Both the position numbers and the translations under genes were made by a program. From Paenibacillus pabuli (lineage in GTDB: Bacteria > Bacillota > Bacilli > Paenibacillales > Paenibacillaceae), in contig NZ_CP073714.1 in assembly GCF_023101145.1 (NCBI RefSeq), positions 3,906,001 through 3,970,000 on the forward strand: a stretch of 64,000 bases of DNA, read 5' to 3'. Of the stretch, positions 1-64,000 are shown piece by piece (position 1 is the stretch's first letter; the number at the start of each line of letters is the position of its first letter). The notes under the pieces were generated by a model that did no database searches, was not told the DNA's origin, and worked only from the letters and a program-made list of their open reading frames with translations.

Positions 1-243
1 GCCCGCTCTTTTTTTTGCATGAAAATAAAAAAACAGAACTTGACAAACAGGTAAAAGTGTGTGTCGAATCCCCTTGAAAAACGAGGAGGTTACGCCAATG
101 AATGAGTACGCGAATGCGCTAAAAGAACGCTGACATCCCTCATACGAGAAATGTCAGCCAAACCCCACCTTATGTCAAAAACCCTGAAAAAGATTTTACT
201 CGAAAGAAAAAGCTGCCCTTTGAGTTGTTCGCGCAATGTATCA
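1..243. other. Left edge, no supported gene
   Basis: No gene of useful length is visible. A very good ribosome site (GAGGAGG) precedes an 11-codon reading frame at 98-133 (MNEYANALKER then stop). It is followed by an imperfect TGACAT...ATGTCA inverted repeat around 131-157. This could be the cut-off start of a lost gene or the end of a mobile element; neither can be shown. Confidence 0.3.
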
Positions 244-897
244 TTAAACAATTAAGGCTTGTTTTGCCAAAAGTTCCAACTCGATTTCTGCTTGTTCAAA
301 GTCCGATCGAATTAATGCATTTACCGCAGCTTCTAAATGGGAATTCCAGCTCTTTACTTTTTCAGCATCATTCCATATTGATTGGCTATAAGCTGTTGTG
401 ATATATGTGATTTCCGAATAAAATCTAAGGAATACTTTATTTCCAGCGACTTTAAAGATGTAAGAAGTTATTTGATCGCACATAGAAATATATTCATCAA
501 TTTTCCCCTGATCTAATTCCTCTTTTGCTTTGATTAAGAAGTTTTTTATATTTAATCGATGTTTATCATTCCAGTTCGGAACTGAATAGGCTATAGCTAT
601 TCGATATAATTCTTTTAGAGCAACAGTATATTCTTTAATTTCTTCTTCTGAAAATTCCTTAACTCGAACCCCCCTTCTTGGTAACCTTTCTACGATTCCG
701 GTGTTTTGTAAAATATAGAATGCTTCCCTAACTGGAATATTACTCACGTTAAGTTCCTTTGCTATATTCGATTCAATAAGTCTTGCACCGAGTTCTAGTT
801 TTCCAGTAAATATTTTTCCCAGAATATACTGTGCAATCTCATCAGGTAATGAATTTCTTTGATTTTCATCGGTGGAGGAGGAAAAAAAATTAACCAT
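244..897 (-). CDS. GntR-family transcriptional regulator (FadR/FCD-like)
   Basis: The 217-residue protein has the GntR layout. An N-terminal winged helix-turn-helix covers roughly residues 15-85, including the family signature LESNIAKELNVSNIPVREAF-like segment and the wing 'LPRRGVRV'. A helical effector-binding domain fills the rest, resembling the FCD type. Such proteins are cytosolic repressors or activators that respond to small carboxylates or sugars; the ligand cannot be told here. The start is supported by AAAGGAT about ten bases upstream. Nothing that it obviously controls lies beside it: the right neighbour is a broken transposase and the left side is the window edge. Confidence 0.85.
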   Translation of the reverse strand: MVNFFSSSTDENQRNSLPDEIAQYILGKIFTGKLELGARLIESNIAKELNVSNIPVREAFYILQNTGIVERLPRRGVRVKEFSEEEIKEYTVALKELYRIAIAYSVPNWNDKHRLNIKNFLIKAKEELDQGKIDEYISMCDQITSYIFKVAGNKVFLRFYSEITYITTAYSQSIWNDAEKVKSWNSHLEAAVNALIRSDFEQAEIELELLAKQALIV

Positions 898-1052
898 ATA
901 AAATATCCTTTCTGTTTATAAACTTAATTGTGAGCTTGCATTAACCCGCCCCCTTGTTGGGCAAGGATTTTGAGGAATAAAAAAGGGACTTCACCCCAAC
1001 TTGGCGAAGTTTTCGGTGACCAAACCCAAAAAACCAAGGAAGGGAAGTCACC

Positions 1053-1881
1053 TTGTATATTCTACAAGAAAGTCTATTTTCCTTTGAAGAACTGCTAAAA
1101 ATGCAGTCTAAAGATCGATTGCCAATTTTCTTCAGCATTCTGGATCTTCGTCCCTGCGCCAAACAACTGAGAAGTCGTTCACCCCGAGGGAGCGGATGGA
1201 CACAGCAGAGAAGACATTCTGCGCGCTCTTTTGGCTGCTCCGCTTGAGCATATTCATACGTTTACCGCTCTACATCAGCGTCTGGCAACGACCTTCGCTT
1301 TCGCTACCCGTGCGGGCTTTCGTTGGACCGAGAAGCTCCTTCGATATCCACGTTAAGCCGCGTTTTTTCTGAACTGAAGAAGAAGAACCTCGCAAAGCAG
1401 CTTTTTGAGGAGCTGGTTACCCGCTGTCAGCAAGAAGGGATCATCGACGGAAGCCATGTAACCAACGATAGTGCTGCCATTCACGCCTACGAGAAGAAGC
1501 AACCAAAGCTCCAAAGCGAGCAAACCGGCGATGCGAATTGGAGAGCGAAGTTCGATTCCTTCGGCAACAAACTCACTTGGTCCGGTTACAAACTCCATCT
1601 GGCAGTTGACATGAAATCGAAAAGCGAACTACCAATGGCATTGGAAATTACCCCTGCGCATGTTAATGACGGTGAAATGGCCCCTGAACGGATTGCAAAA
1701 GTTGCTGCTAAAACAAATACAAAGTTCTTTATGCTCGATGCAGGCTACGACCAAATGAAAGTTTACGAAGCCGCCCGGAATGTGAAGGCACAAGCCATTA
1801 TTCCGCTCCCCCCCCCGAAGAGCGAAAGAGCCGCCTGCCGGGATGACGACTAAGCTCCCCCGCCGGCCCAATGGCCTGTGA
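1053..1881 (+). pseudogene. IS1182-like DDE transposase, frameshifted and truncated
   Basis: The reading frame starts near 1053, after a ribosome-site-like GGAAGG, with an N-terminus typical of IS1182 transposases. It is interrupted at least three times. Around 1190-1310 the homologous text (HSREDILRALLAAPLE and onward) is in another frame. It returns at 1323 with 'EAPSISTLSRVFSEL' and the DDE block 'DGSHVTNDSAAIHA'. After a nine-C tract (1808-1816) the family text 'AKEPPAGMTTK' continues in a third frame to a stop at 1879-1881. The C-terminal third, including the last catalytic acid, is missing. It is a dead element. Terminal inverted repeats were not identified. Confidence 0.85.
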
Positions 1882-2063
1882 GGGAGCTCACTCTCTTTTT
1901 CTGATCAGCACGAAAAAAATTAAAAGATTGTCGGTACCATGCCCCCATCTATTGGGATCGGGGATCCTTTGAAGGCGGAGGCCCCATCTCCCGCCTCGTT
2001 TGGCCGGATCGCTTCTTGCCTTCTGAAAGGCGGCGTATTCATGTACGGTTTGTTGTGGTACGT

Positions 2064-2540
2064 TTAGCGATAGAAGTCAACCATATCTCCAAATAGCCGT
2101 TTAATAAATTCGAGCTCGCTTTCGTTATATCTTTCCAAAAATTCGTACATTCTTTGCCTTTCCTTCGCGTGAAGCTCATCATGAGCGGCAAATAGCTTTT
2201 TGCCGACAGGCGTTAGCCGAAAATACACTTCCTTTTTGTTGTCGTTGAGTTGGGCTTTTCGCACCCAACCTGCCTTTAGTAATTTATTTGCGATCTTGGA
2301 GGTATTTCCTTTACTTAAATTTATTCTCTCCGCGATGGAAGTGAGATTGATCGGCTCCTGCTCTCCGATGCACGCAATGGTGTGCAGTTCCGTCATATTC
2401 AAGCTGAATTCCGATTCAATATGCTTCCGGATATCCTCCAGATATGTGGCAGTTATTCGGGTTTCATATTGCTCTTTTTGCTCAAGAAACTGAACGAAAA
2501 ATTCATGAATGGCGATTTTGTTCTTACTGGCAGTATCCAT
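2064..2540 (-). CDS. MarR-family transcriptional regulator
   Basis: The 158 residues match the usual MarR length and plan: an N-terminal dimerisation helix, a winged helix-turn-helix at about residues 50-110 ('TSIAERINLSKGNTSKIANK' recognition region, then the wing with DNKKEVYFRLTPVGK), and a C-terminal helix pair. MarR proteins are dimeric repressors released by phenolic or other aromatic ligands. The gene is divergent from the RidA-like/FAD monooxygenase pair. The 234-base gap between them contains a promoter with a palindrome just after its -10 box, so this protein very likely represses that pair. The ligand is unknown; an aromatic compound would fit the monooxygenase. Confidence 0.88.
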   Translation of the reverse strand: MDTASKNKIAIHEFFVQFLEQKEQYETRITATYLEDIRKHIESEFSLNMTELHTIACIGEQEPINLTSIAERINLSKGNTSKIANKLLKAGWVRKAQLNDNKKEVYFRLTPVGKKLFAAHDELHAKERQRMYEFLERYNESELEFIKRLFGDMVDFYR

Positions 2541-2629
2541 GATTATGCTGGCTCCTCGACTTATTTTTTTTATTATATCATAGATTGTTCTCTGAGAAAC
2601 AAACGGTCGAACTCATATTGATATTGGGG

Positions 2630-2680
2630 TTGACAGGATAAAGAGTCACCAAGTACAATTATATTGTTTCATATGAAATA
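2630..2680 (+). promoter_or_regulatory. Promoter with MarR-type operator
   Basis: A consensus -35 box TTGACA (2630-2635) is followed after 18 bases by TACAAT (2654-2659). The perfect 12-base palindrome TTTCATATGAAA (2667-2678), within ATTGTTTCATATGAAAT, covers the expected transcription start. This is a standard repressor position and the site resembles MarR-family operators. A further half-site-like GAAACAATA occurs about 60 bases downstream, near 2738. Confidence 0.65.
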
Positions 2681-2774
2681 AAATTTATATTAATTTTTTA
2701 TCACTCCTTTTTTAACAAGCAATAAAAAAGATTCTAACGAAACAATAATTAATGAAGGAGGTGCATAACTGCCT

Positions 2775-3176
2775 ATGGAAATCGTGAATCCGAAGACATT
2801 GACGGATAAGGTTACATCTGTAATTTCTCATGTCTTAGTAACCACTGCCGCCAAACTGGCCTTCATCTCAGGTCAGGTTTCTGTAGATGAAACGGGAGCA
2901 TTGGTCGGTTCAGGGGACTATTACGCGCAAGCGATTCAAGTGTTCTCCAATCTTAAGAATGCATTGGAAGCCGTGCGAGCGGATCCATTGTACATTGCAA
3001 AAATGAATATTTTTGTGGTAAACCATAACCCGGAATTGATTTCGATTATTTTTGACGCCGGATTTCATGTGTTTGGCTCTAACTGGCCGAAGACAGCAAG
3101 TACCTATATAGGCGTTCAATCGCTAGCCGATCCTGAGTGGCTTATCGAAATAGACGCGATCGTGATCTTCCCATAA
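2775..3176 (+). CDS. RidA/YjgF-family protein lacking the usual arginine
   Basis: The 133-residue protein has the YjgF/YER057c/UK114 fold signature, with 'AFISGQVSVDETGALVG', 'QVFSNLKNALEAV' and the terminal 'LIEIDAIVIF' strand. Canonical RidA enzymes hydrolyse reactive imines or enamines using an arginine in a P-A-R-[ST] segment. Here the aligned segment reads PKTASTYIGV, so that arginine appears to be absent. A different substrate or a non-RidA Rid subfamily role is therefore likely. It is followed 24 bases later by a flavin monooxygenase and probably acts on its product, a common pairing in catabolic operons. AAGGAGGTG lies 11 bases before the ATG, slightly long spacing. Confidence 0.85.
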   Translation: MEIVNPKTLTDKVTSVISHVLVTTAAKLAFISGQVSVDETGALVGSGDYYAQAIQVFSNLKNALEAVRADPLYIAKMNIFVVNHNPELISIIFDAGFHVFGSNWPKTASTYIGVQSLADPEWLIEIDAIVIFP

Positions 3177-3200
3177 TATTTATGAAAAGAGGTTATTTAG

Positions 3201-4697
3201 ATGAACTATGAAGTTATCCTTATCGGTGGTGGACCTGTCGGTATGATGTTGGCTGGAGAATTGGCATTAGCCGGTGTAAAGGTCTGCGTCATTGAGCGAT
3301 TAAAAGAGACAACTCCATATTCACGTGCGCTTACCGTACATCCACGAACCCTTGAAATATTAGATATGCGTGGAGTGAAATCACAATTAATCAGTCAAGG
3401 CCGCTTACTTTCGAGAGGACATTTCGCCGGATTAGAAACCCCTTTGGATTTCTCGGTGTTGGATTCCTCTTCCAATCACACCCTCTTTTTACCGCAGAGT
3501 GAGACGGAGAAGGTGCTGGAGGAATGGGCGCTTAGCCTTGGCGCAGAGGTCTGGAGAGAGGTTGAGGCTCTATCTGTTCACCAGGATGAGGATGGGGTTG
3601 ACGTTAAGATCGCGGGACCTCATGGAGAAACAATGTTAAGATCAGCTTATGTGGTAGGTACGGATGGAGCTAGAAGCTTGGTTCGCAAACATGCAAATAT
3701 ATTATTTGAAGGTACAGATGCGACCTTCACGGCGATTCTGGGGGATGCCGTTCTATCTGATTTGGCTCCTATGAGTGTCATATCCCGGATTACAGAGCAA
3801 GGATTGGTCAGCATCATGCCAATTAATGATCATATCTATCGAGTCTTGATGATCGATATGGAAAGACGTAACATCTCTAAAGATGAGACCGTTACATTGG
3901 AAGAGTTTCGTTCATCGCTCATCCGTACGACCGGAAGCGACTTGGGATTGAACGATGTGAAATGGATGTCCCGTTTCGGAAATGCGACGCGGCAAGCGGG
4001 ACGCTATCGGAATGATCGATTGTTCTTGGCGGGAGATTCGGCGCACATTCATTTTCCCGCTGGTGGACAGGGAATGAACGTCGGTTTACAAGAAGCGATG
4101 AACTTAGGCTGGAAGCTTGCAGGAGCAATCAAAGGCTGGGCTCCGGAATGGCTATTGGACAGTTATCATGCCGAACGTTTTCCATGGAATACAGCCTTGC
4201 TCCGGAATACCGAGGTCCAAACCCTGCTTCTGGATGTGACTCCTCCCATCAAGGAACTGCGAAGCATGCTGGCTGATCTGATTCAAATACCGGAGGCTAA
4301 TTATCAAATCGCTACACAAATTTCCGCCATGGATGTACATTATGCACCCGACGCCGAAGCGCCTTCCCACCCTTTAAACGGGAAACGGTTCAAGGATCTC
4401 CGCTTAAAGCTGAAAGACGGGCAATTGATGAACTCCTATCCGCTCCTGCACAAAGGTACTTTTCTTCTGTTGCATTTCCATTCTAATGAACAGAATAGCG
4501 GTCAATGGGAAACGTATAACAACCTTCAAGTTGTACATGCATCTGTGGCTGAGGCAGACGCAGATTGGAACGACGTCCACACGGCGCTTATTCGGCCGGA
4601 TGGATATATTGCCTGGGCGATTCCTCTATCCGAACCGAATCCAATGCAAACCATAAATGAAGGAATCACTCGCTGGTGCGGAGACATTACGGAGTAG
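3201..4697 (+). CDS. Class A FAD-dependent aromatic monooxygenase
   Basis: The 498-residue protein shows all three flavoprotein hydroxylase fingerprints. These are the N-terminal Rossmann motif GGGPVGMMLAGE (about residues 9-20), the 'VGTDGARSLVRK' DG motif (about 150), and the GD motif 'LFLAGDSAHIHFPAGGQGMN' (about 275-295). The last 100 residues resemble the thioredoxin-like C-terminal domain of phenol- and polyketide-hydroxylase relatives. These NAD(P)H-dependent cytosolic enzymes put one oxygen atom on an aromatic ring; rifampicin- and tetracycline-modifying enzymes are in the same family. Co-transcribed with the RidA-like gene and probably controlled by the divergent MarR protein. The substrate is unknown. 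Confidence 0.9.
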   Translation: MNYEVILIGGGPVGMMLAGELALAGVKVCVIERLKETTPYSRALTVHPRTLEILDMRGVKSQLISQGRLLSRGHFAGLETPLDFSVLDSSSNHTLFLPQSETEKVLEEWALSLGAEVWREVEALSVHQDEDGVDVKIAGPHGETMLRSAYVVGTDGARSLVRKHANILFEGTDATFTAILGDAVLSDLAPMSVISRITEQGLVSIMPINDHIYRVLMIDMERRNISKDETVTLEEFRSSLIRTTGSDLGLNDVKWMSRFGNATRQAGRYRNDRLFLAGDSAHIHFPAGGQGMNVGLQEAMNLGWKLAGAIKGWAPEWLLDSYHAERFPWNTALLRNTEVQTLLLDVTPPIKELRSMLADLIQIPEANYQIATQISAMDVHYAPDAEAPSHPLNGKRFKDLRLKLKDGQLMNSYPLLHKGTFLLLHFHSNEQNSGQWETYNNLQVVHASVAEADADWNDVHTALIRPDGYIAWAIPLSEPNPMQTINEGITRWCGDITE

Positions 4698-4815
4698 TAA
4701 TTTGTTTGAGGTGTGTAACTGCCTTTCCATTGGATGAACTTGTATCTAGGACGTCTGAATGAACTAAAATCACGGTACGCTACACTCCATAAAACGCCAT
4801 GTTCTCCATAAGTAT

Positions 4816-4862
4816 GAAAATACCGCTCAAGTGTTATCCAATAACGCTTAGGCGGTATTTTC
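4816..4862 (+). terminator. Long hairpin after the monooxygenase gene
   Basis: GAAAATACCGC...GCGGTATTTTC form arms of about 22 bases with a few mismatches around a two-base loop. The hairpin lies 119 bases after the stop codon. The A-rich and T-rich outer bases make it plausible as a bidirectional terminator, but there is no clean T tract beyond it. Confidence 0.5.
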
Positions 4863-4922
4863 ATTTCTGAGAAAGAAGGTACTATACGCTCCGTTTCGTT
4901 CCGCAGAAATCAATTGCAAATT

Positions 4923-4951
4923 AAATAAAAGCCGCCTTTATAAAAGGCGGC
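4923..4951 (-). terminator. Rho-independent terminator (minus strand)
   Basis: GCCGCCTTT/AAAGGCGGC form a nine-base stem with a three-base loop at 4931-4951. On the minus strand it is followed by a T-rich run (TTTTATTTAA). It lies just after the GH1 remnant, so it was probably the original terminator of that glucosidase gene and now ends transcripts of sugar locus A. Confidence 0.75.
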
Positions 4952-5045
4952 AAGGGAATCATAATGCTTGGCCAAACTAGGCATATTAATATCTTTAATT
5001 ATATACCAATCGTCTCTTCAGGTCTTTCTTCAACCTGATGAGTGC

Positions 5046-5150
5046 TTATAACTGTTCTCCATTAGAAGCAATGACCTGTTTGTACCACTCGAAACTTTTC
5101 TTTTTGATTCGTTTTAAGCTTCCGTTACCATAATCGTCTTGATCAACATG
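5046..5150 (-). pseudogene. C-terminal remnant of a GH1 beta-glucosidase
   Basis: Directly after the stop of the GH31/GH43 chimera, the minus strand encodes about 34 codons. They include 'DYGNGSLKRIKKKSFEWYKQ' followed by 'VIASNGEQL' and a stop at 5046-5048. This is the characteristic end of bacterial GH1 beta-glucosidases and 6-phospho-beta-glucosidases (K-R-x-K-K-S-F-x-W-Y-K near the C-terminus). There is no start codon and no catalytic part. The rest of the gene has been lost at the junction near 5150. A beta-glucoside PTS EIIC fragment at 12.7-13.3 kb may come from the same former operon. Confidence 0.72.
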
Positions 5151-7426
5151 TTATCTGCCACTTGGCAACCTGTCCCGGTTAAAGTGTACTCGGCGAAGAC
5201 CTACAGATCTCTTGCCAAACGGATTCGGACCGATGCCATGGTACACCAGCATTAGATTGCCGTATTCATCCATAACAAAGGAGTTATGTCCTGGACCGTA
5301 CTCCTTCTCTACCGATAACGAAGATAATACAGGCGCGTTGCTCTTGACCCAGCTGCCGGGATTCAAGAGATCCGTCCCTCTTTTGACAGTCAAGGTTCCC
5401 ACGACATAGGTAGGCTCATTAGCAGACCCACCGGAATATGTAATGAGAATATAATCGTCGGTAACGATACAATACGGGCCTTCATTATTGATCGTATGCC
5501 TGTTATTTTCCCAACCATAAAGCGGCCGTGTTATTAACACCAGATCACTGGTCAATTGCCAGGGTCTTGCTGGATCGATCGTAGCGATAAACAGCATGGA
5601 ACCTGAGTCTTCCGGTGACCAGCGGCGCCAGGACCAAATGACATAAGATCCTCCATCGACTTCCAAGTACGTCATATCGAGTGTAATATCCAATTCCTCG
5701 CCGTCCTCGCGAACCGACCCCAGATACACACCATCCTTATTAACCATGCGAATGGGATGTTCCCAGTCAGATGCATTCAGACGCTCACGAAGGTGCATGT
5801 ATTTCTTAAAGATTTCGTAGGCTTCATCTCCATAGCTCCATACTTCGTTATCCGATCCGCTTCCGCAAACTCCTCCGCCTTTCGTTCCCGATGGAGCAAT
5901 AAAGGGTACCCGATCCCCATGCAAGCGAAACACCGGGCACAAGGCACCATACTGAAACCAGCGAATGATACACTCCCGAAAAGAAGAATCCTGCGGATCG
6001 CCTCCATGAAATCCACCGATATCTGTTGTCCACCAAGGGATTCCTGCAATGGCCATATTCAGCCCCGCTCTCACTTGCATTCCCAGCACTTTAAAACTGG
6101 AGTGTATGTCGCCAGACCATACTAAGGCACCAAAACGTTGGCTCCCCGCCCACGCTGTGCGCACGAGGTTGATAATATGGGTTTGTCCGGCTGCGGCCAT
6201 CCCTTCGTACAGAGTTTGGCTGTACTTCTGGGGATAAATATTCCCGACCTGCTGGCTGGAGCCGATGTGATAGCGATAGATATCATGGTCATATACGCTG
6301 AGTTCAGGCTCTGCCTCATCCAACCAAATAATACGAATCCCTTTATCATAATAATTTTTTTTGATAATCTCCCATAAAAATGTACGTGCCTGCGGATGGG
6401 TAGCGTCAAAGATAGCATTTTCGCCAAGAAACTGAAACTGCGTGCGAACACCACGATCGGAACGGAGCAAGTAGCCTTTTTCTATCATATACAGATAGTT
6501 TTCACTCTCCGTTTGAACGGTAGGCCATACAGAAACCATCAACTCAATGCACATCTCTTGCAGTTCGCGAACCATAGCTTCTGGATCAGGCCAATACTGC
6601 GGGTCGAACTTCGAATCTCCCTGATTGGTCCAATGGAAGAAATCGATTACGATGACGTCAATCGGTAATTGACGGCGCTTGTACTCCCTGGCCACTTGCA
6701 GCAATTCCTCCTGGGTACGATAGCGAAGTTTGCACTGCCAAAACCCCATGCCATATTTAGGCATCATCGGAACTCTTCCCGTAATGGCTGAATACTTCTC
6801 TTCGATCTCGGCAGGAGTATTACGCGCTGTAATCCAATAATCAAGCTGTTTAGTTGAAGGTGCGTGCCATTGTGTTCCATTCAAGCTGAAATGAACCTCA
6901 CCAATAGCCGGATTATGCCATAGAAAGCCGTAACCCTCGCTGGAAAGAACAAATGGAACGCTGACCTGGCTGTTGCGATGGGTTAGATCCAAGGTACATC
7001 CTTTCAGATTCAAAAAGGTATGCTGGTATTGACCCATGCCAAATAATTTTTCGGATGGTTTCGATTCCAATTGTAATTTAACAGAAAAATCGCTGCCGCC
7101 TGGAACCGCCTTTAGCTCCCTGCCTCCATATTTTAATTGATACGTTTTTTCCGTTTCTTTCAGCAGTAATTTCCCATCCTGGTTGTAGAACAGAATTTGC
7201 CCGCTTCTTTTGATTTCAGCCTTAATCTTCCCATTCGCAATCGTAGCAGCCTCTTCCTCGATCCCAATTTCGGAGTGGTGCTGAGTCGCAGGCATAAGCG
7301 CCCAATCATCATCTGTTATCTCTGCATAAGAAGCCCTGATGCGAAGGGAATGCTCCCCCAAGGCTCTATCCCAAGTCTCTCATGATCATACTCTCTGACC
7401 AGTCGACCATTTTCAGTACGAAACAT
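5151..7426 (-). pseudogene. GH31 alpha-glycosidase front fused to GH43 back, with N-terminal frameshift
   Basis: The open frame (736 codons from 7361) begins as a GH31 alpha-xylosidase/alpha-glucosidase. It has the nucleophile motif WLDEAEPE (D348) and the acid/base motif WSGD (D418). At about residue 528 (near 5777), after 'HLRERL', it switches in frame to the second half of a GH43 five-bladed propeller: 'LDMTYLEVDGGSYVIWSW', 'NNEGPY' with the general-acid Glu (E627), and 'GPGHNSF'. The GH31 C-terminal beta domains and the GH43 front, including its catalytic-base Asp, are missing. The real start is ATG 7426, preceded by GGGAGGG. From there MFRTENGRLVREYDHERLG runs to a G5 tract near 7358 where one G is missing. 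The gene abuts the AraC stop codon. Activity is doubtful. Confidence 0.82.
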
Positions 7427-7427
7427 A

Positions 7428-8387
7428 CTAGCAAGTCCCTCCCAAGTGTTTACATGAACAGTCTAGAATGCTGCTTCGATAATGTGTTGGGGTGTACCCA
7501 TAAGCTCTTTTAAAGGTTTCCGTAAACCGATTGACATTGCTGAACCCTGTCAAATTCGAGATTTCAACAATTTTCTTATCCGAGGTTTCCAATAAATTCA
7601 CCGCTTCCAACAATCGGTGCTGATTCAATAATTCCAGTGGAGTCAGATCGAATTGCTTTTTGACAAAGCGGCAAAAATACGATGGATTCATATTCACTTG
7701 GTTCGCCATGTCATGAAGCGATATGCGTTTGCTGTAATTTTCCTGAATAAAAGCGAGTAATTTGATGGCCAGCAAGGAGTGATGACTCCCTCTGGCGCGG
7801 CCCATCCCTGAATCAATATCTTTTGCACAGATTTCTAGCCGAAACAGGATATCGAATAACATGGCTTTGATTTTCAATTCATAGCCTGCGGGTTTATTCC
7901 AATATACATGGATGATTTCTCTTAATACCGAAAATAATCCCATCTGAGAATCCTTATCTTTAGGGATGACTGAAGGATACTGCCGCTGCTGCAAAAATAA
8001 AGAGGAAACATACTTACTTTGAATGATATCGTTTTCAAAGCTGGACAAAAAATTATAGTGAACCAGTACAGCATAAAAGACAATCTCCCCCTGATCCACT
8101 CGGCTGGCAGAATGCAGCATATTGGGGGGGATGATTAAAACATCCCCGCTGCTTATCTTTATTTTTTCCTGTCCGATATAAAATTGAGCACTACCATCTT
8201 CGATGATCAAAAATTCCAATTCTTCATTCCAGTGAGAATACAACACAAGGTTGCTAAAGCTTGGCACATACGTCTTGTAGACACTCATACGAAACTGCTT
8301 ATCGCCATGCTGTATTTTCTCCTTCAGATCCTTTGTTACAAATTTGCCGTTCGAATCTTGTGATTCATAACCTTGATGTTTTTTCAT
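7428..8387 (-). CDS. AraC-family regulator with cupin sensor domain
   Basis: The 319-residue protein has an N-terminal cupin-like arabinose-binding domain (about residues 35-140, with 'ISSGDVLIIPPNMLHSA'). A C-terminal pair of helix-turn-helix motifs follows (about 205-305: 'ISLHDMANQVNMNPSYFCRF' and 'KIVEISNLTGFSNVNRFTET'). Such proteins activate sugar-use operons when the sugar binds the cupin. It is located between the permease gene and the GH31/GH43 chimera in one minus-strand run, 30 bases after the permease. Its last codons contain the ribosome site of the hydrolase gene. It probably regulates this locus. Confidence 0.9.
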   Translation of the reverse strand: MKKHQGYESQDSNGKFVTKDLKEKIQHGDKQFRMSVYKTYVPSFSNLVLYSHWNEELEFLIIEDGSAQFYIGQEKIKISSGDVLIIPPNMLHSASRVDQGEIVFYAVLVHYNFLSSFENDIIQSKYVSSLFLQQRQYPSVIPKDKDSQMGLFSVLREIIHVYWNKPAGYELKIKAMLFDILFRLEICAKDIDSGMGRARGSHHSLLAIKLLAFIQENYSKRISLHDMANQVNMNPSYFCRFVKKQFDLTPLELLNQHRLLEAVNLLETSDKKIVEISNLTGFSNVNRFTETFKRAYGYTPTHYRSSILDCSCKHLGGTC

Positions 8388-8416
8388 GTGTCACCACTCT
8401 CGCAGGATATGCGACT

Positions 8417-9349
8417 TTAACCTTTCACCGCACCAATCATGACACCCTTCTCGAAGTACTTTTGGATAAAAGGGTATACGACTAACAGCGGTACTGTAGA
8501 TACGATAATTACAGCAAATTTGATTTGGTCCGCATACTGCTGCGCATAGCTGCCCGCTCCCGCTCCTGCACCGGATCCTGCTCCATCAGCAAACGCTTGA
8601 TTGGATAACAGAATATTTCGCAGAATGATCTGCAGCGGCTGCAAATGATCGGAGTTAAGATATAACAATGGGTTAAAGAAGTCGTTCCAATGTCCGACAG
8701 CGTAATACAAGGCAATGACTGAAATAACCGCCTTCGAAAGCGGGGTGACCACAGAGGCCAGGTACCGAAAATGTGAGCAGCCGTCCAAAAGCGCCGCCTC
8801 ATGCAGATCATCCGGGATGGAGCTTTCAAAAAAGGTTCTTGTAATAATGAGGTTATAGACGCTGACCGCGCCATTGATAATCATGACCCAAGGCGTGTTG
8901 AGTAAGTGCAAATCTCTGAACAGCAGATAAGTAGGAATCATGCCTCCGCTGAAATACATGGTGAATACAAACAAAGGCATAATGATTTTCCTGGCCCTGA
9001 ACTCCCTGCGTGAAAGGGAATATGCAGCAGGAATCGTAATCACAAGATTCAATAATGTGCCGAAAACCGTATAAATAATCGTGTTCAAATACCCCTGCCA
9101 AATTCGGCTATCCACAAAAATTTTCTCGTACCCGTAAAAATTGATTCCTTTGGGGAAGAAGATCACATCGCCCTGGTTCACCATCGTTGAATTGCTGAAT
9201 GACGCAATAACGATGAAATATAAAGGATACGCTATAACGACAAAGGTAAAGATGCTTATGACGATCACGACCAATCTATATAGCCGATCAGCTATGCCAC
9301 CACCCGAATCAAGGACATGAACTTTTTTTGAAGTTTTAACGGGTACCAC
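8417..9349 (-). CDS. Carbohydrate ABC importer permease, YtcP/LplC-like
   Basis: The 310-residue inner-membrane protein has six predicted membrane segments. The conserved cytoplasmic EAA loop reads 'LHEAALLDGCSHFRYLASVV', the coupling site for the ATPase. The C-terminus 'YPFIQKYFEKGVMIGAVKG' is typical of CUT1 permeases of the YtcP/LplC group. It would pair with the LplB-like permease encoded just upstream. The start is GTG at 9349, supported by GGAGGGG about six bases before; no ATG lies near. A Gly/Ala-rich stretch (AGSGAGAGAGS) between the last two membrane segments is unusual. No ATPase gene is present in the locus. Confidence 0.9.
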   Translation of the reverse strand: MVPVKTSKKVHVLDSGGGIADRLYRLVVIVISIFTFVVIAYPLYFIVIASFSNSTMVNQGDVIFFPKGINFYGYEKIFVDSRIWQGYLNTIIYTVFGTLLNLVITIPAAYSLSRREFRARKIIMPLFVFTMYFSGGMIPTYLLFRDLHLLNTPWVMIINGAVSVYNLIITRTFFESSIPDDLHEAALLDGCSHFRYLASVVTPLSKAVISVIALYYAVGHWNDFFNPLLYLNSDHLQPLQIILRNILLSNQAFADGAGSGAGAGAGSYAQQYADQIKFAVIIVSTVPLLVVYPFIQKYFEKGVMIGAVKG

Positions 9350-9362
9350 TCCGTCCCCTCCT

Positions 9363-10265
9363 TTACATTAGACTAATGTTCGAAGACTTTTGGGCGACAG
9401 AGTTCGCGAGCATCAAAAACATGAAGTTGACGACCGTATTGAACAAGCCGACCGCTGAACCGAAGCTGTACTGGTTGGATTTCACACCTACATTAAACAC
9501 ATAAGTGGAGATGACTTCTGATACCGGCTTATTCAGACTATTCTGCATTAGAAAGGTTTTTTCAAAACCTACACTCAGCATGCTGCCCATATTCAGAATA
9601 AGCAGAATAATAATCGTTGGCATAATGGCGGGTATTTCTACGTTCCATACAATTTGCCATCGATTAGCACCATCAATTTTGGCTGCATCATACAGCTGCG
9701 TTTCTACTGTGGAAAGTGCAGCGATAAAAATAATACTGTTCCAACCGCACACTTGCCAGATGCCTGATAAGACGTAAACCGGTACAAATGCGGAAGGATT
9801 TCCCAAGAGGTTAACATCGGCAGGAACCAAATGAAAAGTTTTCAGAAATAAGTCAAGAACTCCTGTAGAAGGCGAAAGCAGGATTTGAAGCAAAGCCACC
9901 ATAACCACCGTCGAAATAAAATAAGGCATGTAAACCGTGGTTTGGAGAATGCGCTTGTACTTGTTGTTTTTGATCGAATTAATGACCAGTGCTAACAGAA
10001 TCGGCATGGGAAAACCAAGCAAGATGGAGAAGAAAGCAATGACGAATGTATTTCTTAGCGTTGGCCAAAACATGGGACTGTTAAAGTATTGTTCAAAATA
10101 CTTGAATCCGGCCCAATCCCCTCCGGTAAATCCCTTGCTGAAGTCAAAATCCCGAAATGCAAGCTGTATGCCGTACATTGGACCATAAGCAAACACAGCG
10201 ATATAAATCAAGGCGGGAAGAACCAGTATCCATAATTGATAATTGCCCTTTTGCATCGATTTCAT
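9363..10265 (-). CDS. Carbohydrate ABC importer permease, LplB-like
   Basis: A CUT1 permease of about 300 residues with six membrane segments. The EAA loop is 'LYDAAKIDGANRWQIVWNVE'. It is closest in style to LplB/YtcO-type permeases (start segment 'LPALIYIAVFAYGPMYGIQL'). It forms the transmembrane channel with the downstream YtcP-like protein and receives the oligosaccharide from the lipoprotein encoded upstream. GGAGG lies eight bases before ATG 10265; a TTG immediately in front (10268) is the alternative start. Spacing to the binding-protein gene is about 12 bases, so one transcript is expected. Confidence 0.9.
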   Translation of the reverse strand: MKSMQKGNYQLWILVLPALIYIAVFAYGPMYGIQLAFRDFDFSKGFTGGDWAGFKYFEQYFNSPMFWPTLRNTFVIAFFSILLGFPMPILLALVINSIKNNKYKRILQTTVYMPYFISTVVMVALLQILLSPSTGVLDLFLKTFHLVPADVNLLGNPSAFVPVYVLSGIWQVCGWNSIIFIAALSTVETQLYDAAKIDGANRWQIVWNVEIPAIMPTIIILLILNMGSMLSVGFEKTFLMQNSLNKPVSEVISTYVFNVGVKSNQYSFGSAVGLFNTVVNFMFLMLANSVAQKSSNISLM

Positions 10266-10277
10266 CAAGCGTCCCTC

Positions 10278-11897
10278 CTACTTAAGCGTAGTCAAATATT
10301 CATTGTACGCTTTTTGGCGAATTTCCAAATTCTGGGTAAGTCCAGAATCTTTGACGGACTTTACGTAAGCGTCCCATTCGCTTTCGATGCTCGCGCCTGT
10401 GGTCATCCATTGCGCCCATTTCTGATCGGTAATGTTATTGATGTTCGCCTGGTTTAAGGCCAAGGTATTGATGTCTTCTGTCGTATACTTCATAAAATCC
10501 TGTGGATAAACATTGGATTTCGGGTCTGCTTTGTTCAGCAGCTCGTCGTAGACCGCTTTCTCATCAAGTACGCTTCGCATGTCTGTACCTAATGTGATTT
10601 TATCTTGAATACTGTCAGCAATATAATAAGGTCCGAGATCGGCGAATGTATTGGTCCACTTCCATGACCCAGGATCTATAGACGGATCCGCAGGAGGCAG
10701 AATTTGATAGGTACCATCACCTTGATCTTGAATCCCCTTGTCCGTGTCATTCATGCCGCCGAACAATACCTGAATACTGACTTCAGGGTCGTAAAATTCG
10801 TTAATGAATCGCATCGCTGCTTCTTTATCCTTGGATTTGGCGCTGATGGAAACCGCGTTGTCTCCATAGTTTTGCGTGTAATGGTCATAACTCCAATAAA
10901 GTTCATTCGTAGAATCGGCATGATGCTTAAGCTGCGGCAGCGTGATATATTGGTCTTTCAACACACTGCCAAACCGATCTCCCGTCTCCCATCCCCACGT
11001 AAATCCAATCTTCGCCGTATCGCCATTACCTCTGCCCAGCGACTGATATTTTGAATAATCCTGAGTAATGGTTTCTTTATTAATCAAATTTTGATTGTAT
11101 AAGCGTTGAAGAAACATAACCAACGTCTTGAAGCGTTCATCGACAAAAAAGTTCTTCACCTCGGCATTTTCCACGAAATAGCCGTTTGGCGAATCTTCGG
11201 ACAGCGGTAACCCCAGACTTCCCAGCAGAAGCTTGGCAGAGAAACCTACCGGCATGCCGCTAAAATCCATAGGTATTTCATCCGTTGAATCACCGTTCTG
11301 ATTGGGGTCTCCATCACGGAAGGCAACGAGTACACTTTCGAGCTCGTCCCAAGTTGTTGGAGGCTCCAGTCCGAGATTGTCCAGCCACGTTTTATTAATG
11401 AACATGGACGCGATACTATCGGGCCAGATCCCTTTATATCGCGGAATACCGTAGATTTTGCCGTCACTTTCAGCCGCGAGCGTCTTTAGCTCTGGATGCT
11501 CATCAAACATTTTTTTGACATTGGGGGCCTCTTGCTCAATCAATGAACTCATATCTTCAAATAGTCCGTTGAATTGTACGAAATCACTGTCGGCAGTTGC
11601 ATTGAACAATAGATCCGGAACTTGCCCGCTGGCAAACAGTGCACTTTTTTTCTGATCCCAATCCGCAGTAATCTGCTGCCACTCAATTTCTACATTCGCT
11701 TTATCTTCCAGATCTTTAAGCCATTTCATCTGATTGACGTCCTTTGTCAGTGAATGCTTCACAATAATAGCCGTCAATTTGGTCTTGCCTGATGAACCAT
11801 CCTCACCAGAATCCGTACGATTGCTCTGACACCCTGCCAGTACCAAGGACACCATGGAAATTGCCAATAAAGCATGCCTAAAAATCCGCTTTTTCAT
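10278..11897 (-). CDS. Extracellular solute-binding lipoprotein (LipO/YtcQ-like)
   Basis: A large sugar-binding protein (about 540 residues) of the family-1 LipO/YtcQ type. ATG 11897 is preferred over the upstream ATG at 11927 because GAGGGG lies eight bases before it and it gives a proper signal: Lys/Arg-rich MKKRIFRH, a hydrophobic core, then the lipobox LVLAGC. After cleavage the Cys is lipidated and the protein sits outside the membrane, delivering an oligosaccharide to the two permeases. First gene of sugar locus A. A CcpA-type site lies about 90 bases upstream, so glucose repression is likely. The sugar cannot be deduced, but the GH31 and GH43 neighbours suggest xylo- or arabino-oligosaccharides. 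Confidence 0.9.
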   Translation of the reverse strand: MKKRIFRHALLAISMVSLVLAGCQSNRTDSGEDGSSGKTKLTAIIVKHSLTKDVNQMKWLKDLEDKANVEIEWQQITADWDQKKSALFASGQVPDLLFNATADSDFVQFNGLFEDMSSLIEQEAPNVKKMFDEHPELKTLAAESDGKIYGIPRYKGIWPDSIASMFINKTWLDNLGLEPPTTWDELESVLVAFRDGDPNQNGDSTDEIPMDFSGMPVGFSAKLLLGSLGLPLSEDSPNGYFVENAEVKNFFVDERFKTLVMFLQRLYNQNLINKETITQDYSKYQSLGRGNGDTAKIGFTWGWETGDRFGSVLKDQYITLPQLKHHADSTNELYWSYDHYTQNYGDNAVSISAKSKDKEAAMRFINEFYDPEVSIQVLFGGMNDTDKGIQDQGDGTYQILPPADPSIDPGSWKWTNTFADLGPYYIADSIQDKITLGTDMRSVLDEKAVYDELLNKADPKSNVYPQDFMKYTTEDINTLALNQANINNITDQKWAQWMTTGASIESEWDAYVKSVKDSGLTQNLEIRQKAYNEYLTTLK

Positions 11898-11987
11898 TAC
11901 ATTGACCCCTCTCTTCATGAATAGCAATATTCGAGCTCATCCGAAAAGATTTTTTCGTACAGACCATCTAAAAAAGGTTCAATTTTA

Positions 11988-12002
11988 TGTTTGCGCTTTC
12001 AA
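11988..12002. promoter_or_regulatory. Candidate cre site (CcpA) before sugar locus A
   Basis: The minus-strand sequence TTGAAAGCGCAAACA fits the Firmicute cre consensus WTGNAANCGNWNNCW at every fixed position. It lies about 90 bases before the binding-protein start and downstream of a TATAAT box (minus strand, near 12058-12063). Bound CcpA would act as a roadblock. The match is exact, but function is inferred. Confidence 0.6.
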
Positions 12003-12279
12003 TTAGGTGATTCATTGACAAATGTCTGGCCAGATCATTTACCCAACGTTATCATCATTATAGAGTGCCATAATCTAGTTTGTCTCTTTGTATAATAGCC
12101 AATCATCATCGTATTTTGACTTTTTTTGCACATTAAAGGTGAGCATTAAGGGAGTCGCATTTTAGTTTGCAAAAGCTGCTCTAGTTCTCCCATGCCACCG
12201 ACTATGGTTAAATTCCTCACTCTTATATAGGCAGCAGCATAGAATAAACTAAATACTAGGCCATAAGAGGAGAATGAGT

Positions 12280-12687
12280 ATGAACCAGAAATTGTCCCCT
12301 TACGATCCGTTGTACAGTTCCATGAAGAAAGGTTGGAATGTCAACGATCAGGGTTATCAGCCTCAACATGATCACAGGCATCATAACGTTAATTATCCTA
12401 TTGAAAAATTAGAATTAAGAGACTATGGACAACGTCCACTTGTCATTAATATTGACCAGGCAGCTAAATATAATCAGACGTACCGCACTGCTCTATGGAC
12501 AGGAAAATACTTCCAAGTTACTCTGATGAGTATTCAGGTCGGTGAAGATATCGGGCAAAAGCCTGACTTCTCTTTGACGAGAAATCAGGCTTCTTGTGAT
12601 CAATCCATAGGCAAGCAGCTCATAGAATTTCAGATTAACGGTGGACTGAAGATCTTCTCTATAATCCATATAGACTCTATTCTATGA
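12280..12687 (+). pseudogene. Cupin-domain protein, C-terminally truncated
   Basis: The first 90 codons look like a real small cupin-type protein ('YRTALWTGKYFQVTLMSIQVGEDIG'-like segment, shown in parts). ATG 12280 has AGGAG seven bases upstream. In intact relatives the cupin metal-binding histidines follow directly. Here the frame instead runs at 12557 into a hairpin (AAGCCTGACTTCTC/GAGAAATCAGGCTT, 12559-12592), which looks like a terminator from another gene. It continues as non-homologous sequence to a stop at 12687. The gene was cut by a deletion or rearrangement and is probably inactive. The original function is not known. Confidence 0.6.
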
Positions 12688-12741
12688 TCTATTTGCGCGA
12701 CGAAAACATCCTCTAACTTCACTTGATGTAAATCCGGAAGT

Positions 12742-13282
12742 TCATTCACTGCTATCTTTGTTCATGGTGTGAAGTGAGTCTTCTGCTCCCCTGTCATCTA
12801 CGATCTTAGCGAAGATGGATGCAGTCGCAGCAGGCTTGATGCCATCACGGCCGTGCACCGCAACGTTGTTTATGAAGATTGGAACAAGGCTCCAGTGTAC
12901 ACCGAAGATAACAAACAACTGCCAGCCCGCTCCCATGACTGCTCCAGCAAGCAGTGGATTGAAGCCAAAGGCAGCAACCAGTGCAGTTGCAATGGCGTTA
13001 CCTACATATACACCGAATGGTCCGAATGCAATCAACGTGAGAGGAACCATGATCACTAAGAGCAGCAATGGTGTAATGAAGTTTTTGACGCTCTGATGAA
13101 TGACTTTGTTAAACCATTTCTCGAGCAAGCTCATCACGATGACCGAAATAATGATCGGAATGACAGTTGAGGAATAACTCATCATAACGACCGGAATATC
13201 GAAGAAATCGGTTGGCGTACCTTCATTTTTCAGTGTAACAATGGTCGGATATATTAATGCACCCGCGATCGTAAGCGCAACG
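12742..13282 (-). pseudogene. Beta-glucoside-type PTS EIIC fragment
   Basis: The minus strand encodes an internal piece of a PTS permease: 'ALTIAGALIYPTIVTLKN' upstream of the first ATG, then 'VMMSYSSTVIPIIISV', 'FGVYVGNAIA' and 'FGVHWSLVPIFINN'. These are hallmarks of the beta-glucoside/trehalose EIIBC family (BglP-like). The N-terminal EIIB domain and the end of EIIC are missing. The fragment is bounded near 13283 by the S1-like fragment and on the other side by an unrelated tail (DDRGAEDS...). It is non-functional on its own. It may be a relic of the same bgl operon as the GH1 tail at 5.0 kb. Confidence 0.72.
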
Positions 13283-13643
13283 TTTTATAACGATCATTCA
13301 TGTTGTCGATCCACTCATAGGATACCTCGTCCGCTTGCAGGTATGTTTTAATGGCACCAACATCCAGATGCAAAGAGCGATTATTGACACGAGTAATTTT
13401 AGCTTCAATGACCATATTCTCTCGAAGCCGATCCCAAGTCAGTCCTTGAAGATGGTCAATAGCTTGTTTGCTTGATGCACCAAAAATTGCTGAGTTACGG
13501 TCAAGTTGAAGAACTTTATAATAGATTGTCGTACCGACAGCATCTCTCAATTGTGCCCCGTTTTCAAACTCAGTTTCGTCGTTAGGGACAATTCCTTTGA
13601 TATGACCTACGAATACAATACCGCACACCTTGCCGGCGTACAC
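13283..13643 (-). pseudogene. S1-type RNA-binding protein fragment
   Basis: About 120 codons resemble S1 (OB-fold) RNA-binding proteins of Bacillales. Two partial S1-like units are visible: 'HIKGIVPNDETEF' through 'YYKVLQLDRNSAIFGASSKQ', and 'WDRLRENMVIEAKITRVNNR' followed by 'LHLDVGAIKTYLQADEV'. The start is unclear, since the frame opens inside a domain and no ribosome site is seen. The 3' end runs straight into the PTS fragment at about 13283, where the frame is lost. It is therefore a fragment left by rearrangement. The full-length relative might be a mobile-element gene; that part is a guess. Confidence 0.5.
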
Positions 13644-13692
13644 TCATACTGCGTAGAAGCTGCCGGGCTTTTTGGTGAGAAGCGGGGAAATC

Positions 13693-14262
13693 CTACAATT
13701 CTTCAGAATAAAAAGCTTTAGATACGGATTCCGTAGCTTTATCAATAAAAGCTGCAATTTTACTGGGGCTTTCCTTCAGACCACTACTCACCCACTTTTT
13801 AATAATAGCTATACTGCCATGAGCGGTGAACGTATACCAGGACTCAAATAATTGTGGATCAAAATATTTTAATTCCGTCTTCCATCGTTCAATAGTTAAA
13901 TCGTGACTGATATAGAGGATTCGTTCTAATAATTCTTTATCCCCATGCTCTGAGAACAGAACCTCACATATCGTTTTATTCGCTTTTATATACTTACATA
14001 ATTCATAAGATAGCGTTTGAGGGTTGGAAGAACTCATCCCAACTTGCTTAATGTCTTCGTAAAGATCATTTTCAATCGTTGAAAGAAGCTCAAACTGATT
14101 AGCATAGTGTGTATAAAAGGTGTTGCGATTAATCCCTGCTTCTCTGCAAATGTCGGTCACTGTAACTTTATTGATAGACCGTTCTGTCAAAAGCTTCAAC
14201 AGGCTTTCTTTGATAACCATTTTTGTATATCTCACTCTGTGATCTGTTTTTTTGTCTGCCAT
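13693..14262 (-). CDS. TetR-family transcriptional regulator
   Basis: A 189-residue protein with an N-terminal TetR helix-turn-helix ('KVTVTDICREAGINRNTFYT', about residues 25-55) and a helical C-terminal ligand domain. ATG 14262 is chosen because GGGAGG lies seven bases upstream; the frame is open further up without a ribosome site. It is divergent from the carotenoid-type membrane protein at 14418, with about 155 bases between the starts containing AT-rich inverted motifs (for example around 14330-14395). TetR proteins usually repress such a divergent neighbour and are released by a small lipophilic ligand. The ligand is unknown. Confidence 0.85.
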   Translation of the reverse strand: MADKKTDHRVRYTKMVIKESLLKLLTERSINKVTVTDICREAGINRNTFYTHYANQFELLSTIENDLYEDIKQVGMSSSNPQTLSYELCKYIKANKTICEVLFSEHGDKELLERILYISHDLTIERWKTELKYFDPQLFESWYTFTAHGSIAIIKKWVSSGLKESPSKIAAFIDKATESVSKAFYSEEL

Positions 14263-14417
14263 AATATCCTCCCAATTTAAAATAATGAACAAATCTAATG
14301 TGGTTTGTATGATAACTAACATATCTCAATCGAACAGTCTGTTGTTTAAGTAACACAGTGAAATTATAATTTATTTGAACGTTCAATTCTATTTTTAAAC
14401 TTAAATGGAGGTAAAAT

Positions 14418-15377
14418 ATGGGTGATATAACTGTAGTGCCTGTATGGATAATTCAAGATATTATAGTCTTAATTGCTGCTGTTCTAATGGTTTTCTATAT
14501 CCTTGATAAGGAAACACATCCCAAAACGGTTCTACTGCAGTTTATAGGTTTTGTGTTTTTTTACGCAGCCGTTTTTGAAATTACTGCTTCATCGCTTGGG
14601 GAAGGTTTTTACGCATATGGGCGGAGTATTTTAATGTTATTTAATATACCGATTACTGTCCCTATTATTGAGTTTCTGATCATTTATTCCACTTTGCGTG
14701 TTCTAAAGTCTGTAAATATACCGTCCTGGACTAAACCATTTATTACGGGATTGAGCGCTATGGTTTTTGACTTTTCATTGGACCCGGTGGCTGTTAAACA
14801 GATATTTCAGACTACAGATGGACTCATGGCAAGATGGACTTATTATCCGCTAGCCGGTGAACCTCAAATCTATGGGGAACCTGTGATGAATTTTACAGGA
14901 TGGATTTATATAGCGGGATATTGGACCATCTTTATTCTAATTGGTGAATGGTGGCATAAAAAGAAAGGCTACAGTAAATCAATTGGTTATATCTATCCGT
15001 TTCTGGCGGCCATTCTGTCCTTAGCGTGTATGTTCTCACCTTTATCTAACTTCTTTAATTATATGGGGCCGTTCTTCGAAAGAACCTCTAATATGCAATG
15101 GGTGATGTTGATTACACTTTCTGTAATTACAATCGGAATTTTAGCATTAGCTTTTATAAAGTTTTGGGACCGGAAGGTTAATTATTCAATCACTCCCAAA
15201 AAAGATTTTCCTATCATGTTTACTTTCGTGGGGTTCCCCCTAGTCAATACTATATTTTGCATTATAGGAGGTTACACGGAAGTATTGTGGCTGGTCGCTC
15301 TGGCTCAGATCTTATTATTGCTAGGCTGGATTGGAATTTACATTATGGGTAAAAAAGCAAGTCCAATCACGAAATAA
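14418..15377 (+). CDS. Carotenoid biosynthesis (DUF422/CruF-like) membrane protein
   Basis: The 319-residue protein has eight or nine hydrophobic segments. The family's polar motifs are visible: 'GRSILMLFNIPITVPIIEF' near residue 75 and 'MVFDFSLDPVAVKQ' near 115. DUF422 proteins include bacterial and archaeal carotenoid hydratases (CruF, CYP-independent), but many members are uncharacterised. No phytoene synthase, desaturase or other carotenoid gene is nearby, so a carotenoid role is not supported by context. GGAGG lies eight bases before the ATG. The divergent TetR gene suggests inducible control. Confidence 0.7.
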   Translation: MGDITVVPVWIIQDIIVLIAAVLMVFYILDKETHPKTVLLQFIGFVFFYAAVFEITASSLGEGFYAYGRSILMLFNIPITVPIIEFLIIYSTLRVLKSVNIPSWTKPFITGLSAMVFDFSLDPVAVKQIFQTTDGLMARWTYYPLAGEPQIYGEPVMNFTGWIYIAGYWTIFILIGEWWHKKKGYSKSIGYIYPFLAAILSLACMFSPLSNFFNYMGPFFERTSNMQWVMLITLSVITIGILALAFIKFWDRKVNYSITPKKDFPIMFTFVGFPLVNTIFCIIGGYTEVLWLVALAQILLLLGWIGIYIMGKKASPITK

Positions 15378-15391
15378 CCATAAACCCAAGC

Positions 15392-15492
15392 ATTGAGGCA
15401 AAGACACACTTTCATTAATATTCCTTTTCGGCATTTTTATTTTGGTGCTTCTTGCTTACATGAAAAGAAATAGACCGCCCACCCTAAGGTAA
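15392..15492 (+). pseudogene. Remnant of a holin-like type I toxin
   Basis: After the stop of the DUF422 gene, 31 codons (15397-15489) encode a tiny membrane peptide: KDTLSLIFLFGIFILVLLAY, then MKRNRPPTLR and a stop at 15490-15492. This matches the style of the short 'putative holin-like toxin' peptides of Bacilli (E/D-x-L-x-L-M-x-x-F-G...Y-x-x-K). The start is lost: ATTGAGG stands where ATGGAGG would be expected, and one base appears to be missing before GACAC. It overlaps an inverted repeat (AATAGAC...GTCTATT, 15469-15501). It is probably an inactive toxin of a type I toxin-antitoxin unit. Confidence 0.5.
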
Positions 15493-15550
15493 CAGTCTAT
15501 TCCGACCGCCACCTAGCGGCCGAATGCTCTTTATGTAGTTAATGTACACT

Positions 15551-15574
15551 GGAGTCGTGTTACAGCACGGCTCC
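15551..15574 (+). terminator. Hairpin downstream of the toxin remnant
   Basis: GGAGTCGTG/CACGGCTCC form a nine-base stem with one mismatch around TTACAG, followed by a T-containing stretch. It could end the toxin transcript or belong to its lost antitoxin RNA. Supported by shape only. Confidence 0.4.
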
Positions 15575-15667
15575 TTACTTATTCTTACCTCTGTATAACA
15601 GATACTATAACGGTTTATAGAATTATTTCTTTTCGATTATTTTAATTGGATTCATTGTTTACATAGG

Positions 15668-15979
15668 TCATATCAACAACTCTTCGTCTAACGGATATTC
15701 CCATAGTCCCAGTTTTCCCTTCACTGGAATATAGGGCTTCAGCAGACGGAAACCCGCTATTTCCCACGCAAAATAACCTGGACTATAATCGCCTAACAGC
15801 AAGTCCTCACCCGTCACAACCTTCCCGCAATCCAGAATGGCTGACGCATGATTAGCGTCGATGACTTGATAACAATTGGAAAGCTCGCAAGTTGCAAGGA
15901 TAACCCCCGTAGCGTGCAAACCAGAAATGATCTTATAATCACATTGAATGAATTGGGACAAATCCTTGGAACGTCGCAT
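15668..15979 (-). CDS. ASCH-domain protein, probably lacking its N-terminus
   Basis: The 103 residues carry the ASCH (ASC-1 homology) signature: 'TGVILATCELSNCYQV', then 'FGDYSPG'-type text (here LLGDYSPGYFAWEIAGFRLL) and 'IPVKGKLGLWEY'. ASCH domains bind RNA or nucleotides and often act as small stand-alone proteins. Intact relatives begin with a K-x-x-E-x-R segment and an 'IHA' strand some 40-50 residues earlier. Here the first 25 residues do not match and the AGGGGAGG motif abuts the ATG with no spacing. A lost or frameshifted N-terminus is likely. The gene sits just below a copy of the dispersed repeat. Confidence 0.6.
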   Translation of the reverse strand: MRRSKDLSQFIQCDYKIISGLHATGVILATCELSNCYQVIDANHASAILDCGKVVTGEDLLLGDYSPGYFAWEIAGFRLLKPYIPVKGKLGLWEYPLDEELLI

Positions 15980-16099
15980 CCTCCCCTAATTAAACTCTGA
16001 GAAAAAGTCGCTATTTTTATTTCAGGATTCGTTTTCTGTCAAGTTTATCCTTCATGTTTTTTTGTCTTTTTATCTTTGCTGGTTTTCCTCCATCCTACC

Positions 16100-16245
16100 T
16101 AATCGGAAAAGACACAATGTTCTTGTCCATTTCGGCAATGGTACATTGTTCTTGTCCTCAGCTTGGGACAAGAACTTGGTTCCTTAAAACAAAAAAGCCG
16201 CTATAATAGCGACTTTGAATGGAACAATGATCTTGTCCCGCGACA
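16100..16245 (+). repeat. Dispersed structured repeat, copy 1 (subfamily A)
   Basis: A full copy of the ~150 bp family. It contains three direct motifs of the form TGTTCTTGTCC, one inverted GGGACAAGAAC, and a hairpin AAGCCGCTATAATAGCGACTT. On the minus strand the hairpin is followed by a T run, so it is an intrinsic terminator. It forms the 3' end of the truncated zeta toxin frame. Subfamily A differs by GGTTCC/GGAACA in the arms instead of GTACC. Confidence 0.85.
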
Positions 16246-16470
16246 TTGTTTCAAGGGAAAAGCTTTTTCCGTTCTGTATACATTCACGGCGCGTTTGATA
16301 GCTTCTCTTCCAGCTGATGGAGAAACCGATTCCGGATGACGAGGATTGATAGTTTTTGCAATGGCATCCGGATCAATAACCTCTCCTAACTGATCGTTAA
16401 AGTTCCTAGTTAGTGTGCTTTTCCCTGCTCCATTCGTTCCAGCAAAAACAGTCATGACGGGTTTGCTCAC
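16201..16470 (-). pseudogene. Zeta-type toxin, truncated by the repeat
   Basis: The frame starts like a zeta-toxin kinase: 'MTVFAGTNGAGKST' with the Walker A motif GTNGAGKST (residues 11-19), then 'VIDPDAIAKTINP' and 'AGREAIKRAVNVY'. Zeta toxins phosphorylate UDP-sugar precursors or other small molecules. An intact one has about 200-290 residues. Here homology ends near residue 70, where the dispersed repeat begins, and the remaining codons come from the repeat. The catalytic and substrate parts are mostly lost, so toxicity is unlikely. The start codon overlaps the end of the antitoxin-like gene by four bases, showing the original two-gene operon. Confidence 0.75.
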
Positions 16471-16664
16471 GGGTATTCAATTTCCTTTTTGTTACCATTT
16501 TCTTCATATATGATCTCTGTTTTTCTGCCATCCGGATATTCCTTGATCATTTTTTCATTTTCTTCATATACAATGGGCACACCATTGCTTTTGGCCTCTT
16601 GTCTGGCCGAGAATGTTGCTTTTACTAAAATTTCATTCAATTCAGAAATTGACATACGTTTCAT
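16467..16664 (-). CDS. Antitoxin-like partner of the zeta toxin
   Basis: A 65-residue charged protein, rich in Glu and Lys, beginning MKRMSISELNEILVKATFSA. It has no strong match beyond its position, but size, charge and the ATGA overlap with the zeta gene fit the small antitoxins that accompany chromosomal zeta kinases. AAGGAGGG lies nine bases before the ATG, a strong site. Because the toxin is truncated, this gene may now be an orphan, kept only as a remnant or as protection against related toxins. Confidence 0.6.
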   Translation of the reverse strand: MKRMSISELNEILVKATFSARQEAKSNGVPIVYEENEKMIKEYPDGRKTEIIYEENGNKKEIEYP

Positions 16665-16720
16665 GTGAAGATACCCTCCTTAAACAATTGTACGTAAAAG
16701 TTTCACACTATATGGACGGA

Positions 16721-16828
16721 TCATTTTTCAAGTTTAGCTAAGCCTTTTGCCATTCTCAAGAAATCTTTCTCACTAATTTGTCCAGACAGTTTTTGTTCAT
16801 TCAGCTTATTGGCTCCGACATGGAGCTC
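16721..16828 (-). pseudogene. C-terminal tail of an unknown gene
   Basis: An open stretch of about 35 codons with a convincing protein-like end ('ELHVGANKLNEQKLSGQIS' then 'EKDFLRMAKGLAKLEK' and a stop at 16721-16723) and no start. It is cut at about 16828 by the right end of the IS200/IS605 remnant. The family is not recognised. It is probably the end of a gene broken by the insertion or a later deletion. Confidence 0.4.
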
Positions 16829-17090
16829 CTATCCCTCGATATGTGAACTACACACCACCTAAGAGGTGGGGTGCTTCTTGGTCAATAGTGCAACTGCCTC
16901 AAGCTTACAGGGGAGTTCCTCCCCCAATGTATGCCATTTAGTTGGCGAGTTGCAGTAGATTGAGGGCCGCATTTCGATCACGATCATGTACGGTCTGGCA
17001 GGATGGGCACATCCATTCGCACAAAGCCAGATTTTTTACCTCCACATTTTTGTAACCACAACATGAACATAGCTGACTATATTACGAGCG
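16829..17090 (-). mobile_element. IS200/IS605 right end with tnpB tail and likely omegaRNA
   Basis: The minus strand at 16938-17078 encodes the last 45 or so residues of a TnpB: '[20 protein letters not shown]', '[20 protein letters not shown]', then a stop. The zinc-finger cysteines and the RDRNAA motif carrying the last RuvC acid are visible. The segment below it (16845-16937) has the hairpin ACCTCTTAGGT and ends GTGTAGTTCAC at about 16845, as expected for the IS605 right end, which also encodes the guide (omega) RNA scaffold. The rest of tnpB, tnpA and the left end are missing. Sequence just beyond the end (ATATCGAGGGATAGG) would be the guide. Confidence 0.75.
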
Positions 17091-17275
17091 GTTCTATTTA
17101 ACACTAACATTGTATTTTTGGCCTTTACCAACACCATTCTCTGAATTGTAATTTCGTATCAATATAAGTAGGAATTGTATTATTTACATTTGGCAACTTT
17201 CCGTTTTTGTCAAGTAAGCTACTGCTATGAGGATTTATAATGATCTAATTGTAATAAGTGTCTATCCAATTCAAA

Positions 17276-18229
17276 CTATAACGAATCTGCATCACGTTTT
17301 GCCCTTTGATATTCTCTTTCATCTCGAACTGCTCGATTCCATTCTGATTGCGAATACCTAACGTTATAATTAGCTTGTTTTACAAACATTTTTTTTGAAA
17401 AATTGGCCTGTTTCCGTTTTTCCTCAGCGTTATCATATGCCTTACTTTTTAATCGTTCTCTCTCTTCGTGTAAATTACTTTCCCCATTACTCCATCCGGT
17501 ACCATGGTTTGGATTACTAAATAATGAGACAACCTTATCCAGTACTAACAGCAAAACGAATACAATAGTACCACCGACCAAAAGTAAAAAATCAATGACT
17601 TTGAGCCGCATCATTCCTCCCTTCAAGGAAGATACGCTTCCTTTTTTTAATAACTTCAACATTCTAGCTTTATCTCTCTGGCTTAGAATCTCTCTATCGT
17701 ATTTTCCTGCCTCTATCTCTTCAATCAATCTTCCGTTAGTATTTGTTATACGAACCATAACTTTGTTGATCAACTTTGCAGATATCACAGCAAAGACAAT
17801 TGGAATAATGAATGAAATAGCTAGATGTATGAAACCATCCCATACATCAGATACTAGCATTTGAGATGCATACGTATTGGTTAAATTAAGTAGAAGAAAC
17901 AGAATAATAAATCCGCATACAGTTCCATACATACTATGCCATTTGAATTTTTTTTCATCATCAAAGGGATTGGACCGCCTTTTAATCTTATTCGTAAAGA
18001 GCTTTACAACTAAAATACTTATAAATCCAGCGGGGATGGCACATATCACACCATAGATACCAAGTGAGAAATGGTTTGTATGAGAAGAGTATAACCCCCC
18101 CTCAAAAATCACCTCTTGAGTCATTATTCGATTGAACAATTTATTGATTGCAATGGTCAAAATAATCGTTAGGATAATTACGGAAAAGGTCTTTCCTTTC
18201 AATGTTTCCTTCATCGTCCATTTGTTCAT
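17276..18229 (-). CDS. Uncharacterised multi-pass membrane protein
   Basis: A protein of about 317 residues with five hydrophobic segments: near residues 15-35, 60-80, 105-125, 135-155 and 220-245 of the longest frame. It ends in a long charged cytoplasmic-looking tail rich in Arg, Glu and Lys ('EERERLKSKAYDNAEEKRKQ' and onward). ATG 18229 has AAAGGA about ten bases upstream; two earlier in-frame ATGs (18253, 18250) have none. The family is not recognised. It stands alone between the IS605 remnant and a repeat-rich gap. A partner in a secretion, toxin-immunity or phage-defence system would be a guess. Confidence 0.55.
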   Translation of the reverse strand: MNKWTMKETLKGKTFSVIILTIILTIAINKLFNRIMTQEVIFEGGLYSSHTNHFSLGIYGVICAIPAGFISILVVKLFTNKIKRRSNPFDDEKKFKWHSMYGTVCGFIILFLLLNLTNTYASQMLVSDVWDGFIHLAISFIIPIVFAVISAKLINKVMVRITNTNGRLIEEIEAGKYDREILSQRDKARMLKLLKKGSVSSLKGGMMRLKVIDFLLLVGGTIVFVLLLVLDKVVSLFSNPNHGTGWSNGESNLHEERERLKSKAYDNAEEKRKQANFSKKMFVKQANYNVRYSQSEWNRAVRDEREYQRAKRDADSL

Positions 18230-18642
18230 CTCTTTCATTCCTTTACTCATCATTTAGGTTTCTACTCAGCAACCAAGTTAAATATAGATTCTACTAACGA
18301 TTTCTTTGTTAAAGAGACTTCCTATTCAATTGCTCTAGTACGTACGTTTCTGTTCCTGAAGCCATCAGCCTTACATCCTTTCTAACTAATACGGTTAAAA
18401 CTAGTTTCTTGACTACCTCAAGTTCGTATGTACTTATTTTCGGTGTTTTACTATGTATAGGTATATTAGGACCTAAATACTAACAAAACAGATTATAATA
18501 AGAATATTTTACCACTATATATTCATTTAATATAGGTATATCCTCTCGGTTCACCATGGCAATCCCCCTTTAATGATTACTACTGCAGGAAAACCGCCTT
18601 CTAAACAAACATGTTCCCGCTCAATTAGAGGACAGAGAAATA

Positions 18643-18690
18643 TTAGATATATATCTAATCGGAAATAGGAACATGTTCTTGTCCTCAGCA
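18643..18690 (+). repeat. Dispersed repeat, copy 2 (partial, 5' part)
   Basis: Only the leading part is present: the palindrome ATTAGATATATATCTAAT, then CGGAAATAGGAACATGTTCTTGTCC, before the match is lost. Same orientation as the other copies, 140 bases before copy 3. The remainder of 18255-19040 outside the repeats shows no coding signal. Confidence 0.7.
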
Positions 18691-18830
18691 GTTATTTTCA
18701 GTCCGATATTTCGCCTTTTTAATACTTAGCAACCGTGTTTTACCTCTCATCTTGTCAGTTGTCATATAATATTGTGAACATTTTTATGTATTATGGTACC
18801 TAATAAAGCTTTAAGTGCATGTGATCAATG

Positions 18831-18988
18831 TTTAGATGTACATCTAATCGGTAATCGGACTATGATCTTGTCCATTCCGGCAATCGGTACAAGTTCTTGT
18901 CCTTGGCTCGGGACACGAACTTGTACCGATTAATAAAAAAGTCGTTAAAATAGCGACTTCAATGGGACCATGTTCTTGTCCCGCAACA
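18831..18988 (+). repeat. Dispersed repeat, copy 3 (subfamily B, full)
   Basis: A complete copy. The leading TTAGATGTACATCTAA palindrome comes first, then motif GGACTATGATCTTGTCC. GGTACAAGTTCTTGTCC is followed after eight bases by its inverted partner GGACACGAACTTGTACC. Next come the terminator-like hairpin GTCGTTAAAATAGCGAC and GGGACCATGTTCTTGTCCC. Read on the minus strand it encodes L-R-D-K-N-M-V-P-L-K-S-L-F and a stop. Confidence 0.85.
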
Positions 18989-19042
18989 AAAATCCAGCCA
19001 AGATTTTTTTTCTTCTATTTCCTGTACCATTTAAAAGATCAT

Positions 19043-19180
19043 TTACATCAGAAATTTATTGTTACTTATTTGAACCCATCCACCTTCTTCAAACCTTTTT
19101 TTTTCAAAATAGTAATTTAATTCTAATAATTCTTTAAAATCTATTCTATTCCCTAGCGTCATTAGTTCCTTACTATCCAT
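19043..19180 (-). CDS. Small hypothetical protein (45 residues)
   Basis: ATG 19180 is preceded by GGAGGGAAGG at good spacing. The 45 codons end cleanly at 19043 (MDSKELMTLGNRIDFKELLE as N-terminus; C-terminus WVQISNNKFLM). Composition is Glu/Lys/aromatic-rich and protein-like. No family is recognised. It may be a small real gene or the surviving front of a longer one. It lies 55 bases from repeat copy 3, in the position where these repeats meet gene ends. Confidence 0.4.
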   Translation of the reverse strand: MDSKELMTLGNRIDFKELLELNYYFEKKRFEEGGWVQISNNKFLM

Positions 19181-19535
19181 GCTTCCTTCCCTCCAAGTCT
19201 TCCGATAATTTTTCATGTAATTACTTTATTGAAAACCTCCACTGTGACCCTAATTTGGAAAAGGGTTCCTTAATTAATCCGTCCAATAACTCAAATCATC
19301 TGCTCGAGACTGCGGTGGAGTCTTCGAAAGCTCGGGCTTCTTCGACTCTCGTTTCCAGCCTTGCACTATAACGATGTTGCTTATATCCGTTTTGTCACCC
19401 AATGATATGTAGTTTGACACCCTCTTCAATTGATAGTTAAATTTACATTCAGTTGCTTGAGGTACTTAGCCGTACCGATGAACAAATACTGTACGGAAAA
19501 TATATCAGGGCTAAGAGCATGTGATGTTATCTGCC

Positions 19536-20448
19536 TTAAACAAGAGGTTTAGAAATAATTATATTTACTCCTTCTTGATCGGCATCAAAACTAACACCAA
19601 GAGCTTCCCATAGATCTAAAATAATTTTGGCTAGAGTCAATAAATCCCTCACACCTGTCCAGTCCGGATAACGAGTGTATAAGTACTCTAATTCATCACT
19701 CAAACGAACAAGATAGAGAGTGAAATACTCCATTTGCATTTGATCCAGATATTTTTGGAGTTTGAGTCCATGAACTTGCCCTAATAAATTGCCTGTAATA
19801 TTTAGCAACAGATTGGACTCTTCTTGTATTTTGATAAATACTTTATAGGAGTTACCGTCCATGAAATATTCATCAATCGTTTCTCCCATGGTCTTTACTA
19901 TAGATTGAGAAAGGTTTCGTACATCTTCGTTTCTTAGAGTTGGGGTTTCAGTGAATGAAGCAATAGCCAAACGATCTGCAATATATTCCATCCACATAAT
20001 TTCTCCCAGTTTACAAGCAATTGTCAGAATGTCATCTCCACGAGTGACCTCAAATGACCCATAGGAATGAAACCTCATAGTATTATCATGAACATGCGCT
20101 AACTCGTGATGAAGTGTATGTATTGCTATGTCTTTAGCTTCTTCATTGAATAATGCCCAAAAAAGAATATCTGTTACGAAGATCGTATATTTCTGATGAT
20201 TATTCTCAATGTAACTTAACCTTGGCTACAGCCGAACCAAATGAGGCCTCAGTGTACCCCTCTTGAATCAACTTTGACCGTTGGAATGAAATGAGATCCA
20301 CTTTGAACGCACTGGTGTAAACAATCAACTCTAAGTCATTTATATCTAATCCTGATATAAGTTGAAGAACTAATTTTTGAATAGATTTTGTTGCAGCATC
20401 TTTTTGTACTTGATCAATGTCCTGTATTCTAAGATCAATTTCAAACAT
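19536..20448 (-). pseudogene. Zinc-metallopeptidase-like gene split by a frameshift
   Basis: Two open pieces form one gene. The first (20448 to about 20215) encodes 80 residues from MFEIDLRIQDIDQV. The second, from about 20213 on, continues in another frame as 'SYIENNHQKYTIFVTDILFW', then 'TLHHELAHVHD' and the rest to 19536. The HELAH motif (HExxH) with 'EYIADRLA' about 30-35 residues later (Glu as third ligand) is the signature of gluzincin-type zinc peptidases. Removing one A near 20213 (GTT-A-AGT) restores a continuous frame of about 300 residues. Secretion signals are absent. The function is unknown; small cytosolic HExxH proteins of this kind often accompany toxin or regulator genes. Confidence 0.65.
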
Positions 20449-20742
20449 TTTCCCACCACTTTTCCTTGTTTAATTTTTCAAAAGGAGAGTTAATTCGAAT
20501 ATTTAAAGCTATAGGTCAGTTGTCACACTTAATTTTACAATATTCAATCTATGAATTACATGCCGAACTCTGACTTTCCTTCTATTTTTGTTTCTCCCAG
20601 TTTGAGCACTCCATCCCTCATAAAGTTCCACTGTACTGCACCCCTGTGTTTGTTTAGGCACTGCAATCAATTTTATACAGGTAAATCTACAAATCTATCG
20701 TATGTCGCCTTACATCTAAATTGCGGCTGTCAGAAACAACAC

Positions 20743-20792
20743 AATGACAAAGAACTGATCCTTAATTAAAAAAGGATAGTTTCTTTGTCATT
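20743..20792. repeat. Near-perfect 21-base inverted repeat
   Basis: AATGACAAAGAAC-TGATCCTT and AAGGATAGTTTCTTTGTCATT are inverted copies separated by about eight bases. The surrounding gap (20449-21035) has no supported gene. It could be a bidirectional terminator of lost genes; there is no T tract to prove it. Confidence 0.6.
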
Positions 20793-21035
20793 GAAATGAG
20801 AGAAGCTTTACCCGTCTTTGCCAAGAAGTTGGCTTGATCCATTGTAGTTTCATTACATTGCATCTTAGGTGTTTTCAATTTAAAGGACGAAAGTCTTTAT
20901 AATCATCATATAAGTATTCACCCGTGTAGGACTTGGTTGTAAAACGCGTTATAAAACTAATCAATCATCCGCCACTTAAATCCACGGACTTTCTGTTGAA
21001 TCATGGAATTTAATATCCGGTAAGTTTATTTAAAC

Positions 21036-21200
21036 TTAAAGTTTAAACGGCAAATCCTCCCCTTCATTTTCCATAGCTGTAGATTCATTTAATTCTTCAT
21101 CCGAACGTCCAAGCCTTTTCATTAACGCATCATACTGCAATTTTATTTTTTTGTTATCAGGGAACAACAGCCCAAGAGAGGGCACTTTTTGAGTGTCCAT
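21036..21200 (-). CDS. Small hypothetical protein downstream of the 887-residue gene
   Basis: A 54-codon frame (N-terminus MDTQKVPSLGLLFPDNKKIK, C-terminus ENEGEDLPFKL) begins 43 bases after the stop of the 887-residue protein on the same strand. GAGAG just before the ATG is a weak ribosome site; a GTG four codons earlier is an alternative start. It is acidic and Asn/Glu-rich. No family is recognised. The short distance suggests co-transcription with the large upstream gene and possibly a partner protein. Confidence 0.45.
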   Translation of the reverse strand: MDTQKVPSLGLLFPDNKKIKLQYDALMKRLGRSDEELNESTAMENEGEDLPFKL

Positions 21201-21243
21201 CTCTCGGGTCACAGTTCAGATTCCAGACTTAGCGGTTTTATTT

Positions 21244-23907
21244 TTACGGTAGGGCCTGTACCAATCTGTCTGACAATGCCTTTACCCCTGAAAGTGGATC
21301 CTGGAATGAGAAGTCCAGATCAAGGTGCTGAGATCCTCCTATAAAGTGAATATCCATGGATAAGGAAACATGTCCTTCCCCTACGGATTGTATGTTCCCT
21401 TCAAAGGAGATTCTGTTCACCTCAAACAATGCCGGTAGACCTTGGGCTTGAATAAATCCGGTAACAACATCATATTTTCCAGCAAGTCTCTGCAGGACTC
21501 CGAGTTCATTCCTGTGCATTTCGAGTTGTTCGTTTGCAATTTGTATACTGCTTTCAAATCCCAGGTATGTTGGATCCAATTCGAGAGGAACGATTTGACT
21601 TAGCGTGTCATGCGCTGCAGTTGCTACCGTTTGTGCATTTCCTAAATGGCCATCTAAATCATTAATCAAATTTCTTAAACGATCCCTTTCTTCTTTTAAT
21701 CTCCTTAGTCCTGTCGGATCTAATAAAATTTCGGCAATTCTGCGCAAAACATCATCTAATGACCTCTGATTAAGGGTGATTTCGTCGCGAATTCTTCTAA
21801 CTTCATCTTCTGCAGCTTGTACAGTCTGCTCCTTAGCACTTTTGTCATTGTCGATTTGATCTTTTCTTTGTTGGAGAGAAACGCCCAGGGATTCCAATTG
21901 ATTTTCAAGATTATCGACGCCTGATTGCACTTGAGTGATTTTATCTCTCACAACTGAAGCTGATTCCTGCAATATTCGGCGGGTTTCGTTGTTGAAATAT
22001 TGCAACATGTCATTTTGCATATTTGCCTTAACGTTGAGTTCACCGTTACGCAAAGAACCTGTTGTTTCTGCTTGGATACTCGCTTCGAATAAATTGAAGA
22101 TCTTTTCAGTAAATGAAAACTCAAGTTTTTCGGGTTTGATTAAGATGTGAGTTTGCAGCGTGACACCCAGTAACTGAATCCCGGCGTCTAACTGGAATAG
22201 GAAAGGCTCTCGGGCAAGGGAATGATAAACTATTTTTGCACCTTGTTCCGGGGATTCGCCATAAACTTTCAATACATTGCCTACCTGAATGGGATCCATT
22301 TGCCCATCAAATGTAATTCCGTTTTCTACAACTGCAGCCTGGACGGCGACTTCAAGGCCGAATGCATTCATTTTGCCATGAACCCTGAACCCGAAAGGCA
22401 TTTGAACCCCATTAATCTTAGTCCCTAAAGGATTGGCAACAATATATATTAGGACATTGGATACGGAAACGTCTATAAAGCCTTCAGGGAGAGTAAGGTC
22501 TGTAAAAGCTCTTATCAATCTGGATGTACTAAGTTCCCCATCGAGATTTCCAAATAACGTATCGGGCACCCCACTGGCCGTAAAACGGCAAGCAACGCTT
22601 ATTTTCAAGTCGTCTCCCAATTGAATATCACCGGCTACCGCTAACTTTGGATCTGGATTTGTCTGGAATTCCAATACTACATTACCAATATCGAACATTG
22701 GAATCCCAAAAGGGTGACTCCAAATTCCTTGCATCGCTAGCTTATAAGATGCTCCCGTTTGCTGGAGCTCTATACTTCCACTAAAGGGGAGCCGATCATT
22801 TTGAATTTGTATGATGGTCGATAATTGGAAGGCTATGACAAACGGCTCTGGTTGTAGAACCAATCCAACGTCATTGAAGGTGACCCCAAATAGCGATATG
22901 GATTTTTCTAATTGTGATACCAACCGGGTCGCAGGCAAATTCGGAGAAATCATACCACCAATTTGCAATTCTGGTATTTGAAATAAGAGTCGCAGTACTT
23001 CCAAACCTAAGCCTTCCATTTTTAACTTGCCGCTAAAGCTGCAGCCTTCCATAACGGAAATGAATGGACTAGCATTTTCGCTTAATTTCATGGGTACGGC
23101 GGGGTGGGTGATGGAGGAGTATATCAATTCTTGTTCCTCAATTTGTAATGAGTCAAACACCTTAAAAATATCTGATATCTTGGATAACTTCCAATCCTGT
23201 GGTAAAGAAAGCACGACAACGTAGTGCCAGAAGCTGTGGTATTGGAATACAAGGAGATGAATTTGTCCAAGGTCAGGAATATCGGCCTTAATCCTTAGAG
23301 GTTCACCTTCAGAGCGAGAGCCTATGGAAAATTGAATATTTTGGATTGTTAAATCTGGAAGTCCACTAAGAGTGATTTGTCTTGCACAACAAATGGAAAT
23401 CAGGCGCTGAAGAGAGAAGGTCGCAATTTCTCCTTGAAATAATTTATCGCCCAATAAATCCATTGTGAATTGGATAGCTTGTCCCTCGATCTGAACGTTG
23501 CTACTCAACACAGCAGATTGCATCCCGTCTGCCTGTGCATTGATTTTTACTCCGATATCGGATAAGTTCACTGTCATAATGCCGATAGAAGTGGTGATTC
23601 GTTGAGGTACATCCGATTGAATGTCAGCAAACAGCTCCAATTTTTCTTGAGTCACTTTGAAATGAATGGTTCCATTCATCGGTAAAAGCCCAAGCAAAGA
23701 CATTTTTCCATTTAGAACAACCTCTTCGTTTTGTTTTACAACCTCAGCTGATTCAACAATAAAACTTCGTCTATCGGTGATTTGGAATAACAACTTCCGA
23801 ATTTCCTCAGGAAGGAAATTCAAGCTGGTTACATATAATCTCCCATTTGTTAAAGCTTCCTGAATACTTTTTTCAATAAAATCAACAGTTACTAAGGTTT
23901 CAGGCAT
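21244..23907 (-). CDS. Large beta-rich protein with coiled coil, no recognised family
   Basis: An 887-residue protein with no signal peptide, membrane segment or known motif. Residues 1-620 are a succession of amphipathic beta-strand units of similar style, often containing 'L.G' turns and 'PFGIPMF' or 'PFGFRVHG' loops: for example 'GSIELQQTGASYKLAMQGIW', 'VAGDIQLGDDLKISVACRFT' and 'QLLGVTLQTHILIKPEKLEF'. About residues 640-780 form a coiled coil (IRRLKEERDRLRNLINDL-like heptads). A final beta unit (about 820-887) returns to the same pattern. It could be a scaffold, a lipid-binding groove protein or a toxin component; none can be shown. The start is preceded by GGGAGGCTAT. A small gene follows closely. 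Confidence 0.75.
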   Translation of the reverse strand: MPETLVTVDFIEKSIQEALTNGRLYVTSLNFLPEEIRKLLFQITDRRSFIVESAEVVKQNEEVVLNGKMSLLGLLPMNGTIHFKVTQEKLELFADIQSDVPQRITTSIGIMTVNLSDIGVKINAQADGMQSAVLSSNVQIEGQAIQFTMDLLGDKLFQGEIATFSLQRLISICCARQITLSGLPDLTIQNIQFSIGSRSEGEPLRIKADIPDLGQIHLLVFQYHSFWHYVVVLSLPQDWKLSKISDIFKVFDSLQIEEQELIYSSITHPAVPMKLSENASPFISVMEGCSFSGKLKMEGLGLEVLRLLFQIPELQIGGMISPNLPATRLVSQLEKSISLFGVTFNDVGLVLQPEPFVIAFQLSTIIQIQNDRLPFSGSIELQQTGASYKLAMQGIWSHPFGIPMFDIGNVVLEFQTNPDPKLAVAGDIQLGDDLKISVACRFTASGVPDTLFGNLDGELSTSRLIRAFTDLTLPEGFIDVSVSNVLIYIVANPLGTKINGVQMPFGFRVHGKMNAFGLEVAVQAAVVENGITFDGQMDPIQVGNVLKVYGESPEQGAKIVYHSLAREPFLFQLDAGIQLLGVTLQTHILIKPEKLEFSFTEKIFNLFEASIQAETTGSLRNGELNVKANMQNDMLQYFNNETRRILQESASVVRDKITQVQSGVDNLENQLESLGVSLQQRKDQIDNDKSAKEQTVQAAEDEVRRIRDEITLNQRSLDDVLRRIAEILLDPTGLRRLKEERDRLRNLINDLDGHLGNAQTVATAAHDTLSQIVPLELDPTYLGFESSIQIANEQLEMHRNELGVLQRLAGKYDVVTGFIQAQGLPALFEVNRISFEGNIQSVGEGHVSLSMDIHFIGGSQHLDLDFSFQDPLSGVKALSDRLVQALP

Positions 23908-24366
23908 AACATAGCCTCCCTATATCCCAGTATTCAAAACGCTTTCTGCATTATTTTCTTCACGTTGCTTCAATTTATACATCCTTTGGAATGATTTAAA
24001 TGCTTGAATGGCAACTTACTAATCAGTGAGTCGAAAATATAGAAATCAAAGAGCAATTTAAAAGTGAGTTATCGATGTCCGTTTTTTAGGAGCGCGCGAG
24101 CTACTGTGTTATTAGGATGGTACGACACTTCGGACCAAGCAACTCGAAAGATCTTCAAAACAGCCCAACTTCATCAGAATAAAGTACCATGGTAATTTAT
24201 CTACAAAAGTTTTTAGTACTATAGAGGAAACTCATGCAAGTAGCCGTTTTAATAAAATGGAATTAGATGTGTAGATGAGAGGAATAAAAAATAAAAAGAT
24301 GACAATTCTAATCATTAAATATCAGAACATCTGATCCACACAAAAAATTTAGATTGGGGTGATACG
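23908..24366. other. Divergent intergenic region, no gene seen
   Basis: This gap separates the minus-strand 887-residue gene from the plus-strand L,D-transpeptidase-like gene, so it must hold both promoters. No coding frame, strong hairpin or repeat copy is visible, and no promoter boxes were good enough to report. Confidence 0.4.
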
Positions 24367-24975
24367 ATGAGTATTAGATACGTTTCAAATGCTGACAATG
24401 AAGGCTGGTTATTAGTCAGATTATCAGGAAGTCAAAATCCAGAAGCATTGCCACAATATCTTAGAGTTGATTATACAAACACTGATGCTGGCCGTGAACA
24501 TTTTAAAATTATAGAGGGAGCCTACTTGGGGAAAGAAGGAAGTGTAAAATTAAAAGAAGACGGTAGTTCCTATTTAGCTAATGGTGATCCAAAACTACCA
24601 GCTGCTAAAGTTCACTTTGTAATAGAAAATAAAAAGTTATGGTACGAGGATGGAGGATGGATTGGACCTATCGATGCAAAAACTCATCCTGATAATAAGG
24701 TACCTGTAGGTATCCATGATATTGAAATTCCAGATAATCCTCATAAAGTCCCAGAAGATTATATGCAGAAATCCATATTTGCAAAAACATGGTTTAGAAT
24801 TAGTCATTCAGGGGATCGTTATCTTCACACCGGATCTGTATCAGCTGGTTGCGTCACAGTTACTGATATTCCGAAATGGACAGATCTGTATAACTACCTA
24901 ATTGCCAGAAGGAAGGGTGATTCAAAAAGTATTGGCGAAATTCATGTTTTTGAAAAAGAATCTCAACGAACTTAA
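24367..24975 (+). CDS. L,D-transpeptidase-like protein without signal peptide
   Basis: A 202-residue protein whose C-terminal half carries a YkuD-type active-site pattern: H154 in 'RYLHTGSVSAGCVTVTD', then S159-x-G161-C162. This fits the H...[ST]xGC catalytic arrangement of L,D-transpeptidases, which cross-link or cleave peptidoglycan through the Cys. The preceding 'PVGIHDIEIPDNPH' also suits the family. There is no signal peptide, LysM or membrane segment, unlike housekeeping enzymes. A secreted-by-other-means effector (compare the Tlde1 type VI effectors) or a phage-type enzyme is possible. GGGGTGAT lies five bases before the ATG. Convergent with an AbiH remnant that overlaps its end. Confidence 0.6.
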   Translation: MSIRYVSNADNEGWLLVRLSGSQNPEALPQYLRVDYTNTDAGREHFKIIEGAYLGKEGSVKLKEDGSSYLANGDPKLPAAKVHFVIENKKLWYEDGGWIGPIDAKTHPDNKVPVGIHDIEIPDNPHKVPEDYMQKSIFAKTWFRISHSGDRYLHTGSVSAGCVTVTDIPKWTDLYNYLIARRKGDSKSIGEIHVFEKESQRT

Positions 24976-25456
24976 TAAGATAACTTCTTGTTGCTGTTTA
25001 CGTTCTTCGGGAGTATTATGTTCATTCAAATACCAAGTAACATCTTTGGATAAACTCTTACAAATCTCTTGGATATAAATTTCATCCACCTTAGAAAAGG
25101 AAAATCCAAAGGAATACACTTTATCAACAGGTTCTTTCATCAAATCTTCAAAGAACGCTTATTCTTACTGATTGCACTCGTTGTATCTTTCCTTAGCAAT
25201 TTATCAATTTCGCTAAGGGCTGTTTCTGAACCAGTGTAATCATCCATATAACGTTCCGTAAAGTCTTCATCATTACCATGTCCAAAAACTAATTCAGTAC
25301 CTTGTTTACCATGGATATGGCAGACGCGCTGAGCCCCATATACAGATTCCAATGTCGAGGTATATGTTGAATGTAAGGAAGCAATCTTGTTCAGGGTCTA
25401 TCAAAGAAGAAAAATTTTCGATTTCTTCAACTTCATCAATCTCTATTGTATCAATC
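24976..25456 (-). pseudogene. AbiH-like abortive-infection gene, broken
   Basis: Three frame-shifted pieces read as one protein. From 25456 comes 'DEVEEIENFSSLIDPEQDCF' then LTFN. After skipping one base near 25376 comes 'YTSTLESVYGAQRVCHIHGK' and 'ELVFGHGND'. A further shift near 25145 leads to 'AFFEDLMKEPVDKVYSFGFS'. The F-L-x-F-N-Y-T-x-T-L-E...H-I-H-G-K...G-H-G-N pattern is typical of AbiH, a phage abortive-infection protein. The start is missing and the upstream border is exactly a fragment of the dispersed repeat (25457-25485). The 3' end runs into the convergent transpeptidase gene. Non-functional. Confidence 0.72.
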
Positions 25457-25485
25457 CAATGGGAACATGTTCTTGTCCCCAGACA
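25457..25485 (+). repeat. Dispersed repeat, copy 4 (3' end only)
   Basis: CAATGGGAACATGTTCTTGT followed by CCCCAGACA is the terminal motif of the family, same orientation as the others. It marks the broken upstream edge of the AbiH remnant. Confidence 0.75.
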
Positions 25486-25578
25486 TTAGGCCCTCAACAT
25501 TTCAATTCTGCTTTTTCTCTTCAACTTTTTCCACATCCCTTCCATTTTAATATCAATTCAACCCGATAGTTGAACAAA

Positions 25579-25605
25579 AGCAGCCGATCACAATGGTCAG
25601 CTGCT
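25579..25605 (-). terminator. Probable terminator of the sigma/anti-sigma operon
   Basis: On the minus strand, AGCAGCTGACC/GATCGGCTGCT form an 11-base stem with two mismatches, followed by TTTTGTT. It lies 130 bases after the anti-sigma gene. Confidence 0.55.
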
Positions 25606-25616
25606 GCTTCCTTGGT

Positions 25617-25652
25617 GTTATTAAACTAACGTTTCTACGTTAGTTTAATAAC
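25617..25652. repeat. Perfect 16-base inverted repeat
   Basis: GTTATTAAACTAACGT and ACGTTAGTTTAATAAC are perfect inverted copies around TTCT. It lies between the anti-sigma gene end and the putative terminator. It could be a second terminator, or the operator or end of a lost element. Confidence 0.7.
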
Positions 25653-25734
25653 AGTCTATATAATATTTTAGTTTAATTTTTTGTTGTGCCATGAGTACTT
25701 TTGTCTCTTGATTACCCCTTTGTTGTTTGGAACA

Positions 25735-26754
25735 TTAATGAGATGTAAGTATCTCTTCAGCTATTTTGACCAGATCCTCTTTACCTAGATTGCTGTCCGC
25801 ATTATTGGATATTTCATACAACGTATGATTCTGATCGTCCCTCCATCCAATACGATGGTAAGTAACGGAATTCGTTCCCCTATCCTTGGTATCGGATTGA
25901 ATATAATAGACATCATTACCTTGAATGTTCAGCTTCTCGGATTTAGTCTGATCGTCCTGGAATATGGTTACTTTGGAGTCGGGGAATATTCTTGTTGCTG
26001 TAACAGTTACAACATTCTTTCCCTTGATATAGCGTGCTAAAGAGAAGTCGGCCTTGTTCCAATTCAGTTTTTGAATATACACCCGTTGCTCATCCGTAGA
26101 AGATTCGGCTTGTCTTTTAAGTTCCTCTGTTAACTTCAGGTAAGTTGCATCTGCGAGCTGGTTTGTATACAAATCGGCAGGATAAACGTAACCGTAATCA
26201 AACTGGTACCCTTGAGGAAGATGCGTTATTGATTTTAAAACTGGAGCCTGCGTTCGTGTAATTTCAGCTTGTAAACTGCTGAAATTAGAATATTCGATCC
26301 ATTTATATTCAAATTTTACGGGATTTAATTTATCCGCGTTGTTAATTAACTCATCTTTGACATAATAAGCTACATACTCCCCAGGTTGCAGCTGTTCTTT
26401 AATCTGATTTGTGTAAAAACCCAGTCTGTTCGTATAATTTGTAACAAAGTCATTCGGCTCTTTGGCGGCGGCAGTATTTAGTACCACCTCTCCTTTATTG
26501 TTAAGGAATTCAATATATTGTGAGGCTGCATACCCTGTCACTGATACCCCAAGAATGAATATTGCGGTTAGTCCGGGAACCATGACTCTTTGAAGAATTC
26601 TTGCTCTGGTATTCACCCCTCGCTTGTGAACGGCCAGCTTACGGACCCGAGTCATGACTTTGTCAGTGACATCAAAATTCTGAAACTCCTCTTCGTTCAA
26701 AAGATCCATTTCTTTCAGATTTTCGTTTTGAGAAGTACGTTGTAATTTTGACAT
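25735..26754 (-). CDS. Anti-sigma factor-like membrane protein
   Basis: A 339-residue protein with a short cytoplasmic N-terminus (about 1-65), one membrane segment near residues 67-90 ('VPGLTAIFILGVSVTGYAA') and a large outside domain with no recognised fold. This is the plan of anti-sigma factors partnered with ECF sigma factors: the N-terminus holds the sigma factor and the outer part senses stress. ATG 26754 is chosen because GGAGGAAG lies six bases upstream; the frame opens 27 bases earlier without a ribosome site. The gene overlaps the sigma gene end by 40 bases, indicating tight coupling. Confidence 0.75.
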   Translation of the reverse strand: MSKLQRTSQNENLKEMDLLNEEEFQNFDVTDKVMTRVRKLAVHKRGVNTRARILQRVMVPGLTAIFILGVSVTGYAASQYIEFLNNKGEVVLNTAAAKEPNDFVTNYTNRLGFYTNQIKEQLQPGEYVAYYVKDELINNADKLNPVKFEYKWIEYSNFSSLQAEITRTQAPVLKSITHLPQGYQFDYGYVYPADLYTNQLADATYLKLTEELKRQAESSTDEQRVYIQKLNWNKADFSLARYIKGKNVVTVTATRIFPDSKVTIFQDDQTKSEKLNIQGNDVYYIQSDTKDRGTNSVTYHRIGWRDDQNHTLYEISNNADSNLGKEDLVKIAEEILTSH

Positions 26755-27299
26755 AATTCTTCCTCCTGTGGGCTCATCCATTTTTTGAGTTTGATTTTGG
26801 TTCTGGCAAACTTTTTCTTGACGGCATCGGGACTTTTATTCAGAATTTCACCTATTTCTACAAACGATTTTTCTTCAAAAACGCGCAGAACCAGTAGGTT
26901 CCGTTCAACCACATTTAATTTTCCAAGCGCCCGGCTTAGCGGTTCGTTAAACAGTTGGCGATCAAGCATCTCTGCAGGATTAATGGCAGATTGATCTTGA
27001 GCTATTAGTCTGAATTTCCATTTCTGTTGCACTTTTTTTCGGCGGATTATGTTTATGCAGTGATGATAGGCCATTTTGTAGAGCCAAGAGGAGAAATTCA
27101 CTTCAGGCTTATAGAGATTTATTTTCTCATAGGCCTTAACCAGAACGTCCTGAACAGCATCCTCGGCTTCCTGCTTGTTTGAAATAAGTCTCCAGCAATA
27201 CATAAATATCTGTTTTTGGTATTTTTGAACGATATAAACGTAGTCCTGAATTTCGCCCGCTTGAACTCTTTTAATTCTGTATTCGGTTTCCTCATCCAT
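26715..27299 (-). CDS. ECF-type RNA polymerase sigma factor
   Basis: A 194-residue sigma-70 family protein of the extracytoplasmic-function type. Region 2 spans about residues 15-85, with 'QEAEDAVQDVLVKAYEKI' and 'FSSWLYKMAYHHCINIIRRK'. Region 4 spans about 115-165, with 'LNVVERNLLVLRVFEEKSFV', 'EIGEILNKSPDAVKKKFART'. Regions 1.1 and 3 are absent, as usual. It redirects RNA polymerase to a small stress regulon when released by the membrane-bound partner encoded downstream. GGGAGGTGG lies about eleven bases before the ATG. Upstream, GGGACATTTTATAGAAATGTCTC (in parts, 27369-27393) is a palindrome possibly used in control. Confidence 0.9.
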   Translation of the reverse strand: MDEETEYRIKRVQAGEIQDYVYIVQKYQKQIFMYCWRLISNKQEAEDAVQDVLVKAYEKINLYKPEVNFSSWLYKMAYHHCINIIRRKKVQQKWKFRLIAQDQSAINPAEMLDRQLFNEPLSRALGKLNVVERNLLVLRVFEEKSFVEIGEILNKSPDAVKKKFARTKIKLKKWMSPQEEELCQNYNVLLKTKI

Positions 27300-27574
27300 A
27301 TTTCTTTAGGCCACCTCCCGGGTATTCGTGATGAAGTTTATATATGTATAACAAACGAGGTAGTTCTAAAGGGACATTTTATAGAAATGTCTCGAAAATT
27401 TTTGTTTAACCCTACTCTTTCTTAATTGGTCTGTGATACTGAATTCGGTCGGGTCAATAGGTCTCAGAATACTTACAACAGCACGAATCACAACCCAAAC
27501 CCTTGTGATCCTGTTCCAGCGAACGATATCTTAACGTTCCTGCCCGTTAACTTAATCAAATAGATACCACATTT

Positions 27575-27615
27575 TAATCCTAAATGACACAATGTTCTTG
27601 TTCTTTTCGGCAATG
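27575..27615 (+). repeat. Dispersed repeat, copy 5a (partial, subfamily A)
   Basis: TAATCCTAAATGACACAATG then TTCTTGTTC and TTTCGGCAATG match the front of copies 1 and 9 (subfamily A), same orientation. The downstream part is missing. The wider gap 27300-28285 contains only repeats and no supported gene. Confidence 0.65.
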
Positions 27616-27851
27616 TCAGTTTCATTATCTTATATCTGAAGGTAACCTCTCGAATGGTAAATGGTATACCGACAATCTCTTTGACCCAATCCTGCAAAGA
27701 AGACCTAATGTTCAATTTACCCTTTGTAATTTCTTTAGACGGAAGGTCCAGTTGTTCTTCAATGGAGTCTAGGCTTAGATCGGTTTCTTCGTCAGGAGCA
27801 CTCTTCTCACATTGAACTAAACTAAAGGTAGAGAGGCTCTCTTATAATTTT

Positions 27852-27886
27852 AATGGCTTCAGTGATTATGTTCTTGCCCTTCGACA
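27852..27886 (+). repeat. Dispersed repeat, copy 5b (degraded 3' end)
   Basis: GGCTTCAGTGATTATGTTCT followed by TGCCCTTCGACA resembles the terminal block of the family (GACTTTAATGGGATTATG... CCCGACA) with several changes. Possibly the far end of copy 5a, with about 235 bases of other sequence between them. Confidence 0.5.
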
Positions 27887-27961
27887 GTTGAAGCAGCTGG
27901 TTTCATAATCATAATCCACCATTTAGTCTGTTAGTCGATCAAAAGGACTCACTACTCACAC

Positions 27962-28119
27962 TTAGATATATATCTAATCGGAAATCGGACTATGTTCTTG
28001 TCAATTTCGGCAATAGGTACAAGTTCTTGTCTTTGGCTTGGGACAAGAACTTGTACCATTAAAATAAAAAAGCCGCTAAAATAGCGACTTTAATGGGATT
28101 ATGTTCTTGTCCCCCGACA
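27962..28119 (+). repeat. Dispersed repeat, copy 6 (subfamily B, full)
   Basis: A complete copy with the palindrome TTAGATATATATCTAA, GGACTATGTTCTTGTC, then GGTACAAGTTCTTGTC and its inverted partner GACAAGAACTTGTACC. The terminator-like hairpin AAGCCGCTAAAATAGCGACTT and the final GGGATTATGTTCTTGTCCC follow. Nearly identical in layout to copies 3 and 8. Confidence 0.88.
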
Positions 28120-28157
28120 GATCGATTCCGTTTTTCTGCGCCATTCTGGTAAGCGGC

Positions 28158-28204
28158 TCAAGAACTTGTCCATTCCGGTAATCGGTACAAGTTCTTGTCC
28201 TTTT
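28158..28204 (+). repeat. Dispersed repeat, copy 7 left part
   Basis: AGAACTTGTCCATTCCGGTA then ATCGGTACAAGTTCTTGTCC match the middle of the family. It lies 80 bases before the IS3-type element, whose far flank (29572) carries the 3' end of a copy. The IS may have landed in or near this copy. Confidence 0.7.
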
Positions 28205-28331
28205 CAAAACATCCTTAATCCTTAAACGAAATATACATTTGTAATGCTCCATCTAATTAAATTAGAAAAACGCTGGGTATGACCGGGACTGCACCCCTTT
28301 TATGAGACAGAGATCAAAACACCTTGCAAGT

Positions 28332-29174
28332 TTAAGCAGCCAGTCTTCGGAAATTTATCGGAGACTGGTTATTTAGTTTCGCTTGAATCCGAATTAAGTT
28401 ATAGTAGGTGATGTAGTCTCGAACGGTCTGTTCAACGATGGCTGTCGTTGTGCACCTGAGATCTTCGAGGTAAAACGTTTCAGACTTTAGTGTGGAATGA
28501 AACGACTCAATGGGGGCATTATCAGCGGGCGTTCCTTTACGGGACATGCTCATGGTAATGCCTTTTCCCTTTATTACGGTTTGGTAAACTTGAGAAGTAT
28601 ACACGCTACCCTGGTCGCTGTGGAGCAGCATATTTGTCCGCTCTGGAAGTTGGTCTAGCGTATCCAAAACCAAGGATGTGTCCTGCTTGTCCGCTATACT
28701 GTAAGCGACAATCTCTCCGTTGTACAGATCCAAAATGCTTGAAAGGTATAACATTTTGTTACCGAAAGGCAAATAAGTAATGTCGGTCACCAGTTTTTGA
28801 AAAGGAGCTTCTGCATAAAATTTGCGCTTTAGTAGATGTTCTGCAGGTTTTGCAGGTTGCCCCATGTTCTTTCGTTTTTTCATTCTCACTCGGCATTGTA
28901 AATCCTCGCACTGCATAATACGCTGTACTCGTTTATGATTTATGGGACCTTCAATCCGAAGCAAGGCAGTAATTTTTCGATATCCATACCGGAACTTGTG
29001 CTGAGTACAAAGCTGAGCTACTTTCTCGACCATCGGATCTGGATGCTTGCTCTCACAGGTTGTCTTCCAGCGATAGTAGGTCGCTCGAGCAATTCCAAGC
29101 CATGCACAAGCTTCAGATATGGTCACTTCTTTACGAATGGACTCGACCCAAGCGATAACGACTTCTGCTTCCAC
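28332..29174 (-). CDS. IS3-family transposase OrfB
   Basis: The 280-residue catalytic part carries an HTH_21-like segment ('GIARATYYRWK', 'YGYRKITALL') and then the rve integrase core with the DDE acids in 'LVTDITYLPF', 'LHSDQGSVYTS' and 'PIESFHSTLKSE'. It is not expected to be translated alone to any extent. It is made as an OrfAB fusion by a -1 frameshift at the A-AAA-AAG run at 29195-29201, giving '...LLKKVQGTGKEVEAEVVI...'. The GTG at 29174 is only the first start-like codon in frame. Confidence 0.93.
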   Translation of the reverse strand: MEAEVVIAWVESIRKEVTISEACAWLGIARATYYRWKTTCESKHPDPMVEKVAQLCTQHKFRYGYRKITALLRIEGPINHKRVQRIMQCEDLQCRVRMKKRKNMGQPAKPAEHLLKRKFYAEAPFQKLVTDITYLPFGNKMLYLSSILDLYNGEIVAYSIADKQDTSLVLDTLDQLPERTNMLLHSDQGSVYTSQVYQTVIKGKGITMSMSRKGTPADNAPIESFHSTLKSETFYLEDLRCTTTAIVEQTVRDYITYYNLIRIQAKLNNQSPINFRRLAA

Positions 29175-29476
29175 CTCTTTTCCAGTTCCTTGTACTTTTT
29201 TAGTAGATCCAGTTGTTGCTTTAAGAATCGGTTTTCTGCCTTCACTTTTTCCAGTTCTGTCGTGTGTTCTGGACCTCTTCCATAGCTATATTGCTTACCA
29301 ACCGGTTGCTCTAAGCGATTTAATTCTCCTTTTCGATACCATCTCATCCACGTTTCTATCTGTGTCTTATTTCGTATTCCAAGCTGATCCATAACTTCTT
29401 TCACGGGTATCTCTGCCAACCTCATTTCTATGGCTTTCATCTTTAATTCCACGGGATAACTCACTCTTGTTGCCAT
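29123..29476 (-). CDS. IS3-family transposase OrfA (DNA-binding)
   Basis: A 117-residue helix-turn-helix protein ('VKEVMDQLGIRNKTQIETWM') with a C-terminal leucine-zipper-like helix ('ENRFLKQQLDLLKKYKELEK'), standard for IS3 OrfA. It binds the element's ends and regulates transposition. The 3' end overlaps orfB, and the slippery run A-AAA-AAG within 'LLKKYK' allows the fusion transposase to be made. Confidence 0.9.
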   Translation of the reverse strand: MATRVSYPVELKMKAIEMRLAEIPVKEVMDQLGIRNKTQIETWMRWYRKGELNRLEQPVGKQYSYGRGPEHTTELEKVKAENRFLKQQLDLLKKYKELEKRWKQKSLSLGSSPFVKK

Positions 29477-29571
29477 TACAAAAACACCTCCAAGATGGTC
29501 TCCTTATCTTACGACAAGGTTTCATTCTCTTGAAAGTGTTTTGATTTGTCTCACGTTATGGGGTCAGTCCA

Positions 29572-29606
29572 CGACTTCAATGGGACCATGTTCTTGTTCC
29601 TCGACA
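29572..29606 (+). repeat. Dispersed repeat, copy 7 right part
   Basis: CGACTTCAATGGGACCATGT then TCTTGTTCCTCGACA is the 3' end of the family, starting within a base or two of the IS3 right end. Same orientation as all others. Confidence 0.8.
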
Positions 29607-29661
29607 TTAATTGTACATACTTGGTTTTCCTTAAAACAGGACTTCATTGTTCGTACTAGTT

Positions 29662-30654
29662 TTACTCATCATATTCCCACTTCAGAATGTCTTTAGCCTC
29701 CTTTATCACTTTTCCTTTTTTGTTGATGTAATAGGCTTTTCCATTCTTATAAACGATAGCTTGTCCATTACTGAAGCCCGTTACACTACTGTAAATCGCG
29801 GGGATGACCATTGTACCTTTTTTGTCGATGAAGCCGACTTTTCCGTTATGTAAATATACAGGAGCTAACCCTTCCGAATAAAAAAAGATACCAGCATACT
29901 TAGGCTTCACAACAACTGTTCCTTTTTCATTGACGAAACCCCAATTTTTGCTAATTCTCACTCCAACCATTCCTTCATGAAATCCAGCATCATCAATTTC
30001 GTCAAACTGCGGCTTAATTAAGTAGGCTCCTTTTTTATTGATGAACCCATACTTTCCATTGATGCTGACTCGAGCTGCCCCTTTAGCGTTAAATGGTTTG
30101 GCTGTCTGAAATTTTGCCGGAATGATGATTTTTCTGTTTTTATCAACATAGCCGTATGTCCCTTGGCTACTCTGGTAAACATATAGCTTCTGATTGTGAG
30201 GATCATCATTAAAGATTTTTAGAATACTAGGTTCTGAAGATTCAACGATAAATTCGATGGTAAACTCGCTTAATACACCACCACCGATTTCATATACCGA
30301 GAGTTCTAGCAGGTATTTCCCAGGTTTCACCTTTTGGGCGAATTTGACGGTATACGAAAACGCGCCACCATCGCCCGGAAGCAATTTTAGCGTCGCTGGC
30401 GAGCTTGTGACCGAAACCATGTTTCCTCCAGCGTGACCCCATCCGGACAAATAAGCTCGGGGTTGTAGATACATCGTTTCGTTGGTGTTATTGGTATAAT
30501 GGGAGGGAACCTTGAGCTTCTTCGCTTCGCCAGGTTTTAATTTAACCGTTTGGATCACTTTTTGGCTCGCGGAAACTTGAGTAGGAATGCAAAATACAGA
30601 TAATAGAATGGTAACAATAGAAAGCAGTAATGCTAATTTCAATTTCGTTCTCAT
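29662..30654 (-). CDS. Secreted WG-repeat protein
   Basis: A 330-residue protein with a clear signal peptide (MRTKLKLALLLSIVTILLSV..., cleavage after VSA). A beta-rich region at about 30-150 follows, then four to five WG/KWG repeats (about 165-325: 'YGYVDKNRKIIIPAKFQ', 'YGFINKKGAYLIKPQFD', 'WGFVNEKGTVVVKPKYA', 'VGFIDKKGTMVIPAIYS'). WG repeats form beta-rich surface proteins with unknown binding partners. ATG 30654 is chosen over the frame's earlier start because GGAGG lies seven bases upstream and the signal peptide begins there. It probably acts outside the cell or in the wall. No operon partner. Confidence 0.85.
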   Translation of the reverse strand: MRTKLKLALLLSIVTILLSVFCIPTQVSASQKVIQTVKLKPGEAKKLKVPSHYTNNTNETMYLQPRAYLSGWGHAGGNMVSVTSSPATLKLLPGDGGAFSYTVKFAQKVKPGKYLLELSVYEIGGGVLSEFTIEFIVESSEPSILKIFNDDPHNQKLYVYQSSQGTYGYVDKNRKIIIPAKFQTAKPFNAKGAARVSINGKYGFINKKGAYLIKPQFDEIDDAGFHEGMVGVRISKNWGFVNEKGTVVVKPKYAGIFFYSEGLAPVYLHNGKVGFIDKKGTMVIPAIYSSVTGFSNGQAIVYKNGKAYYINKKGKVIKEAKDILKWEYDE

Positions 30655-31584
30655 GCTTAAACCTCCAGTTAATTTTTCATTAAACTCTAATATATATGTA
30701 AATTTCCAACTTATAAATGAGCAATTCACTTCTAGCAAACTGTAGAATGAAAAAGTAGCAGTTCCTTGTGATGAAGGGTAGTTACATACCAAATCAGGGC
30801 CAGAGGAGAAGCGACGACGTCATATAAGGGTACCGTACCCGAAAGTCCGCTATTTGCAACTATTTATTACCAGCAGCGCCTGCTCTTTTTCTTAATCCAA
30901 AACGGTTATGGCACAATATGGAGTCATATATAGTTGCTTCGACGGTCAAAAGATTCCGGGGGAAGTTGTCTGTTGGGTCAAACACAGCCATTTAACTTCC
31001 ATTGGCCATTTCTGGTGTAAGGCAAATGGGTCAAAAAAGCGCCCTAGCCCTTCCTATCATTTTAATAAATTTAATTAACTATATATTTTACAGTGTACTT
31101 TTGGAGTAGTTTTTTGGCTATATTAATTTAAAAAATCAATATTGATTTTTTAACTAATCAGATATCCTTTGGTTGGATCTCTTATCCCATCTTTTCATAT
31201 AAACAGTGCAGATGCTGATTTGTCTTCCATTTGAAGCACCTTATTGAGATAAGTTTCTGTTGTGCAAATGCTTTTCCTTTTCCATCAGCTTATAAATGGG
31301 GTACTTTTTGAACAAGGGTATTTTTGAACAAGCATTACATTATCAGATTCTATATTAGTTTATGTTGAATTTCCGAGCGCTGCTTGTGTCCTAAAACCTG
31401 CTTGAAATCGTTTGTTTCTGAGATAGGTAGCAAGGCTACTCATTAAAACCTCCCTCATGTACTTCCAAAGCATACCTGTATATTCTAAATATACAACTGA
31501 ATTTTGCATAATGTAAAATTATGATACCCATAGTTTAATTATTTCGAATTAAAAACAGCCACCTATACACTTGATACAAAGGAA
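30655..31584. other. Long gap without a supported gene
   Basis: About 930 bases between two secreted-protein genes. It holds a perfect palindrome at 31128-31153 and AT-rich sequence; no reading frame with a credible ribosome site was found. It must contain the promoter of the WG-repeat gene. Confidence 0.5.
31128..31153. repeat. Perfect 26-base AT-rich palindrome
   Basis: TTAAAAAATCAAT followed directly by its inverse ATTGATTTTTTAA. It may be a regulator site or cruciform-forming sequence; there is no gene right next to it. Confidence 0.7.
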
Positions 31585-31621
31585 AATGACGTGCCATATT
31601 GTTGTCAATTTGCACGTCATT
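31585..31621 (-). terminator. Terminator after the copper-amine-oxidase-N gene
   Basis: AATGACGTGC/GCACGTCATT form a 10-base perfect stem with a 17-base loop. On the minus strand it is followed by TTTTCCTTT. It lies 72 bases after the stop codon. Confidence 0.7.
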
Positions 31622-31693
31622 ATATGTGTCATTTAATGCTTTTGCACTCAAAAGGGAACCCGTTTAGAAATCTTGAACCTGTTTTTTGTTTAT

Positions 31694-32668
31694 TTATGGG
31701 ATAGTGCTTACACTAACGGTTGTTGGATAACCACTATCGGTATCAAATATTAAGGTTGCTTTATTGGTTTTATAATCGAATAAAGTGGAATACACTACAG
31801 CAGTTACGACATACTTTCCACCCAAGTATTTCACATTACCAATTCTATGTAGCATATCATTTCCATCACCTGAAGGGTCGCTATCATAAACGCCTCTGTA
31901 TGCCTGGTGAATATAAATGCTAGTAGACTGATACTTATCATGCAAATAATTTGCAACGGGCACTGTCATGTAGATCGAGGCTTGTAGGTTCTTAATGTTT
32001 GCATCAAAAATTTGATCGGTATCTTCAAGATCATACAGCATCGTGATCTCCATACTATTCTCATCTGAAATCTTTGCTAAATATTTAATATCATACAGGA
32101 TTCCATCATAGGTCAGTAGGCTCTTATTATTAGTTAAATCATTTACAACAGTATCCGCAGCCACTTTACTAGGAGTGCTAGTATTTTTAGAAGGTATTGC
32201 TGCAGTTTGTGTAGGTGTGGTATTTGAATTGTAATTGGATGTTGCTATGTATATTGTATTCCTTTTAATAGTAATACTTGCACCAGTCGCTTCACTTACT
32301 AGACGTAGCGGTACAAACATTTTCCCCTTCACAATTCGTGGTGCAACCTGCAAGGTAGTCACACTACCATTGACGATCGCTTGCTTCTTCCCTAAGGTAA
32401 GTTCAATTGTTAAGCCTTCTTTTACTGCTGTGACGGTTTTAGTAGCACCATCCCACTGAAAAAACAAATCTAGCTTTTGAAAAATCGGGGTAAACTGCAC
32501 TAACGTTGTACCCTCCGTTTGAATGGGGTCCACCTCAAATTTCACCTTTTCACCATTTATTAAAATCGGTATCGCTGTTGCCGCTTCAGCCTTCTCTTGT
32601 AAAGCAGGTAAGCCAAGTACGGTGAATGCTAGCATGAATGTGAAGTAGTATATCACTAATTTCTTCAT
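31694..32668 (-). CDS. Secreted protein with copper-amine-oxidase-N-like domain
   Basis: A 324-residue secreted protein: signal peptide MKKLVIYYFTFMLAFTVLGL... with cleavage near AEA. A Cu_amine_oxidN1 (stalk) domain follows at about residues 33-145 ('ILINGEKVKFEVDPIQTEG', 'FVPLRLVSEATGASITIKRN'). A Thr/Ser-rich linker (about 148-175) leads to a C-terminal domain of unknown type. This stalk domain is very common in Paenibacillus surface proteins and is not an enzyme. The C-terminal part, with 'TNKATLIFDTDSGYPTTVSV', has no recognised activity. Single gene with its own terminator. Confidence 0.85.
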   Translation of the reverse strand: MKKLVIYYFTFMLAFTVLGLPALQEKAEAATAIPILINGEKVKFEVDPIQTEGTTLVQFTPIFQKLDLFFQWDGATKTVTAVKEGLTIELTLGKKQAIVNGSVTTLQVAPRIVKGKMFVPLRLVSEATGASITIKRNTIYIATSNYNSNTTPTQTAAIPSKNTSTPSKVAADTVVNDLTNNKSLLTYDGILYDIKYLAKISDENSMEITMLYDLEDTDQIFDANIKNLQASIYMTVPVANYLHDKYQSTSIYIHQAYRGVYDSDPSGDGNDMLHRIGNVKYLGGKYVVTAVVYSTLFDYKTNKATLIFDTDSGYPTTVSVSTIP

Positions 32669-32965
32669 TCCTCAGTCTCCTTGTCATGATATCTACGTAG
32701 TTACTAGTTCCTATTTCTCCCTTTAGCTTATATCGGTAATATTAATGGTTTAATTAATACTTCATATCCGATTAAACAAGAATATAAATTCGTTGAGCCA
32801 CTGAGGTACATTCCCACGGTTTGTTGACATGTAAAACGCGGCATTTCGTCAATAATATGCAGCATATTAAGTACTCAAAAAATTTCACTAGAAGCACATT
32901 TTAGTAATCACCCCCTAAAAAATTTCACGGTACTTAACGAAGTTTTAAGTACATTTAATCGATGT

Positions 32966-33121
32966 GTAGATATAACTCTAATCGGAAATCGGACTATGTT
33001 CTTATCCATTCCGGTAATCGGTACAAGTTCTTGTCTTTTGCTCGGGACAAGAACTTGTACCGATAAAAAAAAATCCGCTATAATAGCGAATTCAATGGGT
33101 CTATGTTATTGTCCCTCGTCA
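32966..33121 (+). repeat. Dispersed repeat, copy 8 (subfamily B, full)
   Basis: Complete copy with slightly degraded ends: GTAGATATAACTCTAATCGG, GGACTATGTTCTTATCC, then GGTACAAGTTCTTGTC...GACAAGAACTTGTACC. The hairpin ATCCGCTATAATAGCGAAT and TATGTTATTGTCCC follow. Located 300 bases upstream of the copper-amine-oxidase-N gene start. Confidence 0.85.
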
Positions 33122-33551
33122 GTCTTAGAGATTAACAAGAATAATATTACTTGTGCTATAAGTATATCTGATATTTTTGTTGGTGTTATAGTAATGTCTA
33201 AATCCCCTTTCTCCTATTCACCTAAATTTAAAAGGATTGGCGTGACGATTGATGTTGTGAACCATACACACATAGAAGGGATTATAGATTGACGATGCGA
33301 AATATCTTGTCGTTTGGTTTATTCACTACAAATAGCACAAAGATACTTACTAAGTTGATTGGTGGTCTCTCTTATTTCCAAAATCTAGAATTAATTTTGA
33401 CTAATGAACTGAATGCTCTAAGCGACTTCACTATGATATTACTGAGATAATGTCTCCTTTTCAGCAGTTGAACGGAAGTTTTTGCTTACAGAGAGCGATT
33501 TGTGATTTTATCTCATCACATTAGTTCTGTCATTAAATTATCTAGGTAACA

Positions 33552-33671
33552 ATCTAATCCGCAATGACACAATGTTCTTGTCCTTAGCCAGGGACAAGAA
33601 CTTGGTTCCTTAAAACAAAAAAAGCCGCTATAAGAGCGACTTGAATGGAACAATGTTCTTGTCCCTCGACA
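33552..33671 (+). repeat. Dispersed repeat, copy 9 (subfamily A, short)
   Basis: Like copy 1 but lacking the second direct motif: ACACAATGTTCTTGTCC, a short spacer, GGGACAAGAACTTGGTTCC, AAGCCGCTATAAGAGCGACTT and GGAACAATGTTCTTGTCCC. On the minus strand it supplies the last codons (SRDKNIVPFKSLL) of a 61-codon frame. Confidence 0.85.
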
Positions 33672-33813
33672 GCTCGACCGCAATCTCATCCATCTGCCAT
33701 TTTTGCCATTTGAATTCTATCTTATGTAATCCCTCCATTATACCGATTTTTAGGTGAAAATCGAAAAAAACGCCCGCCGGAAGGCTACGAATCGCTATCT
33801 TTGGGTTTGTCAT
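33628..33813 (-). pseudogene. Short gene fragment ending inside repeat copy 9
   Basis: A 61-codon frame whose front (MTNPKIAIRSLPAGVFFDFH, then LKIGIMEGLHKIEFKWQKWQ) looks protein-like. Its end (SRDKNIVPFKSLL) is encoded by the dispersed repeat. No ribosome site stands before the ATG. It is best read as a gene remnant whose tail was replaced by the repeat, as in the zeta toxin gene. The family is not recognised. Confidence 0.4.
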
Positions 33814-33889
33814 TGCTCGGTTCGTCTTGACTGGCTAAGGCGTACGCATGTGCGCCGTTGCTACCCCATCAACGTTGGAGCGATCATAA

Positions 33890-33928
33890 AACGGCCTCCG
33901 TCCGAATGAATTCAGGACCAAGGCCGTT
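33890..33928 (-). terminator. Terminator of the MFS gene
   Basis: AACGGCCT/AGGCCGTT with further pairing inside (GGTCC...GGAC) form a long stem. On the minus strand TTTTATG follows. It lies 85 bases after the stop codon. Confidence 0.7.
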
Positions 33929-34013
33929 CAACTGATTTTTATCTTTTGCATGGTCTGCCAGAGATGTAACACATGCATAACATGGATAATCCGTGTTTCC
34001 GGATGAGCAACCG

Positions 34014-35183
34014 TCAGCGGACCCCCATCTTAAGAGCTCTGTTCGCCGTTTCAGTAGCAACGAACATAACACCGAAGAGCACGAGCAGAATGACGGGTAC
34101 CCAGGACATCCCGAATCGGCCGGCCACCATGCCCGTCATTAACGGAATAAGCGTGGAACCCGTGTATGCGCTGGCCATCTGCAGTCCAATCACACTGGAT
34201 GAGGCCTTTTCTCCAAACCGCTCCGGCGTAGCATGGACGATGCTTGGATAGATCGGCGCACCGCCCATGCCGACAATGAACAAAGCGCCTGCCGCACCCC
34301 AATGCGGCACAGGCAAAACAAGGACAAGCAGGCCGAAGCAACCGATAAGCCCGCCATATCGTATCAGGTTTTTGCTCGAAACGCTCGTCGAAAGAAATCC
34401 CGAAAAGACACGGCCGATAATGATTCCGATATAGAAAAGGGACGTATAGGCAGCTGCCTTAGCGGGATCAAGCCCTTTGCCCGCGATCAAAAAGGAAGCG
34501 ATCCACAATCCGGCAGCGGTCTCCGACCCGTTGTAACAAAGCATGGCCAGCATGGACGATTTTACGCCGCGAATGCGCACGGCTTCCCTGTTGCTGATCA
34601 GCTTTTGCGCATCGCTCTCTTCGATACTCCCTTTTTCGTATATCCGCCATAACGGCAACGATGCCAGCAGTGCGATGACGATTACCAGCAAAAGCATGCC
34701 GACTGTGAAGTATCCTGCACGCCAGTTGTTTCCATGGGTCAGCCAAAAGGACATGACAAACGGACCCGTCATGGCCCCAATCCCCCAAAAACAATGTAGC
34801 CAGCTCATATGCTTTGCTTTGAAATGCAATGCGACGTAATTGCTCAATGCCGCATCCACGCACCCAGCGCCAAGTCCCAACGGAATGGCCAAGAGGATCA
34901 AAAACACAAATTCGCTTGAAGCCGAAAAGCCAAGCAGCGCCAACGTTGTGAACAAAATGCTGATGAGCGTGACTTTTCCCGTGCCCAGCCTGTGCAACAA
35001 TCTGCTTGCAAACAAACTGGAGATGACGGTACAGAAGGAAACGGTTAATGAGATGTAACCCGCCATTTCCGTCGTGGCGCCGATATCCTGCTTCATGACG
35101 GACCATGCGCTGCCAAGTAGCGCATCCGGAAGTCCGAGTCCGATGAATGCAAGGTAAATCAAGATGAGCAATAATGTAGCCAT
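34014..35183 (-). CDS. MFS transporter, sugar-type
   Basis: A 389-residue membrane protein with 12 predicted membrane segments and the major facilitator style. It opens with 'ALLGSAWSVMKQDIGATTEM', has the loop 2-3 motif 'ASRLLHRLGTGKV', and a 'GxGAGCVDAALSNYVALHF' segment seen in FucP/YfkF-like sugar or drug facilitators. ATG 35183 is preferred, with GGAGGAAAG about ten bases upstream. Single gene bounded by terminators on both sides, just outside the accessory region. The substrate is unknown; the second half, 'GSTLIPLMTGMVAGRFGMSW', is typical of fucose-permease relatives. Confidence 0.82.
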   Translation of the reverse strand: MATLLLILIYLAFIGLGLPDALLGSAWSVMKQDIGATTEMAGYISLTVSFCTVISSLFASRLLHRLGTGKVTLISILFTTLALLGFSASSEFVFLILLAIPLGLGAGCVDAALSNYVALHFKAKHMSWLHCFWGIGAMTGPFVMSFWLTHGNNWRAGYFTVGMLLLVIVIALLASLPLWRIYEKGSIEESDAQKLISNREAVRIRGVKSSMLAMLCYNGSETAAGLWIASFLIAGKGLDPAKAAAYTSLFYIGIIIGRVFSGFLSTSVSSKNLIRYGGLIGCFGLLVLVLPVPHWGAAGALFIVGMGGAPIYPSIVHATPERFGEKASSSVIGLQMASAYTGSTLIPLMTGMVAGRFGMSWVPVILLVLFGVMFVATETANRALKMGVR

Positions 35184-35423
35184 TTCAATTCTTTCCTCCA
35201 TCTGTGTTCGTGATCTCCGTTAACGATCCTGTTGATTCCATTGTTATAACTACAAATGTAATAATATTGATATTTTTCGTTGAAATCTCCCTATATTTTG
35301 ACGTATATTGTCACTATTTTGATATATAGTCCAAAGACGTAAGTTCAAGTATGTATATCCGTCCTCAACTCTAGAAATTACACGGATCAATCACACTAGG
35401 GCACTGCGAATGCAGAAAACAAA

Positions 35424-35454
35424 AAAGAGAACTTCACGGATGGAAGTCCTCTTT
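35424..35454 (-). terminator. Terminator of sugar locus B
   Basis: AAAGAGGACTTCC/GGAAGT...TCTCTTT form a 13-base stem with minor mismatches around ATCCGT, followed on the minus strand by TTTTTTG. It lies about 240 bases after the GH106-like gene. The rest of 35184-35695 holds no gene. Confidence 0.75.
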
Positions 35455-35695
35455 CTTCCTAGTCTCTTCTTTCGACATGTGTTTTTTAAGAGAAAGGAGT
35501 TTTATTATAAAGATATGTTCCTAAACGATAAAAAACAACCTCTATTGCATGAGTTTAAGTAGCACATACACTGCACTTATAAACCAATAAACCATTGGCT
35601 TATACAAATTGTCTTTTGATTTAGAAGGCACTGTTCTTCATGAAATAAATTCTCTTAAAGAAATAGAATCATCTCTAAAATCGTTCAGTATTTTT

Positions 35696-38347
35696 TTATA
35701 CATTACTGCATATCCAGACTGGACCCATAAGTCCGCTTGGCTCCTGCTGGGCAAAAGAGGACAAAAAATCTTGCTGATCTTTTACTAGCGTATTCGTTAC
35801 TTCAATAGTGAGCATATTTAATCCCTTCTTCAATTGTTCGCCCAATTCGAAGCGATAAGGCGGACAAATTCGTACGCCTACATTCTCTTCGTTCAACCAT
35901 ACTTCTGCGGTTTCATACACCTTACCCAGTTCCAATAGAGCCTGATTTACGGTGTCATCCCATTCAAATTGTGTTTCATAACGAAATGTTCCAGAAAAAT
36001 GCGGAAGATAACCGGGCGAGCTCATATTGGTTAACGTACTTAAGTGGCCCCACTCCACAAAATGAGGATACTGTTCAGCGTCCGCCGTTGACACCGTCCA
36101 CTTAGCTTGTAAATCAATGGTCTGGTTGAACTCCATATCCACTGGACCAATCGCATAACTATCCAGGTTATCTCCATGAAGAAAAACGATGGATTCATAA
36201 GGATACAACGTCAACGGCACCGACTTCGGATGTGTATCTGACGCAGTCAAGTGGTTCAAGCGATTTCGGAAAGCATCATAGGAATAGATCTCGCCTTTTA
36301 GAGGTAAAACAACCTCTGTACGTATCGTGTCATGCGGACTCTCATTGAAGAACATAAATACATCCAAATCAGGATGAACATAGTGATAATTCCGCAGATA
36401 AGGTTCATGCGAACGCACCTGAATATCGAAATATCCACTGCTAATCAGATCCTGAGACAACTTGTTCAGCGCTATCTTCTTAACGTTCCTATGACTCGCA
36501 AGACATGATAGCACACCAGCAGCTTCAATGCCTTCGCTGGAACGCGTGGGCAGTCCGTCAACAAAATAAATGGCCAGACCCTGTTCCGCAAACTGAACCA
36601 AACGCCGCAGCAGCTCCGCAGGAAGCGCATCCGCATAAGGCAGGATCAGGCATGTGTAATCTTCTAGATGCACATGCAATCTGCCATCCATCACACTCGC
36701 TCCATCCAGAAGAACGTCGATCGGAAGAATATCGCAGTCTATCTGATGCTGCATTAATTCTTTGACGGGCTCCTGAAAATACATGGCTTCCCCTGACCAC
36801 TCGGCTTCAGCGTGATACACAACACCAGCAGTTGCCACGTGCCTTCCACCTGAAATCAAGTGGCTAATTCGATTCATATATTGATTTAGATGTTTGTAGT
36901 ATCGATACTGCGGATTTTTACCGCCTGCATACATATGCGGTGGGCAATCCGGATCCAGGAAGGGTTTCTGTGTAAAAGCATGCGGGACGAAGTAGTTAAC
37001 TCCGCGCACCAGCATATGGTCGGTAAGCCACTTCATCAGCTTCAAGCCTTCTGTCCAGCCATAAGCTCCATACAATTCGCACATCGTCCGGCCATGTTTT
37101 TTTGGATCCATGTGCCCGAGCGATACCGCCAGCTTCGCCAGGCCATAGTGATAGAACAGACTGTCCGTCTCCCCTGACGTGGTGCGGAAGCTCAATTGGT
37201 CAAAGCCTGGCACGATCTGCCATAACACCACATCTAGGCCCGACATATCCTGTCCCCAGAGTGAGCGGAAGAAGTGACCTGCACCGGGACCAAGCCTGGC
37301 ATGAACATTGTTATCTTCAAGGACATGTCCGATATACTCAACTCCACGAGCTCGGCACCAATCCCCGATTTGATTGCAGAAGTTGTCTGCGTAGAGCTTG
37401 CTAACGATATTCATATACGTGTACCGTACAGTATCAGATCGCTCCCCCCCATTCTGCCAGAGAAGATAAAGATCCTTACGATAGTCCTCACCGAGGGCCT
37501 GCTCCAGCAAAGAAGGCATTTCAAGGCTCCACGGAAGCGGCACCCCTGGTTTGCCAGGTCTTGAATTGAAATCGAAGGTGATCGGGTCATTATAGAATCC
37601 AGGTTCGTCTGAAAAGAAGCCCGCAAAGGTTTTACCAAAATCCGCCTGATATCGTTCATAGACCTTCTCATAAACCGTATCGATCAGAATGCCAACTGAA
37701 GCCTGGTCCAGCGGGTTGAGATAATCTTCCTGTGCCTTGCTGCCACCTTCCTTATTGGCAGAAATTAAAAATATGCGCCAGTATCCTTCGGGGATGTCCC
37801 AATACAGAATACCGTCCTGTACATGTTCAGTGATATCGACGCAGTCGCTCAGTAATGTTCCATTGGACGGATCCCGGCGGACTGCCACAGCGGAGACCAG
37901 TTTGTTTTTCCCTTTTGCATGATGACGATCCGATATGGTAGGCCGAAGCCCAGTCATCAGCAATGTATCCAGCAAAAAAGAGGTACCTTTTGCAGGACCC
38001 AGGGTATCAATATAACGCTCACCCAGAAACAAGCGGTGAAGCTCTTCCGGAGCTTCCTGTATTTTGCCTGCCGCATGTCCCGTAGGAAAATGATCGTCAT
38101 CCAGCAGCCATACCTTCATCCCGCGCTTACGGGCTTCATCCATAATAATGTCCATGTCTGTCCACCATTTCGGTCCCAGAAAATCAGGATGCGGCCGAGC
38201 TTCAACACACACAGCACCGATGCCTGCCTCATCCACACGAGCCATCTCTTCCCGGATCACCTGCTCCTCCTCCCCATGCTGCCACAGAAATGGGAGGATA
38301 TAGTTATGTTCCTCACCCTTGAGCACTTCCATTAACCGATTTGTCAT
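35696..38347 (-). CDS. GH106-like glycoside hydrolase (alpha-L-rhamnosidase type)
   Basis: An 883-residue protein without signal peptide. The N-terminal TIM-barrel-like part starts 'FLWQHGEEEQVIREEMARVD' and contains 'GFFSDEPGFY' (about 245) and 'EYIGHVLEDNN' (about 350), both with candidate acidic residues. The C-terminal 150 residues form a GH2-type sugar-binding sandwich ('ALLELGKVYETAEVWLNEEN', 'LTIEVTNTLVKDQ'). This plan fits the GH106 / large 'glycosyl hydrolase' family that includes alpha-L-rhamnosidases acting on pectin side chains. It is cytosolic, so it would cut oligosaccharides imported by the adjacent transporter. It follows the binding-protein gene but a terminator lies between them. 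The exact substrate is inferred only. Confidence 0.78.
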   Translation of the reverse strand: MTNRLMEVLKGEEHNYILPFLWQHGEEEQVIREEMARVDEAGIGAVCVEARPHPDFLGPKWWTDMDIIMDEARKRGMKVWLLDDDHFPTGHAAGKIQEAPEELHRLFLGERYIDTLGPAKGTSFLLDTLLMTGLRPTISDRHHAKGKNKLVSAVAVRRDPSNGTLLSDCVDITEHVQDGILYWDIPEGYWRIFLISANKEGGSKAQEDYLNPLDQASVGILIDTVYEKVYERYQADFGKTFAGFFSDEPGFYNDPITFDFNSRPGKPGVPLPWSLEMPSLLEQALGEDYRKDLYLLWQNGGERSDTVRYTYMNIVSKLYADNFCNQIGDWCRARGVEYIGHVLEDNNVHARLGPGAGHFFRSLWGQDMSGLDVVLWQIVPGFDQLSFRTTSGETDSLFYHYGLAKLAVSLGHMDPKKHGRTMCELYGAYGWTEGLKLMKWLTDHMLVRGVNYFVPHAFTQKPFLDPDCPPHMYAGGKNPQYRYYKHLNQYMNRISHLISGGRHVATAGVVYHAEAEWSGEAMYFQEPVKELMQHQIDCDILPIDVLLDGASVMDGRLHVHLEDYTCLILPYADALPAELLRRLVQFAEQGLAIYFVDGLPTRSSEGIEAAGVLSCLASHRNVKKIALNKLSQDLISSGYFDIQVRSHEPYLRNYHYVHPDLDVFMFFNESPHDTIRTEVVLPLKGEIYSYDAFRNRLNHLTASDTHPKSVPLTLYPYESIVFLHGDNLDSYAIGPVDMEFNQTIDLQAKWTVSTADAEQYPHFVEWGHLSTLTNMSSPGYLPHFSGTFRYETQFEWDDTVNQALLELGKVYETAEVWLNEENVGVRICPPYRFELGEQLKKGLNMLTIEVTNTLVKDQQDFLSSFAQQEPSGLMGPVWICSNV

Positions 38348-38416
38348 GATTCCCTCCTGATCTGGCTTCTATTTCAATCCATATATTCGCACTCTGCACG
38401 TCAGATTCATATAAAA

Positions 38417-38448
38417 ATTCGCCCGCCTTCAACAGAATGCGGGCGAAT
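38417..38448 (-). terminator. Internal terminator between binding protein and GH106 genes
   Basis: ATTCGCCCGC/GCGGGCGAAT form a 10-base perfect GC-rich stem, followed on the minus strand by TTTTTAT. Placed 16 bases after the binding-protein stop and 70 bases before the hydrolase start. It should lower hydrolase expression relative to the transporter. Confidence 0.8.
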
Positions 38449-38463
38449 ATCTTCGTTAATCCA

Positions 38464-40035
38464 TTATTTCTGTACCTTGGCGTACCACTCTCTTGCGCGC
38501 TTAGTCACCTCTTCCCCGCCCGATGCATTCCATTTATCTACAAACTCATCAAACTTGCTGATTGGGTACTGTCCCAGAATGATTTTCGTGGCGTATTCCA
38601 CGTATAGCGTTCGATTGTTTATGTCCGGGAAGCTGTCGTACACGCTGGCAGGCATACCGTCACCGGCAATGACTTTCGCGTATTTCTGGGCTTCCTGCAT
38701 ATTACGGGTCACCTGGTCGATCGCCCATTTACTATCTTCTGATGACGTACTGTTAAAGAGGTCCATCGTAAAATCAAGTGTCGCCAAAGTCGAATATGGA
38801 TTCAAAAGTTGATTTTCCTGACTGCTCTTGTCGTCGGGAAGTTTAACGGCTTTGCCGTCTTTCATCTCATAGTGCATACCTTCCACGCCAAGGAACAGAT
38901 CCTTCCAGTTCTTTTTGTCATACATATTGTTCAGCAGCTTCAAGGTGGCCATCAGCTTGTTCTCATCCTTGTTGTTCTTGATGACCCACTGCGGAGGTGC
39001 AAATCTCTTCATTGTGTAGAAACCTTCATACCCTTCAACTTCCGGTACAGGGAGCACTGTAAAGTTAGCCTTCACGCCTGTGTTCTTCTCCAGGTTCTCC
39101 AAAATCAAATTGCCATGCTCGACCCAGTGAAAATAGTTCCCTACTTTGTCAGACTGAATTTTGCCATCCCACTTATCCTTCGTGTTCAGAAGTGACTCCT
39201 TGTCGATTAAGCCTTCCTTATACAGCTTGGCCGCGAATTCCAGTGCTGCCCTCATATTCGGAGTCACTGCGGCATAAGTCAGCTCGCCGTCGTATATATC
39301 CCACTCCGGATAGCCTTCAAACATTGCTACCCCGTACATGGCAAACAGATGGTCCATCCACCGGGCCTGCTCCCTGCCACCGGTAGGAAGCTCATCCTTC
39401 TGGCCGTTGCCGTTAGGATCCTTATCCCGAAATGCTTCGAGCACCTTAACATATTCAACCTGAGTCTTCGGCATCGTCAGACCCAGTTGATCGAGCCAAT
39501 CCTGGCGGATCATGCCCGCGTATCTTCCGTATTCCACAACCCCAGGAATGTAGTAGATTCTTCCCTGTCCTGTAGGATCGTTTGCCTTGACTACATCCCA
39601 CATCTCCTGCGGGATGGCTTCCCATACATTTGGCGCATATTTAGGCAGCAGGTCGGTCAGGTCGGCAATGGCACCATTTTTGGCCAAGCTGTCTTCAATG
39701 CCCTGCTGAGGGATGAACAAGTCAGGCATTTCATTGGCAGCAATTTTCAGATTCAGTTGGTTCAGATAGTTGGTGCCTCCGTTCCATTCCACATACGGAT
39801 GAATGACACCCACACCAAGCTTTTCCTTATAAAACTCATACAACTGGCTGCCCTTGGTAATCGGTTTATAACCGATGTTCGTTCCCCATACTTCGACATC
39901 GACTGTTCCATCCTCATTGGCCGATGTCTGCCCAGCAGAGGAGGAATCACCAGTAGAACCTGAATTACAGCCGGTAATCGTGCTTATCGCAAGAACACCT
40001 GCAGCCATCATTAAACCCATCTTTTTCAGAATCAT
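38464..40035 (-). CDS. Extracellular solute-binding lipoprotein (LipO-like), locus B
   Basis: A lipoprotein of about 523 residues. ATG 40035 has AAGGGG seven bases upstream and gives MILKKMGLMMAAGVLAIST followed by the lipobox ITGC. A Ser/Gly linker follows, then a family-1 binding protein fold with 'LNLKIAANEMPDLFIPQQG' and 'YYIPGVVEYGRYAGMIRQDW'. It captures an oligosaccharide outside the membrane for the two permeases encoded upstream. Abundance is probably set above the hydrolase by the terminator that follows. A rhamnose-containing pectin oligosaccharide would suit the neighbouring GH106-like enzyme, but this is inference. Confidence 0.9.
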   Translation of the reverse strand: MILKKMGLMMAAGVLAISTITGCNSGSTGDSSSAGQTSANEDGTVDVEVWGTNIGYKPITKGSQLYEFYKEKLGVGVIHPYVEWNGGTNYLNQLNLKIAANEMPDLFIPQQGIEDSLAKNGAIADLTDLLPKYAPNVWEAIPQEMWDVVKANDPTGQGRIYYIPGVVEYGRYAGMIRQDWLDQLGLTMPKTQVEYVKVLEAFRDKDPNGNGQKDELPTGGREQARWMDHLFAMYGVAMFEGYPEWDIYDGELTYAAVTPNMRAALEFAAKLYKEGLIDKESLLNTKDKWDGKIQSDKVGNYFHWVEHGNLILENLEKNTGVKANFTVLPVPEVEGYEGFYTMKRFAPPQWVIKNNKDENKLMATLKLLNNMYDKKNWKDLFLGVEGMHYEMKDGKAVKLPDDKSSQENQLLNPYSTLATLDFTMDLFNSTSSEDSKWAIDQVTRNMQEAQKYAKVIAGDGMPASVYDSFPDINNRTLYVEYATKIILGQYPISKFDEFVDKWNASGGEEVTKRAREWYAKVQK

Positions 40036-40097
40036 AGCTAATCCCCTTTCAATCATGGTTATTCTTGTAGATTCTTCTGTTCATTGATAAAACGAGA

Positions 40098-40967
40098 TCA
40101 GCCCTTCACAGAGCCAAGCATGGCTCCTTTGACAAAATACTTCTGCAGGAACGGATACACAATGATGATCGGAATGATCGCAAAAATGACGGTTGCTGCT
40201 CTCAATGTCCGCTCATTGTAATTCAGGTCCACCGTTGAAGCAGCGCCTGCCATCATAACGCTATCGTCGGTGATAAACTGCCTGATCTTGATCTGTAGCG
40301 GAAACCAGTTGGTATCCTGTAGAAAAAATAACGGATGCTGAAACTGATTCCATAACACCACACCATAAAATAAGGCGAGGGTTGCCATTACAGCTTTGGA
40401 TAAGGGGAGAACGAAATGGAACAGCATTCGGAAGTAGCCACAGCCTTCAAGAAGGGCAGCCTCTTCCAGCTCTTTGGGAAATTGTTTGAAGAAGGTTCTC
40501 ATGATGATCAAATTAAAAGGATTCAGAATATGCGGCAAGATCAGGACCAGCGGATTATCATAAAGTCCAATACTGCGTACCGTCAGGAAGTACGGAACGA
40601 TCGGCGCTTTGAAGATCATTGCAATCACAACGCATACCATAATTACGGAGCCCCATCGAAACTCTGACTTCGACAGTGGATACGCGAACAAGGCTGTCAT
40701 CAGTAGAGCCAGTACCGTTCCTATCACGGTCGTACCTACTGTCAGAAAGAAGGACCTCCATAGATCCGGACGATCAATGATGTATTTCCATGAATCTAGC
40801 GTAAATTCCTTTGGCCAGAGTGTTACCAGGTTCATGTCCACGACGCTTTTGGAACTGAATGAGGTGGAAATTACAGACAATAGCGGAATAATGGCCGCAA
40901 TGGAAAACAGGATGAGAAAAATGGTAACCCCGGTAACAAATGCTCGCTCTCTTTTCGCTTCAACCAT
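40098..40967 (-). CDS. Carbohydrate ABC importer permease, YtcP/LplC-like, locus B
   Basis: A CUT1 permease of 289 residues with six membrane segments. The EAA loop is 'LEEAALLEGCGYFRMLFHFV' and the ending 'YPFLQKYFVKGAMLGSVKG' is nearly the same as in locus A. ATG 40967 starts two bases after the stop of the LplB-like gene and has GGGGGG eleven bases before it; a TTG at 40976 is too close to that site. It forms the channel with the upstream permease. No ATPase gene is present, so a shared MsmX-like ATPase from elsewhere is expected. Confidence 0.9.
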   Translation of the reverse strand: MVEAKRERAFVTGVTIFLILFSIAAIIPLLSVISTSFSSKSVVDMNLVTLWPKEFTLDSWKYIIDRPDLWRSFFLTVGTTVIGTVLALLMTALFAYPLSKSEFRWGSVIMVCVVIAMIFKAPIVPYFLTVRSIGLYDNPLVLILPHILNPFNLIIMRTFFKQFPKELEEAALLEGCGYFRMLFHFVLPLSKAVMATLALFYGVVLWNQFQHPLFFLQDTNWFPLQIKIRQFITDDSVMMAGAASTVDLNYNERTLRAATVIFAIIPIIIVYPFLQKYFVKGAMLGSVKG

Positions 40968-40969
40968 TT

Positions 40970-41875
40970 TTACCAAAGCCCCCCATCCGACACTTTTTTG
41001 GACAGTTTATTAAATACAAATACCAGGATAAAGCCAATTACCGACTGAAATAATCCGACCGCTGTCGCGAAACTATACTGCCCTTGCTGAATACCGGTCC
41101 GGAACACGTACGTATCCAAAATATCTCCCACACTGTACGTCATTGGCGTGAGCATATTAAATACCTGATCGAAACCGAGATCCAGAAAGTTTCCAATTTC
41201 GAGCAGGAAAAGCACAAGCACGGTTGGTAAGAGCAGCGGGAACGTGATATGACGAATCTGCCTTAGTTTTGATGCTCCATCAATCATTGCTGATTCGTAG
41301 AGTTGTGGGTCAATCGCGCTAATTGCTGCCATATACACCACAGTTCCCCACCCGGCGTCTCTCCAGATGGACGAGATGGCATAGATGGGTCTGAAATAGT
41401 CACTCTCCTGCATAGCCAGCACAGGATCCAGACCAAACCACCCGATAACGATATTGAACAATCCGCTTAAAGAAAAGAAGTCGAACAAAATTCCGCCCAC
41501 GATAACCCATGATAAAAAATGAGGGATATACAGTGCCGTTTGAATTCCTTTTTTTAACGCCGATTTGCGAATCTCGTTAATCATCAGAGCCAGCAATACA
41601 GGCACCGGAAAAACCAACACAAGTTTCAAAAATCCGAGCATTAGCGTATTTCCAAATACCCTCGCAAAATCGGGATGTTCGATTAAGGTCTTAAAATGTT
41701 TGAGTCCTACCCACGGACTGTCTCCGAACCCTTGAAATACCGAGTAATCCTTGAAAGCAATGATTGCACCGCCCAGCGGGACAAATTTAAACACAATGAG
41801 AAAAACGATACCCGGAATAGCCATCACGTATAGTGGCCAATACACTTTCATTCGATGAAACGCAAATGCCTTCAA
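40970..41875 (-). CDS. Carbohydrate ABC importer permease, LplB-like, locus B
   Basis: A 301-residue six-segment CUT1 permease. The EAA loop is 'LYESAMIDGASKLRQIRHIT', and the N-terminus 'YVMAIPGIVFLIVFKFVPLG' is LplB-like. The best start is TTG at 41875, because GGGGGG lies five bases upstream, whereas the first ATG (41851) has no ribosome site. It is the first gene of the locus B transport operon. The preceding gap contains the terminator of the regulator gene and probably the target sites of that regulator. Confidence 0.9.
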   Translation of the reverse strand: MKAFAFHRMKVYWPLYVMAIPGIVFLIVFKFVPLGGAIIAFKDYSVFQGFGDSPWVGLKHFKTLIEHPDFARVFGNTLMLGFLKLVLVFPVPVLLALMINEIRKSALKKGIQTALYIPHFLSWVIVGGILFDFFSLSGLFNIVIGWFGLDPVLAMQESDYFRPIYAISSIWRDAGWGTVVYMAAISAIDPQLYESAMIDGASKLRQIRHITFPLLLPTVLVLFLLEIGNFLDLGFDQVFNMLTPMTYSVGDILDTYVFRTGIQQGQYSFATAVGLFQSVIGFILVFVFNKLSKKVSDGGLW

Positions 41876-41990
41876 CTTATCCCCCCCAGTTTTCTCTAAT
41901 GAATCCGCTTACAAGGTAACTATACAGCCAGAATAATCCTCACTCAATTGGGCATTTTTAAGTTAAAACAAGTGATTTTTAAGAAAACGA

Positions 41991-42015
41991 ATGCCACTTC
42001 GTTATGAAGTGGCAT
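41991..42015 (-). terminator. Terminator of the two-component operon
   Basis: ATGCCACTTC/GAAGTGGCAT form a perfect 10-base stem around GTTAT/ATAAC, followed on the minus strand by TCGTTTTCTT. It lies 10 bases after the response regulator stop. Confidence 0.8.
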
Positions 42016-42024
42016 CCTTGATTT

Positions 42025-43608
42025 TTATTGTTTTGCAAGACTTTTCCGATAATCCCTTGGCTTGAATCCGGTCCATTTTTCGAACATGCGTGCAAAATGC
42101 TGCGCATCCGAATAGCCTACCTTATGACAGATTTCATACACCTTCAAATCTGTCTGTTCAAGCAATTCCTTCGCTTTGCTGATCCGTATGCGGGTCAAAA
42201 AATTCAAATATGTTTCACCTGTTTTTTGTTTGAAATATTGGCTTAGGTAATACGGGTTCATATAAAAGCGAGCAGCTAATTCAGCCAGGCTGATGGGTTC
42301 ATCATAATGGTCTGTGACATATTCCTTGATCTCTGAGATCATGTCCTTTTTCTTGGGAGTACATTGTTCCAGCAAAAATCCAATGATTCCACCAATGACC
42401 TCCACCATCCACTGTTCCAGAGACGCTAACGTCTTAAACCGTGAAATACCCTCCAAAGATAACAGCTGTCGACTTAACAACCTGTTCTGCTGCAGCTGCT
42501 GAAAAGATACTTTCCGAATGCTCAGTAAAAGGATGTTCAAACATTGCAGCTGGAGATCTGCCGGACTGAAATCTGAGTCAGCTTCTATTTTTCTAAAGAT
42601 TCGATGGATCATATCCACGCTTTCCCGTTCATCCAGGTTGTCGATGGCAGCCTCCAGGTCCGCGATCATCTCCTCTGTAACCAGCTCGCTTTTGCCTGTC
42701 AGATTCATGATCTGGGTAAACGAAATAATGGGCTCCGCGCCCTTGATCACTTGATAGCTGAGGGCATTTCGCGCCTCTTCAAAGGATTGGCTAATACCAC
42801 CAGGCCGATTCTGAACGCTGCCGATGCCAATCACGCTGGAGACGTTCAGTTGTCTGAGCAGAACCTCATGAAGGCGCTGTGCCGTGTTAACCATATCTTT
42901 GCTCTCCATAGCTGCATCGTGCATCACGATTACTGCAATTTGTGCACCTGTATAGCGGAAACGATACACACTACCGTAGTGTCTGAAGACCAGATCAATT
43001 TGCCTAAATACAGGATCAAAACCGAGCTCTTTCAGACCGTCTGCCTTACTGCGGATTTCAATCAAGATACAAGCAAATTGTGCTTCCTTCTCAGGCATGC
43101 ATCTGATTCTTTGCAGCTCCTCTACAATTTCGGTATAATCGCTACCCATATCCAGAATATCTCGCAATCCATCTTCCTGCATGCGGTGATATGATGCCAT
43201 TTTTAATGCTTCCATTTCCTGGACTTTGCTTCGCTCTATGCGAATTGTGTCCATAACCTGACACACACAGTCACGCAATTCCTGTTCTTCAACCGGCTTA
43301 TTGATGTAAAAATTCACACCAAGCTGCATGCCTTTCCGGGCATATTCAAAGTCCGCATATCCGCTTAGCAATATGAATTTGCTCTGAATGTCGACCTCTT
43401 TGAGCATTTGAATCATTTCCAGTCCTCCAGCCTGCGGCATTCGAATATCGGTAATAACGATGTCCGGCTGCCATTTTTGAATCAGCTCGAAGCCTTCACG
43501 TCCATTATAAGCTGTTCCGACCACTTCACATTCCGGAATATAGCGATCTATCATTTTTTTGAGTCCTACCAAAATCCCTTTTTCGTCATCTACCAAAATC
43601 AGTTTCAT
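42025..43608 (-). CDS. YesN-type response regulator with AraC DNA-binding domain
   Basis: A protein of about 527 residues. The receiver domain (about 1-120) has the acidic pocket 'LVDDEKG' and the phosphorylated Asp in 'DIVITDIRMPQ'. A long helical linker (about 130-410) follows, then a C-terminal AraC pair of helix-turn-helix motifs (about 425-520: 'ISLAELAARFYMNPYYLSQY', 'KVYEICHKVGYSDAQHFARM'). This is the YesN plan found beside LplB/YtcP/LipO importers. Phosphorylation by the histidine kinase encoded upstream should let it activate the transport genes just downstream. ATG 43608 lies after GGTGAGGG and overlaps the kinase end. Confidence 0.92.
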   Translation of the reverse strand: MKLILVDDEKGILVGLKKMIDRYIPECEVVGTAYNGREGFELIQKWQPDIVITDIRMPQAGGLEMIQMLKEVDIQSKFILLSGYADFEYARKGMQLGVNFYINKPVEEQELRDCVCQVMDTIRIERSKVQEMEALKMASYHRMQEDGLRDILDMGSDYTEIVEELQRIRCMPEKEAQFACILIEIRSKADGLKELGFDPVFRQIDLVFRHYGSVYRFRYTGAQIAVIVMHDAAMESKDMVNTAQRLHEVLLRQLNVSSVIGIGSVQNRPGGISQSFEEARNALSYQVIKGAEPIISFTQIMNLTGKSELVTEEMIADLEAAIDNLDERESVDMIHRIFRKIEADSDFSPADLQLQCLNILLLSIRKVSFQQLQQNRLLSRQLLSLEGISRFKTLASLEQWMVEVIGGIIGFLLEQCTPKKKDMISEIKEYVTDHYDEPISLAELAARFYMNPYYLSQYFKQKTGETYLNFLTRIRISKAKELLEQTDLKVYEICHKVGYSDAQHFARMFEKWTGFKPRDYRKSLAKQ

Positions 43609-45436
43609 TTCCCTCACCTTCCTTTTTCGCATCGAAACTTATGTGCTCAGGCTTGCCTATGCCGGGAATCCGAATTTCGATGGTCGTGCCATTCTCGATA
43701 CCAGATAGCACCTTAATGTAATATGAATCTCCATAATGGAGCTTAATTCGTTCTGCAATATTGGTCAGTCCCAGACCGTTCTCTCCAAGGTCATCTTGGT
43801 TTCCAAGGCTGTATCTGTTTGAAGTTGCCTGTTCCAGCAGCGAATTCAGTTCCGTCCATTTCTCCGACGACATTCCGCTTCCGTTGTCTGAAATTCGGAT
43901 CAGAATCTCTCCGTTTCCCGTCCAGCTCCCCTCGATTTTGATACACAATGCCTGGCTGTAACCTGCAAAACCATGATTGATGCTATTTTCTACAATAGGC
44001 TGAAATACCAACGGAATGATGCTGCACTCCAGCATGTCATCCGGCATGTTGACGGACAATGTGAACATATCATCGAATCGGATGTTTTGAAGCTGTAGAT
44101 AGTTGCCTGTGTACTCGAGTTCATGCTTAATCGAATGATGCCTTCCTTCTTTCCCAAGGGTTAACCGGAACATTCGAGCCAGAATTTTAATCATTCCTGC
44201 CGTATCCTCGTCATCTTTTACCAATGCCTTCATCCGAATCGATTCCAAGGTATTGTACAGCATATGGGGGTTAATCTGATGTTGAAGGGCGAGGAACTTG
44301 GCTTGCCGCTGCTTGATTTCTGCCACGTATACCTCTTCTATTAACGTTTTGATCGTGATAATCATTTTGTTGTAGCTGTATACCAGACTTCCAATTTCAT
44401 CACTGGTCTGTTCTTTCTCTATGGGAAGATATTGACCTACCTCTGCCTGTTTCATGCTTCTTCGAAGTGCCTTGATGGGTCTGGTAATTGTATAACTGAG
44501 CCACAGCGAGATCAGAAAAATAATCAGGCAACTTGTCATGATCACGATCATAGTCAGCCCTTTCATCTGATTGATTTTCTGCAGCAATTTGGAGCGGGGA
44601 ATCTCGGTTTTGATAAGTAATTCCCCTTGGGCCGTGTGTTCCGATAAAATAATCCGATCTTCATGTGCACGGTCTCCCGTAAGATCGAATTCGGAATGGA
44701 GTACCTGCTCCCATGTGATCCGGCCACTGGCGGCTTCGGAATGATAAACAATCTCTCTACGATCATTGCTTATAATCACGCTAATGCCATATTTATCACG
44801 AGCTTGCAGAAACTCATGCTCAAGCTGAAGCAGCGTAAAGGGATCGAGATCGATTAGGAGCATCCCGGCGTATGCTCCTTTCGAATTAAACAGTACTCTT
44901 CCCACCGTCACAACGGCTCCTGCGCCCTTATCCTCGTAATAGGAACGATCGTGCAGACCGCTAATAAAAAAGGTCTGATCCGAATTGCGGAGCTGATTGT
45001 ACCAATCCTGGGATAATAGTCTGCTCTCATCAACTCTGCTGGTCGTAGTTGTGTATTGGTACACGCTGTTATCGCGGCTGACCAGCATTACGGTGCTAAT
45101 TTCGGATTTGAGCAATGACACCCTCATGAGAAGCTGCTGTACGGCCACCCGCTGATTTACCTCCTCGTTCATGGGTATACTTGACCCTTCTCCGAGCCTG
45201 TAGATCAATTCGTTTTCGACTAATACTGACTTCGTAATCTTGTCATATTCCTTGATAAATTCATTCAAAGAGGACTTGATCTGGGATGTATACAAGGAGG
45301 CAAATTCCTGTGAGGATTCTTCCAACCCTTTGGCTGACTGATGAAATATGAATGCGCTTACAATTAATAGCGGAATGATACAGGCCAGAAGATAACTCAA
45401 CATCAATTTGTTTTGAAACCTCAACTTTTTTATCAT
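43586..45436 (-). CDS. YesM-type sensor histidine kinase
   Basis: A kinase of about 616 residues. A first membrane segment lies at about 12-35, with a large outside sensor (Cache-like, about 36-290). The second membrane segment ('MIVIMTSCLIIFLISLWLSY') is followed by a HAMP linker ('TYTITRPIKALRRSMKQAEV'). The PF06580-type kinase core has the phospho-acceptor His in 'LQHQINPHMLYNTLESIRMK', and the HATPase domain has 'ISDNGSGMS' and 'ENGLGLTNIAERIKLHYG'. ATG 45436 has AAGGAAGGG six bases upstream; an ATG at 45442 is too close to that site. It probably senses an extracellular sugar or a loaded binding protein. Confidence 0.92.
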   Translation of the reverse strand: MIKKLRFQNKLMLSYLLACIIPLLIVSAFIFHQSAKGLEESSQEFASLYTSQIKSSLNEFIKEYDKITKSVLVENELIYRLGEGSSIPMNEEVNQRVAVQQLLMRVSLLKSEISTVMLVSRDNSVYQYTTTTSRVDESRLLSQDWYNQLRNSDQTFFISGLHDRSYYEDKGAGAVVTVGRVLFNSKGAYAGMLLIDLDPFTLLQLEHEFLQARDKYGISVIISNDRREIVYHSEAASGRITWEQVLHSEFDLTGDRAHEDRIILSEHTAQGELLIKTEIPRSKLLQKINQMKGLTMIVIMTSCLIIFLISLWLSYTITRPIKALRRSMKQAEVGQYLPIEKEQTSDEIGSLVYSYNKMIITIKTLIEEVYVAEIKQRQAKFLALQHQINPHMLYNTLESIRMKALVKDDEDTAGMIKILARMFRLTLGKEGRHHSIKHELEYTGNYLQLQNIRFDDMFTLSVNMPDDMLECSIIPLVFQPIVENSINHGFAGYSQALCIKIEGSWTGNGEILIRISDNGSGMSSEKWTELNSLLEQATSNRYSLGNQDDLGENGLGLTNIAERIKLHYGDSYYIKVLSGIENGTTIEIRIPGIGKPEHISFDAKKEGEGNETDFGR

Positions 45437-45652
45437 AGGCATCCCTTCCTTTGGTGCTCATCTTATCTTTTAAAATCTATAGTCCGTCCATAATTGCGTT
45501 AACTTTAACGCCCCTACCCCTATCTTGTAAAGGGATTTTTGCTCGCTTCAAGCATAGTTTACAGCAGAATGGGTCCTTGAATCATGCTCAACTTGTACTG
45601 TCTTAAAAATGACTATGTAATTCCTTAAAAACAACCTGTTGATAGCGAAATG

Positions 45653-45678
45653 GGCAGCTCCTTTGAAGAGGAGCTGCC
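45653..45678. repeat. GC-rich hairpin before the kinase gene
   Basis: GGCAGCTCCT/AGGAGCTGCC, a perfect stem of 10 or more bases around TTGAAG. No T tract, so termination is uncertain. The rest of 45437-45889 holds the promoter region of the two-component operon and shows no gene. Confidence 0.5.
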
Positions 45679-45889
45679 TTAACTGTAGTTTACACTCACA
45701 CGAGTCTTTGGTAGGTTAGGCAAGCATTTGGCACGAATGTTACATTGTTTGGTGTTGTCATTTAGTAGATAATAAAGATGTACGATTGATTCTATTCAGC
45801 CATGAATATGAGCGTTTATTAGCTTCCCAAAGTGGATGTAAAACATTTACCGTTACAATACAATTATACAAGATGAAGAAAGTTCATGT

Positions 45890-46195
45890 ATGGTGATTAC
45901 ACAACAACAAATTCTGAAGAGTATAACTTTACACTATGATCGATCGATTATCAGCGTTTTTTTGGGTACGATCGGATCTTTCCTGCTTGTCGCTCTGCTT
46001 GTTTTCCTGTTTCTCAAATCCAACACAGAAATGAAAAGCAATAATGCTGAAGTGAAACTAAAGAGTTTCCGGCTGGCTCAAAACCGGGATATTTTACTTC
46101 CTTATCTAATTCTGATACTTTTGTATACCGCTCTCTTTATTACGAACAATCTTGGAGGAACGACAAGCGATGTCGGTTTAGTCAGCATGAACTAA
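45890..46195 (+). CDS. Small two-segment membrane protein, hypothetical
   Basis: A 101-residue frame with two membrane segments (about 20-42, 'VFLGTIGSFLLVALLVFLFL', and 68-88, 'LLPYLILILLYTALFITNN') and a short basic loop. Protein-like, but the ribosome site is weak (GAAG at 45878) and an alternative start cannot be excluded. It is the only plus-strand gene between loci B and C and ends before a shared bidirectional terminator, which supports its being real. No family is recognised. Confidence 0.5.
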   Translation: MVITQQQILKSITLHYDRSIISVFLGTIGSFLLVALLVFLFLKSNTEMKSNNAEVKLKSFRLAQNRDILLPYLILILLYTALFITNNLGGTTSDVGLVSMN

Positions 46196-46293
46196 GTGTT
46201 CTATTCACTTTTTTCTGATAATAAGATCGCTGATGAATCTACGTTCTTATTAAACATTGGGCACGACATCATGCTTGAAGCGTTCCCTGAAAA

Positions 46294-46336
46294 AAACCGA
46301 CCTTAGTCCTGTATTAAACAGGATCAAGGTCGGTTT
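46294..46336. terminator. Bidirectional terminator
   Basis: AAACCGACCTTAGTCCTGT and ACAGGATCAAGGTCGGTTT pair over 19 bases with two mismatches around ATTAA. T-rich tails stand on both sides. It ends the minus-strand surface-protein gene (stop at 46343) and the small plus-strand gene. Confidence 0.85.
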
Positions 46337-46342
46337 CTTTAA

Positions 46343-49300
46343 TTATAGCTGTAAGAAAATCTTATACAAAACCTGAGCAGCTTCTGCTTTAGTTGTCGTT
46401 CCGCCAGGACTCAAGGTGACACTGCTTCGCCCGTTTATGAAACCCATTTTAACCATTGCAGCCATGTCATCAATTGCGTACTTTGCTACATTTGCCGCAT
46501 CTGTAAATCTCTTGAGATCCTCAGCTGTATGGATCTGCTCGGTTTTGCCGACTGCCCGCAAAGCCCGCATGGTCAGCACAGCCAAATCTTGTCTAGCAAT
46601 ATCCGTTTCGGGATAGAAGTTGCCGTTTGAACCCAGGGCGATCCCGAGTGCTTTCGCGATTCCGATTTCCTCATAATAGAGGTCTGTTTGCTTCATATCA
46701 CTGAAGGTGGTGTTGAACTCTGCTTTGAGATCCAGTGTTCTTACCAACCAGGCTAGATACTCACCTCTTGTGACCTTTTGGCCGGGACTAAAGCTTGTTG
46801 CAGATGTACCGTCGATGAATCCTTTGGACGCCATTGTTTCAACCGCTGGTGCGTACCACGATTCCTTGATGACATCATTGAAGAACTTCTTCGTATAAAC
46901 AACTGCATATTGACCTGTGTTTGCCACTGGAAAAACCATGGCTTGTAGAGCACTGTCGTACTTACCATTCAATAGCTGAACAAATGTACTATTCGCAGCT
47001 ACGTAAGAAACTGTAAGGTATTTGGAATTGGCCAATTCTTCACCATCAGGAGTATAAGGCAGTCTGATTTCAGCCGGTGCATTCAAGGTTACCATTTCTT
47101 CTCCATCTAATTGAACAGTGAATGCAATAACAGGTCTGCTGGCTATCACTGATTTTACATCTGAATGAAGCTTTACAGTATCTAGCCGGCTCAGTGACAG
47201 TTCCACATTTTTGGCACCTGATACATACTTCAGCAAATTAGAAGGTACTGCAACGGTTCCAAATTCCGTATTAATCTCGATCTTGATGTTGGCATGCTCT
47301 GCGGTTAGTGCAGCTTCAGGAAGCTCAACCACATAGGAATTGGCTCCCTCTGCTTTCGGAATGTCCACCATGATTGTTTTAAGATTACTGCTATTCGCCT
47401 TTACATGCTCCAGAGCCTTATTAAGGTCTTCCTGCCGGATGGGTGCTCCTTTAGCTTTACCGGTTTTGGTATCCGTCTTTGGTGCCACAATCTTAATCCA
47501 ATTCCCTTCGACTTTTATGTTTTCAGGAGCCGGTGAAGGTGTGGTCACTGACACAGGTGCATCCGTTGACGGCGGTGTTTCCGTAGGCTTCGGATTGATG
47601 ACTGAATTGCTGATAACGACAGTAAGGGATTGGCTCGCATAATGAGTTGCCGTTTCTTTATATCTTACTTCGTAGATTCCGTTACCAAGACCTGTAACCT
47701 CTGTGCCTGTGATCGCATTCCAGCTGCCAGCGTCCACTCCCACTTGCCGATATTCCATTACAGGACTTAAACCAGTGATCTTGCCATCCTTGGCCCCAGC
47801 TGTACTGACATTTACAGCCTTGATCTCTGCACTGGACGGCGGACTTTGCTCCTGCTTGGTTCCGTCAGGCACAACGATCAGGATAGCAGGACTTGGATTG
47901 CTCAAATCCGTTCCGGCGTACCGGAGCTCGTAGCTGCCGGCCTCAAGGCCTTCAATACTGGTTCCACTAACCGGCATGTAACCACCTTGATCCGCCTTTC
48001 GGTACTCCATATCGACAGTCACATTTTCAATTCTGCCATCATTCCCTCCTGCCGCTGTAGGCGGAGTAATGATGAGTCCTTCCGCTGGTGGTGCCTCTCT
48101 GTCTGCCTTGGCTTCATTGCGAATGTCCACGGTTACCGGCGGACTTGCCTTTAGGCTGTCTGTGGCTGCATACCGGATCTGATAGCTGCCAGGCTCCAGA
48201 TCGTTGATACTTGAACCTGTAACAGGCGTGTAGTCCTCTTCGCCCAGCTTCCGGTATTCCATCGTATCATCCACGCCCTCAATTATGCCTTTTAAGTCGG
48301 TGTCTGAATTGGCGTGTGAGATCACCCACCCACTCGCATCGGGTGTAGCCTGCTCCTGTGTCTGCCCTTCCGGAATAACGACTTCCTTATCCAGGCTAGC
48401 GCTCAGCGAACCGGTCTTCATATACCGGACATAATATTTACCGGCGGTGAGACCTGTGACCTCAATTCCTGCAATTGCAATATATTCTTCTTCGCCTTCT
48501 TTCTTATACTCCATTTCTGTTGTCACACCGATCAGTTTGCCGTCATCTCCATCAGGAATGGACGGTGCCACACCGGCCGGTGTTACTGGAGCCTCACGAT
48601 CAGGACTGGATATGGCCTGGTGAACTTCCCATTCCCATAGGCCTACACCGTTATCGCCTGCCCGCGATTGTTTGGTCAGGGTAACCCGCAGTGCCTTTAC
48701 CTCCAGCATTGGATCAAACGTGTACGGATTTGAAGATTCTGCTGGAGAATGTTCAACCACTTTAATTCCTTCTGTAACCGTTCCCGCTGTTACCCATTGA
48801 CCGGTAACGCTATCCGCCGGGATATAGGAATATACAATTTGGGTAGGCGGCTTGATTCCGCCGGCATCTGACCACAGCACCAAATTGGAACTCCGGATTG
48901 ATGCACCCTGCGGCCATTCATATTGCACCCACTCCTCTGCGCCTTCATGACCCCAGGTTCCCCAATGCGAAATGTTATTGCCATCTTTCTTTCCGTCGTT
49001 TACTGCAGCCAGACTCTCCCAAGGAGAGGTATAGCTGGAAGAAGCATTTGCGAGGAATGCCATATTGCCGTCTCTCGGACTGAGCAGACGCAAATCCATC
49101 AGCAGCTTCTGAAGCGCCAGGGTAACTTCTTCGTCTGTGGCATTCGTATTCTTGATCACAGCAGATGATTCTGTCTTCGCCGCTTCTATTGGCGCAAGAC
49201 CTGGATCTGCAAGGTTCGAAGCATTTAATGTATTTACATAGTTATAGACCTTGATCAGTTCTGTCTTATCTACCGCTCCGGTATAGCCGTATACCTTCCA

Positions 49301-52300
49301 TTCCAAAATACCGCTGCCATTAACGGAAGGCTTCATGTCCATACGGACACCTGTAATATAGGCGGGCTCAAAGGTAGTCGTGTTGTATTTATTCAGTTCA
49401 TTGCCCAGTCCCATTATGTCCCGCGGGGTGTACCATTTCCCATCCTCACCGCGAAGCATTAGCTGCATATCCTTCGGACGGAAGTTCCCGCCGTTGTCTT
49501 GAAATACATATACATCCATCGAAGAGGCCAGGAATGGCTGATCCCATTCATACGTCACCCATGCCGGATCCCCTTCTCTTCCCCAGTTATGCCATGCACT
49601 GTTGGAGGCACCGCGGTTCGGCGAGAAATCTGCCGAGCTCTTAGGGTCAATACCATTATTCATCGCTTCGGGATATCCGTCGCCACCAGAGAAGCTAGCG
49701 AAGGCCTTGGCTGTCAGCGCCGCATTTTGCAGCTCAGTATTCACGACATGTACGGTAGCCCATACCTCCAAAGCACTACCATTTACCGTTCCTCTGGCTT
49801 CAAATTGGCCTACACTAGCATAGCTGCTTGGATCAATAGCATCCCAAGTGATTTCCTGCTCTAGATACCCGTCCTCTGTTAAAATATAAATTTGTCTAGG
49901 AAGTTCTGGTTCTATATCCTTCTTGGTCACTACGCTGAGTGCCCGATAAACGTCAACGGTATCTTCCTTGATCTCTACCGTTACATCCTTACTGGCCTTC
50001 TTGTCTCCGTCTGCCGCACTGAAGGTAAACACGTAGGTGCCTGCCGTGCTTATACGCGCATAGGCTGCTGCTTTGTCACCATCCACAAATGAAATGTCCG
50101 CTGAACCTTCAGGCTTTTGCTTAATGGCCCAAGAGTACTTCAACTGGGGTTCTTCTGCCTCGCTATGCACAGGGTCAGGAATGGCTTCCCCGGACAATAC
50201 CACGATACTGTTATTGGCAACATCCTGAACCGCAGTCACTTGGCCGATTGCTGGAGGTTGTTTATCCGGAGGTGAAGCCAGTTCGAAGATTATCTGGCTG
50301 GAGCCAGTCATTTGTCCATCACTTGCGCTAAGCTTAACCGTATATGAGCCTGCTTTGGTACCCGTGGCCTGTGTAATGCTTGCTTTCGGATGAGTAAAGG
50401 TTAGCTTGGAGCCTTCAGGGGCACTGACCAATTCCCATTGATAAGACAGAGTCCCTTCCGGCGCGCCATCATCGGTTACAATCCCATTCAGCATCAATGG
50501 AATCAACGCCTGTGGATGCTGTGTCGCCAGCTCTACAGTAATTTGCGGAGCTTCATTTTCACCGCCGGCTGACTTTTCAATGATCAATTCAGCACGCTGC
50601 ACGCTACCCATCTGAAACATGGCAACGCCTTCATTGTTCTGAACATAGAACTGTCCGGCAGATGTACCATTCAGCTTCATGGTATAGTATCCATTCTCCA
50701 TCCCCACTCCATCGAACAAAATCCGTGAAGTATGCTCTTTCCCTGATGGATTCAGGAGCTGAAGTGTAAAACCCTTACCATTTTTTTGAATTTGCGTGCT
50801 TTCTACTTTATCGCTTTCCAGCTCCAAATAGATTTTCTCATCGATCAGATTGATCCGTTTGCCGAAACCGTCTTTCGGCGTAATGTTGTAGCTACCTCCT
50901 TCGTCAGTTACCAACGCTCCATAACCGAACAGCCCGAATATCGGATCTGTAACTATATCGGAGCTGATGCTGAGAAGGGAACCATAGAGGCCTTCTTCCG
51001 ATTCGCCCGAAAAATCATTCCAGCCGTTACTCATGACGCGTGAGCCGCCATCGTATACGTCCTTCGTACCTGTGCCTCCTTTATACATCGAATATCTCCA
51101 AGAGGTACTGCCAACGGAATTGGCCGAAATCTGTCCCATATTGACGGCATTGAAGTTCGAAATCTTCGCGGCATAATTGCGCTGCTGTGCAATTGCCTTC
51201 TGCTCCACCGATCTGCCATCATTCTCATACCTTAGCCAGTCATCCATAATGTAACCTGCTAAAGACGCAGTATATTGGAAATTCCACCAGCCTTCACCGC
51301 CGCGGAAAACGGGCACGGAATAATGGAACCAGGTAGGTTGAATACCGCGCATGGCACGTGTTTTCCAATCAGCCATTTCCATACTTTTCTCAGCTGCACC
51401 TGTAAGTGCGTCTGCTGGATAGTACGTGCGCAGTGCCTTCGCTGCTGCATAAGCCCCTTCTTCGCCAGTATTGTCATATTCAAATTCCGACCCATAAGGA
51501 TAAGTGGCTCTAGTCATATTCCGTCCCTTGTCGAGGGCGAACTTTTTCTGCAGATTGGCTGACTCGGTCTGCATCCCCTCTTCCTTCAGTGCTTCAATCA
51601 TATGCGGGATTTGCTGCTCGCCATAGAATCCGATGGCCCCGGTGGAAACACGCTTATAGTAGATGTTATAAGCTTTCTCCAGATAAAACTGAGGTGATTC
51701 CCGGTACTCGATCAGATTAGGATAAGCCTTCTGAATCCGGTACATGTTGAAAAATCCGGTAGCTTCCATGATTTCGGAGAAGGTACGTGTATAAGGTTTA
51801 TCTTTGTCGGTGTACGCTCCAGAGTCTTTCAGCCAGTTCGCAACGATGTAGCTATCCTGAGTATTCTTCATGTATCGTTCCCACATGAAGTCGATCAGGT
51901 ATGTCTCGATAGAGCGAATTTCATCGGGGTTGGGGGCCAGATAGTTCTTCATGGTCATGAAGTTGATGTTGTCATGGCTCCAGTCATCCCCCCAATGGCT
52001 TGTATTGAGATCGATGCCGCTTGTAAGATACCAATCGAAATAGTTACCATAAGTCGGACTTTCCGGAATCTTATCCTGTGTTTGCTGGACCATGAATTCG
52101 GAATGGGCATCCGAGATTGCATCCAGCTCGGCTAGAACATTGAATTCAAATTGAGTGAATTTATCCACCCATTCGTTGCCGTCCCTCAGTTTATATTCGA
52201 TACGCACGCTGTTATTGCCGATCGAATCAAACTGAAGCGAATAAATGTGATGCTGTTCACCATTTACAATCTTGGTCTCCACAAACTCAACCGACTCGTT

Positions 52301-53659
52301 GTAGCCAGGGTTCCCGTCAGGTAGTCCACGTCCGGCCCGCGAGTTGTCAACCATTTCCTTTCTGCTCTTCCCAGGCTTGATATCCGGAATATGCGCTTCA
52401 TCAAACGGATCATTCTCTGCCACATTTTGAATATCGATGGATTGTACATCAACAATACTGTCGTCGTAGTGCAGGTCTAGCTTGACAGGCATATTGATTG
52501 CTGTCTGGAAGCCCGGCACCGCTACGGCATCAATCATGCCTGATTTATATAGGATGGACCGGAGATTGGCTTCACGGTCTTCCATCGAGGTCGAACTGTT
52601 ATTTGGGCTTTGGGCACTTTCCTGCGGCGTGTTATCTCCTCCACGGACTGCTGAGAATTTGAACTTATACGTCTTGGACTCATCAGGTCCTAGTACGAGG
52701 CTGGAAGCATCAGTGAAGTATCCGCGTCCCGTTTTCTGGATTTCTTTGGAGTGAATATAGAGCACGTTCAGCCCCGGATACCAGCCGCCACTGTCTCCTG
52801 TCCAGTTTTTAAAGGTGTCTGCAGCACGTCGCTCTCCTGCTTCATGCATCCAATAATCCACATACTCGATTCGAGCGCCGCTCTCCGGCACCGGAGTGAA
52901 GAGCATGAAGTTTCCCTCACCACTGGTGCGGATGGCATAAGAATACCCACTGTCAGCACCTGCGAAATTATGCACCGTCACACGGTCATCATAGGTATCG
53001 GATAAGGTCTGATATTTGTTATTCCAAGGCATCGGCAAGCCGATATCCCCGAATTCGATATACTGATTACTTTTGTTCTTCACCGTAATTTCCCAAAGCA
53101 TTGAACCATCATTGGTCTCCATATCAAAAACGGATTTCACATCGAAGCCTTTCATTACCCGCTGGTCTGTAGAATTTAGGTTCTGTCCAATAAAGTTGAC
53201 TTCTACCTTCTTGCCGTCTGCTGATGCGGTCTTGTTAATATAGGGGTTATCCGGATTAATGGTCGAATATTGTGTAGATCCCCCGGCAGCCAATGATTTA
53301 TTGGTATCAACTTCTACAAAGCCGTCCCTGTTATCAGGGAATTGTCCATTGGCACCCGTACGGTAAGAGAAGATCATTTCCCCCATCCATTGGTGCTGGG
53401 TACCATTCTGCGGTGATGTCGTGTTAGGCAGGACGAAATTGATTGGCTTCCCCTGTTTATTGGTAGGATTATTGTTGATATAAAGCTCCTCAATCTGACC
53501 TAAGTCACCGACTTTGGCCGACAGGCTGGCATTGGAGATACCGGTCTTTACCGCAGCCGTAGCGGCCCCAGGCAAAGCGCTAACCTGCAGCGGCAGACTT
53601 GAAAATGCCAGGAGCAGCGCGATCATAAGCGGCTTCCACTTCTTCGAAATCATTGTCAT
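46343..53659 (-). CDS. Giant DUF5695 surface protein with SLH anchor
   Basis: About 2,438 residues. ATG 53659 has AGGAGG five bases upstream and opens a signal peptide (cleavage after VSA, about residue 28). In order: a DUF5695-like catalytic-looking region (about 35-920, with 'GIQPTWFHYSVPVFRGGEGW'); two PKD/Ig-like units; a Big_4-like unit ('LEQEITWDAIDPSSYASVGQ'); an F5/8-type C (galactose-binding-like) module; a FIVAR stretch; and a second F5/8 C module. Then come four repeats of about 80 residues, a Pro/Thr linker, a further beta region, and three SLH domains at the end ('FSPGQKVTRGEYLAWLVR'). SLH domains tie the protein to wall polymers. It follows the locus C transporter genes and is probably the outside depolymerase. 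Confidence 0.85.
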   Translation of the reverse strand: MTMISKKWKPLMIALLLAFSSLPLQVSALPGAATAAVKTGISNASLSAKVGDLGQIEELYINNNPTNKQGKPINFVLPNTTSPQNGTQHQWMGEMIFSYRTGANGQFPDNRDGFVEVDTNKSLAAGGSTQYSTINPDNPYINKTASADGKKVEVNFIGQNLNSTDQRVMKGFDVKSVFDMETNDGSMLWEITVKNKSNQYIEFGDIGLPMPWNNKYQTLSDTYDDRVTVHNFAGADSGYSYAIRTSGEGNFMLFTPVPESGARIEYVDYWMHEAGERRAADTFKNWTGDSGGWYPGLNVLYIHSKEIQKTGRGYFTDASSLVLGPDESKTYKFKFSAVRGGDNTPQESAQSPNNSSTSMEDREANLRSILYKSGMIDAVAVPGFQTAINMPVKLDLHYDDSIVDVQSIDIQNVAENDPFDEAHIPDIKPGKSRKEMVDNSRAGRGLPDGNPGYNESVEFVETKIVNGEQHHIYSLQFDSIGNNSVRIEYKLRDGNEWVDKFTQFEFNVLAELDAISDAHSEFMVQQTQDKIPESPTYGNYFDWYLTSGIDLNTSHWGDDWSHDNINFMTMKNYLAPNPDEIRSIETYLIDFMWERYMKNTQDSYIVANWLKDSGAYTDKDKPYTRTFSEIMEATGFFNMYRIQKAYPNLIEYRESPQFYLEKAYNIYYKRVSTGAIGFYGEQQIPHMIEALKEEGMQTESANLQKKFALDKGRNMTRATYPYGSEFEYDNTGEEGAYAAAKALRTYYPADALTGAAEKSMEMADWKTRAMRGIQPTWFHYSVPVFRGGEGWWNFQYTASLAGYIMDDWLRYENDGRSVEQKAIAQQRNYAAKISNFNAVNMGQISANSVGSTSWRYSMYKGGTGTKDVYDGGSRVMSNGWNDFSGESEEGLYGSLLSISSDIVTDPIFGLFGYGALVTDEGGSYNITPKDGFGKRINLIDEKIYLELESDKVESTQIQKNGKGFTLQLLNPSGKEHTSRILFDGVGMENGYYTMKLNGTSAGQFYVQNNEGVAMFQMGSVQRAELIIEKSAGGENEAPQITVELATQHPQALIPLMLNGIVTDDGAPEGTLSYQWELVSAPEGSKLTFTHPKASITQATGTKAGSYTVKLSASDGQMTGSSQIIFELASPPDKQPPAIGQVTAVQDVANNSIVVLSGEAIPDPVHSEAEEPQLKYSWAIKQKPEGSADISFVDGDKAAAYARISTAGTYVFTFSAADGDKKASKDVTVEIKEDTVDVYRALSVVTKKDIEPELPRQIYILTEDGYLEQEITWDAIDPSSYASVGQFEARGTVNGSALEVWATVHVVNTELQNAALTAKAFASFSGGDGYPEAMNNGIDPKSSADFSPNRGASNSAWHNWGREGDPAWVTYEWDQPFLASSMDVYVFQDNGGNFRPKDMQLMLRGEDGKWYTPRDIMGLGNELNKYNTTTFEPAYITGVRMDMKPSVNGSGILEWKVYGYTGAVDKTELIKVYNYVNTLNASNLADPGLAPIEAAKTESSAVIKNTNATDEEVTLALQKLLMDLRLLSPRDGNMAFLANASSSYTSPWESLAAVNDGKKDGNNISHWGTWGHEGAEEWVQYEWPQGASIRSSNLVLWSDAGGIKPPTQIVYSYIPADSVTGQWVTAGTVTEGIKVVEHSPAESSNPYTFDPMLEVKALRVTLTKQSRAGDNGVGLWEWEVHQAISSPDREAPVTPAGVAPSIPDGDDGKLIGVTTEMEYKKEGEEEYIAIAGIEVTGLTAGKYYVRYMKTGSLSASLDKEVVIPEGQTQEQATPDASGWVISHANSDTDLKGIIEGVDDTMEYRKLGEEDYTPVTGSSINDLEPGSYQIRYAATDSLKASPPVTVDIRNEAKADREAPPAEGLIITPPTAAGGNDGRIENVTVDMEYRKADQGGYMPVSGTSIEGLEAGSYELRYAGTDLSNPSPAILIVVPDGTKQEQSPPSSAEIKAVNVSTAGAKDGKITGLSPVMEYRQVGVDAGSWNAITGTEVTGLGNGIYEVRYKETATHYASQSLTVVISNSVINPKPTETPPSTDAPVSVTTPSPAPENIKVEGNWIKIVAPKTDTKTGKAKGAPIRQEDLNKALEHVKANSSNLKTIMVDIPKAEGANSYVVELPEAALTAEHANIKIEINTEFGTVAVPSNLLKYVSGAKNVELSLSRLDTVKLHSDVKSVIASRPVIAFTVQLDGEEMVTLNAPAEIRLPYTPDGEELANSKYLTVSYVAANSTFVQLLNGKYDSALQAMVFPVANTGQYAVVYTKKFFNDVIKESWYAPAVETMASKGFIDGTSATSFSPGQKVTRGEYLAWLVRTLDLKAEFNTTFSDMKQTDLYYEEIGIAKALGIALGSNGNFYPETDIARQDLAVLTMRALRAVGKTEQIHTAEDLKRFTDAANVAKYAIDDMAAMVKMGFINGRSSVTLSPGGTTTKAEAAQVLYKIFLQL
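47590..48560 (-). repeat. Four ~80-residue tandem repeats inside the surface protein
   Basis: Each unit shows the pattern D-G-x-I-x-G-V-x-x-x-M-E-Y-[KR]-x...[YW]-x-[PA]-[VI]-x-G-x-x-[IV]-x-[GD]-L-x-x-G-x-Y-x-[VI]-R-Y. Examples are 'MEYKKEGEEEYIAIAGIEVT', 'MEYRKLGEEDYTPVTGSSIN', 'MEYRKADQGGYMPVSGTSIE' and 'MEYRQVGVDAGSWNAITGTE'. Units are diverged, so they are old. They probably act as spacers or carbohydrate-binding stalks. Confidence 0.8.
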
Positions 53660-53977
53660 TATAACCTCCTGTATATATGTGATCATATCCATTAGGGGTT
53701 TAATTCTCTTAAAACCGGTAAGTATAGTTTCTTCTACGAGATACCTTTGACCGATCAATCGAAAAATGACGTTCATGCTTTCCTCTAAAGTAGAATCTCT
53801 AAGTCTTTTGTTAAGATAATCGAATCCTATAACCGTTACTCCACTTACGTGGAGCTTACTTCGTTTAGCATCCCTTCAGATGATGATTGAATGCCCCATT
53901 TCCTTGTTCGAAGCAGAGGCCATAAAAACATGAATGAAGCTTGGGACATCTATTTCATCAAATAGAGGGAGTTTGAA

Positions 53978-54832
53978 TTAACCTTTCACCCCGCCAACCG
54001 TGAGACCTGAGATAAAGTAGCGCTGGAAGAAAAGAAACAGAATCAAGATGGGCACAATGGCAAGCACGGCTCCTGAGATCAGTTCCTCATAATGATTGCC
54101 CAATGGGGAAACGAAGGAAGCCAGCCCAATCGGCAGAGTAAACTGTTCCGTTGTCCGCAGCACAATGAGTGGCCAAAGAAAGTTATTCCAGCTGTTCATG
54201 GCCTGCAAGATGGCAATTGCCCCATATGCCGGAGCCATCAGCGGCACCATGATGCGGAAAAAGATACCAGACTCGGCACAGCCGTCAATTCTGCCTGCAT
54301 CCATAAAATCCTTGGGCAAACCCTGAGCGAATTGTCTGAAGAAGAAAATCGGCAAAGGCGCTACCACAAAAGGCAGAATAACGCCCCATACTGTATTGAT
54401 CAGCTTCAGTTTAATTGTCAATTCATACAGGGGCAGGATAATAATTTCCATTGGAATCATCATCACAACCAGCACGAGAGTGAAGATTAGAGTCTGTCCT
54501 CTGAACCGGTATACTCCCAGTCCGTAACCGACCATGGACGAAAACAACAGGCTCAGTACGGTGAACAACGCGGTGATGACCAGACTGTTTTTGTACCACG
54601 TGAAATAGTGGCCTGCCGCTCCCGATCCGGCAAAAATCGTCTTATAATTGTCCAGGCTCATTAAGGCCCAATCCCAACGAACGTTGAGGCCGTACCGGAA
54701 CAATTCGGCAGCTGGCTTCAGTGAGGCAAGTATTAGTGCATACAGAGGAAACAGCATCAAGACAGCCAACGCCGCAAACAATACCAGTAACAAAAGTGAA
54801 GCAGTATTAATTTTATTTTTTCGTGTCTCCAT
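53978..54832 (-). CDS. Carbohydrate ABC importer permease, MalG-like, locus C
   Basis: A 284-residue six-segment CUT1 permease with the EAA loop 'FMDAGRIDGCAESGIFFRIM' and the C-terminal 'FFQRYFISGLTVGGVKG'. It is more MalG/UgpE-like than the YtcP-type proteins of loci A and B. Starts four bases after the partner permease gene, so the two are translationally linked. The 318-base gap that follows leads to the giant surface-protein gene and has no clear terminator, so read-through is possible. Confidence 0.9.
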   Translation of the reverse strand: METRKNKINTASLLLLVLFAALAVLMLFPLYALILASLKPAAELFRYGLNVRWDWALMSLDNYKTIFAGSGAAGHYFTWYKNSLVITALFTVLSLLFSSMVGYGLGVYRFRGQTLIFTLVLVVMMIPMEIIILPLYELTIKLKLINTVWGVILPFVVAPLPIFFFRQFAQGLPKDFMDAGRIDGCAESGIFFRIMVPLMAPAYGAIAILQAMNSWNNFLWPLIVLRTTEQFTLPIGLASFVSPLGNHYEELISGAVLAIVPILILFLFFQRYFISGLTVGGVKG

Positions 54833-54836
54833 CGTA

Positions 54837-55769
54837 CTAATCCTCCTTCCTGAACATGCCCAGCACGGTAAGCTGAAGCATGCTGATCAGGAGTGTGATT
54901 ACCAGCAATGTGATGCCGATGGCTGCACCGAATCCGAGATTAAAATATTGGAATCCCTGCTGATAGATATAACCCACCATTGTCAGTCCGATATTTTGCG
55001 GAGAGGGTTTGCCTGCCCAGAGCATGTAGCTCTCCGTGAACATCGCATACCCCCCATACAGCGTAATCGTAATCACATAGATGGTAATTGGCTTAAGCAT
55101 AGGCACCGTAATACTCGTGAATTTCCTCATCACTCCAGCACCATCGATATCTGCGGCCTCATACAGATCCTTGGGAATGCTCTGCAGCGCGGAGAGAAAG
55201 TACAGCATGTTAATGCCCATCCAGCGCCAGCCTGCAAGTACGACCAGTGCAACCATGGCCAGTGATGAACTATATAACCACTGCTGGCTTGGAATGCCAA
55301 AGACGCTCAGGATGGAATTCATCAGTGCTCCATCGAGTTCTCCGAAGATGAGCCGGAATACAACCCCAGCTACAACAACCGAAGTTAGTGCAGGAATAAA
55401 CAGGGCCGAGCGAAACAGGTTCCGCGCCATCATACGACTGGAATTGAGCAATACGGCAAGCACCATGGGTACTGGAACCAACAGCAGCAGCGTCCAAAAG
55501 GTATAACGCGTGCTATTCCACAGTGCAGCCCGAAAGTCGGCGTTCCAGAGTTTACTGTAATGCTCCAGCCCCACAAACTGAACATCGCCGGGAAGAACCT
55601 GCTGAAAGCTCATCATGCCGGCTCGAAACAACGGATAAGCGAAAAAAATGAGAAATGACAAGATGAACGGCAACACAAACCCATACGGAGCCCATGTTCT
55701 GGAATTCATTCTGATGCTCTGGCGCCTGTTGGCGCGTACAGAAGCTGTTGTTTCCTTATGAAGCTGCAC
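54837..55769 (-). CDS. Carbohydrate ABC importer permease, MalF-like, locus C
   Basis: A 310-residue six-segment permease. The EAA loop is 'LYEAADIDGAGVMRKFTSIT'. The N-terminus is basic and Arg-rich ('VRANRRQSIRMNSRTWAPYG'), then 'FVLPFILSFLIFFAYPLFRA', typical of UgpA/MalF-like proteins. The start is GTG at 55769, preceded by GGGGG at good spacing; no nearby ATG. It forms the channel with the MalG-like partner encoded four bases downstream. The transported sugar is probably the product of the surface enzyme or of arabinan breakdown. Confidence 0.9.
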   Translation of the reverse strand: MQLHKETTASVRANRRQSIRMNSRTWAPYGFVLPFILSFLIFFAYPLFRAGMMSFQQVLPGDVQFVGLEHYSKLWNADFRAALWNSTRYTFWTLLLLVPVPMVLAVLLNSSRMMARNLFRSALFIPALTSVVVAGVVFRLIFGELDGALMNSILSVFGIPSQQWLYSSSLAMVALVVLAGWRWMGINMLYFLSALQSIPKDLYEAADIDGAGVMRKFTSITVPMLKPITIYVITITLYGGYAMFTESYMLWAGKPSPQNIGLTMVGYIYQQGFQYFNLGFGAAIGITLLVITLLISMLQLTVLGMFRKED

Positions 55770-55836
55770 TGTGGACCAACCCCCAACTTGGAATAAGCCA
55801 TATCCTCTATATTAAAAACGATCTCAACAACAACGT

Positions 55837-57147
55837 TTACTGAGTCAATTCTGCCTGCACGTCATTCAAAACTTGTTCAGGATCCTTCAGATTAATGAAG
55901 ATCTCTGGCATTGCTTTATTACGCACCGCATCGAATACTTCAGGCGACTTCTCTCGAATGTGGACTGGAGCAATCTCATCCTTCACTTCGAGCAGGGTGT
56001 CGAAAATATCATCTCCGAAATAATCCGTGTATTTGTTCGACTCCTTCATGGCTGCATCTGTCCATACATCTGTGCGAATCGGGTCAAATCCAAGCTGCTT
56101 CCAGATCTGAATGTTACCCTCTTTGGACAGTTTGGCATAAGCGAGAAATTGCTCGGCGAGTTCAATCGATCCGGACTGATTGGTAATGGACGTTGCTGTA
56201 CCTCCCATGCCAGCGGAACGATTACCACCCTCTTCCCAGGCCGGCATTGGGCGAATGATCATCTTGCCCTTGAGATCCGGGATATGATCGGTAAACCGGT
56301 TCATGAACCAGAACGGCATAAACACTGCTGCTGCACTCCCCTTATCCATATATCCGAAGTATTCTTCCGTGTCATGCCCCGCACCGGGCGCGACAGCAGC
56401 AACCCCTTCTTGAACCATCTTCTGAAAGAACTTCATCGTTGCAATATTAATGGGTGCGTTCACCGTTACGTTGTTATCGGCATCCACCTGATCCGACTTC
56501 TGCTGGCTAATGGCCGGCCACCAGGACCAGTTCCCGTTACCTTCAAACGTGATCATCGGTTTGCCTGTCTTCTCGATCACCTGCTTCCCTGCCTGCTCAA
56601 AATCGCTCCAAGTCTTGATATCATCTGCGTTAACACCCGCTTGATCCAGAATGTCCCGGTTGTAGTACATGACGGTTGCCCCCACATGGTAATCGATACC
56701 GTAGTATTTACCGTCCTTGCTATAGATCTCCACCCGGGATTGGACAATGTTATTCAGTTCAGGCTGTATCAAGTCCGTCAGATCGACCAGCTGCGGCACA
56801 CCTTTCATAAAATTGGGGAACTTGCTCTGCTCGATATCAACCAGATCCGGTGCGCCCACACCGGATTGCAAGGCAAGCAACAGCTTGGTGTGCATATCGT
56901 CATATGGAATCGTGGTTGCTTCCAGTTCAATCTGTTGATCAGGATGGTCCTGATTCCACTGCTCTGCCATACTCTCATAAAACTTCTGATGGGCATCCAC
57001 AAAAGTCCAGAAGACCAGCTTGGTCACTCCTCCGCTTCCTGCCTCTTCAGATGTCCCGCCTGAACCTTCCTTTGTAGTACTGCATCCACTTAGAGCCATC
57101 ACTACCACAAGAAGACATACCCCTAACCATACCTGCATTTTTTTCAT
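55837..57147 (-). CDS. Family-1 solute-binding lipoprotein, locus C
   Basis: A 436-residue binding protein. ATG 57147 has AAGGGG seven bases upstream and gives MKKMQVWLGVCLLVVVMALS with the lipobox ALSGC. The mature part is a MalE/UgpB-like fold ('KLVFWTFVDAHQKFYESMAE', 'DLVDIEQSKFPNFMKGVPQL'), smaller than the LipO-type proteins of loci A and B. It catches a sugar at the cell surface for the two permeases that follow (gap 67 bases). First gene of the locus C operon, divergent from an AraC gene, with a near-palindromic cre-like site between them. Confidence 0.9.
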   Translation of the reverse strand: MKKMQVWLGVCLLVVVMALSGCSTTKEGSGGTSEEAGSGGVTKLVFWTFVDAHQKFYESMAEQWNQDHPDQQIELEATTIPYDDMHTKLLLALQSGVGAPDLVDIEQSKFPNFMKGVPQLVDLTDLIQPELNNIVQSRVEIYSKDGKYYGIDYHVGATVMYYNRDILDQAGVNADDIKTWSDFEQAGKQVIEKTGKPMITFEGNGNWSWWPAISQQKSDQVDADNNVTVNAPINIATMKFFQKMVQEGVAAVAPGAGHDTEEYFGYMDKGSAAAVFMPFWFMNRFTDHIPDLKGKMIIRPMPAWEEGGNRSAGMGGTATSITNQSGSIELAEQFLAYAKLSKEGNIQIWKQLGFDPIRTDVWTDAAMKESNKYTDYFGDDIFDTLLEVKDEIAPVHIREKSPEVFDAVRNKAMPEIFINLKDPEQVLNDVQAELTQ

Positions 57148-57205
57148 GTGCAATCCCCTTCCCAAGGTTGTAATCCTGAATCCGTTTAAGGTTAGAAACT
57201 CAATT

Positions 57206-57220
57206 TCGTAAGCGCTTTAT
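57206..57220. promoter_or_regulatory. Cre-like site in the locus C divergent region
   Basis: TCGTAAGCGCTTTAT contains the core AAGCGCTT typical of CcpA and other LacI-family operators, with two mismatches to the cre consensus. It lies between the binding-protein start (57147) and the AraC gene and could act on either. Confidence 0.4.
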
Positions 57221-57232
57221 TTTCTATGTTAC

Positions 57233-58201
57233 TTGCTGTATCATAAAAAACAAATAACCGATGCCAACATGAATTTTAAATATTTCAACCTGTTCGGAGG
57301 TGCCAAATTGGACTCGCCCATCCTTCATTTCATCACCCCGCCCATTCCCTATTTTATTGATTGCGGACGTGCTTATTACGAAGCTGGTGAATATCACATT
57401 AGCCGCAGTGACATCGGTGTCTTTGATCTAATTGTTGTTACACGCGGTTCACTCGCCATTAGCGAAAACGGGACAGAATGGCTTCTGAACCAAGGAGAAG
57501 CACTGGTCCTTAAACCGGATGGACACCATTACGGCAGTGCAGCCTGTAAGGCGGAAACGGAAATGATCTGGATTCATTTTCAAACCTATGGCAGCTGGAG
57601 AGAGTCTGCCAACATGGACGAATGCCTCGCCAATCAAGCAGAACTAATCGAGACACATAAGGTGAGCGCATATCTGAACCACTGTGATGTCTGTTCCATC
57701 TTCATCCCCAAACATATGCACATTGCAACCAAAGACATGGAACTGCTGGAGCATTTCTCTCAGCTTGATCAGGAGCCCCAGTCCATTCGCAATTGGAAAC
57801 GACAGGCGACCTTCCAGCAATTTATGCAGCATCTGGATCTTGGGCTGTCCTCACTGTCCGACGTTGCTGCCATCCGGATTGCAGAGAAAGTTGAACTCTA
57901 CATCCGCCACAATTACTCGCTACCGATCTCCAATCCGATGCTGCAAAAGGAACTCAACTACCATCCAAACTATCTTGCACGCAGCATGCTGAAAGTGTAT
58001 GGCATGACCCCCATGGAATATCTGCTGCATTACAGAATCGAACTGGCCAAAAAGCTGCTGCTTCAAACCGCCTGGTCCGTTGCTCGCATCGCCGAAGAAA
58101 TCGGATTTAATCATGTATCCTACTTCTCTTCCTGTTTCTCGAAAAAAGAGGGCATCTCTCCTTCCAACTTCCGCAGCAAGTTTACCAACTCAGATAAATA
58201 A
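57233..58201 (+). CDS. AraC-family regulator of locus C
   Basis: About 310-322 residues: an N-terminal cupin-like sensor ('LIVVTRGSLAISENGTEWLL', 'NQGEALVLKPDGHHYGSAAC'), then a C-terminal AraC DNA-binding domain ('PISNPMLQKELNYHPNYLAR', 'SVARIAEEIGFNHVSYFSSC'). It is divergent from the locus C operon and convergent with the GH127 gene, so it likely activates one or both when sugar is bound. The start is uncertain: the frame opens with TTG at 57233, while ATG 57269 (MNFKYFNLFGG) looks more natural; neither has a clear ribosome site. Confidence 0.85.
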   Translation: MLYHKKQITDANMNFKYFNLFGGAKLDSPILHFITPPIPYFIDCGRAYYEAGEYHISRSDIGVFDLIVVTRGSLAISENGTEWLLNQGEALVLKPDGHHYGSAACKAETEMIWIHFQTYGSWRESANMDECLANQAELIETHKVSAYLNHCDVCSIFIPKHMHIATKDMELLEHFSQLDQEPQSIRNWKRQATFQQFMQHLDLGLSSLSDVAAIRIAEKVELYIRHNYSLPISNPMLQKELNYHPNYLARSMLKVYGMTPMEYLLHYRIELAKKLLLQTAWSVARIAEEIGFNHVSYFSSCFSKKEGISPSNFRSKFTNSDK

Positions 58202-58339
58202 ACTGACTCAATCAGAACTGATGCCGTGAAAAAAGTGTCCGCTCACCAAAGATCGCGTTATCCTACAGCGCGTATTCTGGCTCTATCGGGCGCTTTCCTT
58301 TTTGCATACCTTTTTACAGCAGCACTAGCAGTCTTCTTC

Positions 58340-60325
58340 TTATTCGCTCTCCCGAATCCAAACGCTCATTTCTCCTTCATCCCGATTGGCCCAAGTGAAG
58401 TAAGGAATGAACCGAAGCTCGGCAGGCTGTGTATCCCAGTGGACATCACTGCGATACAGATGTATTCCCCAGTCTTCTTGGGATACGATTCGCTGCCCAA
58501 TGGTTGTAAGTGCCGGAACCCCCAGAGGCATCCGTTCCCCGCTACCGATATGAAACTCGGCATCCCGGGGCAGCTGAATGCGATGTAATCCGCGGCCATT
58601 GTCGACTTCTTCAAGACAGTACATAAATGGTCCTCGCTGGATGGCTACTTTTCCGAAAGTGGCTTTGATGTGATCATGCCCTTTCATCCGAAGCAACTCC
58701 GTAGGGAAGTGAAGTTTAATCTCATCACCGGCTTTCCACGAACGGGTCACCTTAATGTAACCGTATTTAAAAATTAACTCATCCTGTTTGCTCTTCTCCC
58801 CATTAATCCACAGCTCGGGAAACTTGCACCAGTCCGGCTTTCTCAGAGCTATCGTAAACTCCATACCCTCCGAGGAATCGGGCCGAACGATCAGCTTCAC
58901 TTCTCCGGTGGAAGTATAGTCAGACGCCATAGTTAGCGCTGTTCTTCTACCCTTAAGTGTGAATTCCCCTTCCCCGCCGATATACAATTGCACATACAAC
59001 GTAGCCTCTTCCACAGCTGGGGTATACACATATTGATCCAATGAGGCCAGTAATCGTGCAATGTTCGGCGGACAGCAGGCACAGCCAAACCACCCTTGTC
59101 GGCGTGTTCGCACGTGGGCATAATTAGGATTCACACGTTGAATCTCCGGATCGACTTCAAGCGGATTCACATAGAAGAATCGTTGACCATCCAGGGACAT
59201 TCCACTAATCACCGTGTTGTACAGGGCTCGCTCCATAACGTCTGCGTACCGGCTATCCTGCTCCATCTGCAGCATGCGCTTCGCCCAAAAGATCAGGCCA
59301 ATCGAGGCACAGGTCTCTGCGTAGGCGGTATCACCCGGCAGATCATAATCGCCTGTAAATGCTTCTTCTTTGGCTGATGAACCAATGCTTCCCGTAATGT
59401 ACATTCGCTTGCTTACGACGTTGCTCCACAACCGTTCACAGGCTTCTTTCAGCGGTGTATCCTCCGTCTTCGCAGCTACATCTACCATAGCCGCGCACAT
59501 GTAAACTAGTCGAACCGCATGGCCTTCTGCTGTCGACTGCTCCCTAATGGGCAGATGGGACTGGGAGTAATTATGACGGTGAACCATGTCCAACTCTCCA
59601 AAATGTATGGTACGGCCCCTTTGCTCCCATTCTTCTACAAAAAAATGCGGACTCGCTCCCCGCTGATCCAGAAAATAACGGCTCAGTTCCAGATATTTCT
59701 CTTCCTTTGTCGTCTCATACAATTTGAAGAGTGCAAGTTCAATCTCCTGATGCCCATCATAACCTGGCAATTGTCCCGGCTCTGTACCAAACACGGTGCC
59801 TATATGATCCGCCAGGCGTATAACCACATCCAGCAGCGTGCGCTTGCCCGTGGCATGATAGTACGCCACACCAGCCTCAATCATATGTCCTGCACAATAG
59901 AGTTCATGACACTCAGCGAGGTTCGTCCAGCGCGCGCCAGGTTCACGCAGGGTAAAGTACGTGTTCAAATATCCATCGGATTGCTGTGCCCGAGCTATGG
60001 TCTCAATAACGGAATCCACGAGGATTTCAAGTTCCGGGTCGGCCTTCGCAGAGAGCAGGTACGAAGCTGCTTCAATCCATTTCGCAACATCGCTATCCTG
60101 AAATACCATGCCATAATGAACGCCCTCTTCATCCCCTGCAGCAATACGAAAATTCCGAATAGCCCGACTTGGTTCAGCTCCTTCGATACGGTCATTGAGG
60201 GCTTCCCATTGATAAGGAACAACCACGTTGCGGACCAGTTCAATATAATGCGACCAGAATGGATCATTGATTTTATGGCTATAACTTGATGTTTGTGGAT
60301 GGCTTGGGACGTCTGGTTTTGTCAT
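58340..60325 (-). CDS. GH127 beta-L-arabinofuranosidase
   Basis: A 661-residue cytosolic protein of the DUF1680/GH127 family (HypBA1-like). The helical (alpha/alpha)6 barrel begins 'NDPFWSHYIELVRNVVVPYQ'. The metal and catalytic cysteines are visible in 'YAETCASIGLIFWA' (E-x-C) and 'GWFGCACCPPNIARLLAS' (CC). The C-terminal part is beta-sandwich-like. These enzymes remove beta-L-arabinofuranose from plant glycans such as hydroxyproline-linked oligosaccharides. Ribosome site GGAGAGG five bases before the ATG. Single gene ending face to face with the AraC gene. Together with locus C it points to arabinose-containing plant polymers as the substrate. Confidence 0.92.
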   Translation of the reverse strand: MTKPDVPSHPQTSSYSHKINDPFWSHYIELVRNVVVPYQWEALNDRIEGAEPSRAIRNFRIAAGDEEGVHYGMVFQDSDVAKWIEAASYLLSAKADPELEILVDSVIETIARAQQSDGYLNTYFTLREPGARWTNLAECHELYCAGHMIEAGVAYYHATGKRTLLDVVIRLADHIGTVFGTEPGQLPGYDGHQEIELALFKLYETTKEEKYLELSRYFLDQRGASPHFFVEEWEQRGRTIHFGELDMVHRHNYSQSHLPIREQSTAEGHAVRLVYMCAAMVDVAAKTEDTPLKEACERLWSNVVSKRMYITGSIGSSAKEEAFTGDYDLPGDTAYAETCASIGLIFWAKRMLQMEQDSRYADVMERALYNTVISGMSLDGQRFFYVNPLEVDPEIQRVNPNYAHVRTRRQGWFGCACCPPNIARLLASLDQYVYTPAVEEATLYVQLYIGGEGEFTLKGRRTALTMASDYTSTGEVKLIVRPDSSEGMEFTIALRKPDWCKFPELWINGEKSKQDELIFKYGYIKVTRSWKAGDEIKLHFPTELLRMKGHDHIKATFGKVAIQRGPFMYCLEEVDNGRGLHRIQLPRDAEFHIGSGERMPLGVPALTTIGQRIVSQEDWGIHLYRSDVHWDTQPAELRFIPYFTWANRDEGEMSVWIRESE

Positions 60326-60564
60326 GGAAACCTCTCCTTCTTCTTTTAAGTATCCTTATTTTACAAATCATTACATCAGGGTGAAATCATCATTTCCAAC
60401 TGAAATTTATATAATTACAACCTTGTACGACTGCACAAGCAATGCGGAAGGCAATAGTGGTTAACAACTGTTACCAATAACATAAACTCTAGGTCTTCAA
60501 AAAAGCTTTTAACCTGCTCCTGTGCTTTTTGGTGTGGAGTTGGTTCGAACTTAGAAGAAAATAA

Positions 60565-60600
60565 ACGACCGCTCCCCAGCAGGCTAACAGGAAACGGTCG
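60565..60600 (-). terminator. Hairpin downstream of the GGT-like gene (second)
   Basis: On the minus strand CGACCGTTTCC pairs with GGGGAGCGGTCG (11 pairs including G-U) around a 13-base loop, followed by TTTATTTTC. It is a back-up terminator for the GGT operon. The rest of the 60326-60672 gap shows no gene. Confidence 0.55.
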
Positions 60601-60627
60601 CAGTTTAGTTGTGTTTTATGTAAGAAT

Positions 60628-60658
60628 AAAGGCCTGGGCAGTATGCACCCAGACCTTT
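60628..60658 (-). terminator. Terminator of the GGT-like operon
   Basis: AAAGGTCTGGGTGC/GCCCAGGCCTTT form a 12-base stem with small mismatches around ATACT, then ATTCTTACAT on the minus strand. It starts 15 bases after the stop codon. Confidence 0.65.
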
Positions 60659-60672
60659 CACCTGGTTCTGGT

Positions 60673-62253
60673 TTACCATCCGATAGCCGCACCATCGCAG
60701 CGGGGGTCTGTGCCCCCGAGCAGGAAGCCATTGTCATCGATCATAATGGCATGCGCATGTCCCATCACTCTAGCAAAATCTTCAACGGTGTGTATCTCGT
60801 GTCCGGCGAGTCGTAAACGCTGCTGCACTTCTGTCGCGATTCGGCCCTCCACTCTCAATTCTTGCGTTGCATCTCCCCATGTTCTTCCCCACACCCACCG
60901 GGGTTCACGCACAGCGGTCTGGGGGGTCATACCATAATCCACCATCCGGGTCAGCAGCGCGGTCTGGGTCTGGGGCTGACCTTCTCCTCCCTGGGTACCG
61001 TACAAAATATACGGCTTCCCATCACGGCAAGCCATCGCCGGCATCAGCGTATGAAAGGTTCTTTTGTCCGGTTCCAGCCTGTTCACATGCGACGGATCAA
61101 GGGAGAAGAACGAGCCTCGGTTCTGCAGCAATATACCGGTGTCTCCCCCAACCACAGCCGAGCCGAACTCAAAATAGAGACTTTGAATAAATGACACAGC
61201 ATTACCCTCACTGTCTACTACCGCCGCATATGCCGTATCATGACCTACCGGCTGGGTATCCATCGGGAGAGCTCGCTCCATATCGATGCAGGCCGCCAGC
61301 TTCGCAGCATAGGATTTGGATAGCAGCCGGTCTAGGGGAATGGGGGAAAATTGTGGGTCTGTCAAATAACGATCGCGGTCACGGAAGCTCAGCTTCAGCG
61401 CCTCCACGAGCAGGTGATAGTACTCATAGGAACCATGCTCTATACCCTCAAAATCAAACTGTTCTAGTATTTGAAGCGCCATTATACCGGTAAAGCCCTG
61501 TGAATTCGGCGGGACCTGATAAAGATCAAGCCCTCGGTAACTCCCTTTGATCGGCTCCACCCATTCACCTCTGTGTCTCGCAAAGTCCTCCAGTGTCAGT
61601 AGACCTCCCTGCTCCTTAAGTGAGCGAACAATCTCCTGACCAACACTGCCTGAATAAAATACATCTCGACCCTGATCCGCAACCTGGAGCAGGCTGCTTC
61701 CCAAAGCAGACTGCACAAAGCGGCTGCCTTGCTCGGGGACCTTGCCTCCAGGCAGATAGATGGCGGCAGTCTGTGGATAAGCTGCCAGCACATCGAAACG
61801 CTCAGCCGTATTGACATGCTGGTCCGGCGACAGCGGGAAGCCTTCCAGCGCATAACGGATCGCGGGCTCAAGCACTTCTGCCAGCGTCTTCGAACCATAT
61901 TCCTGTAATATGACATCCCAGCCGTCCACCATACCCGGCACGGTAATGACGCTTCGGGGTCCCCGCTGCGGGATGGCTGATTCGCCGGCAAAGCAGGCCG
62001 CGGTAATCCGACTGCCCGAACGTCCGCTCGCGTTATAGGCCCTGACTTTTCTCTCTTCGGTGCTATAGGTCAGCCAGAAGGAATCGCCTCCCAGTCCCGT
62101 CATATGTGGGTATACGACGGCAAGACAGGCGCTCACTGCCACGGCGGCATCAAAAGCATTACCTCCCTGCTGCAAAATACGCGATCCTGCCGCGCTGGCC
62201 AAAGAATGAGGGCTGACTACCATCGTCTGTGTGCCTGTGACTTGTGGAACCAT
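60673..62253 (-). CDS. Gamma-glutamyltransferase-family protein
   Basis: A 526-residue Ntn-hydrolase. The N-terminal domain begins 'MVVSPHSLASAAGSRILQQG', 'GNAFDAAVAVSACLAVVYPH', 'MTGLGGDSFWLTY'. The self-cleavage and nucleophile Thr is in 'GHDTAYAAVVDSEGNAVSFI', and 'EPRWVWG' marks the C-terminal subunit. There is no signal peptide, so it is cytosolic, unlike secreted glutathione-degrading GGT. ATG 62253 has AAGGTGG just upstream; the frame opens 30 bases earlier with a TTG. It sits 57 bases after an amidohydrolase gene in the same operon, suggesting removal of a gamma-glutamyl-like or amide-linked group in a catabolic route rather than glutathione turnover. Confidence 0.85.
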   Translation of the reverse strand: MVPQVTGTQTMVVSPHSLASAAGSRILQQGGNAFDAAVAVSACLAVVYPHMTGLGGDSFWLTYSTEERKVRAYNASGRSGSRITAACFAGESAIPQRGPRSVITVPGMVDGWDVILQEYGSKTLAEVLEPAIRYALEGFPLSPDQHVNTAERFDVLAAYPQTAAIYLPGGKVPEQGSRFVQSALGSSLLQVADQGRDVFYSGSVGQEIVRSLKEQGGLLTLEDFARHRGEWVEPIKGSYRGLDLYQVPPNSQGFTGIMALQILEQFDFEGIEHGSYEYYHLLVEALKLSFRDRDRYLTDPQFSPIPLDRLLSKSYAAKLAACIDMERALPMDTQPVGHDTAYAAVVDSEGNAVSFIQSLYFEFGSAVVGGDTGILLQNRGSFFSLDPSHVNRLEPDKRTFHTLMPAMACRDGKPYILYGTQGGEGQPQTQTALLTRMVDYGMTPQTAVREPRWVWGRTWGDATQELRVEGRIATEVQQRLRLAGHEIHTVEDFARVMGHAHAIMIDDNGFLLGGTDPRCDGAAIGW

Positions 62254-62310
62254 CTTGCCACCTTCTTTCTCTGCTATGTTCAACTGAGGGTAATTCCTGT
62301 TTGTTGCTAA

Positions 62311-63639
62311 TCATGTTACCAGTTCAGACGCGAATGTCTGAGCGGTATGCAAAGCAGACTGCCATCTGCCGGAGGCATACACCCAGCGACTCATTTTTGT
62401 ACCTGATAACAGCTGCGTCACATCCGAAGCATCCGTGACAACAAAGTTGCACTCATGCCCTTCTTCTATTCCATACTCGTCGCAGCCCGTGATTTCAGCA
62501 GGTATATCCGTGATCATCCGCAGCAGCTGTACGAAATCCCGTTCACTGCCCATATGGGCAGCATATGATGTGATTTGTGCAATCTGTATCAGATCCCCGC
62601 GACCGAACGGATGGAATGGGTCTTGAATATTGTCGGAGGCCGCAGCAAGCGGAATGCCTTCTGCAAGTAGCTCGCGAATGCGTGTTGTGCCCCGTCTTAC
62701 CAGGCCGCGATCTTCCCGTCCCTGAAGATACAGGTTCACCGCAGGCAGCGTCACCGCGTTCAGACCGGCTTCCTTCATCTTCGCCATCACATGCTCTGCA
62801 TCTTTTTCCGTCATTGCGGACAATGAGCACAGATGATCTGCCGTCACTCTGCCCTGATAACCGTAGCGAATCGTATGCTCTGCGATGCTCAGCACGGTTT
62901 TTTTTCCGGGATTATCACTTTCATCTGCATGCAGATCAATGGGTACACCGAAACGTTCTGCTAACCGAAAAATCCTGCTAATCTCTCTTTCAGAGTCGTC
63001 TGCCAGATGAGGGGCTCCGCCAAGTACATCAATTCCCATCCGCAGTGCTTCCTCGATGGCCTCATCCGCAGCTTCATGATTGCCGCGGAACGGTACCATG
63101 AGCGCATATTGGATAGCCATACGGCCCTTCAACTTCTCCCGTACTTCCAAGGCTGCCTCAATTGTCCGAAAGGCCACCTCTCTCCCCAAATGAACAGGGA
63201 AGTCGAGGTGGCTCCTTATGGTCGTGGTCCCGTAGCTTAGTGCCATTCTGGCAGCCGTCAGCATGCGTTCCGCTAACTGCTCCTTGCTGAATGTCTGTAC
63301 AGCCTGGCTGTAATTAAGAATGGCTTCATGTAGTGTGCCGGATCGGTTCGACACCTGCTCAAGCGAGAAGGCCTTATCCAGATGCATATGACAGTCAACC
63401 AGGCCAGGAAGCATCATGCCGCCCTGCAGATCGATGCAATCTGCGTCTGCGAGCCGTTTCAGATCCGATCCTGCCTGATGCAGGACCATCGGACGGGAAT
63501 CACCACTTTCCCGTGCATCTAGGAAGCGATCCTGCCGACGGATGCTAATCCATTTTCCGGCCTCCGCCTTTAGTTCATAAAGACCAAGGTCTTCCCGGTG
63601 CGGAAGGCGTACATTAATGAAACGCAGCCCTGCACTCAT
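62311..63639 (-). CDS. Cytosine-deaminase-like amidohydrolase
   Basis: A 442-residue amidohydrolase-superfamily protein close to CodA and atrazine-type deaminases. Metal and catalytic motifs run in order: 'LPGLVDCHMHLDKAF' (H-x-H), 'DLHADESDNP' (His and the proton-shuttling Glu), 'VTADHLCSLSAM' (His), and 'AASDNIQDPFHPFG' (the metal-binding Asp). It would deaminate or hydrolyse a small heterocycle in the cytosol. The ATG overlaps the cupin stop (ATGA), so translation is coupled, and the GGT-like gene follows at close spacing. The substrate is unknown; the operon mix does not match pyrimidine salvage. Confidence 0.88.
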   Translation of the reverse strand: MSAGLRFINVRLPHREDLGLYELKAEAGKWISIRRQDRFLDARESGDSRPMVLHQAGSDLKRLADADCIDLQGGMMLPGLVDCHMHLDKAFSLEQVSNRSGTLHEAILNYSQAVQTFSKEQLAERMLTAARMALSYGTTTIRSHLDFPVHLGREVAFRTIEAALEVREKLKGRMAIQYALMVPFRGNHEAADEAIEEALRMGIDVLGGAPHLADDSEREISRIFRLAERFGVPIDLHADESDNPGKKTVLSIAEHTIRYGYQGRVTADHLCSLSAMTEKDAEHVMAKMKEAGLNAVTLPAVNLYLQGREDRGLVRRGTTRIRELLAEGIPLAAASDNIQDPFHPFGRGDLIQIAQITSYAAHMGSERDFVQLLRMITDIPAEITGCDEYGIEEGHECNFVVTDASDVTQLLSGTKMSRWVYASGRWQSALHTAQTFASELVT

Positions 63640-64000
63640 TGTGCGGTAGCCAGCGCCTGAAGCACGGCCAGATCCTCCTCGTCAAGCTCGGTGGCCGGAC
63701 CCGCTTTGATCATATCCGAGAACATTTCGTCCGGTACCATGGTCGTCAGACAATACAGACGTGTGCTGCCCGTGTTAATAATATCGTGATGGTTCCCCGG
63801 TGGAATGATAATAAACGAGCCTTGGCGGATCGGAGTCTCATACTCGCTGCCAACTTTGGCTAGCCCCTCCCCTTTTAACACATAAAAATATTCATAAGCT
63901 TCCCGGTGTTCATTGGATGGAGTTCTGCCTCCAACCTCGAAGATCTCCACAAATGAAGTGAAAGGAACCTGCTCCCTGTCGCACAGCAGGATGAACTTAT
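63636..64000 (-). CDS. Cupin-domain protein (start outside window)
   Basis: At least 121 residues of a small cupin. The open frame continues past the apparent GTG start (63952) to the window edge ('KFILLCDREQVPFTSFVEIF'), so the 5' end is missing. Cupin motif 1 is seen in 'HREAYEYFYVLKGEGLAKVG' and motif 2 in 'SFIIIPPGNHHDIINTGSTR', both with metal-binding-type His and Glu. It overlaps the amidohydrolase start by four bases. Such cupins may be isomerases, dioxygenases or sensors. First visible gene of the operon. Confidence 0.82.
   Translation of the reverse strand, partial: KFILLCDREQVPFTSFVEIFEVGGRTPSNEHREAYEYFYVLKGEGLAKVGSEYETPIRQGSFIIIPPGNHHDIINTGSTRLYCLTTMVPDEMFSDMIKAGPATELDEEDLAVLQALATAQ

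What the first reader, a model, noticed from the sequence alone, without database searches (positions are those of the whole stretch)
5046..7426. Three glycoside hydrolase genes collapsed into one locus
One open frame joins a GH31 catalytic domain (D348, D418 present) to the last third of a GH43 (general-acid Glu kept, catalytic-base half lost). The tail of a GH1 enzyme follows immediately. The GH31-GH43 junction at about residue 528 is in frame, so a 736-residue chimera could be made from the downstream start. Its GH31 active site is complete but the C-terminal domains are replaced by propeller blades.
Basis: partly seen in the sequence, partly recalled or inferred. Interest (0 to 1): 0.6.

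Follow-up and report, generated by a model that had tools for sequence, protein, structure and literature searches.

The report
Decayed sugar-enzyme genes fused by deletion
A Paenibacillus genome carries the wreck of two neighbouring sugar-cutting enzyme genes that a single deletion happened to join in one reading frame, next to the leftover end of a third; it looks like ordinary gene decay and not like a new enzyme.

Summary
The GH31-GH43 open frame (5151-7361, minus strand) and the GH1 tail (5046-5159) are real. A relative in the genus, G072, keeps intact ancestors: a 656-residue GH31 (nearest solved structure: alpha-xylosidase MeXyl31) overlapping a 785-residue GH43. G000 matches it at 96.8% and 98.1% on the two sides of the join but lacks 1,982 bp, which have no match elsewhere in G000's one-contig genome. 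So the 'chimera' is one deletion (2-bp microhomology) that kept frame by chance, as one in three would. A one-base contraction near the GH31 start separates the ORF from its native start codon. The GH31 part has changed at conserved residues (G271C, F345I, Y410F, W250S), and dN/dS of both remnants exceeds that of four intact neighbours. The GH43 3' end is cut off against the last ~37 residues of a GH1 gene: a second junction, not a third fusion partner. Low dS (0.08-0.16 in island genes; 0.38 in rpoB, the one control) suggests lateral transfer. None of 79 readable homologues (best 80 of 111 loci) is fused. Best reading: a decaying pseudogene. A working new enzyme is not excluded but unlikely.

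The parts
7316..7426 (-). Native GH31 start (ATG 7426) and a 36-codon remnant frame that ends at a stop after the one-base contraction
   Evidence: start region alike in G072, G017, G022; run of five G where these three have six; frame then reads into a stop
5778..7361 (-). GH31 remnant (N-terminal sandwich and TIM barrel; about residues 23-550 of the 656-residue G072 protein); C-terminal domain PF21365 lost
5775..5780 (.). Deletion junction; 1,982 bp missing compared with G072 (L049 8617-10598), shared TT (TTNAG with one mismatch)
5164..5777 (-). GH43 remnant (about residues 555-760 of the 785-residue G072 protein); part with the catalytic-base motif and last 25 residues lost, motif NNEGP with the general-acid Glu kept
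5160..5164 (.). Second junction: similarity to G072 stops at 5164, other DNA with the GH1 tail begins
5046..5159 (-). Last ~37 residues of a GH1 (6-phospho-beta-glucosidase type) gene, with stop codon
4931..4951 (-). Terminator-like hairpin followed by T-rich tract, downstream of the GH1 tail
   Evidence: Read directly from the sequence; not tested by a scan
7428..8387 (-). AraC-family regulator, intact
   Evidence: dN/dS vs G072 0.127
8417..11927 (-). Two ABC-type sugar permease genes (named from memory, not scanned) and a solute-binding protein (PF01547), frames open, same island as GH31/GH43
   Evidence: dN/dS 0.029, 0.011, 0.047
5164..12555 (.). Extent of the stretch shared with G072 (two blocks separated in G072 by the deleted segment)
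   Evidence: rpoB comparison

Best explanation
It is a decaying gene pair. A cluster for sugar uptake (ABC transporter, AraC regulator, GH31 of the alpha-xylosidase type, GH43) was exchanged between this lineage and that of G072, or came to both from elsewhere (inferred from dS). In G000 the two enzyme genes are broken: a deletion of 1,982 bp with a 2-bp microhomology removed the GH31 C-terminal domain and the first 554 residues of the GH43 (shown by comparison with G072; that G072 is the ancestral state is inferred from its intact genes and from the homologues), which put the two remnants in one frame by a one-in-three chance (simulated); a one-base contraction cut the ORF off from its start codon (shown in the assembly); the GH43 3' end is cut against other DNA that bears only the tail of a GH1 gene (shown; mechanism unknown). 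The order of these events is not known. The product, if any is made, is expected to be inactive (inferred).
For: Intact, overlapping GH31 and GH43 genes in G072. Missing segment without a match in G000. Start frame broken while three relatives agree; this is the only coding indel in the 6,781 columns aligned to G072, the other one-base indel (12267) lying between genes. Pairwise dN/dS window vs G072: GH31 part 0.198, GH43 part 0.524, four neighbours 0.011-0.127; nonsynonymous:synonymous 20:26 and 7:4 against 22:111 pooled in the neighbours, Fisher p 4.6e-4 and 1.3e-3. Changes assigned to the window branch: 12 nonsynonymous, 9 synonymous; to the G072 branch: 6 and 11; unassigned 1 and 5. Window-branch changes at sites identical in 13 of 13 close homologues include G271C (G in 79 of 79 of the wider set), F345I (F in 77 of 79) and W250S (W in 62 of 79). 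33% of 20,000 random deletions between the two genes join frames.
Against: The 736-codon frame is still free of stops, both catalytic Asp of GH31 remain, and the dN/dS of the GH31 part is well below 1 (part of this may date from before decay). The comparison of window and G072 branches alone is not significant (12:9 vs 6:11, p = 0.21; conserved-site hits 7 of 12 vs 1 of 6, p = 0.15). Breaking well-conserved columns is not unique to the window: it breaks 7 (one a start artefact, two shared with G072), and 9 of 79 homologues, scored leave-one-out, break 5 or more, up to 11. The neighbours are different genes, so part of the dN/dS contrast could be gene-specific. Two of the 13 outgroups (L071, L104) are subspecies of one species and not independent. 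The one-base contraction could be a sequencing error, which cannot be checked without reads.
Confidence: 0.9

Rival explanations
1. A new, expressed chimeric enzyme: translation from the TTG at 7361 (or by slippage on the G run) gives a GH31 barrel capped by GH43 blades, with altered specificity.
For: Open frame of 736 codons; catalytic Asp 348 and 418 kept; AF2 model gives moderate to high confidence for most of residues 1-530.
Against: Native start out of frame, no clear ribosome-binding site ahead of the TTG (read by eye), GH31 C-terminal part lost while the 79 readable named homologues and G072 and G017 match it (81 of 83 sequences compared; the two without are the chimera and the broken L106), GH43 domain incomplete, conserved residues changed, raised dN/dS.
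Confidence: 0.04
2. Assembly artefact: the genes are intact in the cell and the assembler dropped a segment.
For: One genome only; no reads available; homopolymer indels are a common error (recalled).
Against: Single contig; the missing 1,982 bp have no match in G000; the junction has only a 2-bp shared sequence, too short to mislead an assembler (inference); changes at conserved sites and the second junction argue for real decay.
Confidence: 0.03
3. GH31 remnant still active as a truncated enzyme, decay being very recent and only GH43 lost.
For: GH31 dN/dS 0.198 is well below 1; TIM barrel nearly complete, PF01055 positions 2-321 of 328.
Against: Loss of the C-terminal domain, lost start, substitutions three residues before the nucleophile (F345I) and at W250 and G271.
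Confidence: 0.03

Closest known systems
GH31 alpha-xylosidase MeXyl31 (PDB 5zn6, 5zn7)
   Same: Best solved relative by sequence of both the remnant (E 2.8e-213) and the intact G072 protein (E 9.4e-269, residues 6-651 aligned)
   Different: MeXyl31 aligns over the full length of the intact protein; the window copy lacks the C-terminal domain and its start, and carries substitutions at conserved residues
GH43 arabinofuranosidase and beta-xylosidase entries (PDB 3akf, 5m8b)
   Same: Intact G072 GH43 matches at E 1.8e-36 and 6.1e-36
   Different: Window copy lacks the first part of the domain with the catalytic-base motif and the final 25 residues
Pseudogenes fused by deletion in bacterial genomes
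   Same: Short-microhomology deletion between neighbouring genes, other lesions, relaxed constraint
   Different: Here the join happens to be in frame over 736 codons. The general kind is recalled; my paper searches gave listings only and no precedent was read

Membership tests
GH31 (functional member) | Catalytic nucleophile and acid/base Asp | tested here: met
   WLDEAEP D348 and WSGDIHS D418; roles recalled from the family
GH31 (functional member) | C-terminal beta-domain (PF21365) | tested here: not met
   Present in G072 residues 565-649, not found in the chimera
GH31 (functional member) | Expressible frame from the native start | tested here: not met
   Start frame ends after 36 codons
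GH31 (functional member) | Residues conserved in the subfamily | tested here: not met
   181, 271, 345, 410 changed in columns at least 95% conserved among 79 homologues; position 1 also differs but is the start artefact; 164 and 384 are shared with G072; 9 of 79 homologues break 5 or more such columns themselves, so this alone is not proof
GH43 (functional member) | Complete five-bladed catalytic domain with base Asp, modulator Asp and acid Glu | tested here: not met
   PF04616 122-286 of 288 only; RADPH motif (residue 456 in G072) lost, NNEGP kept; motif roles recalled
GH1 (functional member) | Catalytic barrel | tested here: not met
   Only residues 438-474 of the query GH1 remain here
Pseudogene | Disabling lesions relative to an intact orthologue plus relaxed constraint | tested here: met
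   Lesions. Constraint: significant against neighbours, not significant between the two branches alone
Pseudogene | No expressed functional product | not testable with these tools
   Needs RNA, protein or activity data

The most novel reading that the evidence does not exclude
The fused frame is translated from the TTG start, and the GH43 blades stand in for the lost GH31 C-terminal domain, giving a neomorphic alpha-glycosidase caught soon after birth by deletion within a laterally acquired operon.
Probability: 0.03. Interest if true: 0.6.

Novelty: new member of a known kind. Interest (0 to 1): 0.12.

Why it matters
As decay it matters little beyond annotation: an automatic pipeline could call a GH31/GH43 bifunctional enzyme here, which would mislead counts of carbohydrate enzymes. 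If the chimera were active it would be a natural case of domain replacement between two glycoside hydrolase folds by one deletion, with the parental pair still intact in a relative.

Tried and rejected
Considered that the GH1 tail (5046-5159) and the PTS EIIC fragment (12805-13283) are the two ends of one bgl operon split by the island. Left as unproven: the nearest relatives of the PTS fragment (93-94% protein identity in L151-L153) sit in loci with GH1 before PTS and a GH1 that is 70-73% like the tail, while the loci chosen for the tail's best DNA matches (L067-L069, tail identity 79-91%) hold PTS genes only 36-38% like the fragment.

Structure: the AF2 model of the chimera (24 rows, mean pLDDT 62.7, pTM 0.71) is moderate to high for most of the GH31 part, with some short stretches under 50, and below 50 for most of 530-736. 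The alignment held no GH43 rows, so the poor C-terminus says nothing about folding. A second alignment with three GH43 pieces was misaligned by MAFFT and not used for a job. No fold search was made.

Deletion length: the script also printed 1977, from the ends of BLAST blocks that overlap by 5 columns; the difference of the two offsets is 1,982, which I use.

Paper searches: listings with starts of abstracts only; no paper was opened. MeXyl31 appears in one review in the library (PMC7527525, listing only).

Rfam: no match at gathering scores in the window and L049.

Rows dropped: the named-locus search kept the best 80 of 111 relatives, so 31 were not seen. L106 was left out of the 79 because its frame at the match is broken (43 codons). 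In one search G017 and L071 are both counted.

Full report
What is there. The minus-strand ORF 5151-7361 (736 codons, TTG start) carries a GH31 N-terminal and barrel domain and the C-terminal part of a GH43 domain. Downstream, 5046-5159 encodes the last ~37 residues of a GH1 of the 6-phospho-beta-glucosidase kind, followed by a terminator-like hairpin at 4931-4951 (read). The window is part of a one-contig, 7.6-Mb genome, G000.

The intact counterpart. Of 75 genomes of the genus searched (G000 included), the listed matches show a close GH31 only in G072, G017 and G022 besides G000 (96%, 81%, 81% identity; the next is 31%), and a close GH43 only in G072 (93%; the next are 44%). In G072 (L049) the GH31 is 656 residues (10278-12248) and overlaps the start of a 785-residue GH43 (7924-10281), with GH31 C-terminal and GH43 domains present. 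Window 5776-12555 matches L049 10597-17376 at 96.8% and 5164-5780 matches 8003-8619 at 98.1%. The offsets differ by 1,982 bp, with TT shared at the junction. That 1,982-bp segment gives no match in G000 and one full match in G072. It is therefore a real loss in the assembly as given, and G000 shows no second copy.

Why in frame. The two genes overlap out of frame, so a deletion joins their frames one time in three; a simulation gave 33.3% in frame and 32.5% open to the GH43 stop, of 20,000. The in-frame join is not remarkable.

Other lesions. The native GH31 start (ATG 7426) lies directly after the AraC gene, and the start region is alike in G072, G017 and G022. A run of six G in those three is five in the window, so the native frame stops after 36 codons. 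In 6,781 aligned columns against G072 there are only two one-base indels; the other (12267) is between genes. GH43 similarity stops at 5164, 25 residues before the end of the G072 protein, and other sequence follows.

Constraint. dN/dS between the window and G072 is 0.198 for the GH31 part and 0.524 for the GH43 part, against 0.127, 0.029, 0.011 and 0.047 for AraC, the two permeases and the binding protein. Counts of nonsynonymous and synonymous differences are 20:26 and 7:4 against 22:111 (Fisher p 4.6e-4, 1.3e-3). With 13 close homologues as outgroups, 12 nonsynonymous and 9 synonymous changes fall on the window branch and 6 and 11 on the G072 branch, with 1 and 5 unassigned; this contrast alone is not significant (p = 0.21). 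Of the 12 window changes 7 are at sites conserved in at least 12 of the 13, of the 6 G072 changes 1 (p = 0.15). Among 79 homologues, residues 181, 271, 345 and 410 break columns at least 95% conserved in the window but not in G072; against this, 9 of the 79 homologues break 5 or more such columns themselves. F345I is three residues before the nucleophile D348.

Is it fused elsewhere? Of 80 named loci (the best 80 of 111 found), 79 give a readable GH31 frame; these and G072 and G017 (the latter the same genome as L071) match the GH31 C-terminal part (81 of 83 sequences, the two without being L106, whose frame is broken, and the chimera itself), and none but the chimera matches GH43. A GH43 relative lies within the fetched flanks of 3 of 80 (L072 P. 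tritici, L075 P. helianthi, L095 P. piscarius), as a separate match 1 to 2 kb or more after the GH31, so the closeness of the two enzymes is not peculiar to this pair of genomes. A wider search of the family for fusions failed on a frame error and was not repeated.

Origin of the locus. dS between the window and G072 is 0.08-0.16 in GH31 and the four intact island genes (0.029 in the short GH43 remnant) and 0.375 in a 1,004-codon part of rpoB, the only control gene. L049 before 8003 and after 17376 does not match the window apart from copies of a short dispersed repeat; of the DNA that follows the island in G072, G000 shows only a 237-bp, 79% match about 140 kb away from the island. The island was thus probably exchanged after the two lineages split, or came to both from elsewhere. 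On the left, 2056-4904 is found in G020 and G054 in another setting. On the right, fragments of a PTS EIIC gene (12805-13283) and of a gene with a weak S1-domain match (13282-13637) follow. The locus is a patchwork with several broken pieces, in which the GH1 tail is one more. G000 has 12 further GH1 matches spanning most of the query, 4 of them with one TAA within the match that I did not examine, and for GH31 only distant relatives among the listed matches (best 27% identity).

Verdict. Shown: the intact counterpart, the deletion relative to it, the frame break, the GH43 end cut, the excess of amino-acid changes against the neighbours. Inferred: which state is ancestral, lateral transfer, lack of product, order of events. 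Catalytic roles, motif names and the permease names are recalled.

Noticed in passing
window 12742-13637: Internal fragment of a PTS EIIC gene (PF02378 positions 81-239 of 319) abutting a fragment with a weak S1-domain match (19.8 bits, cut-off 22); both look truncated.
   Followed up: partly
window 16098-16214, 18642-18681, 18832-18958, 27959-28092, 32967-33089, 33575-33641; L049 4532-4662: Dispersed repeat of about 130 bp, several copies in the window and one beside the island in G072; no Rfam match; position relative to genes and structure not examined.
   Followed up: no
window 12500-12555; L049 17321-17613: The last ~55 bp at the right edge of the island match many genomes of the genus at 78-89%, and in G072 the similarity to another place in G000 (about C1:4057817-4058098) runs on for some 240 bp: perhaps a conserved leader or regulatory element; no Rfam match.
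   Followed up: partly
L106 (Gracilibacillus boraciitolerans): The GH31 homologue there also has a broken frame near its start (43-codon frame at the match start).
   Followed up: no
window 1323-1853: ORF with a partial DDE transposase domain (DDE_Tnp_1 positions 4-106 of 200), near the left edge of the patchwork.
   Followed up: no
window 2056-4904: MarR regulator, RidA-like protein (name recalled) and FAD monooxygenase block, 90-93% identical in G020 and G054; in G054 the monooxygenase frame is broken into pieces.
   Followed up: partly
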